IMG/VR virus record: IMGVR_UViG_3300047470_000312
Span: 1-39,312 of that record
DNA: 39,312 nt
Direction: 5' to 3' (one strand)
Source of the DNA: a virus
Numbering within the stretch: position 1 is the first letter of the stretch; every line of letters begins with the position of its first letter. Positions 1 to 39,312 of this stretch are shown piece after piece. The notes under the pieces were generated by a model. The model did no database searches and was not told where the DNA came from. It saw nothing but the letters and a program-made list of their open reading frames with translations. A program made the translations under genes and the position numbers.

Positions 1-1875
1 CTAGAAAAGCTTCTCGCGAAGTACCGAGCAAAGCGCGCACCAATTGATGCAGCGATGATCGCCAATGAGCGAATTGATCGCCATGACAATGAGCGCCTTG
101 ATGCTTTGCAGCGCGAATATGCTCGCCTGCTTGCCGAGTTGGCAGCTCGAAAGCGTTTCTTTGAACAGCAAAAAGAAACCCTCGATGCTGCAAGTCAATT
201 CCCTTGGTCAACGGGTACCGAAGATGGTAAAAAGGCTCTCCCGCACCAAATTGATGGCGCTTACCGTTTGCTCTCGGCCCAGCGAGCAATTCTAGGCGAT
301 AAGCCCGGTCTTGGCAAGACGCTCGAAATCATCATGACCATTGACCTTTTGCGCACTACAGGCAGTGGCAAAAAGGTTCTCATCTTCACGCCAAAGTCAG
401 TTCTCGCGGACTTTGAGAGAGCTTTCAAGAAGTGGACCAACCCAACTTTCGTTCACGTGCTGAATCAAAGTACCAAGGGTTCAAAGGATGCGATCCTTGA
501 GGCGTTTGCTCATTTCCCCGAGGGAATCATCCTCACGAACTATGAGATTTGGCGACGCAATCCGCAGACTTTGACAGCTCTCAAGGCAGCCGGTTTTGAT
601 ACGGTCATCTTGGATGAGGCGCACGTTCTCAAGAACGCTAAGTCACAGGTTTCGTCCGGCGTGCGTGAAATCATTTACGCCGACAACCGTTGCCCAAAGT
701 GTGGGCAGGGTAACATTCACACCGGCGCTTTGGTCATGGTTTGCCTGACGTGCGAATACCGCGCTGGCAAGACGGGCGAATTTTGCTCGGTCAAGAACGT
801 CTACCATGCTACAGGTACGCCAATTCTAAATGAGCCTGCCGACCTTTGGCCGTTGCTCAACATGATTGACCGCGTATCTTTTCCCACTCAAAAGGCTTTC
901 CTGAACGATTACTGTGAGCAACAGTACAATTACGATCGCGAACAGTACTATTGGACTTTCGGCTCTGGCGGTTCGGAACGTCTGCTCAAAAAGCTTGGCA
1001 TGAGGTATACCGCTCGAAATCGTGATAGTGCCGGAGTTAAAATGCCGCCACAGGAAGTCGTTCACCACTGGCTAGAATTGGATGAGGAAAAGTACCCAAA
1101 GCACACGGCGTTTGTAAAGAAGCTGCGCGATGAAGCTCGAATTGCTTTCAGCAAGGAAGAGCAAATGACCGCAGATCAGACCTTGGCTTGGTATATTCGA
1201 ATGCGTCAGGCCGCCTCATGGCCCGATGCGATTGAAATCAAGGGCTGCGCTCACGAACCAAAGTGCTATTGGGTCGACCCCGAAACCAACGAAGAAAAGA
1301 TCAAGTGCGAAAACCCCACGGTCATCTTTCCCAAGCCGGGCACTCCGCCGGTTAACGAAAGCGTCATGATGGATGAGGCTGAGAATATCATCAATGAGGC
1401 CGTCGAAAGTGGCGACCGCATTGTGGTCTTTTCCATGTACCGTAAGGTGATCGCAGAACTTGAGCGACGTTGTCTGGAAAAGGAACTTCGTGTCGGAGTT
1501 TTGACGGGCTCAACAGCTAACGCAAAGCGTCAGGCTCTCATTGATGATTTCAACGCCAACACCACAAAGGTTGGTGAGCATCGGTGGGATGTTCTCATCT
1601 GTCAGAACAAAACAGCGGCTGTCGGTCTGAGTCTTCACGGTGCGCAGCAATTGCTCTGCGTTGAGCGCGAATGGAACCCCGGTCTTGAACAGCAAATGTT
1701 CGACCGAGTTCGGCGACTCGATTCACAGTACGACACAATTGTGCACGTGCTCCATTTGGCGGGATCGGCAACGGATCTGATTGATGCCATTATCGAACAG
1801 AAGGCTGGAATGCTCGAAGACCACGAAAGTCGTGTTGACTATCGTGAAATCATGAAGAAGTATTTGGAGGACTAA
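1..1875 (+). CDS. SNF2-family DNA helicase/translocase (5' end cut by window)
   Basis: Superfamily 2 ATPase that would remodel or unwind DNA during replication or recombination. The frame is open from base 1, so the start lies outside; residues here are counted from the first ATG at 55. Motif I GLGKT is at about 85-89, the DEAH box at 187-190, motif III-like ATGTP at 252-256 and motif VI QMFDRVRRL at about 547-555, the SWI2/SNF2 order. A zinc ribbon (C213, C216, C230, C233) is inserted between DEAH and ATGTP. The N-terminal segment is a charged helix. It heads the early operon and its stop overlaps the next start (TAATG). The missing N-terminus may be the fragment at the right edge of the window. 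Confidence 0.9.
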   Translation, partial: LEKLLAKYRAKRAPIDAAMIANERIDRHDNERLDALQREYARLLAELAARKRFFEQQKETLDAASQFPWSTGTEDGKKALPHQIDGAYRLLSAQRAILGDKPGLGKTLEIIMTIDLLRTTGSGKKVLIFTPKSVLADFERAFKKWTNPTFVHVLNQSTKGSKDAILEAFAHFPEGIILTNYEIWRRNPQTLTALKAAGFDTVILDEAHVLKNAKSQVSSGVREIIYADNRCPKCGQGNIHTGALVMVCLTCEYRAGKTGEFCSVKNVYHATGTPILNEPADLWPLLNMIDRVSFPTQKAFLNDYCEQQYNYDREQYYWTFGSGGSERLLKKLGMRYTARNRDSAGVKMPPQEVVHHWLELDEEKYPKHTAFVKKLRDEARIAFSKEEQMTADQTLAWYIRMRQAASWPDAIEIKGCAHEPKCYWVDPETNEEKIKCENPTVIFPKPGTPPVNESVMMDEAENIINEAVESGDRIVVFSMYRKVIAELERRCLEKELRVGVLTGSTANAKRQALIDDFNANTTKVGEHRWDVLICQNKTAAVGLSLHGAQQLLCVEREWNPGLEQQMFDRVRRLDSQYDTIVHVLHLAGSATDLIDAIIEQKAGMLEDHESRVDYREIMKKYLED

Positions 1876-2054
1876 TGCCCACCAAAAAATGGAACACAGA
1901 GGAAAACGAATTCCTCATGAGCGCCGCCCATAAGCTTCCGTGGGAAACCATAGCCACAACTTTGGGTCGCTCGGAAGCTGCATGCAAGGCACATTTCGAA
2001 AAGATCCGTAAGCTGCGAATTGCTACGGGTCATTGGAAGGGCATCGAGGTCTGA
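1875..2054 (+). CDS. Small Myb/SANT-like DNA-binding protein
   Basis: This 59-residue protein starts at an ATG sharing one base with the helicase stop, so the two are probably translationally coupled. The N-terminus KWNTEENEFL followed by LPWETIATTLGRSEAACKAH has the spacing of a three-helix Myb/SANT or Trihelix-like fold: tryptophan, acidic helix, then a GRS turn before the recognition helix. Such small domains bind DNA or tether to a larger partner. The partner could be the adjacent helicase, but that is inference from position only. No other domain is visible. Confidence 0.7.
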   Translation: MPTKKWNTEENEFLMSAAHKLPWETIATTLGRSEAACKAHFEKIRKLRIATGHWKGIEV

Positions 2055-2055
2055 A

Positions 2056-2232
2056 ATGTTCGAGTATCGGGATAACCGAAAGTTCTGCTCCATCCATCCC
2101 GATACCGAACTTTCATATGGTTCGATCAAATTGAAGAAGACCTTTAAGGCAACTCTAGTTTGCCAAAAGTGTGACAGTTTGGTCGAAGACCTCAAGCAAA
2201 CCAAATCGCCAAAAGATAGGTTCCTAAAGTGA
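2056..2232 (+). CDS. Small zinc-finger-like protein, unknown function
   Basis: A 58-residue basic protein beginning at the ATG one base after the upstream stop. It has C11 and H14 near the N-terminus and a CxxC pair at C36/C39, a layout that could hold one zinc ion. I do not recognise a named family. It is one of several small Cys-containing proteins in this early operon and its stop overlaps the next start (GTGA). Confidence 0.6.
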   Translation: MFEYRDNRKFCSIHPDTELSYGSIKLKKTFKATLVCQKCDSLVEDLKQTKSPKDRFLK

Positions 2233-2348
2233 GAGACGACGGACCGTTCAACGAAGAACAACCCATCATCGACTATCTTGAAAGCTCCATCTATGATGAC
2301 GAGCCTTCTCTTGACGATTTCGATGACGATTTCGATGACGAGGACTGA
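2229..2348 (+). CDS. Short acidic protein, unknown function
   Basis: A 39-residue product from a GTG that overlaps the upstream stop as GTGA. The C-terminal half is almost entirely Asp/Glu with a repeated DDFDDDFDD segment, encoded by a repeating gacgatttcgat unit. Very acidic short phage proteins often act as DNA mimics or bind basic host proteins, but nothing here proves that. The alternative is a chance frame; the tight overlap and lack of a gap argue for a real gene. Confidence 0.5.
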   Translation: MRDDGPFNEEQPIIDYLESSIYDDEPSLDDFDDDFDDED

Positions 2349-2364
2349 AAACCTCAAATCAAAT

Positions 2365-2718
2365 TAGGGTCCCATACCGCACCTGTGGCCGGTGCGCAAG
2401 GGCATCTAGACTGTATGGGTGATGAACCCACTACAAAGGGTGTCCAATTTTTAGGCTTTCGTACCCCTTCCCTGGTGTTTCCCTTACCGTTCAGTACGCT
2501 ATACTGGGTACTAGAGCGGGCCGGTAGGGGTTGAGAGCCTTACGGTTTGCTTCCCCCTGACTCCCTCCCGTCACACTGACACCCGTTTCGGGAGGGAAAA
2601 GGGGAGAACCTGAGTTAGCGGTAGCTTTTAGCAAGTGCGGGCATGATGAAAGTTTGGGCGGCCACCCCAAATGAGTAATCGCGAATGGTCGCAGACTCCT
2701 AAAAGCTACCGCTAATTT
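2365..2718 (+). ncRNA. Candidate structured noncoding RNA or leader region
   Basis: The 390-base gap between genes contains at least six perfect or near-perfect complementary segments. Helix 1: 2371-2377 with 2413-2419. Helix 2: 2378-2383 with 2391-2396, stacked on helix 1. Helix 3: 2481-2488 with 2523-2530 (one G-U), enclosing hairpin 2492-2496/2502-2506. Helix 4: 2562-2570 with 2589-2597. Helix 5: a perfect 17-bp pairing 2615-2631/2699-2715 enclosing hairpin 2653-2658/2666-2671 and stem 2673-2676/2695-2698 with 2681-2684/2689-2692. Loop bases 2578-2584 complement 2438-2444, giving a possible pseudoknot. A -10-like TATACT lies at 2500-2505 without a good -35. A T-rich stretch follows helix 5. 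It may be a free RNA or the leader of the next gene. Confidence 0.6.
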
Positions 2719-2739
2719 TATTTTAGGGAGAAGGAAAAA

Positions 2740-2943
2740 GTGGCCGCTGGAATCAAATGCTTAACTTGTAACAAACTAATGAAGCGTCATGAGCATGAAC
2801 CTGAGATGTTCATTTGTTCAGGCTGCTACACCCATATTCATTCTTCTTATGCCACTCGCAACATGGCGAAAATGAGAAGAGTTTTCGTTCGCACAGGCCG
2901 CAGAAGTAAGTGGACTCTGATGTACGGAATGGGGATCAAATGA
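2740..2943 (+). CDS. Small zinc-ribbon protein
   Basis: A 67-residue basic protein from GTG 2740, preceded by a purine-rich AGGGAGAAGGA ribosome site. CxxC pairs at C7/C10 and C26/C29 form a standard four-cysteine zinc ribbon, with an Arg/Lys-rich C-terminus that could contact nucleic acid. It is the first gene after the structured noncoding region, so its expression may be controlled by it. The stop overlaps the following ATG (ATGA). Family not recognised. Confidence 0.7.
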   Translation: MAAGIKCLTCNKLMKRHEHEPEMFICSGCYTHIHSSYATRNMAKMRRVFVRTGRRSKWTLMYGMGIK

Positions 2944-3152
2944 ACTGGCTAGATTTTCGAGCGGAGCCGATTAGCATGGTGCCCAAGATTGAAGTCCTAT
3001 TCATAGGCAAGAACGAAAACAACGAAAGTGTCTACACGGCAAATTGCCCCATCGATGAGTGTCAGTGGTCTGACATTTCTACTGACTTCGAGGGACTTGA
3101 AGCTGACGCAGATGCGCACGAACAATGGCACGCGGAGGGTAGGCCAGAGTGA
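2940..3152 (+). CDS. Hypothetical protein, 70 residues
   Basis: Starts at the ATG overlapping the upstream stop as ATGA. The middle has a short two-cysteine element (CPIDEC) and a C-terminal AHEQWH segment, compatible with a single C2H2-like metal site. No named family is recognised. The stop overlaps the next GTG (GTGA), so genes 2740-3391 are probably one coupled translation unit. Confidence 0.65.
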   Translation: MNWLDFRAEPISMVPKIEVLFIGKNENNESVYTANCPIDECQWSDISTDFEGLEADADAHEQWHAEGRPE

Positions 3153-3391
3153 GAATCAACGGCAGTCGGGCTGTAAAAATTCGAGCTATCGTCGAGTTTA
3201 TCAAAGCCGAGATCGCATCTGGTAATTTAAAATCAGGCGACAAGGTTCCCAGCGGTTTGGAGCTTTGCAGGTTGTTTAAGGCGACCACAAACAACGTCTG
3301 TGATGCGAGAAAGATTCTGGTGGATGAAGGTATCCTCGGGGTGCTTTCAAAACCTACCAGAGAAAAAGAAGCAGGTACCTGGGTCATCTAG
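3149..3391 (+). CDS. GntR-like winged-helix DNA-binding protein without effector domain
   Basis: This 80-residue protein consists of little more than a winged helix-turn-helix. The pattern IVEFIKAEIASGNLKSGDKV, then a Pro-Ser turn and a helix ending with ARKILVDEGILGVL, matches the GntR N-terminal domain (I..G.L..GD.VPS...L......T.......L..EG). GntR proteins normally carry a C-terminal ligand domain of 150 or more residues, absent here, so it is probably a constitutive phage regulator. Two ATCTAGAT palindromes lie at its stop codon and are candidate targets. Confidence 0.8.
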   Translation: MRINGSRAVKIRAIVEFIKAEIASGNLKSGDKVPSGLELCRLFKATTNNVCDARKILVDEGILGVLSKPTREKEAGTWVI

Positions 3392-3408
3392 ATTATGGTA
3401 ATCTAGAT
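3386..3408. promoter_or_regulatory. Double ATCTAGAT element (hairpin or operator)
   Basis: The self-complementary octamer ATCTAGAT occurs at 3386-3393 and 3401-3408, separated by TATGGTA. It can form an 8-bp hairpin with a 7-base loop or serve as paired protein sites. It sits between the GntR-like gene, whose stop it contains, and the HNH gene. No T-tract follows, so it is not a classic terminator. Confidence 0.45.
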
Positions 3409-3437
3409 CGGTGGCATAGAGTTTAAAAGGAGGTCTT

Positions 3438-3989
3438 ATTAAGTGCGTAGCTCACCTGACAGGATTCAAATGGGAATGTCAAACTCCAGAGGATTGCGAG
3501 AGTTCTAGTGGACCTGTTGAGTATTCTTTTTCTGATTCTGTTTTGGACGACAGTGGGCGTTCTGATTTGGAGACGGAGGACGAAGAAGAAATAGAGCTAC
3601 GCACTTATAAAGACGATTCAGCGCTCCGTGACCAGCAATCCACGGGGCGAAAGCGTGCTGCCCGCGCATACCCTATGGATGAAACCGCAGTATGCGAATG
3701 GTCCATGCAAAACAATTGCGGTGGAGGTAAGTTCCCAATAACGGGTTGTGCTGGTAACCTACAGCAAGCACGTCATCACGGACCTGACAAAAACACTTTG
3801 AACAACGAGAAGGGAAACGTTCACCGAATTTGTCACACGTGCCACAATCGCTGGCACACTTTGAATGATCCAAATTATGTATGGGGTGGTCTGTATGACG
3901 CCCATGCTCCTGTCATTGCGACAGCTGAAAGTCTCCTTGCCAGTGATGTTTTCTGGAAGGATCGCAAGGTAGTGAAAGCAAAGGACTAA
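3438..3989 (+). CDS. HNH endonuclease with probable ATT start
   Basis: Predicted DNA nuclease of the HNH fold. The core runs from C104 through ARHHGPDKNTLNN (H113, H114), N127-V-H129 and ICHTCHNRWH (C132, C135, H136, H140), the metal-binding and catalytic pattern seen in many actinophage HNH proteins. The N-terminal third is acidic with C3, C14 and C20. No ATG, GTG or CTG lies near the strong AAAGGAGG at 3425-3433 in this frame; ATT 3438 sits four bases after it. The next in-frame start, TTG 3543, has no ribosome site and would drop a coding-looking segment. A GTG at 3443 is in another frame and stops after 21 codons. Role: homing, packaging or recombination nick; unresolved. Confidence 0.8.
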   Translation: MKCVAHLTGFKWECQTPEDCESSSGPVEYSFSDSVLDDSGRSDLETEDEEEIELRTYKDDSALRDQQSTGRKRAARAYPMDETAVCEWSMQNNCGGGKFPITGCAGNLQQARHHGPDKNTLNNEKGNVHRICHTCHNRWHTLNDPNYVWGGLYDAHAPVIATAESLLASDVFWKDRKVVKAKD

Positions 3990-3990
3990 A

Positions 3991-4260
3991 ATGAACAGGC
4001 CCGATCATCTTCTAGTTGCGCTCACGGCTTTGGTGAAGCTGAAGAGCACACACGAAAGCGCCCACTCTCTGCGAATCAAATTGGCCTCAAAAATAGTCGA
4101 CTCAGTTAACGCTTTCATATGTGATGAGGTTTTGGATGCGGTCGACAAGACCAGGCCAAATCATATGACGTGGGAGCAGGTTGGCAATGTCATGGGGCTT
4201 TCAAAGAGTGCAGTGTTTTCCAGGTACGGCACCAAAAAGAAAAGGGGGTACGACAATTAG
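3991..4260 (+). CDS. Sigma-region-4-like helix-turn-helix protein
   Basis: An 89-residue protein with a C-terminal helix-turn-helix: MTWEQVGNVMGLSKSAVFSR, where W-E-Q-V, the G-L-S turn and the following recognition helix match sigma-70 region 4 and related domains. The last residues are basic. The N-terminal half is helical and may dimerise. It lies one base after the HNH stop. It could modulate host RNA polymerase or act as an ordinary repressor; there is no sigma region 2, so it is not a full sigma factor. Confidence 0.7.
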   Translation: MNRPDHLLVALTALVKLKSTHESAHSLRIKLASKIVDSVNAFICDEVLDAVDKTRPNHMTWEQVGNVMGLSKSAVFSRYGTKKKRGYDN

Positions 4261-4534
4261 TCCAACTGAGCTAACCCTAGAAGAGCGAATTGCAGTAGCC
4301 TGCTATCACAATATCTTCGCCAAATGGGTAGTTGACAGCACCCACGGTCATAGTGTATGCTGCCACTGTGGCAAGCCTTCTCCAGAGGCTGTGCTACGAA
4401 ATTGTTTCGACTGTGGCAATGAGTTCATTATGCCATTCAATTGGAAGTGGCAACCGAAAGTGTCGGTACTCTCAACCGGCCAAATGGTAGAAAATGAACT
4501 TCTTTGCCCACGATGCAATGGCGAGACCTCTTAG
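4256..4534 (+). CDS. Zinc-binding protein with probable ATT start
   Basis: From ATT 4256 this gives 92 residues with six or seven cysteines: CCHC at 35-38, CFDC at 50-53 and CPRC at 84-87, consistent with one or two zinc sites. ATT 4256 overlaps the upstream TAG as ATTAG and has AAAGGGGG at 4241-4248, seven bases before it. The only in-frame ATG (4187) or TTG (4181) would overlap the upstream HTH motif by over 70 bases. Function unknown; the N-terminal LTLEERIAVACYHN helix resembles a small DNA- or RNA-binding module. Confidence 0.65.
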   Translation: MSPTELTLEERIAVACYHNIFAKWVVDSTHGHSVCCHCGKPSPEAVLRNCFDCGNEFIMPFNWKWQPKVSVLSTGQMVENELLCPRCNGETS

Positions 4535-4536
4535 TT

Positions 4537-4554
4537 AGACTTGTGGCCAAGTCT
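4537..4554. other. Perfect 7-bp hairpin between genes
   Basis: AGACTTG at 4537-4543 and CAAGTCT at 4548-4554 pair around the tetraloop TGGC. It lies just after the zinc-protein stop and before the nuclease gene. There is no T-tract, so it is more likely an RNA processing or stability element than a terminator. Confidence 0.5.
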
Positions 4555-4586
4555 CTCGAAGGGTAAAGTAAAACTCTCAAGACGTT

Positions 4587-5588
4587 TTGTCAGTGGTCGA
4601 TGAAATGTCTAGCAAACAGAAAAGGGTGTCAGCACAAGTGTCTCAAGTTGGCGTTTCCAACACTGAGGTTCAGGCTGGTTACAATTGCGAAGGCCAGTGG
4701 GCTTTTGCGTTTCATCCTGAACAGCATTTCCAGCTCAAGTACATGGGCAAAGCTCGCACGCGAGGAATTATCGGCCACTCGGCGCTCGAAATGTTTTATA
4801 TCGGGCTCAAGGACGGAAAGCCTTACGACGAGTGCGCCGAAAAGGCTCTCAGCTACATTCAGGATTTGCGTGTTGCCGAATTGAAGCTCGAAGAATGGGC
4901 GAACCCGGAGCGACTCGAAATCCTCAACTATCTTTACACAATCCTCGAAGAGTATTTCAAATACTACGAGGATGACGCAAAGTTTTGGCGAATCCTTGAC
5001 GTGGAGAGTTTCCACGCAATGGAGCATCCCGGCGAGAACGATTTCTATCTGCCGATTCGTCTCGACCTGGTTGTTTACCAGGAAAAGGGGCCTTTCGCTG
5101 GAGAGATTTCCCCTCTGGATCACAAGTTCGCTTACGACTTTTGGAAGCGCACAAAGTGGGTCCAGAATTCCCAGCTGCCGCTCCAAATTCGTGCTTTGCG
5201 TAAGACAAAGTATAAGGGCATTCGTGAAGTTGTAGTTCGTCGAGCTATTGTAAACCAGCTCCGAACACGTGAACTGAATGACCCTAAGCCGTACGAACTT
5301 TTCAGGCGCGAGTTTCCCACTTACACCGAGAAAATGATTGAGAACGTTTTCATCAATCATCAGCGTTCTTCGGTGCGTTTGGCGTACCTGAAGCGAAATG
5401 CACTTGATGAAGTTCGCGACGAGCTGCGCTTTGCTCTGGGTTCAAGTGCATGCCAATACTGCGACTTCAAGGATCTGTGCGATGCAGGCTTTGAAGAGCG
5501 AGATCAAACGAATGTAATCGCCGCGCTGTTGAAGCCGAATGAGTACGGCTATCCGCCTCTTGAGGAAATTCGCCGTGAGCGGGATTAA
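4587..5588 (+). CDS. Cas4/RecB-type PD-(D/E)XK exonuclease
   Basis: Predicted single-strand exonuclease with an iron-sulfur cluster, acting in recombination-dependent replication or end processing. Visible elements of the fold: GH at 63-64, D160 in PIRLDLVV, D178-x-K180 in PLDHKF, and a downstream Q-rich helix. C34 together with the C-terminal triplet C289, C292 and C298 (CQYCDFKDLC) matches the four-cysteine Fe-S arrangement of Cas4 and AddB. The 333-residue length fits actinophage Cas4-family exonucleases. There is no cas1 or cas2 nearby, so this is a phage recombinase partner, not CRISPR adaptation. The start is uncertain among TTG 4587, GTG 4593 and ATG 4605; none has a strong ribosome site. 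Confidence 0.85.
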   Translation: MSVVDEMSSKQKRVSAQVSQVGVSNTEVQAGYNCEGQWAFAFHPEQHFQLKYMGKARTRGIIGHSALEMFYIGLKDGKPYDECAEKALSYIQDLRVAELKLEEWANPERLEILNYLYTILEEYFKYYEDDAKFWRILDVESFHAMEHPGENDFYLPIRLDLVVYQEKGPFAGEISPLDHKFAYDFWKRTKWVQNSQLPLQIRALRKTKYKGIREVVVRRAIVNQLRTRELNDPKPYELFRREFPTYTEKMIENVFINHQRSSVRLAYLKRNALDEVRDELRFALGSSACQYCDFKDLCDAGFEERDQTNVIAALLKPNEYGYPPLEEIRRERD

Positions 5589-5787
5589 CTTTCTCGAAAA
5601 GATCTGGTCGGTTGAAATCTATCACCGAAACCAGGGGAGCGACGGTCTTTGGTTTAGGGCCGTCAATGCGGACACCGAAAAGGAAGCGTTGATTTTGGCG
5701 ACTAACCTTTTCGAAGCTGAGGGCCTGAATTCGGTCCTCATCGACAGGTACGTAATCGCTGAACTGTTGCCGCCAGGAGGTGACTAG
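5575..5787 (+). CDS. Small hypothetical protein between nuclease and ATPase
   Basis: A 70-residue protein from GTG 5575, with GAGG nine bases upstream, overlapping the nuclease gene by 14 bases. It has a mixed alpha/beta look with a beta strand IWSVEIYHR, a helix TEKEALILATNLFEAEG and a strand YVIAEL, like a small ferredoxin-like or dsRBD-like fold. No cysteines and no named family. Its tight position between the Cas4-like nuclease and the Sak4-like ATPase suggests an accessory role in recombination. Confidence 0.65.
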   Translation: MSGINFLEKIWSVEIYHRNQGSDGLWFRAVNADTEKEALILATNLFEAEGLNSVLIDRYVIAELLPPGGD

Positions 5788-5789
5788 AA

Positions 5790-6578
5790 ATGCCAGCGGG
5801 CGAGCGGGATAAATCGAATGATGACCTCTATCTCAAATGGCTCATCGCAAAATCGAGAAGACCAGATGAAATTACCGCTAAGGTAATTTCAATCTTCTCT
5901 GAGGCGGGCGTCGGTAAAACGGTCCTGTCTTGTAGACTTGGGCGACGGATTTGCCTTATCACCGATGAAAAGAACGGTTCATCGTCGTTGATAAACCATC
6001 CGGACCTTAAAGGTAACGTGCGCGTCGTCCCATTTCATTCATGGGAGCGCACGACCGCAATTCTTCCACTCATCGAAGAAGGTTCGTTCCGTCATTATGA
6101 TGACGAACCATTTGACGCAGTCGTCTTCGATACAGTTTCCGGAATGCTCGGTCTTGAGCTTCAGGACATTGTGAAGAGTGGAGCGGCAACCGAAAAAGGC
6201 AAGGTGTCTGCCGAGGTTGCTGGACGCCCCGACTATTTGGTGTCGGAGCAACGAATTATCCCCGTGATGAGTGAAATCGCAAACCTCGAAAGAGTGACAG
6301 CGGTTCTCTTGTCGCATCAGCGAATTGGGGATAAGCTCACGCCGGGTGCAAATACTCGGATGGATGCACATGCGGCAGCTTTCAAAGTCATCAACAAGTA
6401 CGTTTCAGTCATGGCGTATTTGAAGATGGACCCACAAACGAAGCAACGCGTGCTCCAAGTGATGCCAAATGGGAATGGCGTTGCTGTGAAAACTAGGTAT
6501 CACTTCCCAAGTGAATTCGTCACCGATGACGAATTTGTGGCCCACATCGCGAAGTGGAAGGAAACAGACAATGTCTGA
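5790..6578 (+). CDS. Sak4-like RecA-fold ATPase (single-strand annealing/recombinase)
   Basis: Nucleotide-binding protein of the RecA core type. Walker A is AGVGKT at 39-44, preceded by strand KVISIFSE; Walker B is AVVFD at 110-114; a later AVLLSHQR strand could be the sensor. At 262 residues it matches short phage Sak4 proteins, which promote ssDNA annealing together with a partner SSB. The strong GGAGGTGA ribosome site is at 5776-5783. The next gene overlaps its stop and encodes a probable SSB, the usual Sak4 neighbour. A general AAA ATPase is the alternative. Confidence 0.8.
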   Translation: MPAGERDKSNDDLYLKWLIAKSRRPDEITAKVISIFSEAGVGKTVLSCRLGRRICLITDEKNGSSSLINHPDLKGNVRVVPFHSWERTTAILPLIEEGSFRHYDDEPFDAVVFDTVSGMLGLELQDIVKSGAATEKGKVSAEVAGRPDYLVSEQRIIPVMSEIANLERVTAVLLSHQRIGDKLTPGANTRMDAHAAAFKVINKYVSVMAYLKMDPQTKQRVLQVMPNGNGVAVKTRYHFPSEFVTDDEFVAHIAKWKETDNV

Positions 6579-7161
6579 GTACGGCGATGAAGTTGAGTTC
6601 GAGGGCGGCTTTTTCGATGAGGCCGGAATCACCGCAGAGCAGGTTCCCGACGACCCGTTTGGTTTCGGAAAGGACTTTTGGGCTCTCCGTGTGATGGAGG
6701 TCGGAAAGGCGATGGTGACGAAGAAGGCGGACAAGGTCGGCTTCATGGTCAAGTTCGGTGTCGATGACCCGCAGTTCCAGGGAACGCCTTTCGCCGATTC
6801 GATCGGAAATGGAAGTTGGTTCCAGCTTCCTGTCCCCCTTCACCTGCGTGACCGAATCTCCTGGGAGCCTAGTTCCGCCGAAGCCAAGGACGCAATGTTC
6901 AAGTTGGCGGAGCTTTACCAGGCACTCGGTTTCAAGCGTGACGAATTCGGCAGCATCAACGGACCGAAGCTGCTCGGTCGCGGAATGCTCGCTAAGATTT
7001 CCCCGAAGCGGAACGATCAGGGCTTTTGGAACTTCAATCTGTTCCAGATGAAGCCCCTGGACGAAAACGCCGCCCGTGGTGGAATCTCCACCGCAAAGCC
7101 TGCCAGTGGTAATGGAAAGACTGACGCGGAACTTCTCGAAGAAGAACTGAAGAACGCGTAA
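6571..7161 (+). CDS. Probable phage single-stranded DNA-binding protein
   Basis: A 196-residue protein from ATG 6571, overlapping the Sak4-like stop by eight bases. The N-terminus is acidic (YGDEVEFEGGFFDEA). The middle alternates strands with a long loop (WALRVMEVGKAM, KVGFMVKFGVDD, GSWFQLPVPL), like the DUF669-type OB-fold proteins found beside phage recombinases. It ends in a flexible Gly/Ser/Lys linker and an acidic tip (LLEEELKNA), a layout typical of SSBs that recruit partners through the tail. The assignment rests on layout and neighbours, not on a diagnostic motif. Confidence 0.6.
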   Translation: MSEYGDEVEFEGGFFDEAGITAEQVPDDPFGFGKDFWALRVMEVGKAMVTKKADKVGFMVKFGVDDPQFQGTPFADSIGNGSWFQLPVPLHLRDRISWEPSSAEAKDAMFKLAELYQALGFKRDEFGSINGPKLLGRGMLAKISPKRNDQGFWNFNLFQMKPLDENAARGGISTAKPASGNGKTDAELLEEELKNA

Positions 7162-7170
7162 CCAAAAACC

Positions 7171-7204
7171 TGAGAGGGGGCACCAATTGTGGTGCCCCCT
7201 CTCA
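7171..7204. terminator. Long perfect hairpin after the SSB gene
   Basis: A 15-bp stem pairs 7171-7185 with 7190-7204 around a 4-base loop (core GAGAGGGGGCACC and its complement). No T-run follows (AAAGCACC), so it may pause polymerase, protect mRNA ends or terminate with a factor rather than act as a classic intrinsic terminator. Confidence 0.6.
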
Positions 7205-7253
7205 AAGCACCACCAACAAAATCCGACGCAAACCCCAGAAGGAAACCAAAGTC

Positions 7254-7589
7254 ATGACGAACATCCTCAAGTTCCAGATCGAGACCGACGCTTTCTATCG
7301 CAGTGACGAGAAGGAAGTTCTGGAAGAGGGCTTTGTCGCGTGGATTCGTGGCGAGGACGAGGAAGTAATTGACGGCACCGAGAACGTTTCGGTTACCGAC
7401 AAGAACGTTTCGAACGACGCCGATCCTGTCATTTCGGATGAGGTTCGCGCGATTGTCATCAAGGAGTTTCTGGAGGCCGCTAAGCTCGAAATCGAAATCG
7501 ACGCCCGAATCCGAAACGGAAATGGCGTTTACGTGGCCAGTTTTCCTGGAGCCTATCGAGTCATCAGCTCATTTGACCCGCAGGTCTAG
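7254..7589 (+). CDS. Hypothetical acidic protein, 111 residues
   Basis: Starts at ATG 7254 after AGAAGGAAA. It is strongly acidic, with a serine/threonine/valine-rich linker in the middle (ENVSVTDKNVSNDADPVIS) and a C-terminal helix rich in Glu/Lys. No motif of a known family is visible. It is flanked on both sides by hairpins (7171-7204 and 7601-7628) and may be expressed as its own unit. Confidence 0.65.
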   Translation: MTNILKFQIETDAFYRSDEKEVLEEGFVAWIRGEDEEVIDGTENVSVTDKNVSNDADPVISDEVRAIVIKEFLEAAKLEIEIDARIRNGNGVYVASFPGAYRVISSFDPQV

Positions 7590-7600
7590 CGTTTGAACTT

Positions 7601-7628
7601 CAGGCCCAGTTGGTTTCGACTGGGCCTG
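7601..7628 (+). terminator. Stem-loop with short T-rich tail
   Basis: CAGGCCCAGT at 7601-7610 pairs perfectly with ACTGGGCCTG at 7619-7628, with an 8-base loop, followed by TTGTT. A weak intrinsic terminator or attenuator between the 111-residue gene and the RepA-like helicase. Because of it, the upstream TTG at 7610 was not taken as the helicase start. Confidence 0.6.
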
Positions 7629-7669
7629 TTGTTCAGATTCTACCCTACGGCGAAAGAAAGGTCTATTTG

Positions 7670-8782
7670 GTGGACTGGAGCAAAATTAAGTTTGGTTCCG
7701 TAGGGCCAGATGGAGCAGACGACGGTGAGATTATTTCGGTCCCCAGGCAGGCTGATTCAATAGAACTCCCTGAAGATGTCAAGCGGGAAATAACTCTCAA
7801 TCTCGCTTTGGGTGACAGAAAAGTAACCAACGCCCGAGACATTCGCCTTAGTGAAAATAGGGCCAAGTACCTCATTGATGGTCTGCTTCCATCAAATGGC
7901 TTGATGTTCCTTGCGGGCGCTTCGGGTACAGGGAAATCGATCCTGGCATTTCAATTTGCCAACGATTTGGTTCAAGGTCAATCGACCATGACATTCCAAA
8001 TCGGGGAAGATTTCAAAGATAAGCAGATCCGAGTTGTGATCTTCTCGCTAGAGATGAATCAAGACGATTTGCAAATCAGGCTCACTCACATGCATGGCTC
8101 TAATACCGAAGAGCAAGACAAGCTGCAGGCAGAGAATTATGCAATTTATTGCGAGCCTGAGCCATTTGAGCTTTGGAACACTGCCCATGTGATCGAGATG
8201 ACGAAAATCATCAAGACAATTGAACCTGACTTGGTGATCATCGATTCGGCTTCCATTGCTTTTGCGGAAGATCTCACAATTGCAGCTCAAGTCAAATCGG
8301 CAATTGCGCACATCTATAAAATTCGCAGCAGGCTTAATGTGGCTTTCATGGTGGTGGCTCACACTCGAAAGCCAAGTCAGGGTGTTATCAACAGCCCCGA
8401 GGAAACTACGCTGAATGAATTGATGGGCGTTGCCGGTTTGGGTCAAGCCGCAACTGGAATTCTCATCATGGTCGAAGATGACGAATCTCGCAAAGCGACG
8501 ATCAAATCCGGAAAAGCCGAGAAGGCCGAGAAAGTTGTCTGGCTAGTTAACGCCAAGGCTCGATTTGGCGCCAACTCTGGAGCTTTCAAAACTGTCCTTA
8601 CGTCAAAGGCGGCTGTCGATGAAGGCGAACCACTCATGTTCCGTCGGAAAGCCATTCCGATCGAAATGACAGCTGACGCCAAGCGCGAGCTGAGAAGAGT
8701 CAAGGTCGACATCGATGAAACAATGAGAGACGCGTTCGATGGAATCGATTTTGGGGATCTCGGGGTGGGAGGTGATGAGTGA
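7670..8782 (+). CDS. RepA-like hexameric helicase (AAA_25/RecA fold)
   Basis: Predicted replicative DNA helicase of the RSF1010 RepA type (RecA-like, AAA_25). Walker A GASGTGKS is at 83-90; VVIFSLEMNQDDLQIRL follows as the conserved second strand; Walker B is DLVIIDS; and a sensor strand MVVAHTRKP with its downstream loop completes the core. Length is 370 residues from GTG 7670, which has AGAAAGG eight bases before it; TTG 7667 is one codon upstream. It probably loads at the phage origin, and no phage polymerase or primase gene accompanies it. A DnaB-like label is possible, but the DnaB N-terminal domain is absent. Confidence 0.85.
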   Translation: MDWSKIKFGSVGPDGADDGEIISVPRQADSIELPEDVKREITLNLALGDRKVTNARDIRLSENRAKYLIDGLLPSNGLMFLAGASGTGKSILAFQFANDLVQGQSTMTFQIGEDFKDKQIRVVIFSLEMNQDDLQIRLTHMHGSNTEEQDKLQAENYAIYCEPEPFELWNTAHVIEMTKIIKTIEPDLVIIDSASIAFAEDLTIAAQVKSAIAHIYKIRSRLNVAFMVVAHTRKPSQGVINSPEETTLNELMGVAGLGQAATGILIMVEDDESRKATIKSGKAEKAEKVVWLVNAKARFGANSGAFKTVLTSKAAVDEGEPLMFRRKAIPIEMTADAKRELRRVKVDIDETMRDAFDGIDFGDLGVGGDE

Positions 8783-8991
8783 GCCCAGCAAAACAGCACA
8801 TTGTCTACATGACTACGGACGAAATTATTGGCATTGGCCTTTTGGCTTCAATGCTAATCAATGGAGAAGGTAGGGCAAGGTTGCTCGAAAAGATTCCAAT
8901 CTCGGAAGAGTATGTCAAACTTTTGCAAGGTGTTACCAAGAAGCTTGACATGAAATTGGAGGAACTGGATGAGCAGACTAAACGGCAATGA
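8779..8991 (+). CDS. Hypothetical 70-residue protein
   Basis: GTG 8779 overlaps the helicase stop as GTGA and has GGGAGGTGA directly upstream. A short hydrophobic helix (EIIGIGLLASMLI) is followed by a charged helix rich in Lys/Glu. That could be a small helicase-loading or regulatory partner, but this is only positional inference. No cysteine or named motif. Confidence 0.6.
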   Translation: MSPAKQHIVYMTTDEIIGIGLLASMLINGEGRARLLEKIPISEEYVKLLQGVTKKLDMKLEELDEQTKRQ

Positions 8992-9226
8992 GCTAACTTT
9001 CGAGTGCACACATTGTGAACTTGAATGCTTTCTCGACCAAATGCTCACCAGGCTTACCGAGCTGTACTGTTCTCCGTGCGTCAGGGAAGGTAAATGGCTA
9101 CTGAACAGCCCAAACCCGAGCAGCGTCCAAGGCACATTTTCGCCTGGGACCCAGGTGAAACTAACACGGGTTTCGTTTATTTCAAATGGAATCCGGAAAC
9201 AAAGCTGGCAGAGACAAAGATCATGA
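8969..9226 (+). CDS. Small zinc-ribbon protein overlapping the resolvase gene
   Basis: Begins at ATG 8969, 23 bases inside the previous gene. The first 40 residues contain C13, C16, C34 and C37 (CTHC and CSPC), a zinc ribbon. From about residue 42 the frame overlaps the RuvC-like gene for 133 bases and encodes a Ser/Arg-rich tail with no recognisable fold. The ribbon is the believable part; the tail may be a by-product of the stop codon being lost in the overlap. Confidence 0.55.
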   Translation: MSRLNGNELTFECTHCELECFLDQMLTRLTELYCSPCVREGKWLLNSPNPSSVQGTFSPGTQVKLTRVSFISNGIRKQSWQRQRS

Positions 9227-9621
9227 AGATCCTGAACCCCAAAGAGCTAGACGATTGGCTCAAAGTGGTTTGGGGTTTGGCTTCAGCGCCTGAACTTGAT
9301 ACAACGTTTGTCATCGAAAACTTTCGAATTGACAACGCGCGTAATCAGTTCTTCCAGTGGAGTGAAGTCAAAACAATTCGCGTCATCGGTAAAATCGAAA
9401 TGATGGCCGATTGGACTGGCTCGAAGAAGAAGTACCAAGAGTCAGGCATTTTGGCTCAAGGGCGAAAATGGGCACCTGCTATACTCAAGGTTCCCAAAAA
9501 TCCGAAGACCCACATTCCTGATGACAAGTCGGCATGGATTCACGGTGTGAAATACATGCTGGATTTGCAGCTCATTCGAACTGTGGATGATGTCATCCTA
9601 TTCGGTCAGGAGCGACTTTAA
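9094..9621 (+). CDS. RuvC-like Holliday junction resolvase
   Basis: RNase H-fold nuclease that would resolve recombination junctions or trim branched DNA before packaging. Candidate metal ligands: D19 in FAWDPGETNTG (the DPG..NTG motif is typical of RuvC), E75 in FVIENF and the C-terminal PDDKSAWIH segment (D143/D144, H150). Length of 175 residues is normal for phage RuvC. The start is ATG 9094 with CAGGGAAGG upstream. It is the last gene of the early operon and closes a set with the Cas4-like nuclease, Sak4-like ATPase and SSB. Confidence 0.85.
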   Translation: MATEQPKPEQRPRHIFAWDPGETNTGFVYFKWNPETKLAETKIMKILNPKELDDWLKVVWGLASAPELDTTFVIENFRIDNARNQFFQWSEVKTIRVIGKIEMMADWTGSKKKYQESGILAQGRKWAPAILKVPKNPKTHIPDDKSAWIHGVKYMLDLQLIRTVDDVILFGQERL

Positions 9622-9624
9622 AGC

Positions 9625-9655
9625 AAGAAGCCCCCGCCTGAAACGGGGGCTTCTT
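9625..9655. terminator. Strong terminator at the convergence of early and late operons
   Basis: AAGAAGCCCCCG (9625-9636) pairs with CGGGGGCTTCTT (9644-9655) around a 7-base loop. T-rich bases follow on the + side and A-rich bases precede it, so it can stop the rightward early operon and also the leftward late operon that converges from the other side. Confidence 0.9.
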
Positions 9656-9689
9656 TGTTTCTACAGTAAGGTTGCGGCTTCAGGCCACT

Positions 9690-10013
9690 TCAGCTATGAC
9701 CGTAGAGCGGTTCATACCGCCCGATTTCCTCCTGGTCATTTCGCAACTCGAACCTTTCTTCTTTAGAATAGCGCCGGGCCCTTTGACGGTCCGTCGTATT
9801 CCCCCAGATGCCTTCTGTGTCGTGCAGCACAGAAAACTCTTCACAAATTGCTCTGACTTGGCAATTGTCGCAGTAGTCTTTTGCTCTCTTTCCCACGAAA
9901 GCAGGATTTTCTACAAAGCCCTCCAAATCCATTTCCTCGGGAAAGAAAAGGTAGGACGGAACACCCTTGCACGCTGCGGCCGATTGCCACTTCAATTGCT
10001 TGGCCACAAACAA
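9690..10013 (-). CDS. WhiB-family iron-sulfur transcription regulator
   Basis: Small redox-sensitive transcription factor that binds a [4Fe-4S] cluster and host sigma factor. C15, C48, C51 and C57 are the four ligands (C..., then CDNCQVRAIC). The LFFPEE segment before them and the turn GIWGNTTDRQRARR with basic residues after them match WhiB. The family occurs only in actinobacteria and their phages; mycobacteriophage TM4 WhiB affects host division and superinfection. The start is taken as TTG 10013, with GTG 10007 possible; neither has a clear ribosome site. It is the last gene of the leftward operon. Confidence 0.92.
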   Translation of the reverse strand: MFVAKQLKWQSAAACKGVPSYLFFPEEMDLEGFVENPAFVGKRAKDYCDNCQVRAICEEFSVLHDTEGIWGNTTDRQRARRYSKEERFELRNDQEEIGRYEPLYGHS

Positions 10014-10019
10014 ATAGTA

Positions 10020-10035
10020 AGCTCACAGGTGAGCT
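10020..10035. promoter_or_regulatory. 16-bp palindrome in front of whiB
   Basis: AGCTCAC-AG-GTGAGCT is a perfect 7-2-7 inverted repeat ending seven bases upstream of the whiB start. It fits an operator for a dimeric regulator or a 5' UTR hairpin. The 127-base gap 10014-10140 otherwise holds a TTTAAGT at 10083-10089 and no gene. Confidence 0.5.
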
Positions 10036-10140
10036 CTTGACAACCCTTATGATGGCTGAATCTGACAGTTTCCGATTTGTCGTTTAAGTCTGAATTAACG
10101 CCCAAAACCTAAACTAACAAGGGTTGCCTAATCTCTTGTT

Positions 10141-10317
10141 CTATTTTTGGAACAAGAATCCTAGAACCCCACCAACAACCAAAGCTGAAATCAAGCTAGC
10201 AATCCATCCGACGACTTTACGTTGCCCATTCCTTATCTCCGCAACATCTTCACGTATCTGGTTCAAAATGATTCCGACTTCACGGAAGGTTCTGGGGTAA
10301 TCGTCGTTGTTTGTTAT
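10141..10317 (-). CDS. Small membrane protein, holin-like (58 residues, ATA start candidate)
   Basis: Too short for ordinary gene finding. A soluble acidic/basic helix (VGIILNQIREDVAEIRNGQR) is followed by one clear membrane span (residues about 36-56, ending GGVLGFLFQK). One span with a short charged C-terminus resembles XhlA-type hemolysin/holin helpers. It follows the two cell-wall hydrolase genes. In this frame there is no ATG, GTG or TTG after the upstream stop; the best-placed codon is ATA 10317, just after AAAAGGCGGGG. A rare start, readthrough or a sequencing error at the start are the options. Confidence 0.6.
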   Translation of the reverse strand: MTNNDDYPRTFREVGIILNQIREDVAEIRNGQRKVVGWIASLISALVVGGVLGFLFQK

Positions 10318-10348
10318 ATCCCCGCCTTTTACTGCTTTTACTGCCTAC

Positions 10349-10921
10349 TTACTTGGTTTTATTGATTACGCTCATCACATAATCGTAAATCGACGGGTAG
10401 CCATTCTGCGGCGTGTGGTCGTGCATGTGATTGTAACCGTAGTCACCGCCGTACCATGTCGCCGCTGCACCAGCCATTCCGCGCGATTTCATGTACTGGC
10501 CCAATTTATACCGAGCTATTGCGTCCTGAATCGCAGGGCTCGACATGAATTGATTATAGCTAATGTCATGCCCGAGCGCTTCCATATCCCAACCTGAACC
10601 AGATCTTTCAAAGTTCGAGCGAAGAATTTGGTACGCCCCAGAAGCCCCAGAAGGATTTGTTGCCTGATATCGGCCGTTCGACTCCTGACTGCGGATCGCT
10701 CGCATGAGGCGCCCCAGATCACCCCCAGGAAGGGGCCCACCTGCCCCTGTACCGGCGGTAACTCCCGGTGTGGCACCAAGGCCCGCAAAGGCCCCAAGCG
10801 TCGCCTGTGGCTTAGGTGTGGGCAGCTTCATCGGAGGGGTGTATGACCCACTTTGTCCGATCTGTCCCAATCTAGCGAAAAGGTTTTCAGTGCCATTGTC
10901 TTGATTAAAGCTAATTGCCAT
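10349..10921 (-). CDS. Virion-type lytic transglycosylase (SLT-like)
   Basis: Predicted peptidoglycan hydrolase of the lysozyme-like superfamily. The SLT signature is visible: IRSQESNGRY with catalytic E80, then NPSGASGAYQI (90-99) and a helical remainder with AAATWYGGDYG. Residues 1-68 are a Gly/Pro-rich linker with no signal peptide. Position at the end of the virion operon suggests a particle-borne enzyme that opens the wall during DNA ejection. Length is 190 residues. N-terminal ENLFARLG resembles PGENLFSKV in the neighbouring NlpC/P60 protein, hinting at a shared attachment segment. Confidence 0.8.
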   Translation of the reverse strand: MAISFNQDNGTENLFARLGQIGQSGSYTPPMKLPTPKPQATLGAFAGLGATPGVTAGTGAGGPLPGGDLGRLMRAIRSQESNGRYQATNPSGASGAYQILRSNFERSGSGWDMEALGHDISYNQFMSSPAIQDAIARYKLGQYMKSRGMAGAAATWYGGDYGYNHMHDHTPQNGYPSIYDYVMSVINKTK

Positions 10922-10940
10922 TTCGCTTTCCTCCCTCCGA

Positions 10941-11759
10941 TTAGTAGGGCCTCAATACCATTACAGGCGCACCATTGCTGTTTGTCAAGTTTGAGGTGAT
11001 GATGCCAAGATGTGAATTAGCCGCATGGATGATCTTGCCGTTACCCATGTAAATTCCAACGTGACCCAAATTGTTGTAGAACACCAGGTCGCCGGGCCGA
11101 ATTGCACTAATTGGAACCTGTTTACCAGCTTTCGCCTGTTCGTAAGTTGTGCGTGGCAAATTGATCCCAAGCTGCCGGTAAGCCTGTTGAACCAAACCGG
11201 AACAATCGACACCCTGCGAAAGACTGTTGCCACCGTAGACGTAATTGGTGCCATTCTTCATTGCCTGCATGGCAATTGATACAGCTTTAGCTCCAGGGTT
11301 ATCTTTACTAGCTCCAGGAATGTCGGTTGCCGAAGCGCCGCCATCGTAGCCACTGAAACCATAGCTGCCAAGGTTTTGCGTGTTGACGGCGTTGCGGTAA
11401 TTTTGTTTAGCTTGGGCAGTCTGAAAAGCCAAATTGCCGCGCTGTTGAACCGAATTGTTGATGCCCTTTTGAAGGTCGGCAAAGTTTGCCAGGTTGACGT
11501 TTGGCTTACCAAATTCGTCATACTGGAGACCGGCCGACTTATTCAAAACGTCCGAGGCTACACGGTTTGTGTTTTGCTGTTTGTTGTTGTCATAAATGGC
11601 CTGACCGGAGTCTTTCCGATCCATGACCTTGCTGAAAAGGTTTTCACCGGGTGTTTGGCCCTGAGGCATAATGTTCGGGGTGTAGTTGTATCCAGTTCCT
11701 TTCCGGCGAGACCCCGATATACCCAGCTTGGTTGTAAATCTCTGGAAGGCGTCGTCCAC
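10941..11759 (-). CDS. NlpC/P60 peptidoglycan endopeptidase, virion-associated
   Basis: Cysteine peptidase that cleaves peptide stems. Numbered from TTG 11765, catalytic C188 lies in VDCSGLVQQAY, H235 in LGHVGIYMG and H247 in KIIHAAN, in the standard NlpC/P60 order. The first 160 residues are Asn/Gln-rich, without signal peptide or membrane span, typical of a virion-anchoring part. Start: TTG 11765 is only two bases after GAGGTG, so GTG 11759 (nine bases after) is preferred. The 5' end overlaps the upstream 97-residue gene by over 110 bases. Confidence 0.85.
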   Translation of the reverse strand: MDDAFQRFTTKLGISGSRRKGTGYNYTPNIMPQGQTPGENLFSKVMDRKDSGQAIYDNNKQQNTNRVASDVLNKSAGLQYDEFGKPNVNLANFADLQKGINNSVQQRGNLAFQTAQAKQNYRNAVNTQNLGSYGFSGYDGGASATDIPGASKDNPGAKAVSIAMQAMKNGTNYVYGGNSLSQGVDCSGLVQQAYRQLGINLPRTTYEQAKAGKQVPISAIRPGDLVFYNNLGHVGIYMGNGKIIHAANSHLGIITSNLTNSNGAPVMVLRPY

Positions 11760-11937
11760 TTTCAATCACCTCGTTATCGAAAAGCTCTCCGACCAGGCGA
11801 AGCAGTCTACTTTGGTATTCGTCGGGCATACCGTTGAATGATAGCGCGTCACGATAACTTGCCGAACTTTCGTCATCAATGGCTACCAACAAATCGTGAA
11901 TGGCTGCTGCTATTTTGTAACCGTCGGTTTTTGTCAT
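11644..11937 (-). CDS. Hypothetical 97-residue protein overlapping the peptidase gene
   Basis: ATG 11937 overlaps the stop of the 1515-residue gene as ATGA, a strong sign of a real coupled start. The N-terminal 60 residues are an amphipathic acidic helix pair (IAAAIHDLLVAIDDESSASY, then SRLLRLVGELFDNEV). The last 38 codons overlap the start of the NlpC/P60 gene in another frame. No family recognised; perhaps a small structural partner of the ejection proteins. Confidence 0.6.
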   Translation of the reverse strand: MTKTDGYKIAAAIHDLLVAIDDESSASYRDALSFNGMPDEYQSRLLRLVGELFDNEVIESGRRLPEIYNQAGYIGVSPERNWIQLHPEHYASGPNTR

Positions 11938-14900
11938 CGCCCCTGCTGATCCGCCTTAGACTTGAAATAGTCCCTCAAGTCAAACTGAGAGCTCTTCTGA
12001 TACTTTCCAGTGTCGACCTTTTTGAGACCAGTAAGCATATTCAAAATGTTGGTCCAGTTGGGGAAACCTTCAGCCTTAGTGTTCTTTGAGACACCAAAAC
12101 TTCCGGACGCTCGACCGGCTTGTGAAACGACTGGAATTTGCTTAGCTGCGTAATCGAGCCACGCCTCATTTGAGCTACCCAAAGGCTGAGCACGCCCCAA
12201 AGGCTGACCCTGCCAAACTTCAACTGGAACTTTGCCCATAGGGTTTAGGTTATCAATTGCCGTCTGGCCAGGATTGCCTATCATGTTCATGATATCAAGT
12301 ACCGGCGTACTTGGATTGTAAACACTGTAATTGCCAGCATTGCCAGCGATAGGGCCAATTCCACGATTGCGAAGCCAATCAGGAAACATTTGGTCAGTAG
12401 GGAACGGGTCTCGAACCCCCTGTGCGGGATCAATTCCATTCATAAGTCCAATTGCTTCCATGATTCGCGGATAGGCCATGACCTTCGGAGCTGCCACCAG
12501 AGCACTTTCAATGGCGAGAGGAATTGACTTTCGCGTCCAGGAATAGAACGGGAAAACCCTCTTCATAAAACCACGCTCAAACTTAGTCAGGTCCAAGCCG
12601 TCCGGGTGCCACTTTCTAACGGCCCGTGCTCCATCATCAACAGCAGCTCCGAAACCTCCTCGGGATTTAGCAAGTCTGTCAATGAAGAGAGCCAATCGCG
12701 GGATGTGCTCTCGGACTTCCGAAACTGCGTGTACGCCTCTTTGACCGTATCCGCGAGCAGGCCGCCATTTGTCAAGGATAGAGGTAACGTCGCTTCCGAC
12801 TTCTTCGAGGACTTTCGCACTAGGGAGAATCCCCTCTTTCATGGCTGCCATGTAAATCATGTCTGCTGTGACCTTTTGGCCATTTCGCATGGTGATGACT
12901 GTCTTGGTGCCAGCCGCAGGAAGTACCAAACCGGCATCAGGCCCAATAAGACTACGGGCCATTGCCTGTTCTAGCGCTTTTGGACCGGTCAGCTTTTCGA
13001 AGTTAGCGAAATCACCATATCGACCCTTCTGGGCCAACATGGTTTTCATTGCCTGTTCGTACCGAATCGGCTTGTTGACTCCAGCGATCCAATTGTTCAT
13101 CAGGCCACCGATAAGGTTTGTCCAGTGGTGACCCGGAATGTAAATGGTAAGTGCAGCCTTCAGCTTTGAGAGTACGTGGTCAAAGTACTGAAGACTCTTT
13201 GCGTTAGGCTGAGCAATTTCGTCCAGCATTTTGACGAAAGTCTTAGCCTGCTCGGCTCCAACCTGGGTGAAATAAAAACCCTTTAGGCGCGGATGCTCCA
13301 CTCCGAATCGAACTTCGCCCTTTTTGGCGGGACTAGCAAATCGACTGATGATTTCATCGAACATGTTCTTTTCGCGAACACTGTATTCCATCACGTTCTG
13401 AATGCGGTGAATAAATTCGTATGGATTTTTTACGTTCCACGCTTCCCACGACTTGAGCCAATCCATTCCCTTGGAAAAGTCGTGTTCCACACCTGTCGCG
13501 TCGGTCACTTTCTTAGCGGCGAATTCAAACTCACCGAGACCGAAACGCTTCATGTTGGCATTTAGTTCATCCAATAGAAGGCGACTACGCCCAGCAACAG
13601 TACTGTCAGCAATTGCCCCAGCCCGAAGGCCGCTTCCACCAACAAGGTTTTCCATGACTGCCGCGATTTGCTTGTGGAGGTCTGCAACACGGCCATCAGA
13701 TATTCCGTTCATTTGGGCAGTCCGGAAGGCTTCGTGCCAAAGGTCCAAATTGCTGGGGTCGAATTCTCGCCCAAGAGCGTTAATCAATTTCGCTCGTCGA
13801 GCTGAAGAAATCATCGCAGAACCCTGCTGACGCAGGAAAATGTCACGCATATCCTGCACGCCGTAAGCTGCGTTAAATCGAGCTCCAGCCCATTCTTTAA
13901 CTTTGGCAGCCACTCCAATCGCTGTACCCAAAGTTGCAGCATTGGGCAAATCGCTCGCACGGGTAATCGCATTGGTTACGCTGCGCACGAAGTCAGGATC
14001 ATTCGCAGCTACACCCGCGCTCTTGCCAACTTTGCCAAGCCATGCCTGGGTGTTCAGTTTCTGCACATTCAAAACATTGTTTACCGGGTCACCTTTTCCC
14101 ACCAAAGTGGCCATGTACTTTTCAGCTACGTGTGCACCAACTGCGCCACCGCCGCCATCAATGACCAATTGCTTAACTCTGGCAAGTTCAGCGTTCAGCA
14201 TTTCCTTACGCCGAGCCAAACTTGCAGGAGTTTTGGCAATTGTGTCAGCTGCGGTTTTGGCTTCACTTAGGCCACGCTGAACCGCTGGAGCAGAAGCGAA
14301 TGCCTCGCTGGCTCGCAGGGCGTTGATTGCGTCAATCTGATCCTTGGTGAGCTGCGCATAAGCCTTTGGATCGCCGCGTAGAATTCCCGTAATGAAAGCA
14401 TGCGACTTACCCAAAACCTGGGGACCAAGCGCTTCGGCAACCTGACTAAGTCGCAGTGGGACGCTTTCAGTAACCTTTGAGGCACTGAAAGGAATTACGC
14501 CCTTGGACATGAAATAGTCTTCAGTGGCGCGCAGAATTCGAACAGCCTTGTCGAACTTTCTCGCATTAGCGAATTTGAGGCTACTCGTGATTTGGTTCCA
14601 TACGCGCGCCTGCTGCGGGCCTGAATAGCCAGCCACCTTACTAGCGCGACCAACATTTCGATTCTCTTGAATTGCTCGGGCGAGAGCGGGGCCAGTTCCC
14701 GTTGCACCCTTGCCGCCAAGGATTTCAGCTTCAAGCTTTCGAATTGCACTGTTCGCAATGCGCGCTTCAGCGACCTTTAGCTTTGGTGCCTCAGGTCGAA
14801 TTACTACGTCGGTCAAAGTGTTCATAACGCGACGTTCATTGCCCGCCGCCTTTTCACCCTCGACGGGCATTATGAACTTAGCGTCTTCAGCAATTCGCGC

Positions 14901-16481
14901 TCGAAGCGCTTGAGCGAACTTTACCGGATCATGCGAAAGTCCCTTTGCGTCCACCATCCTAATGGCATCTTGCAGGAACTTTTCGGTGTGCCTGAAAGTG
15001 GTCGAGGGGTGATTTCCCAGAAGATTTGCAGCCTTGTAAATCCAACCCTTTTTGCCAGCCGCAGCTAGGGTCGTGATTCCCTTTACTAGATTCTTTTGAT
15101 CCTTGCTGGAAATTGACACACCCTCGATGGGCTTTGTCTTTTCTCGCCGACCAATATCCGCAAGGGTCTTAACTTTGCCCTTAGCTAGATCAAAAGGCGT
15201 TTCGGCAACAAAACCATCCGGAGGGGCTACGGTTACATCTGGGACAGCTTCGGGCGTAGCCGCAATTCCACTCTTGGCTGCAATAACTGGTTCAGTTCCA
15301 TCATCGAGATGCTTGATGACAGTTTGAATTGCCGCAGGGCTCAAGCCATGCTTGGCACCGTTAAGGAGTGATGTAATCATCCAGTCAGGGTGATTCGCAT
15401 TTCGTAGGGCCTTGGCCGCATCAAATGCTTCCTGAGTGATTACGTCACTAGTCCCCTGGACCGCTTTCAGGCTTTGAGCTTTACGGACCTTCCCGCCGAT
15501 AGTAACGGCTGAAACAACTTCATCGGGAATCGTGATTGAACCAGGTGGTGCCACAATAGCTTCAGGTGTGGCAATTTTAGGCTTCGCCTTGAGCCCGTAA
15601 GTCAAATCACTTACGACTGGTGAGGCTTCATTTAGTCCAGCCTTCGGCGTGAAGCCTGAAACATTCTTCAGCTTCATTGAATTGATTATCGGATTGGCTG
15701 TAGCTTCCGCTGCTCGCGCCGCATCGACACCTTCTGTAATTCCCTCTGTAGCCTTCTTTGCAAAGCTGACACCGGGCAGCACAAAGTTAAGCGGATCGCC
15801 CGCAATATCCAATGGGATGCCAGCAAGCATTTCATTTCGAAAGAACTTTTGACGTACGTCAGGGTCTTCCAAATCATTTGGAACAGCGGCCTGAAATAGC
15901 GTCTTGTCGTACCATGGCTTTTTGTTGATTTCCTCAAGCTTGGGCTGAATCTTCGCCCAATTCTCCGGCTTCATTGCTTCGGCGGTACTCATGCCGAGTT
16001 CTTTACGAATTGCTACATCACTGAAATGTGTTTTATCGGTATGATCCGACTGCCACTCATCATTGATATCGACGCCCGGTAGAGCATCAAGCATTCCTGT
16101 AGCTCCGCGCAAACCGGCCCCGACTCCTCGGACCAAACCAGTTCCAACTCCGCCAACTGTTTTGAGAGCGTCCTCCAGAGGGTTATCATTCGAATCACCC
16201 TGATGACCCGCAAGACCTTCATCCATTGCATTGGCGATACCATACAAAGGTGTTGAGAGCAAATCGAAAAAGCTGCCGAGAAATGTCTGCCTATGCTGCG
16301 CATCGAATTCAGCCTGAGCCTTCTTCTTGGCCTTCGCGAAAGCGGCTGCAGCTTCTGCATTTGCTTCCTGATCCCAGCCCGCATTTGACATAATCATGGC
16401 CGCAGTGTTGCGAATCGAATCCTGCTGCGGACTGTAACTGTTTGCCAGGAAATTCAAATTAAGCGGCGTGTATTTTACCAT
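11934..16481 (-). CDS. Very large internal virion (ejection) protein
   Basis: A 1515-residue protein in which I see no cysteine. It is alanine/lysine-rich and mostly helical, with a Gly-rich amphipathic stretch near residue 110 (GGVGTGLVRGVGAGLRG) and a Pro/Ala linker region around 290-420. A C-terminal zone carries FPFYSWTRKSIPLAIESAL, a segment seen in large polyvalent or ejection proteins of short-tailed phages. By position (after the tail nozzle, with two Gln-rich proteins) it corresponds to T7 gp16 or P22 gp16, which leave the head and line a channel into the cell. No transglycosylase motif is seen; that activity is in separate genes here. Confidence 0.75.
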   Translation of the reverse strand: MVKYTPLNLNFLANSYSPQQDSIRNTAAMIMSNAGWDQEANAEAAAAFAKAKKKAQAEFDAQHRQTFLGSFFDLLSTPLYGIANAMDEGLAGHQGDSNDNPLEDALKTVGGVGTGLVRGVGAGLRGATGMLDALPGVDINDEWQSDHTDKTHFSDVAIRKELGMSTAEAMKPENWAKIQPKLEEINKKPWYDKTLFQAAVPNDLEDPDVRQKFFRNEMLAGIPLDIAGDPLNFVLPGVSFAKKATEGITEGVDAARAAEATANPIINSMKLKNVSGFTPKAGLNEASPVVSDLTYGLKAKPKIATPEAIVAPPGSITIPDEVVSAVTIGGKVRKAQSLKAVQGTSDVITQEAFDAAKALRNANHPDWMITSLLNGAKHGLSPAAIQTVIKHLDDGTEPVIAAKSGIAATPEAVPDVTVAPPDGFVAETPFDLAKGKVKTLADIGRREKTKPIEGVSISSKDQKNLVKGITTLAAAGKKGWIYKAANLLGNHPSTTFRHTEKFLQDAIRMVDAKGLSHDPVKFAQALRARIAEDAKFIMPVEGEKAAGNERRVMNTLTDVVIRPEAPKLKVAEARIANSAIRKLEAEILGGKGATGTGPALARAIQENRNVGRASKVAGYSGPQQARVWNQITSSLKFANARKFDKAVRILRATEDYFMSKGVIPFSASKVTESVPLRLSQVAEALGPQVLGKSHAFITGILRGDPKAYAQLTKDQIDAINALRASEAFASAPAVQRGLSEAKTAADTIAKTPASLARRKEMLNAELARVKQLVIDGGGGAVGAHVAEKYMATLVGKGDPVNNVLNVQKLNTQAWLGKVGKSAGVAANDPDFVRSVTNAITRASDLPNAATLGTAIGVAAKVKEWAGARFNAAYGVQDMRDIFLRQQGSAMISSARRAKLINALGREFDPSNLDLWHEAFRTAQMNGISDGRVADLHKQIAAVMENLVGGSGLRAGAIADSTVAGRSRLLLDELNANMKRFGLGEFEFAAKKVTDATGVEHDFSKGMDWLKSWEAWNVKNPYEFIHRIQNVMEYSVREKNMFDEIISRFASPAKKGEVRFGVEHPRLKGFYFTQVGAEQAKTFVKMLDEIAQPNAKSLQYFDHVLSKLKAALTIYIPGHHWTNLIGGLMNNWIAGVNKPIRYEQAMKTMLAQKGRYGDFANFEKLTGPKALEQAMARSLIGPDAGLVLPAAGTKTVITMRNGQKVTADMIYMAAMKEGILPSAKVLEEVGSDVTSILDKWRPARGYGQRGVHAVSEVREHIPRLALFIDRLAKSRGGFGAAVDDGARAVRKWHPDGLDLTKFERGFMKRVFPFYSWTRKSIPLAIESALVAAPKVMAYPRIMEAIGLMNGIDPAQGVRDPFPTDQMFPDWLRNRGIGPIAGNAGNYSVYNPSTPVLDIMNMIGNPGQTAIDNLNPMGKVPVEVWQGQPLGRAQPLGSSNEAWLDYAAKQIPVVSQAGRASGSFGVSKNTKAEGFPNWTNILNMLTGLKKVDTGKYQKSSQFDLRDYFKSKADQQGR

Positions 16482-16482
16482 G

Positions 16483-17853
16483 TCACCTCAATTTGCCAAG
16501 GTACGCCTCAAGTGCCGCAACTGTTGAGTTGATGTCGCCGTTATTGAATCGGCTTCCTTGCGTACGCATGTTCTGTCGAAGCAAATGCTCCATGTACTGC
16601 TGTCCAACATCGCTGTACTTTGGTGCCTGGCCGAGACTTTCGTTGCCGGGGTCAATTATAAATTTACCCTGCTGAACTTGCTTGTTTCCGAGAACTTGGT
16701 TAATTTGTTCCATTAGGCTGGTGGCCAAAACCGGCTGATCCGGGTATTGAGTTGCAAGATAATTCTGCGCACCTGGAAGACCAGTTGACGTAACACCTTC
16801 CGAACCAAATGCGCTAGAAGCTGTACTGTCAGCCTTCTGTTTAGCCTGCTGCGCATCTAGCTGGAAATTAAACAGCGCCATCTGGTTTTGGAAATTCTGC
16901 GCATTCTGCTGCTGAACATTCTGAGCATCCTGCTGCTGCATTTGACCAAGCAGCGCAGCAATTGCACTAGACTTGCCGCTCACAAGTCCATTCATTTGGC
17001 CGTCAGCTTGGGTGATGTAATCCCTAAGCTGCTGACCAATATCCTGGGCCGTGTTTTCACCGGTCATCTTGGCATTGTTGCCCAAATCTCTCTGGTACTG
17101 CTGTTCACTACCTTGCTGCAAATTCAAAGCGTCCATAGCCTGCTGCTGACTAAGTTCACTCTGGTTCTGGAAATACGCCTGATCTTCCATCGACTGCTGT
17201 GAAGCTTCTGGAGTAGCAGCCTGAACTCCAAGCTGCTTCAAAACTGCCGCCTGCTGTGCAGACTGCTTCTGATATTCATCATTCATTTGAGCTTGCGCCT
17301 GATCGTAACGTTGATTTGTACCAGCGTCCTCAGCAGCAAACTGTTTGGTCATTTCGGGAAGCTGTGCCAAAAAGTCACTCGACATGTCCCCGTACATTTG
17401 GCGAGCTTCCTTCTGTGAAGCTGCACCACGCTTTTGGTGCGCCTTAACTTCATTTCCGAGAGCTGCAATTTGCGGATCGTACTGTGCGGAAACCTGCTGA
17501 TCGGCCAATTTCTGGAGCTGCTCAAGCGGTGTCGCCTGAACCTGGCTACCATTAATTGCGCCATAAAGCTGCTGCTGCATCAAATCGTAGGGATTCGTGC
17601 TAGTAAGTGACGACTGCATAGCCTTTTGGGCAGCAGCGGCCTTCTGGGCGGCAGCCTGGCGTTCAATCAATTCGGCAACAGTATTTCCCTGCTGTGCGGG
17701 CTGGCCGACATTGAAAGGGAGGCCGCTAGAAGTTGCGATACCCCCAAAAATGCCTCCCTTTGAACTACTGCTACTAGAGGATTTCTTCTTCCCAGCCTTT
17801 CGTCGCTTCTTTTCGTATTCACCAGATCCGGCGTAAGGTACAGGTCCTGCCAT
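16483..17853 (-). CDS. Gln/Ala-rich coiled-coil ejection protein
   Basis: A 456-residue cysteine-free protein with very high Gln and Ala content. It starts with a basic Lys/Ser patch (KKRRKAGKKKSSSSSSSKGG), then long helical stretches (for example LIERQAAAQKAAAAQKA and GQMQQQDAQNVQQQNAQNFQ). Such composition is typical of internal core or ejection proteins such as T7 gp14/gp15 and P22 gp20. Its ATG shares a base with the upstream stop (TAATG) and its stop lies one base before the giant gene. Confidence 0.7.
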   Translation of the reverse strand: MAGPVPYAGSGEYEKKRRKAGKKKSSSSSSSKGGIFGGIATSSGLPFNVGQPAQQGNTVAELIERQAAAQKAAAAQKAMQSSLTSTNPYDLMQQQLYGAINGSQVQATPLEQLQKLADQQVSAQYDPQIAALGNEVKAHQKRGAASQKEARQMYGDMSSDFLAQLPEMTKQFAAEDAGTNQRYDQAQAQMNDEYQKQSAQQAAVLKQLGVQAATPEASQQSMEDQAYFQNQSELSQQQAMDALNLQQGSEQQYQRDLGNNAKMTGENTAQDIGQQLRDYITQADGQMNGLVSGKSSAIAALLGQMQQQDAQNVQQQNAQNFQNQMALFNFQLDAQQAKQKADSTASSAFGSEGVTSTGLPGAQNYLATQYPDQPVLATSLMEQINQVLGNKQVQQGKFIIDPGNESLGQAPKYSDVGQQYMEHLLRQNMRTQGSRFNNGDINSTVAALEAYLGKLR

Positions 17854-18422
17854 TAAATCCCCAAATTCGCCGCACGTCTGCGAATTGCATCCTGCCTCGC
17901 AGCGTTCATTTGCATTTGAAGTTGCGCTAGAAAGCTTTTCTGCTGTGCCGACAAATCGCCAAGCTGATCGGTTTTACCGTTACTCAGATCCTGTACTCGA
18001 TGATTGAATTGAGTATTGTAATCACCAAGGGCTGACGCGAACACACCGGAGTGAAGTATTCCACGACCGGCGAAATCATTTTGTTGATCAGCCCTGTCGG
18101 TGACACCTTGCTGATTGAGTGCCCTTTGGCTCGATGCGTAGTCACGATTGATGATTCCAGTCTGCCGATTGTAATTTGACGTGTAGTCAGCTTTCGAGCG
18201 ATTGAAATCCGAGAGCTGCTGCTGATAAGTCGTATCACCGGCAAGATACTTTTGAGTAGCGGATTGCTTCTTGGGTGGTGCCTTTTTTCTCGCTGTAGGC
18301 TTTTTAGTTTTAGGCGCTTTAGCTGATACAGGCTTTGGAGTTGCAGGCTTTGGGACAACCGTGGCTCCAACATTTGAAACACTTGGTTGACTAGATGTGA
18401 TTGTATTCCAATCAACAGCCAT
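17853..18422 (-). CDS. Small Gln-rich virion protein, ejection-protein-like
   Basis: A 189-residue cysteine-free protein. The first 55 residues are a Lys/Pro/Ala-rich basic arm. After that come Gln/Asn-rich helices with GRGILHSGVFASALGDYN (119-136), a segment shared by small internal proteins of short-tailed actinophages as far as I can recall. The C-terminal ARQDAIRRRA (175-184) matches a motif in three other small virion proteins of this operon. Its role is probably packaging with, or chaperoning of, the two larger ejection proteins. Confidence 0.65.
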   Translation of the reverse strand: MAVDWNTITSSQPSVSNVGATVVPKPATPKPVSAKAPKTKKPTARKKAPPKKQSATQKYLAGDTTYQQQLSDFNRSKADYTSNYNRQTGIINRDYASSQRALNQQGVTDRADQQNDFAGRGILHSGVFASALGDYNTQFNHRVQDLSNGKTDQLGDLSAQQKSFLAQLQMQMNAARQDAIRRRAANLGI

Positions 18423-18812
18423 TTAGTAAGTCACCTTCTTCCCTCCGCCTCGAAGACGATTGCGAATTGCTGCAACCCTGGCATCTTTAGCTAGAGTCCC
18501 GCTAGGCTTTGTTGGAAGTCCCCTCCCAGCCCATTTTGGAAGCTTAATTCCCGATGACGGAGGACCCGGTGTTACGGGCTTTCCAGCTCCAGGAACTGCT
18601 TTTTGAACAATCTTCTGAACTTCATGGTATGGTGTTCCAGGCCCATTACCCTTACCAAAATCCGGCTTGGCCTGACCATAATTATCGTAGGCTGTGTACT
18701 TCTGGCCAATGGTTTTGCTACCACGAAGGTAATTCGCGGGCTTAGAATTTGTCCCCGGACTTGGAATCTTCGGCACCGGGGGCTTTATGCCGGGTGGTGG
18801 CTTCTTTACCAT
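18423..18812 (-). CDS. Basic Pro/Gly/Lys-rich virion protein
   Basis: A 129-residue, strongly basic, largely disordered protein (KKPPPGIKPPVPKIPSPG at the N-terminus). The only ordered-looking part is near the end, where KDARVAAIRNRLRGGGKK (109-126) forms a short basic helix. That helix carries the ARxxAIxxRL motif found in neighbours. Position between nozzle and ejection genes suggests a minor structural protein. No known family. Confidence 0.6.
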   Translation of the reverse strand: MVKKPPPGIKPPVPKIPSPGTNSKPANYLRGSKTIGQKYTAYDNYGQAKPDFGKGNGPGTPYHEVQKIVQKAVPGAGKPVTPGPPSSGIKLPKWAGRGLPTKPSGTLAKDARVAAIRNRLRGGGKKVTY

Positions 18813-18821
18813 CTTGCCTCC

Positions 18822-19058
18822 CTACAGATCGGCCTGTGAAACCGCTGAAAAGTTTCCGCCCATTTGGCCTTTTAGTCTACGCATGATTGCGACTTTGCGG
18901 GCCTTGGCTTTGTTTTCTCTTTCATTGTAACCGCTTTGACCCATTCCTGAAACTGGGCCAATGTTTGGCATTGATCGTCCGCCACCGTAACGTTTTACAC
19001 CGGCAGCATAGGTATTGAAGCCTTGAAAGCCTGGCGCCCTATTCGGTATTTGCTGCAT
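18822..19058 (-). CDS. Small Gly/Asn-rich virion protein
   Basis: A 78-residue basic protein, disordered at the front (Gly, Tyr, Pro, Asn) and with a C-terminal basic helix AKARKVAIMRRLKGQMGG (51-68) carrying the shared ARxxAIxxRL motif. ATG 19058 shares a base with the stop of the nozzle gene (TAATG), implying coupled translation. Unknown function. Confidence 0.6.
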   Translation of the reverse strand: MQQIPNRAPGFQGFNTYAAGVKRYGGGRSMPNIGPVSGMGQSGYNERENKAKARKVAIMRRLKGQMGGNFSAVSQADL

Positions 19059-20752
19059 TAGTTCACCGCCTCAGAAACCAATTCCTTTGCCGCTATAAAC
19101 GCTGTAAGCGAGTAAAGTCTAGCAGGGCCGTCGGTTGTATTACCAGCGGTCTTCATGTCGATTTTGAATTGAACCAACCTGAAGCGAAGCGAACGAGGGA
19201 AACGAATAAAACGACGAGCCAAACCAGAATCCTGCGGCTGGGTAACAATTGTGTCGGGGATTTCGAAAAGTGGATAACCCCAGGTATTCAGGGTGTGCCA
19301 AGCGTAAGCATGTAGCTGCGCCCACGTCACACGGTAGGCAATTGAGAACGGGAACAAAGTTCCACTCACATCGCGACTTGTGATGCAGTCAATTCCCCAA
19401 TGCATGAGCCGCTTAAAACGATGACTCAAACCAACATCATAGGCTTTACTTGTCACCGAAAGGTCAATGTCCACATCCACCGGAGTGATGCTGCCGGTTT
19501 CAGTGATTGAACTTTCGTACCGGTCCTGCATTATATAGATTTTGAGATATGCCTTCCAAGCTCCCGACGTTCCAAAGCCAGCGGTATCCGTGACTTTTCC
19601 GAGAGCGCTGCAAGCGACGTAAGACTCATATCCCCTATTGAGGTCTGTATTTGTGTTGTCGAGCGGTTCGACGTGGCCAATGTATTGAATGGCCTCATCA
19701 TTGCTCTCGTAGCGCGTCCATGCCCGAAGTCGTAGATGGTAAACATAAAGACGGTTGAAGAATCGGCAGTAGAGTCGGTCACCAACCAACGAAAGGCTTT
19801 GCCCGTACTTCCACCATTCATCGACCGTGGACGTGAGACCTTCAAATGGTGTCGTGTGGTCATATTCAAAAGGCACCTTCACGCTGACGCGAGTAAAGTT
19901 GTAGTTCTGCATTTCGTAAACTTGGTTATACTGCATAAGGAAAACACTGTTTTCGTACGCAATGACACAGCGTAGACCCATTACCCCAATGTCAGTAGAA
20001 ATCTGCTGCAAAACAGCCTGTGGGGGACCCTGGTCGTACGAAAGAACATAGCTCGCATTGTCTTTGAAAATGACAAGGTTATCCTGGTAGACGATCAAAT
20101 CGTTTACCGCGTCACCGTCACCAGCATTGATGTCAAAAAAGCTAGTTCCACCAAAAGTTCCAAAGGTCGCGAGATCTGAAAAGAAGAGCCGCGAATTGGT
20201 CGCTATATTTCGTCGACCTGAAATCCACAGTCGATCCTTGTAAACACGTGCTGCATATCCTCTAGGCATGTTTGGCAGTGCGGTGACCAAACCGCTTCCA
20301 AGATTATACTTCTGCCCAGTTCCAAGTGACGCCGCGCCACCTTCAGGCCCTGGGGTGAGGAAGATTTCATCGCCATAGCGGATTGCATTCGAATACGTTC
20401 CGTCGACAATTTTGAAAATGGTGCCATCGTTGACGCCGCCAATGTAATAAATCCATGCAGCATAAACGCCCGTGTGACACGAATTGAAAATAACAAACTG
20501 AACGCCTTGATAGACAAAGCTGCCCAGCATCAATTGATGCGAGTCGGGTGGAACTGCGCCTACTGCGGTTGTCGTTGACGTCCCATAAAGCAATTTCCAC
20601 GGCGGACGACTCTTCAGTGAACCGTCGAGGTCAATGTCAAAATTGACGGCGTCAATCAATTCGTCATCAGCAATTGCCGACATGTCGGAATAGGTATTGA
20701 TACCCCCGGACCAGGGGCCAATCTTCAATTCCTGGACTGTACCCTTGGCCAT
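19058..20752 (-). CDS. Tail nozzle / tubular protein B-like (T7 gp12 type)
   Basis: A 564-residue, beta-rich protein. The N-terminus reads IGPWSGGINTYSDMSAIADD, then LIDAVNFDIDLDGSLKSRPP. This opening (GGIN, acidic turn, Nfd.d.dGslk.RP) is characteristic of tail-tube B/nozzle or stabilisation proteins of short-tailed phages. The middle has repeated beta blades with Asp/Tyr/Trp, compatible with a propeller. It directly follows the adaptor gene in transcription order, as gp12 follows gp11 in T7. Confidence 0.75.
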   Translation of the reverse strand: MAKGTVQELKIGPWSGGINTYSDMSAIADDELIDAVNFDIDLDGSLKSRPPWKLLYGTSTTTAVGAVPPDSHQLMLGSFVYQGVQFVIFNSCHTGVYAAWIYYIGGVNDGTIFKIVDGTYSNAIRYGDEIFLTPGPEGGAASLGTGQKYNLGSGLVTALPNMPRGYAARVYKDRLWISGRRNIATNSRLFFSDLATFGTFGGTSFFDINAGDGDAVNDLIVYQDNLVIFKDNASYVLSYDQGPPQAVLQQISTDIGVMGLRCVIAYENSVFLMQYNQVYEMQNYNFTRVSVKVPFEYDHTTPFEGLTSTVDEWWKYGQSLSLVGDRLYCRFFNRLYVYHLRLRAWTRYESNDEAIQYIGHVEPLDNTNTDLNRGYESYVACSALGKVTDTAGFGTSGAWKAYLKIYIMQDRYESSITETGSITPVDVDIDLSVTSKAYDVGLSHRFKRLMHWGIDCITSRDVSGTLFPFSIAYRVTWAQLHAYAWHTLNTWGYPLFEIPDTIVTQPQDSGLARRFIRFPRSLRFRLVQFKIDMKTAGNTTDGPARLYSLTAFIAAKELVSEAVN

Positions 20753-21415
20753 TTAATACATCCCGTCTACGAACATTTCGTCTTCGGGCAGGGTGGTAAT
20801 TCGAGGGTAGTATTCCTGAGTGCTCTTTTCCTGGCTCTTCAACTTTTGGACCGAGGAGGCAAACTGTCCCTCTTTCATTTGGGACATCTCGGGGTTTTCA
20901 TCCATTTCGTATGCCATTTTCAGGCAGTAGTCAACAATGGTGTTGTGGTATCGCGTCGGAACGCCCAAAGTGTCCGCCAGGTTGGCAACCAAAGCTGGAT
21001 GTTTGGCGTAATAAATTCGAAGTCCACCAGTAATGCTCTGATTCGGAGCAGGGAAAAGAGTTACCGTCGAGCCGTAAATCATGAAAACCTGGGGGATTCC
21101 ACTACCATAATTGGTCGGGTCCTTGAAACCATCCAGGTACTCATTGAATTCATTGAAGCTGAGATATTTAATGCGCATGTTGTCATACATCAGCGAACGC
21201 AATTGGTTAATATCCGCTGGCATTGAATAGTCAGCCTGGTTTGCAATGATATCAGCCGTGCCAACAGTTTCCAAAAGGTCTTCGTTGGCAACTGAAATTT
21301 CCAGCTGCGCATCATTGATCCAGCGAATAATATCGTCGTCGGTTACCTGAACACCGGCGTCATCGCCAAATGTACGTTTTACGCGAGTTGCGACGTCCTG
21401 GACGTTCAAGGTCAA
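20753..21415 (-). CDS. Head-tail adaptor (T7 gp11 / P22 gp4-like)
   Basis: A 220-residue protein with the adaptor pattern: an N-terminal helix bundle VQVTDDDIIRWINDAQLEIS, a polar beta middle (ADYSMPADINQLRSLMYD) and a helical C-terminus (YHNTIVDYCLKMAYEMDENP). It forms the ring joining portal to nozzle. The start is TTG 21415, about four bases after GGGGAG, overlapping the upstream gene by 56 bases. Confidence 0.75.
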   Translation of the reverse strand: MTLNVQDVATRVKRTFGDDAGVQVTDDDIIRWINDAQLEISVANEDLLETVGTADIIANQADYSMPADINQLRSLMYDNMRIKYLSFNEFNEYLDGFKDPTNYGSGIPQVFMIYGSTVTLFPAPNQSITGGLRIYYAKHPALVANLADTLGVPTRYHNTIVDYCLKMAYEMDENPEMSQMKEGQFASSVQKLKSQEKSTQEYYPRITTLPEDEMFVDGMY

Positions 21416-21848
21416 TCAACTCCCCATCATTTGTCCTGATTCGGTAATACGACTTGTCGTTGCGAATTACCGCCTTCGCAATTTCGTGAGCTTCCTGGAG
21501 ATTTTCGTGGTTGATTTTCGCGTTATAAATGCCCTGGGCTTTATTATAGTTATCAAGCCAGGTGATGTCGTGTCGACCGTTACGCTTTTGGTCCGCACTG
21601 AAAACGGAGGCCAAGAGCCTCTCATCTGCTTCCATGGCGGTGCAAACCAAATAGGGATGACTGTTAGGGGGAAAGCAGACGACTCGGAAGGGTTCGTCTT
21701 TCTCGTTTCGCCTACCAGGAGGAATCCACTGGAGTTCCAATTGAGGGTCATAGTCTTTCAGAATTTCATTAATCCTACTCTGTTTTTCTGAAACCCATGA
21801 GCCATCATTGGCTGGAAAGTAAATGTGTCCGTCAGAAGTCAAATCCAT
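21360..21848 (-). CDS. Hypothetical virion-operon protein, 162 residues
   Basis: Mixed alpha/beta protein with two clear strands and helices (FRVVCFPPNSHPYLVC; ENLQEAHEIAKAVIRND) and a basic tail. I do not recognise a family. It lies between the decoration-like gene and the adaptor, where head-completion proteins are often encoded. Its final 56 bases overlap the adaptor start. Confidence 0.6.
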   Translation of the reverse strand: MDLTSDGHIYFPANDGSWVSEKQSRINEILKDYDPQLELQWIPPGRRNEKDEPFRVVCFPPNSHPYLVCTAMEADERLLASVFSADQKRNGRHDITWLDNYNKAQGIYNAKINHENLQEAHEIAKAVIRNDKSYYRIRTNDGELIDLERPGRRNSRKTYIWR

Positions 21849-22259
21849 TTACGCCACCCTACTCGCAACCAAATCGCAGCCGTAAATGGCACCGGTTGTC
21901 GCCAAGCCGACCGCAATTACATCAATTACCTGTCCCGCGGTTGCAGCAATTCGAGCCCGCTTGCCGCCAATTCCTACAGCACCAGTAGTACCGGGGACTG
22001 GATTGATTACCCGACCCACAGCAACACCATTTACCCGAAGTCGCATATTATTGATTTCGGTTGCGGCGACAGTGGTTCCACCAATGAAACTGGTTACCTC
22101 AACCTGGTAAACTCCAGTAGCGGAAGCCGTAACTGTTGCCAAAACCGCGTTTGCGGCAGGAGTGGTAACAACATTTGTGTCACTCAGTGAAGTACCAGAC
22201 GAGCCATCAACCGCGCCATCGTAATACGCTTTCATCTGGTCACTTAGCGAACCAACCAT
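21849..22259 (-). CDS. Capsid decoration (cement) protein candidate
   Basis: A 136-residue beta-rich protein with many Val/Thr/Ala/Gly strands (AVLATVTASATGVYQVEVTS, and KRARIAATAGQVIDVIAV). The composition is like small head-decoration or Ig-like proteins. It comes just after the major capsid gene and its downstream terminator, with a strong GGAGGAAA ribosome site. A fibre head protein is the alternative. Confidence 0.55.
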   Translation of the reverse strand: MVGSLSDQMKAYYDGAVDGSSGTSLSDTNVVTTPAANAVLATVTASATGVYQVEVTSFIGGTTVAATEINNMRLRVNGVAVGRVINPVPGTTGAVGIGGKRARIAATAGQVIDVIAVGLATTGAIYGCDLVASRVA

Positions 22260-22280
22260 TTTCCTCCAGATATATTAAAA

Positions 22281-22314
22281 GGGCGGCCACGGGGATTTAC
22301 ACCCATGGCCGCCC
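22281..22314 (-). terminator. Terminator/attenuator after the capsid gene
   Basis: Read leftward, GGGCGGCCA (22314-22306) pairs with TGGCCGCCC (22289-22281), followed by TTTTAATATA. A classic leftward intrinsic terminator immediately after the capsid gene; partial readthrough would set capsid expression above that of the tail genes. Confidence 0.85.
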
Positions 22315-22334
22315 CTATCCGACGCTTTACAAGC

Positions 22335-23522
22335 TTAGCTCTCCGTGACGTCAGACACAAGACCCTGCGAGTTGCGGCGGTGGCAACCCAGGTTCGTGTA
22401 CTTGTAGAGAGTGGCATCATACGCGTCAAAACCAATTACGCGCTGCCACTTTGAACCGTCACGGTCCATGAAGCTCCAGTCACCTTCACGGTAGAACTTG
22501 AGAGCCTTTTCGTTCAGGAAATACATCTTATTCGGCTGGCAGTCAAAGTCACTGATGAACGGAATCTCACCGTTGTCGGTCGTGAACTTCAGGCCACGGA
22601 AGCCACCCTCAAATTCAACCGTGTCATTGTACTGACGCTGCTGAACCAGAAGGTTGAAATAACTTCGCCGAACACCAGGGGTGGTAGTAATAACCGTAGT
22701 CTTTCCACCCTGCTGACGAATATCGTCAACGTGCTTAATCATCAGCGACTCGGAAAGTGCACGGTTCACACCGGCGTTCGAGTTTACAACCGACTTCCAC
22801 TTGGTTTCAATCGTGGGGTCAATGTTGTAAAGCGTACCCGTGGCCGAAACAATCTGCTGAAGACCGATTGTCTCACGGTTCAGGTTTCCGAGACGAACAA
22901 CAATGTCTCCGGAAGCGCCGGTTGCAACGGCGGCACCATCGAAAACAATTGTCGTCGGAGTGACAGCCGTAATGTTTCGACCAGTGGCACGCTGAGTAAC
23001 ACCAGTCGAGTCGTAAATGTCGATGACCATTCCAACTTCAGCGTACTGAGTGTTGAGAGAGGTAATCGTGTTGGCCGCGTAAACGGCAGACGAGGTAACC
23101 AGGATACCAACCGAAGTTCCAAAAACCTGTCGGTTCATGTCCTTTGCGAGGTCATCCTGAACACCGGAAACTTCCTGGTCCAGAACCGAAGCAAATGCCT
23201 GGTAATTCGTCTTCGCCAGTTCCATTGTCTGACCTGAAAGGCGAAGCGAACCGTAAAGGTAAGCCAGCGAAACGCGCGCCTGAGCATAACCCTGATTCTG
23301 AGCAGTCGGAAGCTGCTCCATTTCCTGACGTGCGCCAATTCCGTGATTTCGCTTCACGTGAATCGGAAAGACTACATACTTTCCACCAACTTCGGAAGTG
23401 ACGCCTTCCGAAGTCTGCTCAAGTCGCTTAGAAGTAACCAGTTCATTCTGGAGCTGATCCTGAACCTTGGGTTCATAGATTTCCTTCAGAATGTTTGTTG
23501 CGGTAGTAAGGGTTGCCCCCAT
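22335..23522 (-). CDS. Major capsid protein (HK97 fold)
   Basis: A 395-residue shell protein. Features of the HK97 fold: N-terminal helix ILKEIYEPKVQDQLQNELVT, an E-loop region (EVGGKYVVFPIHVKRNHG), a spine helix VSGVQDDLAKDMNRQVFG, beta-rich P-domain strands and a C-terminal A-domain with FDCQPNKMYFLNE. The scaffold gene lies just upstream and the portal further up, the usual head order. ATG 23522 has GGAGG five bases before it. No protease gene was seen, so maturation may be scaffold-based without cleavage. Confidence 0.88.
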   Translation of the reverse strand: MGATLTTATNILKEIYEPKVQDQLQNELVTSKRLEQTSEGVTSEVGGKYVVFPIHVKRNHGIGARQEMEQLPTAQNQGYAQARVSLAYLYGSLRLSGQTMELAKTNYQAFASVLDQEVSGVQDDLAKDMNRQVFGTSVGILVTSSAVYAANTITSLNTQYAEVGMVIDIYDSTGVTQRATGRNITAVTPTTIVFDGAAVATGASGDIVVRLGNLNRETIGLQQIVSATGTLYNIDPTIETKWKSVVNSNAGVNRALSESLMIKHVDDIRQQGGKTTVITTTPGVRRSYFNLLVQQRQYNDTVEFEGGFRGLKFTTDNGEIPFISDFDCQPNKMYFLNEKALKFYREGDWSFMDRDGSKWQRVIGFDAYDATLYKYTNLGCHRRNSQGLVSDVTES

Positions 23523-23533
23523 GAGCCTCCGAT

Positions 23534-24328
23534 TTACCTTTGTGGGCCGAATTCAGCAGCAAGCATTTGCGCCACCAAACCTCGTCGCCCCTTGTCGTCA
23601 AGCTTTGTTGGATCAATTGCCTGAGAAGGGAGTCCGGCTCCTCCAGCTGAATTTCCCATTACCTGGGGGGCAAACGGGCGGGGATTCTGCTGAAGGATAT
23701 TCTGAGTCAATTGCTGATAGGCACCAATAGCCTTATCCATCGTGACGTTTTCAGGGTCCACGGCCATGAGGCTGAGGACATAGTTAACATCAAATGGACC
23801 ATGCTTTTCGGTAGCTGCCGTGATTTCATGCTCTAGCTGCTGCTCGGCTTCCGCATTCACCTTTTCCTGATGCTGCGAAAGAATTGTCTGAGCAACTAGA
23901 TCGAAACCCTGCTGCAATTGATCCAGTCGAGGACCGTAGGGATCAGGAGTTTCGTCCTCATCCCCTTCCTCGTCAACAAGCTGTTCGGCTTGAGCTTCAG
24001 TCAAACCGTAAGCTTCCTGAAGTGCCTTTACGACGTCACCAGGGTTATTGTTGATTTGGTACATCAACTGAAGACCCTGACCCAATTCCTCAGCGCCGAT
24101 TCCGTTGTCAACGAAATCCTTGTACGCCTCGTACTGCTTCGCAGTTTGATTTGCCTGCTCAATACGAGTTTGCGCTGAACGGTCCCAGTCGGCGAAATGC
24201 TTTGTTACGACCGGGTGGAATTCGTCGGGCAGGACACCGAGGACATCGTCCCAAGCCGGATTGTGCCCTGGAGTGCTTTCACCCGAAGGTTCGACACCCT
24301 GTACAGTACCGAGCTCGTCGTCGTCCAT
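23534..24328 (-). CDS. Capsid scaffolding protein
   Basis: A 264-residue, acidic, Gln/Glu-rich protein with long helices (ALQEAYGLTEAQAEQLVDE; EKVNAEAEQQLEHEITAAT) and a basic C-terminus (DDKGRRGLVAQMLAAEFGPQ), the usual polarity of scaffolds that bind capsid with their C-terminal helix. It is 12 bases upstream of the major capsid gene in transcription order. It has a strong ribosome site, AAGGGGAAAA, before ATG 24328. Confidence 0.85.
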   Translation of the reverse strand: MDDDELGTVQGVEPSGESTPGHNPAWDDVLGVLPDEFHPVVTKHFADWDRSAQTRIEQANQTAKQYEAYKDFVDNGIGAEELGQGLQLMYQINNNPGDVVKALQEAYGLTEAQAEQLVDEEGDEDETPDPYGPRLDQLQQGFDLVAQTILSQHQEKVNAEAEQQLEHEITAATEKHGPFDVNYVLSLMAVDPENVTMDKAIGAYQQLTQNILQQNPRPFAPQVMGNSAGGAGLPSQAIDPTKLDDKGRRGLVAQMLAAEFGPQR

Positions 24329-24382
24329 TTTTCCCCTTTTCTGGCCCGTACCTCAAAAGAGGCCCTAGACCCAAAATACAAG

Positions 24383-24634
24383 TTACAGCTTCGGGTTCTC
24401 AGGCGCAAGAGCGGCTGAATTACTGTCACAAGCAACGGCCGCGTTCGACCACATCATTGCCTCACGGAGTCTTGCAATTGCTGTCGATCGAGCAGCACCG
24501 GGAGGAACGTGATCGAGAACCCAATGTGCGAGACTGCCGAAACTAATTCTGACAGCATCGTGAACTTCGCCGGTAATGTCAGTTGCTGGATGGAAAGCAA
24601 AATCGTTAGAAATGCTTTCATGCGTCGGTCCCAA
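24383..24634 (-). CDS. Acb2-like anti-CBASS cyclic-nucleotide sponge
   Basis: An 83-residue helical-hairpin protein matching the Acb2/Tad1 hairpin family. The visible signature is F12-x-F14-H15-P16 near the N-terminus, then V..A..SLAH, P44-P45 and a second helix ARLREAMMWSNAAVA (54-68), where the A-M-x-W-x-N-A-A pattern is the family hallmark. Acb2 proteins form hexamers that bind cyclic di- and trinucleotides and so block CBASS defence. Known acb2 genes often lie beside capsid genes, as here (between portal and scaffold). Start TTG 24634 follows AAGGGGAAG and sits one base after the upstream stop. Ligand preference is not readable. Confidence 0.78.
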   Translation of the reverse strand: MGPTHESISNDFAFHPATDITGEVHDAVRISFGSLAHWVLDHVPPGAARSTAIARLREAMMWSNAAVACDSNSAALAPENPKL

Positions 24635-24635
24635 T

Positions 24636-24860
24636 TTACTTCCCCTTCTGCTGAGGCACCTTTGTAGCGAGTCGCTTCTGAATTGCTGCCGCCCGAGCAT
24701 TTCGCTTCACGGACTTATCGTCACTGCCACCATTCGCCCTGGCCTTTGCCTGCTGAAGCCAAGGAGGAAGCGGCTTGCCATTGTTTGGATTCTGGTTCTG
24801 GTCCACCGATTTCCTCTTTTCATAAACTTCTTTGAGCAAAGCCTGGTGACCCTGATTCAT
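24636..24860 (-). CDS. Small basic virion protein
   Basis: A 74-residue basic protein. An N-terminal helix (ALLKEVYEKRKSVDQNQ) is followed by a Pro/Asn linker and a C-terminal basic helix with ARAAAIQKRL (55-64), the motif shared with three other small virion proteins. ATG 24860 overlaps the upstream stop. No family recognised; probably a minor head or ejection component. Confidence 0.6.
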   Translation of the reverse strand: MNQGHQALLKEVYEKRKSVDQNQNPNNGKPLPPWLQQAKARANGGSDDKSVKRNARAAAIQKRLATKVPQQKGK

Positions 24861-25126
24861 GCGGTCGACGTCGGCATGTAATCAGAAATCGTCGTCTTGT
24901 CGTCAATTGACCGGAGCGCCCAAACCATATCGTTCGCAGTCATCTGGTCCAGCTTTGCCGTAGTGTAGTATCCGGCATTCGCTGCGGCCAGTCGGGTACG
25001 CATTGCCAGAACAGAAACGTAATTGGAAGCGTTGTTCAGACCACTTCCAGTTCCGCCCATATCCGATACGGCCTTAAGCGAATTCGCGAGAAGCGGGTAC
25101 GAAGAACCCATTTGGGTGTTAGCCAT
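24857..25126 (-). CDS. Small head-region protein, 89 residues
   Basis: A helical protein with Ala/Ser/Asn-rich composition (VSVLAMRTRLAAANAGYYTT). It directly follows the portal gene, where head accessory or tail-completion factors are encoded. Function unknown. The frame is clean, uses ATG 25126 and ends by overlapping the next start. Confidence 0.6.
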   Translation of the reverse strand: MANTQMGSSYPLLANSLKAVSDMGGTGSGLNNASNYVSVLAMRTRLAAANAGYYTTAKLDQMTANDMVWALRSIDDKTTISDYMPTSTA

Positions 25127-25131
25127 TTAAA

Positions 25132-27408
25132 TCACATCCCTGGAGGCATTTGCTGCTGCTGCTGTTCGGGAGGCATTTGGCTAGGGTCACCTTCTGGAGG
25201 CGCTCCCTGGCCACTCATTTCGGGACCGGCTGCAATCTGCTGAAGCATTTCATCCGGAACCTGTCCGCTATCTACACCACCAGATGTTACAGCATTCTGG
25301 CCGTTTTGAGGAGCAGGCATACCAGGAATCATTCCGAGCGACATCATGTGCTGATTTACATGCTGCTCGAAAAGTGCTTTGGTCTCCGGAGGGAGGCTTT
25401 CGTATTCCTGGGACTTTCGGTAATTATTGTGTGTCTGAATGTGTGCCTGATGCGCGTCATATGAATTAACCGGCACAATCAGCGGGGGTTCTGTTGGGTT
25501 CCCCATTTGATCCTGGAGCGGCTGACCTGTATTTGGATCGATCAAACCCTGACTAGGATCAGGTTGACCAGTCATGGGGTCCTTTACAACAAAGGTTTCC
25601 ATGTACTGACTCATTTGCTCCTGAGTCACCGCAGCCATGCGCATATTTTCGCGCGAAGCCTGAGCATAATCAATCTTAATTTCCTCATAGAGGCGATTCA
25701 CCCCACCGACGTCCATGAGCTCCAAACCCTTCTCCGGGGGAATGAAACCTTGAGTCATCAAGTCCATCAAAAGCGCCTGCTTGGCACTCTTGCTGGTGGG
25801 CAAAGCTGAACCAGCTTCTACGCGAATATCAGTGTTGCCGCGCAGATCAGAACCCTGGAATGAAATCACATTGTAAGTGTTGTCTCGGCCGGTAACTTTC
25901 ACCTGTCGAGGCATGTCCCAATACTGCTTCACATAGCAAAGCGTCTGGTAACCGATCTTTTCAAATGCGTCTTCAATTCCAGCATATGTGGTTGCCAGCA
26001 TTGTTTCATCCTGCTCCTGCAAATAGTTAATTGCAGTCGCGGCAGTAACACCAGCAGGAACCTGACCCTTTGAAACCTGATGCTGACCGGAGATATCCTC
26101 AAAATCCATAAGGAGACGATCAAGTTCCTGCAAAACGTAATTAGGCAGGCCCTGCATAGGAACAGGTTCAGGCTTAGGGAAGCCAAGATTGTATTCAATT
26201 ACCTGTCCAGGTTCAGTGGTAATTTTGCTTGCTGTGACAGAACCCTTTGCGGCCATGTATTGAGCATGGCCCATTCTGTTTTTGTTCTCAACGATCTGAC
26301 CACGTGTGCGATTGTACTCACGCTGAACTGGAATCAGATCGCTGATGACCGAGTCGCCATAAAAACGCCCGGTCGGAATGTGGGGGATCTTTGAAAATGG
26401 ATACTGCTGGTGAATGTACGGATTGCCCTTAACGAACTGAACCAACTTGTCGCCAACAATTGTAAACATGCCACCTTCTGGCATGAATTCAACATTGCCA
26501 GGCTTAACCCAAACCTCATAGCAGAGGATTGAATCTTTCTTGGCGTCGCTCGCGCCCACCAGGTTAAGGAAACTGTCGTTGAGGATGTCCGACGCTTCCA
26601 TGATGTTTGGTGCGACGTTCATTTTGTAATTCAGCCGAACCCATTCGGGGGTACGAGTCTGAAGCTGAATTACGTAAGGCTGATCTTCGATATCTTCTGC
26701 CATAAGGTCTGGCACGAAAAGGTGGAAGGGGGTCACATTTTCGTAGCAGAAATCGCCATCAGGGGGATTTTCGGGAAGCTTCCCCTGGAGCATTTCCATA
26801 GCTTGAGGCGGCAAACCTTCAGGCAGTGGGGGAGTGGGGGACCACTGCTTACTTTTCTTCTGAGGATCCCAATAGGTTTTGATGAAACCAGTCCCAGTGC
26901 AAAGTGTCCAGAGAATACTCTGCCTGAAAATGGTTTTGATTTTGTACTGCCGGTAAACCGAATCCCAAACCTGCTCACCGGCCTGAGCAGCAGCCGTATC
27001 CGAATCCTCACCCGTGGCAGGAACAATTGTCGCGCTAGGCTTCTGTGAAATCAGGCGCGCAATTTCCGTACGGATGATGGGTCGAATTCGATTGATTACT
27101 GGCCGGGATCGATAATAAGGAGCAGGAGGAACGTAAAGACGGACGCTAGTACCGCTACCGCTAGTATTCGTGACAGGTAGTACTTGAACATTCTGCTTCC
27201 CCGTATAAAACGCCATGTTCATATACCATTGGCGTTCAAGCTGCTGACGAATGTTTCGGCACCGGAGGTGAGCATTCTTCGTCCAGGCAATTACCTGGTT
27301 CTCGAAATCCTTGTTCTTCGATCGGCTCGCCAGTTCCGAAATCTGATCGGTAGAGTACCCGTCAGGCTTTTGAGCCCCAGGAACAATTGCCGAAGTCGAT
27401 TTAGCCAT
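25132..27408 (-). CDS. Portal protein
   Basis: A 758-residue portal of the large podovirus/P22-like class. It has an N-terminal clip/wing region with VNRIRPIIRTEIARLISQ, a central beta-rich zone with QYPFSKIPHIPTGRFYGDSV, a long stem helix after VSKGQVPAGVTAATAINYL (the QxxxpxGvtaAtai segment is typical of portals), and a Met/Gln/Pro-rich C-terminus ending in QQQQQMPPGM. It forms the dodecameric DNA gate at the capsid vertex. A strong AAAAGGAGGTGA is directly before ATG 27408. It lies two genes after the large terminase cluster. Confidence 0.92.
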   Translation of the reverse strand: MAKSTSAIVPGAQKPDGYSTDQISELASRSKNKDFENQVIAWTKNAHLRCRNIRQQLERQWYMNMAFYTGKQNVQVLPVTNTSGSGTSVRLYVPPAPYYRSRPVINRIRPIIRTEIARLISQKPSATIVPATGEDSDTAAAQAGEQVWDSVYRQYKIKTIFRQSILWTLCTGTGFIKTYWDPQKKSKQWSPTPPLPEGLPPQAMEMLQGKLPENPPDGDFCYENVTPFHLFVPDLMAEDIEDQPYVIQLQTRTPEWVRLNYKMNVAPNIMEASDILNDSFLNLVGASDAKKDSILCYEVWVKPGNVEFMPEGGMFTIVGDKLVQFVKGNPYIHQQYPFSKIPHIPTGRFYGDSVISDLIPVQREYNRTRGQIVENKNRMGHAQYMAAKGSVTASKITTEPGQVIEYNLGFPKPEPVPMQGLPNYVLQELDRLLMDFEDISGQHQVSKGQVPAGVTAATAINYLQEQDETMLATTYAGIEDAFEKIGYQTLCYVKQYWDMPRQVKVTGRDNTYNVISFQGSDLRGNTDIRVEAGSALPTSKSAKQALLMDLMTQGFIPPEKGLELMDVGGVNRLYEEIKIDYAQASRENMRMAAVTQEQMSQYMETFVVKDPMTGQPDPSQGLIDPNTGQPLQDQMGNPTEPPLIVPVNSYDAHQAHIQTHNNYRKSQEYESLPPETKALFEQHVNQHMMSLGMIPGMPAPQNGQNAVTSGGVDSGQVPDEMLQQIAAGPEMSGQGAPPEGDPSQMPPEQQQQQMPPGM

Positions 27409-27423
27409 TCACCTCCTTTTTAA

Positions 27424-27534
27424 TTACACACCGAACTCGGTTCGGAAATCAATGTCGTCATCCTGCGCATACGCAAGATTTGGATCAATGCCAGAACGCT
27501 CATATCGACTAGCCAAACGATGAGCCATAGCCAC
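27424..27534 (-). CDS. Possible short ORF before the portal gene
   Basis: A GTG-started 36-residue frame ending in AQDDDIDFRTEFGV just upstream of the portal. It begins at the stop of the zinc-ribbon gene (TGATGATGTG) with no ribosome site of its own and could be translated by coupling. Evidence is weak: short, acidic and without a motif, but it fills an otherwise empty 130-base gap. Confidence 0.35.
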   Translation of the reverse strand: MAMAHRLASRYERSGIDPNLAYAQDDDIDFRTEFGV

Positions 27535-27538
27535 ATCA

Positions 27539-28084
27539 TCAAGAGGATGAAGTGTTTCTGCCGCGTCGCTTAGGCTTTTCGTCTGACTCGTCGTCGCTTC
27601 CAAAGCTTGGAAGGTCGACAAATCCTTCGAGGCCGATAGGTTGGTCAGGCGTTGAATTGTCTGGTTCTGGTTCTGGATCTGCTTCCAGAGAATCAAGCAC
27701 GGTAGGATTGGTGCTGTCAGGATCGCAATGACAGTTACGCAGAAGTATGCGAGCGGCATCAATTTCAGCCTTAGATTCGAACTTTAGACCCTCGTGAGCG
27801 GCGTGAAGATTTTCATAAGTTGCCGTAAGAATTTCAAGCGACCTACTCGAAACAAGCCCCAAAAGCTTTGCAGCTTCACCGATGCACCAGGTACAAAAGT
27901 AGACGGCACCGTACCAATCCATTGTCTTACCAAAATCAATGAACTGACGACCGTCACCCCCGGCGCTTCCACAAAGTGCACAAACACCGGGGGCCAAATT
28001 TGCATTGTCCGTGATGCGAAAACGTGACTGAGCATTTTCCTCAGTTACCTTTTCGACATCGACCGGCTCAATTGCTACGCCCAC
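27539..28084 (-). CDS. Zinc-ribbon protein with acidic tail, 181 residues
   Basis: Has a four-cysteine ribbon C35/C38 and C64/C67 (CALC and CTWC) in the first 70 residues, then a helical part (LEILTATYENLHAAHEGL) and a long acidic, disordered tail ending KPKRRGRNTSSS. GTG 28084 has GGAGGG seven bases upstream. It follows two very small Cys-rich genes and an acidic gene between terminase and portal. It may bind DNA or terminase at the packaging vertex; that is inference from position. Confidence 0.7.
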   Translation of the reverse strand: MGVAIEPVDVEKVTEENAQSRFRITDNANLAPGVCALCGSAGGDGRQFIDFGKTMDWYGAVYFCTWCIGEAAKLLGLVSSRSLEILTATYENLHAAHEGLKFESKAEIDAARILLRNCHCDPDSTNPTVLDSLEADPEPEPDNSTPDQPIGLEGFVDLPSFGSDDESDEKPKRRGRNTSSS

Positions 28085-28476
28085 GTTCCCTCCGAAGTAG
28101 AATCAGATTCAGTCGACTCGTCTTCGACAACTTCCTCTGAAGAGTCTTCCTCAGCTTCCGGAACTGTAGGGTTTTCGTCGGCGACACTTGAAGCATTCTC
28201 CTCTGCGGGAACACCACTGTCGACGGGAATGTCATTCGGCTGCTCGTCGGCAAAGTGAACTACCTGAAGATTCGACGGAACCGTTCCCGTACGAGAGTCA
28301 AGCTCGGGAGTCCAACCGGGGTAAGTATTGTCTACGACGACCTCACGCGGCTCACGATTTTCAAGCTTTGCGTTTCGATCCTCAAGCTGCTGCTTTTCAA
28401 GGCGGTCCAGTCGCTCGTTATTTGCAGCAGCGCCAAGAGTGGGGTTGTTCCAGATTTCGGGGTCGATGTCAGTCAT
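28075..28476 (-). CDS. Acidic disordered protein, 133 residues
   Basis: Starts at ATG 28476, seven bases after ACGGAG. A short N-terminal coiled coil (NNERLDRLEKQQLEDRNAKL) is followed by a Glu/Asp/Ser/Pro-rich tail. Similar acidic proteins occur in phage head regions. The start overlaps the preceding Cys-rich gene by eight bases. Confidence 0.65.
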   Translation of the reverse strand: MTDIDPEIWNNPTLGAAANNERLDRLEKQQLEDRNAKLENREPREVVVDNTYPGWTPELDSRTGTVPSNLQVVHFADEQPNDIPVDSGVPAEENASSVADENPTVPEAEEDSSEEVVEDESTESDSTSEGTWA

Positions 28477-28597
28477 TTTCAAACTCCGTTCCGCAATTTG
28501 GACAGATTACTACATGACAGCCACATGAATGGTCTTCACAAAACATATCACCACATTCGCGGCAATAGAATTGCTCTTTACATTCACTTCCGCACAC
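28469..28597 (-). CDS. Cysteine-rich mini-protein (42 residues)
   Basis: Not detectable by length thresholds. The frame from GTG 28597 encodes ten or so cysteines in 42 residues: CGSEC, CREC, FC, CGCH and CPNC. This suggests two interleaved zinc sites, with a C-terminal rubredoxin-like CPNCGTEFE knuckle. It overlaps both neighbours (14 bases with the preceding gene, eight with the next), the signature of a compact, selected gene. Confidence 0.7.
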   Translation of the reverse strand: MCGSECKEQFYCRECGDMFCEDHSCGCHVVICPNCGTEFEND

Positions 28598-28688
28598 GAT
28601 GCTGGCAATCGCAGTGTTCGCCACCATGACAATTGTCGTGGTCATTTCTCATACATCTGGGACAAACGAAACTAAAAATCGCCATCAT
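28584..28688 (-). CDS. Cys/His mini-protein at the terminase stop (34 residues)
   Basis: ATG 28688 (or 28685) lies inside the end of the large terminase gene, with GGAG about 11 bases upstream. The product has CPRC, then NDHDNCHGG and HCDCQH, five cysteines and four histidines, enough for two zinc ions. It overlaps the terminase by 17 bases and the next Cys-rich gene by 14. Confidence 0.6.
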   Translation of the reverse strand: MMAIFSFVCPRCMRNDHDNCHGGEHCDCQHRVRK

Positions 28689-30213
28689 TGAGATCAATTC
28701 TCCAATCCGTTTTTCCACTTTGCGAAAGTCCCTGCGGCGTAAGATTCCGATCAATGTTCCACGGACCCTGCCCAGGATTTTTCGCCGATGTACCTCCAAT
28801 TTGGGGGAGTGGAGTACCGCTGGGCATTTCAGCAGCTGGCCTCAAATCGGGCATCAGACTGAAGAAGTACCGACACTCATCACAAGCGTGGTCATCTTTT
28901 TTATGAATTTGGTCGTACGGATTGTTTTGCGAAGCCTGCTTTTTACTTGACCATGTCTTCCACCTTAGTCGCTGGATTTCTCTGATTAGGTTTATGCAGT
29001 TACGAGTAATGTACCAGTTCGGACGCCCGTCCGCACCCACCTTCAAGTACTGGTTTACTTTGGCAACACCAGTTGCGACATCGTTTGTTCCAAGGATCAT
29101 TCCAATGCCACGAATAGCGTATTCGGTTTGGATGGAAGTACCAGTAACTGCATTTGATTGAGCTAGCGCAGGATCGCAAACGCGAATGTCTGGCAAACGT
29201 CCGTGACGCCTTTCCTTGGCGTGAATTACCTCAGAATGATAATCAATGATTTGCCCAGCTTCGTAATGCTCATCGAAAGTTATCGCTCGATTGTCTCGAT
29301 CAACAGCGTGCCAATGTGCCGATGTGGGATTATTGAAACCATGATCGAGTGACATGTAACGACTGTATTGGCTACCAACAAGTTCTTTCGGGTCGATCTC
29401 ATCGATGATGTGAATTTGGGGGTTGAAGGCTTTGTAGACGAGTCCACCCATTTGGACGAACTTTCCATGACCACGTGCATCCCTTTCATCTGAATCAAGA
29501 CCGTCAAGAAAGATTTTGACTTCACTTTGGTCTAGATAAGGATTTTCCGCCATATCGACTTCTACGACAGAAACATGCTCATCCCCGAGGATACCCTTTT
29601 CGTAGATGTCATCATAGACCCATGTCATTCCTTCGACAGGCGTCATAGTAATCCACAAGTGACCCTTACGGTCAATTAGACGGGCTCGATTTTCGTTGTA
29701 AATGGATTGTGGAGGCTCCTCATCAAAGTGGACGAAGTCTCGCGATGTTCCGGCGAACTTATCCAAATCCTGGTCATACGACATGAGCTCGACGAACGAT
29801 CCATTTTCAAGGTACAAAGTTCGCGTGCTTGCTTCATAAGCATCTGTCCAAGTTCCTCCACGGAGTTGACTAGGAGGAAGCCATTGCTTGAGCTGTGGCT
29901 TGATGATTTTTTCAATGCCATTGAGAAAATCAACAGACACGATACGTCCCGCAATGGGACGGTTCGGAATTCGCTGATAAGGATGTGTTCTGGTGAGCCA
30001 CCAGATATCTTCAACGATTCCGCCAGTAGTCTTTCCACTTCGGTTTCCACCAATGTACAGGCGGATTCTCTTATCTGCTGAATGAAATCGTCGCTGCTTG
30101 GAGTGGGGTACATAACTATTGATGTCTGGGAATGTAGCGACCCGTGCAAGGTTTTCTCCAAGGTCCCGGAAAGCATCCTGAATATTTGCGATTCGCTTCT
30201 GCCTGGGAGGCAT
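28672..30213 (-). CDS. Terminase large subunit (packaging ATPase/nuclease)
   Basis: Motor that translocates DNA into the prohead and cuts it. Walker A GGNRSGKT is at 55-62 and Walker B FVHFDEE at 160-166. The RNase H-like nuclease carries D290 (MSLDHGF), D347 (VCDPAL) and D440/D441 (KKDDHACDECRY). Length of 513 residues is typical. TAGGAG precedes ATG 30213. Upstream of it lies a GC-rich structured element. Confidence 0.95.
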   Translation of the reverse strand: MPPRQKRIANIQDAFRDLGENLARVATFPDINSYVPHSKQRRFHSADKRIRLYIGGNRSGKTTGGIVEDIWWLTRTHPYQRIPNRPIAGRIVSVDFLNGIEKIIKPQLKQWLPPSQLRGGTWTDAYEASTRTLYLENGSFVELMSYDQDLDKFAGTSRDFVHFDEEPPQSIYNENRARLIDRKGHLWITMTPVEGMTWVYDDIYEKGILGDEHVSVVEVDMAENPYLDQSEVKIFLDGLDSDERDARGHGKFVQMGGLVYKAFNPQIHIIDEIDPKELVGSQYSRYMSLDHGFNNPTSAHWHAVDRDNRAITFDEHYEAGQIIDYHSEVIHAKERRHGRLPDIRVCDPALAQSNAVTGTSIQTEYAIRGIGMILGTNDVATGVAKVNQYLKVGADGRPNWYITRNCINLIREIQRLRWKTWSSKKQASQNNPYDQIHKKDDHACDECRYFFSLMPDLRPAAEMPSGTPLPQIGGTSAKNPGQGPWNIDRNLTPQGLSQSGKTDWRIDLNDGDF

Positions 30214-30241
30214 GTACTCCTAATTAAGTTCGAAAACTTTA

Positions 30242-30385
30242 AACTTGCTCCACTTGTGCGGGGGGCCCTCGCTCCAAAGCCCATTCTGGCTTCACCAGGG
30301 CCTCCCCTACGCTCCTGCGTCGCTCCGTGAAGCCCCTGGCAAATCCAGCCTACGCTTTTCCGCCCCCCGCAAAGCTCCGCAAGTT
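30242..30385. other. GC-rich structured intergenic element
   Basis: Between the appendage gene (ending 30396) and the large terminase. An outer 7-bp stem pairs 30242-30248 with 30379-30385. A 10-bp, nearly all-GC stem pairs 30257-30266 with 30362-30371. Inside, GGCTTCAC 30288-30295 pairs with GTGAAGCC 30327-30334, and ACGC 30309-30312 with GCGT 30317-30320. CCAGGG 30295-30300 can instead pair with CCCTGG 30334-30339. The pentamer GCTCC recurs five times in this span. G+C is clearly higher than in the flanking genes. No gene is convincing here. Confidence 0.6.
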
Positions 30386-30395
30386 CAAACTTTTC

Positions 30396-31073
30396 TCACG
30401 GTGATGTGTATTTTGCTGCTCCGACCGCATATTGAACTGAGCCACCAAAGTGAACGCGGTTGAAGTCGGCAGTCCCACCAAATCCACGAACGGTAGGATT
30501 TGCGGTACCGTCATCGGGAATGAAAATTCGTGCACCCTGGTAGGCATCCAAAGCTGTTGCGGAAACGCTGACAGCCAAAGTGTCATGACCCAACATGAAA
30601 GCACCGCGCTGCCTAGGTGACAAACCTTTTGGTAGCGGTTTAAACACTGCGTGGGATGTGTTCCGTGCGAAAGTTCCAGCTGTAATCCCCACTACTCCCC
30701 TCCAGTGACATTTGCCACGGTGATCGAAAGCAATTGCGAAGGGGTTTGCTGGTACTGGGTTCAGGGTCCAAGTGCCAAGATTCAGGCACGTCGTCGGAAT
30801 CGTCAACCACGGTGAAATCGCGTCCTGAACTGGTCTCCAATGCCAACCCCAATTCGCATCTTTGGCAATGAGGATGTAAATACTTTTGGTTCCGGTGAGA
30901 TAAAACCTGTCACCAATTGTGTAGCTACCGGCTTGCGGAAGTGTTGCGCCTGAATCGGGAGCAGTAACCCCCGTAATTTTGTCCCAATTGGTATTGATGT
31001 AGGTTTCGAAATCAGCCATGGAATCAAATCGATCAGGCTGATTCAAACCGTAGAATGGCGTGGTGTCACCCAT
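30396..31073 (-). CDS. Appendage/tail-fibre-like protein A
   Basis: A 225-residue virion protein. The N-terminal INTNWDKI (26-33) matches a motif in the next two genes, so the three share an attachment domain. The C-terminal part is beta-rich with Gly/Ala/Phe and ends VQYAVGAAKYTSP. ATG 31073 shares a base with the upstream stop (TAATG). Probably one of several receptor-binding or collar appendages. Confidence 0.6.
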   Translation of the reverse strand: MGDTTPFYGLNQPDRFDSMADFETYINTNWDKITGVTAPDSGATLPQAGSYTIGDRFYLTGTKSIYILIAKDANWGWHWRPVQDAISPWLTIPTTCLNLGTWTLNPVPANPFAIAFDHRGKCHWRGVVGITAGTFARNTSHAVFKPLPKGLSPRQRGAFMLGHDTLAVSVSATALDAYQGARIFIPDDGTANPTVRGFGGTADFNRVHFGGSVQYAVGAAKYTSP

Positions 31074-31696
31074 TAGTACCACCACCAAACCTGATCGAGT
31101 TGAATAAAGTTACCACCGCCGCCACCGCCCAAATATTGAGCAGCAAGTCTTACGAAACCGCCCGACGAATCCACGGTGATAATAGCTGAAGCCACTGTTG
31201 AAGCTCCAGCCGTCAAAGCTGTTGCGGCTACCGATTTGTGAATACCCCCAATAGGTGCAAATGAACTGGCTGGAGAACCGGCTGCAAGCGAATTTAGCTG
31301 GAAGCTACTTCCCTGTGTCCAAACACTTGCGGCACCATCAAAGTTGTAGCCACCGGCCAATTCCACCTGACGTAGTTTTGAATTGCTACGCCACCGTGGT
31401 GTGAAACCAGCTCGTGCTACACGCGGTGCGAGAATCGGCAAAGCAGTCCATGCGGACCAGTTTGCATCAATGTCATCGGGAATTCGCTGCGCGGCACCGT
31501 CGTAAACGCCAAATCGAAAGCTACCATCAAAAAACTCTTGGCCAGCTTCAGCCAAAGTAAGAGAACCACCGGCCGCGTATGGTCGAAGTTTCAAATCGAT
31601 ATGATCCCAGTTGTCGTTTAGCTGGGTAGCTTCATTGACATTTGGATCATTCGGGGCCGCGGGAGCTATTTTGAAGAAGTTGAAATAGTTAGCCAT
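31073..31696 (-). CDS. Appendage/tail-fibre-like protein B
   Basis: A 207-residue protein with N-terminal LNDNWDHID (26-34), paralogous to its neighbours in the first 35 residues and different afterwards. The C-terminal half is beta-rich and ends in a Gly-rich loop and aromatic tip (YLGGGGGGNFIQLDQVWWWY). ATG 31696 overlaps the upstream stop (TGATG). Confidence 0.6.
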   Translation of the reverse strand: MANYFNFFKIAPAAPNDPNVNEATQLNDNWDHIDLKLRPYAAGGSLTLAEAGQEFFDGSFRFGVYDGAAQRIPDDIDANWSAWTALPILAPRVARAGFTPRWRSNSKLRQVELAGGYNFDGAASVWTQGSSFQLNSLAAGSPASSFAPIGGIHKSVAATALTAGASTVASAIITVDSSGGFVRLAAQYLGGGGGGNFIQLDQVWWWY

Positions 31697-32352
31697 CAGG
31701 CCGCCACTTCAATGTTGTATTTAATTCCCGTCAGTTCGATGCGGCATTCGTCGCTCGGCGAACTTGGGTCTTGACCGTAACGTTTGTACTGCAAATCATT
31801 TGACCCAGTGAAGAAGCCAACACGACCAATGCTGTAGTTGGCGGCAGTATTGCCGGACCACATGGTGAAATACTTCGTTACTGTTGGAATGGCCAGGGCG
31901 GGCAATGTCATTACGGCACCAACGTTGACGTTCAAATCCATCACGTTACCGTTATTCCAAAGTGCCCCGGTCCATTCAATTTCAGCCGTGGTGGGAGCGG
32001 AAGCCTTTCGAATAATTCGATACGCCACGGGAAAATCCGGGTGCTCAAAAAATCCTGGGCTCAAAAGACTTCCTGTACGCGTCCATGTACTTACAAAAGC
32101 TGTTGGGTCCTGGTAGAAAAAGTTCCCACTCCTGAAGTACGCGGTTACGCTATTTGAGTACGACTTGTAAAACCGTGCCCGATCGACCGAATCGACCACA
32201 TCCGGTACGGCATCATTGCTGTACTCATATTCAAGCAATCGCTTGAGAGCTTTGTCGACCGTATTTAGATTGTTGTTGATATGAACATCAGGGTCAACAA
32301 ATTCAGTTGGATCGGGTTTGTAGAGTTTAAATGTTGTTGTGTAACTGCCCAC
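31696..32352 (-). CDS. Appendage/tail-fibre-like protein C
   Basis: A 218-residue protein. N-terminal FKLYKPDPTEF and INNNLNTVD (25-33) align with the same region of the two downstream genes. The remainder is beta-rich with Tyr/Asn/Trp, like adhesin tips. GTG 32352 overlaps the amidase stop. The set C-B-A is a tandem duplication with diverged ends. Confidence 0.6.
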   Translation of the reverse strand: MGSYTTTFKLYKPDPTEFVDPDVHINNNLNTVDKALKRLLEYEYSNDAVPDVVDSVDRARFYKSYSNSVTAYFRSGNFFYQDPTAFVSTWTRTGSLLSPGFFEHPDFPVAYRIIRKASAPTTAEIEWTGALWNNGNVMDLNVNVGAVMTLPALAIPTVTKYFTMWSGNTAANYSIGRVGFFTGSNDLQYKRYGQDPSSPSDECRIELTGIKYNIEVAA

Positions 32353-32353
32353 T

Positions 32354-33124
32354 TCACCCCTTTGGAATGACTAGCTTGTCACCGGGCTTTACGAGCTGCG
32401 GGTTTGCCTTAATGAGTACTTCAACCGTGATGTCATACTTCTTGGCAATTGAATAAAGCGTATCACCGGCGGCGACGGTGTGAATCTTCTTTGACGCCTT
32501 CGGGCCCTCCTTGATTGCCTGATGAATTTCAGCACGCAGACTTCCGACCGGCATCATCACGCCGGACCTAATTCCCGGGTCCCACTTCCCCTGCTGCCAT
32601 TCGCCGTGACCAATTGCCGAAAGCTCAGTCCACTTGTGATAAGTGCAAATTGCTGCGCACACTCGAACGATTGTCTTTCGCTGGGCATCGCTCATTGCGT
32701 GCTTGCCCGAGTACATGATTTCAAAACCGTAGAAGTGACTGTTGCCGTCAATGGTTGCCGGGCCAGGCTTTAGGTTCTTCGTGCCGTCGTAATCTTCGGC
32801 AATGACGTGATTCAGTGTTGTTGCGCTACCGAGACCGAAATGGTTCGTGCGTCCCCAACCCGCCAGTCGAAGAATTCCTGCCGGGTCAATTCCTGAATGA
32901 CAAAGCGGGCCGGGCAGGTCACCGTAACCATTCCAGAGAACATTCTCCTGATCGTTTACTCCACCGTCGGAACCAGTGTGGTGAATGCCAATTCCGTTGA
33001 CTGGACCCCAATCACCCTTGTGGTTCCGGTTGTGCGTGGCCCAATCGGGCCTGATGGGAATGTGCTTAACTCCCCACTGATCGCAAAGCTCTATGAACTT
33101 TGCCGCTGTCATTGGTGTTGCCAT
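32354..33124 (-). CDS. N-acetylmuramoyl-L-alanine amidase with LysM (endolysin)
   Basis: Cleaves the bond between N-acetylmuramic acid and the stem peptide. The PGRP/Amidase_2 pattern is visible: GIGIHHTGSDGG (H48, H49), FYGFEIMYSG, and IGHGEWQQGKWDPG with zinc ligands H173 and D182. A LysM repeat fills 214-254 (HTVAAGDTLYSIAKKYDITV, closing VKPGDKLVIPKG) and binds glycan. At 256 residues without a signal peptide, it is the likely main lysin and needs a holin for export. GAAAGG precedes ATG 33124. Confidence 0.88.
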   Translation of the reverse strand: MATPMTAAKFIELCDQWGVKHIPIRPDWATHNRNHKGDWGPVNGIGIHHTGSDGGVNDQENVLWNGYGDLPGPLCHSGIDPAGILRLAGWGRTNHFGLGSATTLNHVIAEDYDGTKNLKPGPATIDGNSHFYGFEIMYSGKHAMSDAQRKTIVRVCAAICTYHKWTELSAIGHGEWQQGKWDPGIRSGVMMPVGSLRAEIHQAIKEGPKASKKIHTVAAGDTLYSIAKKYDITVEVLIKANPQLVKPGDKLVIPKG

Positions 33125-33172
33125 GGTTTACCTTTCGTCGGTCCCCGTAGGGCCAAAAGCCTACCAACTGAA

Positions 33173-33550
33173 TTAGGTCGTACTATCCGTGAAGTTGATA
33201 TACTTCGCCAGTAGAGTAATCAAGTTAGCTAGTGCTACGTTACCACCTTTTGCCCCAGTCAACACGTCTGCCGGAACCAAATCATTTCCCGATGTGTTGA
33301 TTTTCAATGCACCAATTTTGGGTGAAGTGATTCCATCGTGGATGTGGTTTCCAGGGCTGGCCTGATTTCGACTCTTACCCAAAGTGTGATGCTGCGCACG
33401 CTGACTTGTATCAAGGTCGCTATTAAGGTGGGTCTTTTCAATTTCACCAGCGGGTGACGTCACTTGACCAAACTTGTCAGGCTTTTCGGCGGGTGCGGCT
33501 TCCTTGCCTGGTTTGATTGTTGGTTTGAGATTTTTGCCGACGTTGCTCAT
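33173..33550 (-). CDS. Actinophage appendage protein with His-rich motif
   Basis: A 125-residue protein whose QHHTLGKSRNQASPGNHIHD segment (about residues 53-72) resembles a His-rich motif I recall from actinophage minor tail or collar proteins. H-H...H-H could bind metal within a trimeric fibre. Lys/Pro-rich at the front, a helix and Thr/Ser tail at the end. It sits between terminase small subunit and amidase. Confidence 0.6.
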   Translation of the reverse strand: MSNVGKNLKPTIKPGKEAAPAEKPDKFGQVTSPAGEIEKTHLNSDLDTSQRAQHHTLGKSRNQASPGNHIHDGITSPKIGALKINTSGNDLVPADVLTGAKGGNVALANLITLLAKYINFTDSTT

Positions 33551-34255
33551 TTAGTCCCCAAAGCTCGGCGGTGGAGGCAAACTGGGTTGAGTTGCCCTGG
33601 GTTGGTTGACGATTTGATTGCTCAAGCTAGTTGAAAGACTTTCAGCACTTGCGATTTGAGTCAAATCCATAGCGATGCTATTCAAAAGGGCAGGGTCCTT
33701 GATGTGCCGCTGAAGGATTTCAATGAACGTGTACAGAATGCGTCGCACGTCGACCTGTGCCTCTTTGGTCGGATCATGCCGACCTGTGATTTCATAAATC
33801 AACTTTGCGCTGTTTACGTTACCATTTCGCGCTCCCTTCAAAAGAGCCTTGTGAGCTTCAGTTACACCAGTGTTTGCTAGCATCTTTTCGGAACGATTTC
33901 GGATGTAGTCAGAAAATTGGTCATCCTGCATCCAAGTCGCCCATTGGCGTGTGGTAATTCCTAGGTCACGAAGTTTCTTTTCTTCGGAGCGTCGGTCAAC
34001 CAAATCAGTCATGGCGGCGGCGGCATGCATTTGGTCAGCAGTGAAAGAGTCCTCCGCGGGAGGGTAAATGATACCTCTCGCTCGAAAACTCTTAATGACC
34101 AATGGGTTAATTTTGAAGTCGGCCATGAAGTCGTCGGTCAAATCGTCGAACCGTTGACGTAGCTTATCGTCGCTCGGCGTCGAACCGTAGGCCGCATGAT
34201 ATCGTTCGATGTAAAAAATCAGGTCTAGTTCAATTGCGTTAAGGGTTTGGTTCAT
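33551..34255 (-). CDS. Terminase small subunit (predicted)
   Basis: DNA-recognition partner of the terminase. A helix-turn-helix occupies about residues 80-120 (RDLGITTRQWATWMQDDQFS), followed by a helix AHKALLKGARNGNVNSAKLI and the YEITGRHDP segment typical of phage small terminases (K-x-A-K-L-x-x-E-x-x-G-R). Length of 234 residues is a little long, with a C-terminal Pro-rich tail that may contact the large subunit. ATG 34255 overlaps the upstream stop (ATGA). Confidence 0.75.
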   Translation of the reverse strand: MNQTLNAIELDLIFYIERYHAAYGSTPSDDKLRQRFDDLTDDFMADFKINPLVIKSFRARGIIYPPAEDSFTADQMHAAAAMTDLVDRRSEEKKLRDLGITTRQWATWMQDDQFSDYIRNRSEKMLANTGVTEAHKALLKGARNGNVNSAKLIYEITGRHDPTKEAQVDVRRILYTFIEILQRHIKDPALLNSIAMDLTQIASAESLSTSLSNQIVNQPRATQPSLPPPPSFGD

Positions 34256-34515
34256 TTAGTCGCCTGACCGTCCCTGAATGCCTGAACTGTTGCTTCGGTG
34301 TGCTCTTTCAGTGGCACTACAAATTCACGCGCTATGGCCGCTAGGGCCAATTGGAACGCGTAGAAACAAAAGTCTTTCACGTCAAAGTCGCCTGTAGCGA
34401 TTGCGTGGTTTGCTGCCTCAATGAGAATCCCCGCCAACATGACATTGATGACCGGGTTTCGTTTGATGCTACTGGCAAAACTTCTCGGCAGTGATTTCAC
34501 CGTTCCACCAACCAA
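34252..34515 (-). CDS. Membrane protein, holin candidate
   Basis: An 87-residue protein with two hydrophobic helices, VINVMLAGILIEAANHAI and FCFYAFQLALAAIAREFVV, separated by an acidic turn, plus a charged C-terminus. This two-span plan fits class II holins, and a holin is needed for the amidase. It lies at the start of the late operon. The start is uncertain: TTG 34515 or GTG 34500. Confidence 0.6.
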   Translation of the reverse strand: MVGGTVKSLPRSFASSIKRNPVINVMLAGILIEAANHAIATGDFDVKDFCFYAFQLALAAIAREFVVPLKEHTEATVQAFRDGQATK

Positions 34516-34639
34516 TCATATGTCCGGACTTTGAGTACACGGTTACGTCGCCCATATTGCTGCCACTCAAAGTGTAATCAAATTCCCTCAAAAGGTCATT
34601 TAGCTTTGCTGCGAAAACTTTTGCTGGGTCGGGCTCCAC
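34469..34639 (-). CDS. Small hypothetical protein at the head of the late operon
   Basis: A GTG-started 56-residue frame: helix PAKVFAAKLNDLLREFDYTL, then strands VTVYSKSGHMIGWW and a terminal helix. It overlaps the membrane-protein gene start. The frame stays open upstream to 34735 without another start codon, so a longer Pro-rich N-terminus with a rare start is possible. Family unknown. Confidence 0.5.
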   Translation of the reverse strand: MEPDPAKVFAAKLNDLLREFDYTLSGSNMGDVTVYSKSGHMIGWWNGEITAEKFCQ

Positions 34640-34785
34640 TTGAACACCATTTTCATTAGTGACGGGTTGGGGGGCCGGATGGGCTTGATCACCCTCACTT
34701 TGGGGCCTAGGTGGGGCCTGAAGGGGGTCTGTGGCGCCTCACCCCCCTAGTGGGCACTTACCTGCCTGGGGCGTCAGTGAGGCTC
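34640..34785. other. G/C-rich gap with inverted repeat
   Basis: GCCTCAC at 34736-34742 and GTGAGGC at 34777-34783 form a 7-bp stem just downstream of the HTH regulator on its strand, without a T-tract. A direct repeat TGGGGCCT lies at 34701-34708 and 34712-34719. No gene and no clear promoter were seen, although the late operon must begin hereabouts or be read through from the regulator. Confidence 0.4.
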
Positions 34786-35295
34786 TCAGGCGACCGTGTG
34801 AGGCTTGACCTCCGACCAGTCGATTTCCAAAAGGTTTGCCTCTTTCAAAACGTTTCGGATGCTCAAAGGCATTTCAGGTCGAATACCTTCTTCGTATGCG
34901 CGTACCGTTTCGGGATGGATGCAAAACGCGTTGGCGAAAGCCATTGAACTAGGCCAGTAACCTGCGCGCCAATGTTCAAACAACTTGAAACCTTCGACTC
35001 GGCTGTTGTGGCGCTCTAGTCTGTGAGGGTTGATGGTTTCAATCGTCGCTCGGCGTCGGGCCTGCTGGAACATTTGATAACGCTTCGTCACACTCAAGGT
35101 TTCAATTGAAAGTGCGTGCGCAGCCCAATTCAAAAGTGCCGGGTTCAGACTTGTGTAAGTACCTGCTTCGGCTCTAGAAATGTATTGCTTGCTCAGACCC
35201 AAACGCTTTGCCAGACCTGTACTGCTGAGACTCATTTGAAGTCTGGCATCAATGATTGGGTTAATGATGTCGCCTGAAAAACTGTTGTTTACCAA
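34786..35295 (-). CDS. Regulator with two helix-turn-helix modules
   Basis: A 169-residue DNA-binding protein with two XRE-like modules in one chain: GLAKRLGLSKQYISRAEAG at about 27-45 and AFANAFCIHPETVRAYEEG at about 119-137, joined by basic helices (QQARRRATIETINPHRLERH). Such a protein could bind an asymmetric or pseudo-symmetric site as a monomer. TTG 35295 follows AAGGAG. It sits at a divergent point between leftward late and rightward middle genes, the usual place of a phage switch regulator. Its own promoter is overlapped by a TTTAAGT element. Confidence 0.78.
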   Translation of the reverse strand: MVNNSFSGDIINPIIDARLQMSLSSTGLAKRLGLSKQYISRAEAGTYTSLNPALLNWAAHALSIETLSVTKRYQMFQQARRRATIETINPHRLERHNSRVEGFKLFEHWRAGYWPSSMAFANAFCIHPETVRAYEEGIRPEMPLSIRNVLKEANLLEIDWSEVKPHTVA

Positions 35296-35318
35296 TGTTC
35301 TCCTTTTTAACTCTTTTG

Positions 35319-35351
35319 ACTTAGTTTAAGTGTTTTGTGGTTGGTTGACAA
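35319..35351 (-). promoter_or_regulatory. Leftward promoter of the two-HTH regulator with overlapping operator-like element
   Basis: On the minus strand, -35 TTGTCA (35351-35346) and -10 TAAACT (35328-35323) are 17 bp apart. The near-palindrome ACTTAGTTTAAGT (35319-35331) covers the -10, suggesting autoregulation. Confidence 0.6.
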
Positions 35352-35375
35352 GAGGGCCGAAAATGTGGCGAATGG

Positions 35376-35405
35376 TTGACAGGTATTTTTTGGTGAATCC
35401 ATACC
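35376..35405 (+). promoter_or_regulatory. Candidate rightward promoter for the small-gene block
   Basis: -35 TTGACA at 35376-35381 and a weak -10 CATACC at 35400-35405, 18 bp apart. A second GGTTGACA lies 31 bp upstream (35343-35350) and overlaps the leftward -35. The leader 35406-35509 has no gene. Confidence 0.5.
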
Positions 35406-35509
35406 GGGGGACCGTAAAGAGGAAACGCGAGTGGATTTTTGGACAACATCGGCCCGGGTGAGAGTCTTTGGGGGTCAGGCAAACCAAACCGCGCTTCTGG
35501 GGGCACACA

Positions 35510-35776
35510 ATGCGAGTGATCGTTGCAATCATCTTCTGGACCATTTGCCTTATGGTCCCGAGCAATGTTCCCGTCGCCGCAGTTGTGGTAATCCCTCCGA
35601 TGCCGCAGGTTTCCCCGGCCGAAGCAATTGCGCTGGAGACGGAATGCGATTGCGTCACCTGCAATGCGTACGACGACGCGTGGTGCGAGTTCACCAATCT
35701 GTTCAACAGCTACACCTACAAGGTGAGCAAGAACGGGCGCAGCATGGTCAACGGCAAGTTCGTCAAGAAGGGCTGA
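35510..35776 (+). CDS. Small secreted or membrane-anchored protein
   Basis: An 88-residue protein starting with a clear hydrophobic signal/anchor (MRVIVAIIFWTICLMVP) and a Val/Pro-rich stretch. A small cysteine cluster follows (ECDCVTC, WCEF) and then a basic C-terminus. Four cysteines after an export signal suggest disulfides outside the membrane. ATG 35510 follows GGGGG. Could be a superinfection-exclusion or envelope-targeting protein; function not identifiable. Confidence 0.65.
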   Translation: MRVIVAIIFWTICLMVPSNVPVAAVVVIPPMPQVSPAEAIALETECDCVTCNAYDDAWCEFTNLFNSYTYKVSKNGRSMVNGKFVKKG

Positions 35777-35781
35777 ACCAA

Positions 35782-35937
35782 ATGACGATCGACCAGGCAC
35801 GCGAAATGATCCGAGCCGGTTTCTACGAGGACACGCTGGAGTCTGAGGAAATCCTCGGTCTCGTTTGCCAGTGGTTTCCCAATGTGAATCGTGACGGTGA
35901 GCTTGAGGAAATCGTCGCCAACGTTTGCTTCAACTGA
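35782..35937 (+). CDS. Small helical protein, 51 residues
   Basis: Starts at ATG 35782, a few bases after AAGGG. TIDQAREMIRAGFYEDTLES followed by EEILGLVCQWFP is a compact three-helix domain. No family recognised. Part of a rightward block of four short genes. Confidence 0.55.
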   Translation: MTIDQAREMIRAGFYEDTLESEEILGLVCQWFPNVNRDGELEEIVANVCFN

Positions 35938-35950
35938 AGGGCTGAGTGAA

Positions 35951-36106
35951 ATGGCAAGTGACTTCCGAAACCCCCGGACCCCCATCATTTACTTGGTGGC
36001 CATTAATGAAACCACCCGGGTCGAAATGCAGCCGCGCGAAATCGCTCTCATGCTAGCGGACGGTTTCAAACTCGACATCGTCATCCGCCCGTTCAACCTG
36101 ATCTGA
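35951..36106 (+). CDS. Small hypothetical protein, 51 residues
   Basis: ATG 35951, 13 bases after the upstream stop. Short strand-helix-strand pattern (IIYLVAINETTRV, REIALMLADGF, LDIVIRPF). Function unknown. Third gene of the rightward block. Confidence 0.55.
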   Translation: MASDFRNPRTPIIYLVAINETTRVEMQPREIALMLADGFKLDIVIRPFNLI

Positions 36107-36117
36107 AAGGTCACACC

Positions 36118-36390
36118 ATGAAGTTCATCGGAGTTATCGCGTTCCTGGACAGCGTCGAGCGCCAGAATCGAATCACCACTCAAATGTCATTTGAGGTGAT
36201 GGTCGATTGGGTTTCCTCGGTCATCGAATTCTACCGCCAGGATGTGCGGACGGGTGAATTCGATGGGACTGAAATCCTGGTTCAGGTGTACGAGTTCAAT
36301 CCCGAGCGAAACTCAGACATCGAGAACTGGGATTACGACTCAGACGACATCATGGATTCGATCATCATTCCGAATCCGTACAGCGCGTAG
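36118..36390 (+). CDS. Small acidic hypothetical protein, 90 residues
   Basis: ATG 36118 follows GAAAGG. A mixed fold (KFIGVIAFLDSVERQNRITT, then SFEVMVDWVSSVIEFYRQ) with an Asp-rich C-terminus. No known family. Last gene before the terminator at 36408. Confidence 0.6.
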   Translation: MKFIGVIAFLDSVERQNRITTQMSFEVMVDWVSSVIEFYRQDVRTGEFDGTEILVQVYEFNPERNSDIENWDYDSDDIMDSIIIPNPYSA

Positions 36391-36407
36391 CGGATCAAAT
36401 GAGAAAG

Positions 36408-36429
36408 CCTCCCTCCGGGGAGGTTTTTT
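36408..36429 (+). terminator. Intrinsic terminator of the small-gene block
   Basis: CCTCCC (36408-36413) pairs with GGGAGG (36418-36423) around TCCG, followed by six T residues. Confidence 0.88.
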
Positions 36430-36962
36430 CAGGGCCCCGCATGGAAAAGCGGGTGGACTGTTGGTCAGTCGTCAGACTCTCTGTAGTGTCAGTGGTGTCA
36501 GTCGTGGGTCCTACCCCCTCGGTTGGCGGTCGCTCCAAATGGTGCAGCCGGTTTGAGTCCGGTGGCCAAATGGGCTGAAGGCAGTAACGGCGAATGCGAC
36601 TTGGGCCCCAATTGGGGATTTGAGAACTGAACAGTGGATTCAAATTCGAGCGACGCAACGTTGTGAAACGTGGCTGACCTCAAAAGCACATTTGGAAATC
36701 AGCGAACCAACCACCTGTTGGCGTAATTGATACCTCCCCCTTCCCTGAAATATCGCATTGACTCTAGGGCGCTCCTGAAAAGGAATTAACCAGAAAACGG
36801 ACGTCCCGGATGTTCCCCGTGCTCGCGGGGCTCGTTCAATGAGTGATTTCAAACCGGGGTAAATTCAAAACCGTCACGAATGGTCAGTTGGCCAACGCAC
36901 GATTTCTGTAAGACCTCGAACAGACTTGCGACGGCACCTTTAGGTGATCCTCGCATAAATGC
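36430..36962. other. Non-coding stretch with unusual elements
   Basis: No convincing gene on either strand in 533 bases. It holds a GTGTCAG/GTGTCAG repeat near 36487-36500, a tRNA T-arm-like hairpin at 36547-36563 without the rest of a tRNA, and the CRISPR-repeat-like hairpin at 36812-36834. Some short frames exist but lack ribosome sites. Confidence 0.4.
36812..36834 (+). repeat. Single type I-E CRISPR-repeat-like hairpin
   Basis: CCCCGTGCTCGCGGGG (36815-36830) forms a 6-bp stem (one T-G pair) with a 4-base loop, the same size as the hairpin of type I-E repeats (E. coli CCCCGC/GCCA/GCGGGG). The preceding GTT also matches. The 3' flank (CTCGTTC) does not match the usual handle. Only one copy and no cas genes, so it is not an array. 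A plain RNA hairpin is the simplest alternative. Confidence 0.35.
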
Positions 36963-37075
36963 TTGACAGATCTGCTTTGGACATGATATGCCCCCGGGGC
37001 GGTTGGTTGTAGCGGAAATTCGTTACATCACCTGGGGGATTCATGACCATTGCAGCCCTGTCCAAGTGCTAGAAT
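36963..37075 (+). promoter_or_regulatory. Tandem promoters of the 356-residue gene
   Basis: Promoter 1: -35 TTGACA at 36963-36968 with -10-like GATATG at 36985-36990 (16 bp). Promoter 2: extended -10 TGCTAGAAT at 37067-37075, start expected about 37082. Between them is GCCCCCGGGGC (36990-37000), a GC palindrome. The leader to ATG 37117 has GAAAGG. Confidence 0.6.
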
Positions 37076-37116
37076 GGCATACAGGGAAGCAATCCATCAC
37101 TGAAAGGTCACGCATC

Positions 37117-38187
37117 ATGACTGAGTCCACTATCACCACTCCGGTTGCAGCACCTGAGGTGACTGTGTTCGATGAGCTGCTCTCTAAGACGATGCTTCCG
37201 GATGCAGCTATTGCTCCGATGAAGCAGAAGCTTGTTGAGGCGTACCGGCTCATTTCGCTCAACAATCAGCGGGTCATTCAGGTCAACGCCGCGAAGGCAA
37301 TGGATCCGAACAATCTTGACTACCTGGACACGCTGTGGAATGCGCACGCCACCGATGACCCTGAGATTGCGGAGATTGAGCCGCTTTACCAGGCCGCTGT
37401 GGAGGAATACCTCAAGCTGCAGGCCAAGCTTCGCACGCTCGCCAAGAAGCACATTCCGGCAGTGCTTTCGGATGACGAGACCAAGGCACTGAAGAACCTG
37501 GTGAATGGTTCGGGCGATGCAATTGATAAGGCGATTGCCTCCGCTCGGGACATGGCACTTGTTGTGGATCAAATGCTTGCAATTCACGGGGCAAAGCCTG
37601 AAGGCGGAATCATTTCGCTGCTGCCTTCGGTCGACAGTCTCAAGTCGACGCGTGGTCGTAAGGCTGCAAATGCTGCGGGTGGAGAACGTACTCCGTACAT
37701 GACGCGTGTTGGAGACATTCTCCTGGACGGTGTTTCCACGAACATCACCGTTGATGGCGAAGTGAAGGCGAAGTTCAATTTCGCGGCGGATGCTTGGAAC
37801 AAGAAGTACAACGCGGAGCAGTTCCCGGAGAATGGCGTTACGGCCGTTCTGCTTGAAGAGGCTTTCTTCAAGCACATGGGAATTCCGTGGCGCTCCATCA
37901 AGGGTGCGCAGCTTCCGGAGGACAGCTACGAATTCGAATTCACCAAGGACGTGAAGGAGAAGTCGAAGCAGGATGGGACTGAAACGGTTCGACCGGTCAC
38001 GGTAAAGGTCACTGTGGTCAAGCCTGAAAGCAAGGCCCAGACCGCTGAAACCGCTAAGCCCGAAACCCCGGCCGCTGAAACCCCGGCCGCTGTCACTAAG
38101 GAAACCTTGAAGCCCGGTGATTTCATTCGCCCCGAGCCTGCGAAGAAGGCAGTCGCCCCCAAGGCTGAAACCCCCAAGGGTAAGTAA
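37117..38187 (+). CDS. Abundant-looking protein of unknown function, 356 residues
   Basis: Start is ATG 37117, with GAAAGG 12 bases before; the frame extends upstream only through promoter sequence. It has an N-terminal helical domain (about 1-140), a basic linker around RGRKAANAAGG, a central conserved-looking domain (TPYMTRVGDILLDGVSTNI, KFNFAADAWNKKYNAEQFPE) and an Ala/Glu/Thr/Pro repeat tail. A perfect 15-bp tandem repeat, GAAACCCCGGCCGCT, lies at 38062-38091. Tandem promoters and regular codon use suggest high expression, as for a nucleoid-like or host-takeover protein. No family recognised. Confidence 0.75.
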   Translation: MTESTITTPVAAPEVTVFDELLSKTMLPDAAIAPMKQKLVEAYRLISLNNQRVIQVNAAKAMDPNNLDYLDTLWNAHATDDPEIAEIEPLYQAAVEEYLKLQAKLRTLAKKHIPAVLSDDETKALKNLVNGSGDAIDKAIASARDMALVVDQMLAIHGAKPEGGIISLLPSVDSLKSTRGRKAANAAGGERTPYMTRVGDILLDGVSTNITVDGEVKAKFNFAADAWNKKYNAEQFPENGVTAVLLEEAFFKHMGIPWRSIKGAQLPEDSYEFEFTKDVKEKSKQDGTETVRPVTVKVTVVKPESKAQTAETAKPETPAAETPAAVTKETLKPGDFIRPEPAKKAVAPKAETPKGK

Positions 38188-38215
38188 GTCAAAGCACCAC
38201 TAGCAAAACCAAAAC

Positions 38216-38244
38216 ACCCTCGGTCAAATGGCTGGGGGTTTTTT
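38216..38244 (+). terminator. Terminator or attenuator after the 356-residue gene
   Basis: ACCCTC (38216-38221) pairs with GGGGGT (38234-38239, one G-T pair), followed by TTTTTT. The next gene begins only five bases later, so it may work as an attenuator. Confidence 0.7.
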
Positions 38245-38248
38245 GGGT

Positions 38249-38386
38249 ATGAAGACAATTCGTGGGTTTATCCAGTTCAGTAAGTCCGATGGTCAGATGG
38301 GCCACTCCTCTTATTGGGGAATCGATGAGCTAGAGCTACTGATTAAGTCACTCATTAGTGATGGATTCCAGATCAATTCAATCTAA
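38249..38386 (+). CDS. Small hypothetical protein, 45 residues
   Basis: ATG 38249 begins directly after the T-run of the terminator; GGGGG of the stem could serve as ribosome site. The product (KTIRGFIQFSKSDGQMGHSS, then a helix LELLIKSLISDGF) is compact and polar. Its stop TAAGGA supplies the ribosome site of the next gene, so translation is probably coupled. No known family. Confidence 0.55.
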   Translation: MKTIRGFIQFSKSDGQMGHSSYWGIDELELLIKSLISDGFQINSI

Positions 38387-38397
38387 GGATCTAATTA

Positions 38398-38580
38398 ATG
38401 CTCAACTCCAGAGTTGCAATCGGTCCTTGGGAAAATGTACAAAGGACACACCTGGGCGACGTCCTTATGTACGAGGGCGAAATGGTAGTCCTTAAGAATT
38501 ATTCAATGTTCAACGCTCACGTTGAATACGAGGACGGTACTCGCAAGTGGGTAAGCCGAGAAGAGCTTAGCCTCATTTGA
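38398..38580 (+). CDS. Small beta-rich protein, 60 residues
   Basis: ATG 38398, 11 bases after AAGGA. An SH3-like or Tudor-like pattern of short strands (GDVLMYEGEMVVLKNY, AHVEYEDGTRKWVSREEL). Proteins with this plan often bind DNA, RNA or another protein. Ends before a strong terminator. Confidence 0.6.
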   Translation: MLNSRVAIGPWENVQRTHLGDVLMYEGEMVVLKNYSMFNAHVEYEDGTRKWVSREELSLI

Positions 38581-38586
38581 ATTAGA

Positions 38587-38619
38587 CCCCCTAACCAGAC
38601 AATGGTTAGGGGGTTTTTT
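38587..38619 (+). terminator. Strong intrinsic terminator
   Basis: CCCCCTAACC (38587-38596) pairs with GGTTAGGGGG (38604-38613) around AGACAAT, followed by six T residues. Confidence 0.95.
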
Positions 38620-38634
38620 ATTGCCCAAAACACC

Positions 38635-38816
38635 TTTAAGTAGAGGCACCTTCCCGGCCGACCAAAACGGGTTTGGCGGAGAGGGGTGCTGCATGGAATT
38701 TAAGCAGCGCCGCGAACACTCAGTCAAAACGAGCGCGAAAGTAGCGCGAACACGCACTTAAGTAGAGGGCTTTAAGAAAGTTTGATTAAGTGGCCTCAAC
38801 TTTTGATTAAGTGGCC
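38635..38816. repeat. Four TAAGTRG boxes (operators or iterons), left group
   Basis: TAAGTAG at 38637-38643 and 38759-38765, each followed by AGG. TAAGTGG at 38787-38793 and 38808-38814, within a 15-bp perfect repeat TTTGATTAAGTGGCC whose copies are 21 bp apart (two helical turns). Confidence 0.7.
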
Positions 38817-38980
38817 CCCACTATTTCAAAATGCTAATTAACCCTATTGTTTCACCCATATGGGTGCACCATGGGGCCAACTAGGGCAGGTCGGGCCTAT
38901 GGGTCAGACCCTCTATGTTCGAATCAAATCCGGACATTCTGAGTCCGCGCGTTCGATTCTTTCATGATCCGTATCGGACG

Positions 38981-39026
38981 GCGGACAGGGAGGCCGACTG
39001 AAAGGAGTGTCGACCTGCCTGTCTGC
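38981..39026. repeat. Imperfect 18-bp inverted repeat
   Basis: Positions 38981-38998 pair with 39009-39026: two mismatches and one G-T pair. The 10-base loop (TGAAAGGAGT) carries AAAGGAG, a ribosome-site sequence, with no obvious gene following. Operator, RNA hairpin or origin element. Confidence 0.5.
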
Positions 39027-39031
39027 CTATG

Positions 39032-39076
39032 ACTCTGCCACTTAAAACACCCTCTGACCTGCGACTTTGCCACTTA
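39032..39076. repeat. Two inverted TAAGTRG boxes, right group
   Basis: GACTCTGCCACTTA (39031-39044) and GACTTTGCCACTTA (39063-39076) are near-perfect direct repeats 32 bp apart. They carry the box in the opposite orientation to the left group. The second touches the -35 of the early promoter. Confidence 0.7.
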
Positions 39077-39103
39077 GACAATTGGAGTGACACCGACTAG
39101 ACT
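39075..39103 (+). promoter_or_regulatory. Candidate early rightward promoter
   Basis: -35 TAGACA at 39075-39080 and -10 TAGACT at 39098-39103 with a 17-bp spacer. The transcript would begin near 39110 and lead into the gene at 39207. Confidence 0.55.
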
Positions 39104-39110
39104 GGGTGCC

Positions 39111-39134
39111 GGACAGTACCTCCGAGTACTGTCC
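39111..39134. promoter_or_regulatory. Perfect 9-bp palindrome at the expected transcription start
   Basis: GGACAGTAC (39111-39119) and GTACTGTCC (39126-39134) flank CTCCGA. It could be an operator or the first hairpin of the early mRNA. Confidence 0.55.
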
Positions 39135-39206
39135 AAGTGGGTGTCAGGGGGTCCAGATTATAGATCGCACGAAATGCATTTCACCGCACCAAGCAAGGAT
39201 TTCAAA

Positions 39207-39312
39207 TTGACTACACTAAAAGGTCAAGCAGCAACAGCGGCACGCAACCAAAGTGACCTCTATGAAATCTTTAACGACAGTGACAAGTTCACGATTACCG
39301 AACTCGTCGAAA
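39207..39312 (+). CDS. First early gene, cut by window end (probable helicase N-terminus)
   Basis: TTG 39207 has AAGGA seven bases upstream. The 35 visible residues end FTITELVE and are polar and helical. The truncated helicase gene at base 1 begins LEKLLAKYRAKRAP, which would continue this helix naturally (ELVE + KLLAKY). A literal join of the two edges is out of frame, so a few bases would be missing or wrong at the junction. Confidence 0.6.
   Translation, partial: MTTLKGQAATAARNQSDLYEIFNDSDKFTITELVE

Follow-up and report, generated by a model that had tools for sequence, protein, structure and literature searches.

Genomic setting of the gap between two early genes

The window analysed here is the whole 39,312-nt stretch of IMG/VR virus record IMGVR_UViG_3300047470_000312. 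The record spans 39.3 kb, with the early gene block on the + strand and mostly − strand genes at about 11.9-36.2 kb. A gene for an SNF2-type helicase (55-1875) lies upstream of a gap whose borders and content are as follows:

2229-2348, acidic 39-aa ORF, the gene directly 5′ of the RNA
2369-2717, + strand, whole structured RNA of about 350 nt, with homologues L002, L169, L170 and L175 in the same gene interval
2740-2943, zinc-ribbon-like ORF, the gene directly 3′ of the RNA

The RNA has the same orientation as the early operon. Further downstream of the gap, genes for GntR-like, HNH-like, PD-(D/E)XK nuclease and Sak4-like proteins follow, of which the HNH label, like that of the zinc ribbon, was read from sequence, Pfam giving no match for either. 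At least four of the five phages compared below share a conserved HNH-like protein (3438-3986), which also has a similar protein in Arthrobacter phage Jasmine. Its best-aligned start in the window is an ATT codon, with AAAAGGAGG just before it. The helicase is distantly related to proteins of Cellulosimicrobium, Arthrobacter and Microbacterium phages, with about 27-33% identity for the best matches.

A second conserved non-coding stretch was observed at the start of the early block (window 36400-36990, + strand; G002:28876-28990; G001:16019-16379). In G001 and G002, the RNA lies about 11-12 kb downstream of this conserved early leader and shares its direction. The stretch carries ATTTGAGAACTGAACA followed by ACGTTGTGAAACGT (36618-36671), and a TTGACA sits further downstream at about 36963. 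We take the ATTTGAGAACTGAACA/ACGTTGTGAAACGT arrangement to resemble the boxA-type leader of actinobacterial rRNA operons, and by this analogy the phage could be borrowing rRNA-style antitermination. A piece resembling a tRNA T-arm, GCCGGTTTGAGTCCGGTGGCC, lies inside the same leader at about 36547-36570, where ARAGORN calls no tRNA.

A conserved structured RNA in five related phages

Folding of the gap yielded an energy of −164.9 kcal/mol in comparison to a shuffled mean of −127.1 kcal/mol (z = −6.1), a value equalled by none of 100 dinucleotide shuffles. For the homologue L002, z was −8.1. Homologues L002, L169 and L170 were found in IMG/VR via the helicase and then by helicase alignment (59-63% protein identity), and in all three the RNA lies downstream of the helicase gene. 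The fifth copy, L175, was found with a DNA pattern derived from the RNA, GCAGACTCC...CCGCTAAT. This phage has homologous HNH and exonuclease genes, and the RNA is again located upstream of the HNH gene common to the relatives. A second DNA pattern, in which the P2 loop was joined to TATACT, retrieved no phages beyond the same four. The comparative set therefore stands at five sequences from a single phage clade, all of them IMG/VR virus records.

DNA identity to the relatives amounts to 77-82% in the best-conserved 3′ stretches, over 75-231 nt. Identity in the flanking protein genes is lower (63-73%), apart from one 65-base stretch at 75%. All frames of all homologues contain stops, and no consistent frame is shared. 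A candidate conserved ORF on the − strand (window 2491-2670, similar places in L002 and L175) was rejected, as both frames and sequences disagree.

Using a model of the 3′ domain, the RNA was found to be missing from three cousin phages (Cellulosimicrobium DS1, Arthrobacter Casserole and Microbacterium Shocker), and no match was obtained among 94 other contigs. BLAST searches of phage and plasmid collections with the RNA gave no match, and no cultured phage with the RNA was found. Searches with the zinc-ribbon protein and with an HNH alignment produced no usable relatives. A scan of 84,980 bacterial and archaeal genomes with a degenerate DNA pattern, a single rigid one that may miss diverged prophage copies, returned two unrelated coding matches, L193 and L194, neither of them matched by the covariance model. 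As far as the collections show, the RNA is confined to one phage clade with records near 46 kb.

Comparative analysis of the 3′ domain

The 3′ domain comprises helices P6, P6b, P7, P7b and P8:

2551-2606, + strand, P6, pairs 2551-2556/2601-2606, enclosing P6b; 100% of cells paired, one-sided variation only
2562-2597, + strand, P6b hairpin, 2562-2570/2589-2597; two-sided changes in five pairs
2613-2631, + strand, P7 5′ strand, partner 2699-2717; 18 modelled pairs, 100% of cells paired in phages having letters on both sides, six pairs with two-sided changes
2632-2635, + strand, CAAG side of an internal loop, the other side being GACUC (2694-2698); invariant in five phages
2636-2639, + strand, P7b strand UGCG, partner 2690-2693; compensatory G-C to A-U change in L169
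2653-2671, + strand, P8 hairpin, loop with GGCCAC at 2660-2665; from the five-phage comparison
2699-2717, + strand, P7 3′ strand, followed by a U-rich tail; same column-pair comparison as the 5′ strand
2716-2724, + strand, UUUUAUUUU tail after P7, terminator-like 3′ end; U-rich in all five phages

Across this domain, 96.2% of the cells are paired in comparison to 88.7% after shuffling, and two-sided changes occur in 13 pairs in comparison to 6.1; neither value was reached in any of 500 shuffles. Shifting the partner by 1-3 columns lowered pairing to 42-57%. In order to avoid circularity, the window was excluded and RNAalifold was run on the remaining four phages, which recovered P6, P6b, P7 and P7b. 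The resulting leave-one-out model finds window 2547-2717 at 141.7 bits (E ~1.6e-33). The 3′ domain has 15 G-U but no A-C combinations among its paired cells, which identifies the + strand as the RNA.

P7 followed by UUUUAUUUU would suit an intrinsic terminator, but the stem carries an apical domain of about 70 nt, and a terminator scan makes no call here. Inspection of the CAAG/GACUC internal loop led us to reject a kink-turn there, as the sequence does not suit tandem G-A pairs. Large lineage-specific insertions occur in the P7-P8 domain, amounting to about 80 nt in L170 (7817-7930); that of L002 (7714-7768) contains a hairpin GTTTGAACAT/ATGTTCAAAC. Because of these two insertions, the P7b-P8 junction appears to tolerate extra helices.

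Comparative analysis of the 5′ domain and long-range contacts

The 5′ part of the RNA and the elements linking it to its surroundings are listed below:

2369-2374, + strand, P1 5′ strand, partner 2400-2405; imperfect here, perfect or near-perfect (GUCACC/GGUGAC type) in the other phages
2378-2396, + strand, P2 hairpin CGCACC/GGUGCG, loop UGUGGCC; two-sided changes in three pairs, five phages
2385-2390, + strand, GUGGCC in the P2 loop, with a predicted kissing contact to 2660-2665; complementarity in all five phages
2400-2405, + strand, P1 3′ strand, conserved closing helix with 2369-2374
2417-2429, + strand, P3 hairpin GGGU/ACCC around invariant GUGAU; analogous hairpins in homologues by inspection, weak
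2429-2477, + strand, P4 arm, 2429-2431/2475-2477 and 2436-2441/2463-2469; same position in four to five phages
2481-2488, + strand, PX strand (alternative helix), partner 2523-2530; combined z −2.75 over five phages, modest
2500-2505, + strand, invariant UAUACU, apical in PX and −10-like as DNA; identical in all five phages
2521-2545, + strand, P5 hairpin, loop with invariant GAG, excludes PX; combined z −2.74 over five phages, modest
2740-2745, + strand, GUGGCC at the start codon of the downstream ORF, with which the P8 loop could pair instead; GUGGCC/U lies 22-29 nt beyond the RNA in four of the five phages

For P1, P2 and P4, 86.3% of the cells are paired, a level matched by one of 500 shuffles, and six pairs show two-sided changes. 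The distance from GUGAU to TATACT is steady at 81-82 nt. P3, PX and P5 are weaker helices than the remainder; the z values for PX and P5 derive from per-sequence energies against mononucleotide shuffles, as MAFFT misaligns this region. PX and P5 compete for strand 2523-2530, and this modest evidence makes a switch between them possible.

A sequence-only reading of the gap had already proposed a structured RNA, and every complementary stretch that it named exists where it was placed. The five-phage comparison bears out its hairpins 2378-2383/2391-2396 (P2) and 2562-2570/2589-2597 (P6b), as well as its closing stem 2615-2631/2699-2715 (P7), which extends to 2613/2717, together with the two inner arms (P7b and P8). 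Its first helix, 2371-2377/2413-2419, did not hold: L002 and L169 have partial counterparts, L170 and L175 lack any, and the conserved helix is 2369-2374/2400-2405 instead. A pseudoknot between 2578-2584 and 2438-2444 has a counterpart in none of the homologues, and a 7-base match of this kind arises in about 10% of shuffles. TGGGT/ACCCA, put forward as a competitor of the first helix, looks real as a local hairpin (P3), short of formal support. The proposed helix 2481-2488/2523-2530 gains modest support, but as just one of two mutually exclusive pairings of 2523-2530; the idea of a switch survives in this modest form.

A 6-bp kissing contact between the loops of P2 (2385-2390) and P8 (2660-2665) is likely. 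In L169 the P2 loop reads GUGGUC, and pairing with the P8 loop is kept through a G-U; the contact is otherwise near-invariant, so that it carries almost no covariation support.

Taken together, a structured RNA of about 350 nt, non-coding and conserved, is encoded in window 2369-2717 (+ strand), a conclusion we regard as virtually certain. Compensatory changes, the signature that the sequence-only reading had suggested looking for, are present in P2, P6b, P7 and P7b, and the conserved coding frame that would speak for a gene is absent. Some of the pairings first named do lie at chance level, yet conservation and compensatory change in five phages refute chance pairing in a G+C-rich gap, which we consider negligible as an explanation.

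Comparison with known structured RNAs

No Rfam 15 family matched the window at gathering scores. At permissive thresholds, applied to the window and three relatives, only chance-like matches appeared (snoRNA, human miRNA, lncRNA), a permuted tmRNA among them at E = 8; ARAGORN reported neither tRNA nor tmRNA in the window. Riboswitch aptamer models did not match the window, nor the window and three relatives at permissive thresholds. The GOLLD and ROOL models gave no gathering-score match in the window and were absent among the permissive matches. No text on non-coding RNA in Arthrobacter phages came up in a literature search. The first assignment to a structured phage RNA outside tRNA, tmRNA, 6S RNA and known riboswitches is thus upheld by the compensatory changes in five phages, by the missing conserved frame and by Rfam.

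Several known RNAs share single traits with this one. In cobalamin-type leaders, the loop of a hairpin close to the ribosome-binding site forms a kissing contact with a loop in the upstream domain, an arrangement also predicted here; the Rfam model, however, is unmatched, and the downstream genes vary, none being B12-like. HK022 put is a short pair of stem-loops. Such put/EAR-type antitermination RNAs are likewise structured elements within an early phage or long operon transcript, but the phage RNA described here is several times longer than put. One motif is shared with 6S RNA, the −10-like UAUACU, here presented by hairpin PX, whereas a single long hairpin with a central bubble and an Rfam match are both missing.

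The closest kind is that of ROOL (659 nt for the one solved) and GOLLD (frequently above 800 nt). These RNAs of phages and prophages, whose function is unknown, assemble into cages made of RNA alone that have kissing loops (Nature 2025, PMC12286853). Common to all are a phage-borne, non-coding nature, an ornate secondary structure and a loop-loop contact, which is predicted in our case. ROOL and GOLLD RNAs measure from about 660 to over 800 nt, often lie near tRNA islands and have Rfam families of their own. In contrast, the present RNA has about 350 nt, roughly half of ROOL, and sits in an early operon of a window with no tRNA genes. As it shares their kind but is matched by neither model and differs in length and setting, it is a new family within the known kind of large structured phage RNAs. 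That it could instead have diverged from a known family (tmRNA, RNase P, group I/II intron, cobalamin riboswitch, GOLLD, ROOL or HEARO) is highly improbable: its kissing-loop architecture generally resembles several of these, but the searches described above speak against all of them.

Possible modes of action

The RNA starts 6-20 nt past the stop codon of the gene before it, and 19-37 nt separate its end from the next start. As 6-20 nt before P1 leave no space for a promoter of its own, it is probably co-transcribed with the operon. The immediate downstream proteins include no two similar ones among the five phages, and the immediate upstream neighbours just one similar pair. An RNA that stays constant while its surroundings vary usually points to an RNA gene in its own right. 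Since the genes on both sides were exchanged while the RNA stayed, we favour a stand-alone RNA that would be cut from the early transcript and act in trans, with a probability of about 0.5. Transcribed as part of the early operon, such an RNA would have its 3′ end formed at or near the P7 stem and U-rich tail. The 5′ domain (P1-P4) and the 3′ domain (P6-P8) would be locked together by the 6-bp GUGGCC/GGCCAC kiss, and the compact molecule would present the invariant unpaired UAUACU, GUGAU and CAAG/GACUC loop to a protein or RNA partner. Following excision, it would act away from its own transcript.

A cis-acting role is only slightly less probable. The RNA would then be an intercistronic gate in the early mRNA that controls whether the recombination genes further down (GntR, HNH, Cas4-like nuclease, Sak4-like ATPase) are translated or reached by read-through. 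AACCU beside P7 would pair with the Shine-Dalgarno AGG, and the GGCCAC of the P8 loop would take either the P2 loop or the start-site GUGGCC as its partner. The lack of promoter space, the constant closeness to the next start and the GUGGCY near that start count against action in trans and fit a cis element. So do the orientation and tight spacing shared by all five phages and the mutually exclusive helices PX and P5. In the window, L169, L170 and L002, GUGGCY follows the RNA at a distance of 22-29 nt, in three of these phages at the start codon; the L002 copy does not open the long ORF, and L175 has none. The recurrence of GTGGCC/T at or near the next start codon is seen although the downstream genes are unrelated. 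CCU/AGG pairing is possible in four phages and CUU/AAG in L002, but extends over 3 bp only. Weighing further against a gate, the downstream gene differs in every phage, and size and complexity exceed those of most leaders. The same variability counts against an antitermination leader of a zinc-ribbon operon as first suggested, since the zinc-ribbon gene adjoins the RNA in this window only.

In an unlikely variant, the RNA would sense which promoter made its transcript, so that translation of the next genes would depend on transcript origin. Operon read-through RNA, containing 2481-2488 and the P2 loop, would form PX and the P2-P8 kiss and leave the start codon free. RNA begun at the internal TATACT would contain neither and form P5; the GGCCAC of its P8 loop would pair with the start-site GUGGCC and silence that start. 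UAUACU may serve as an RNA motif at the PX tip, as a −10 element in the DNA, or in both ways. The invariance of TATACT and a purine-G about 8 nt downstream would also suit a feature that is mainly DNA, either an internal promoter or a replication origin with hairpins. However, the sequence about 17 nt upstream of TATACT is GTTNCC-like rather than a TTGACA-like −35, and the cumulative GC skew climbs smoothly across 2-3 kb, with no turning point at the RNA. Compensatory changes and the 15 G-U and 0 A-C cells reflect selection on the RNA strand. A promoter may overlap the RNA, yet it cannot account for P1-P8, and a DNA element as the main feature is very unlikely.

The known large structured RNAs of phages are few, and no function has yet been assigned to ROOL or GOLLD. 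The RNA described here adds a compact one in a defined early-operon site, with conserved loops, a predicted kiss and a clear question of action in cis or in trans. That its neighbours were exchanged while it stayed indicates that the RNA is kept under selection in this clade, where its target early in infection is possibly the transcription or translation of the host.
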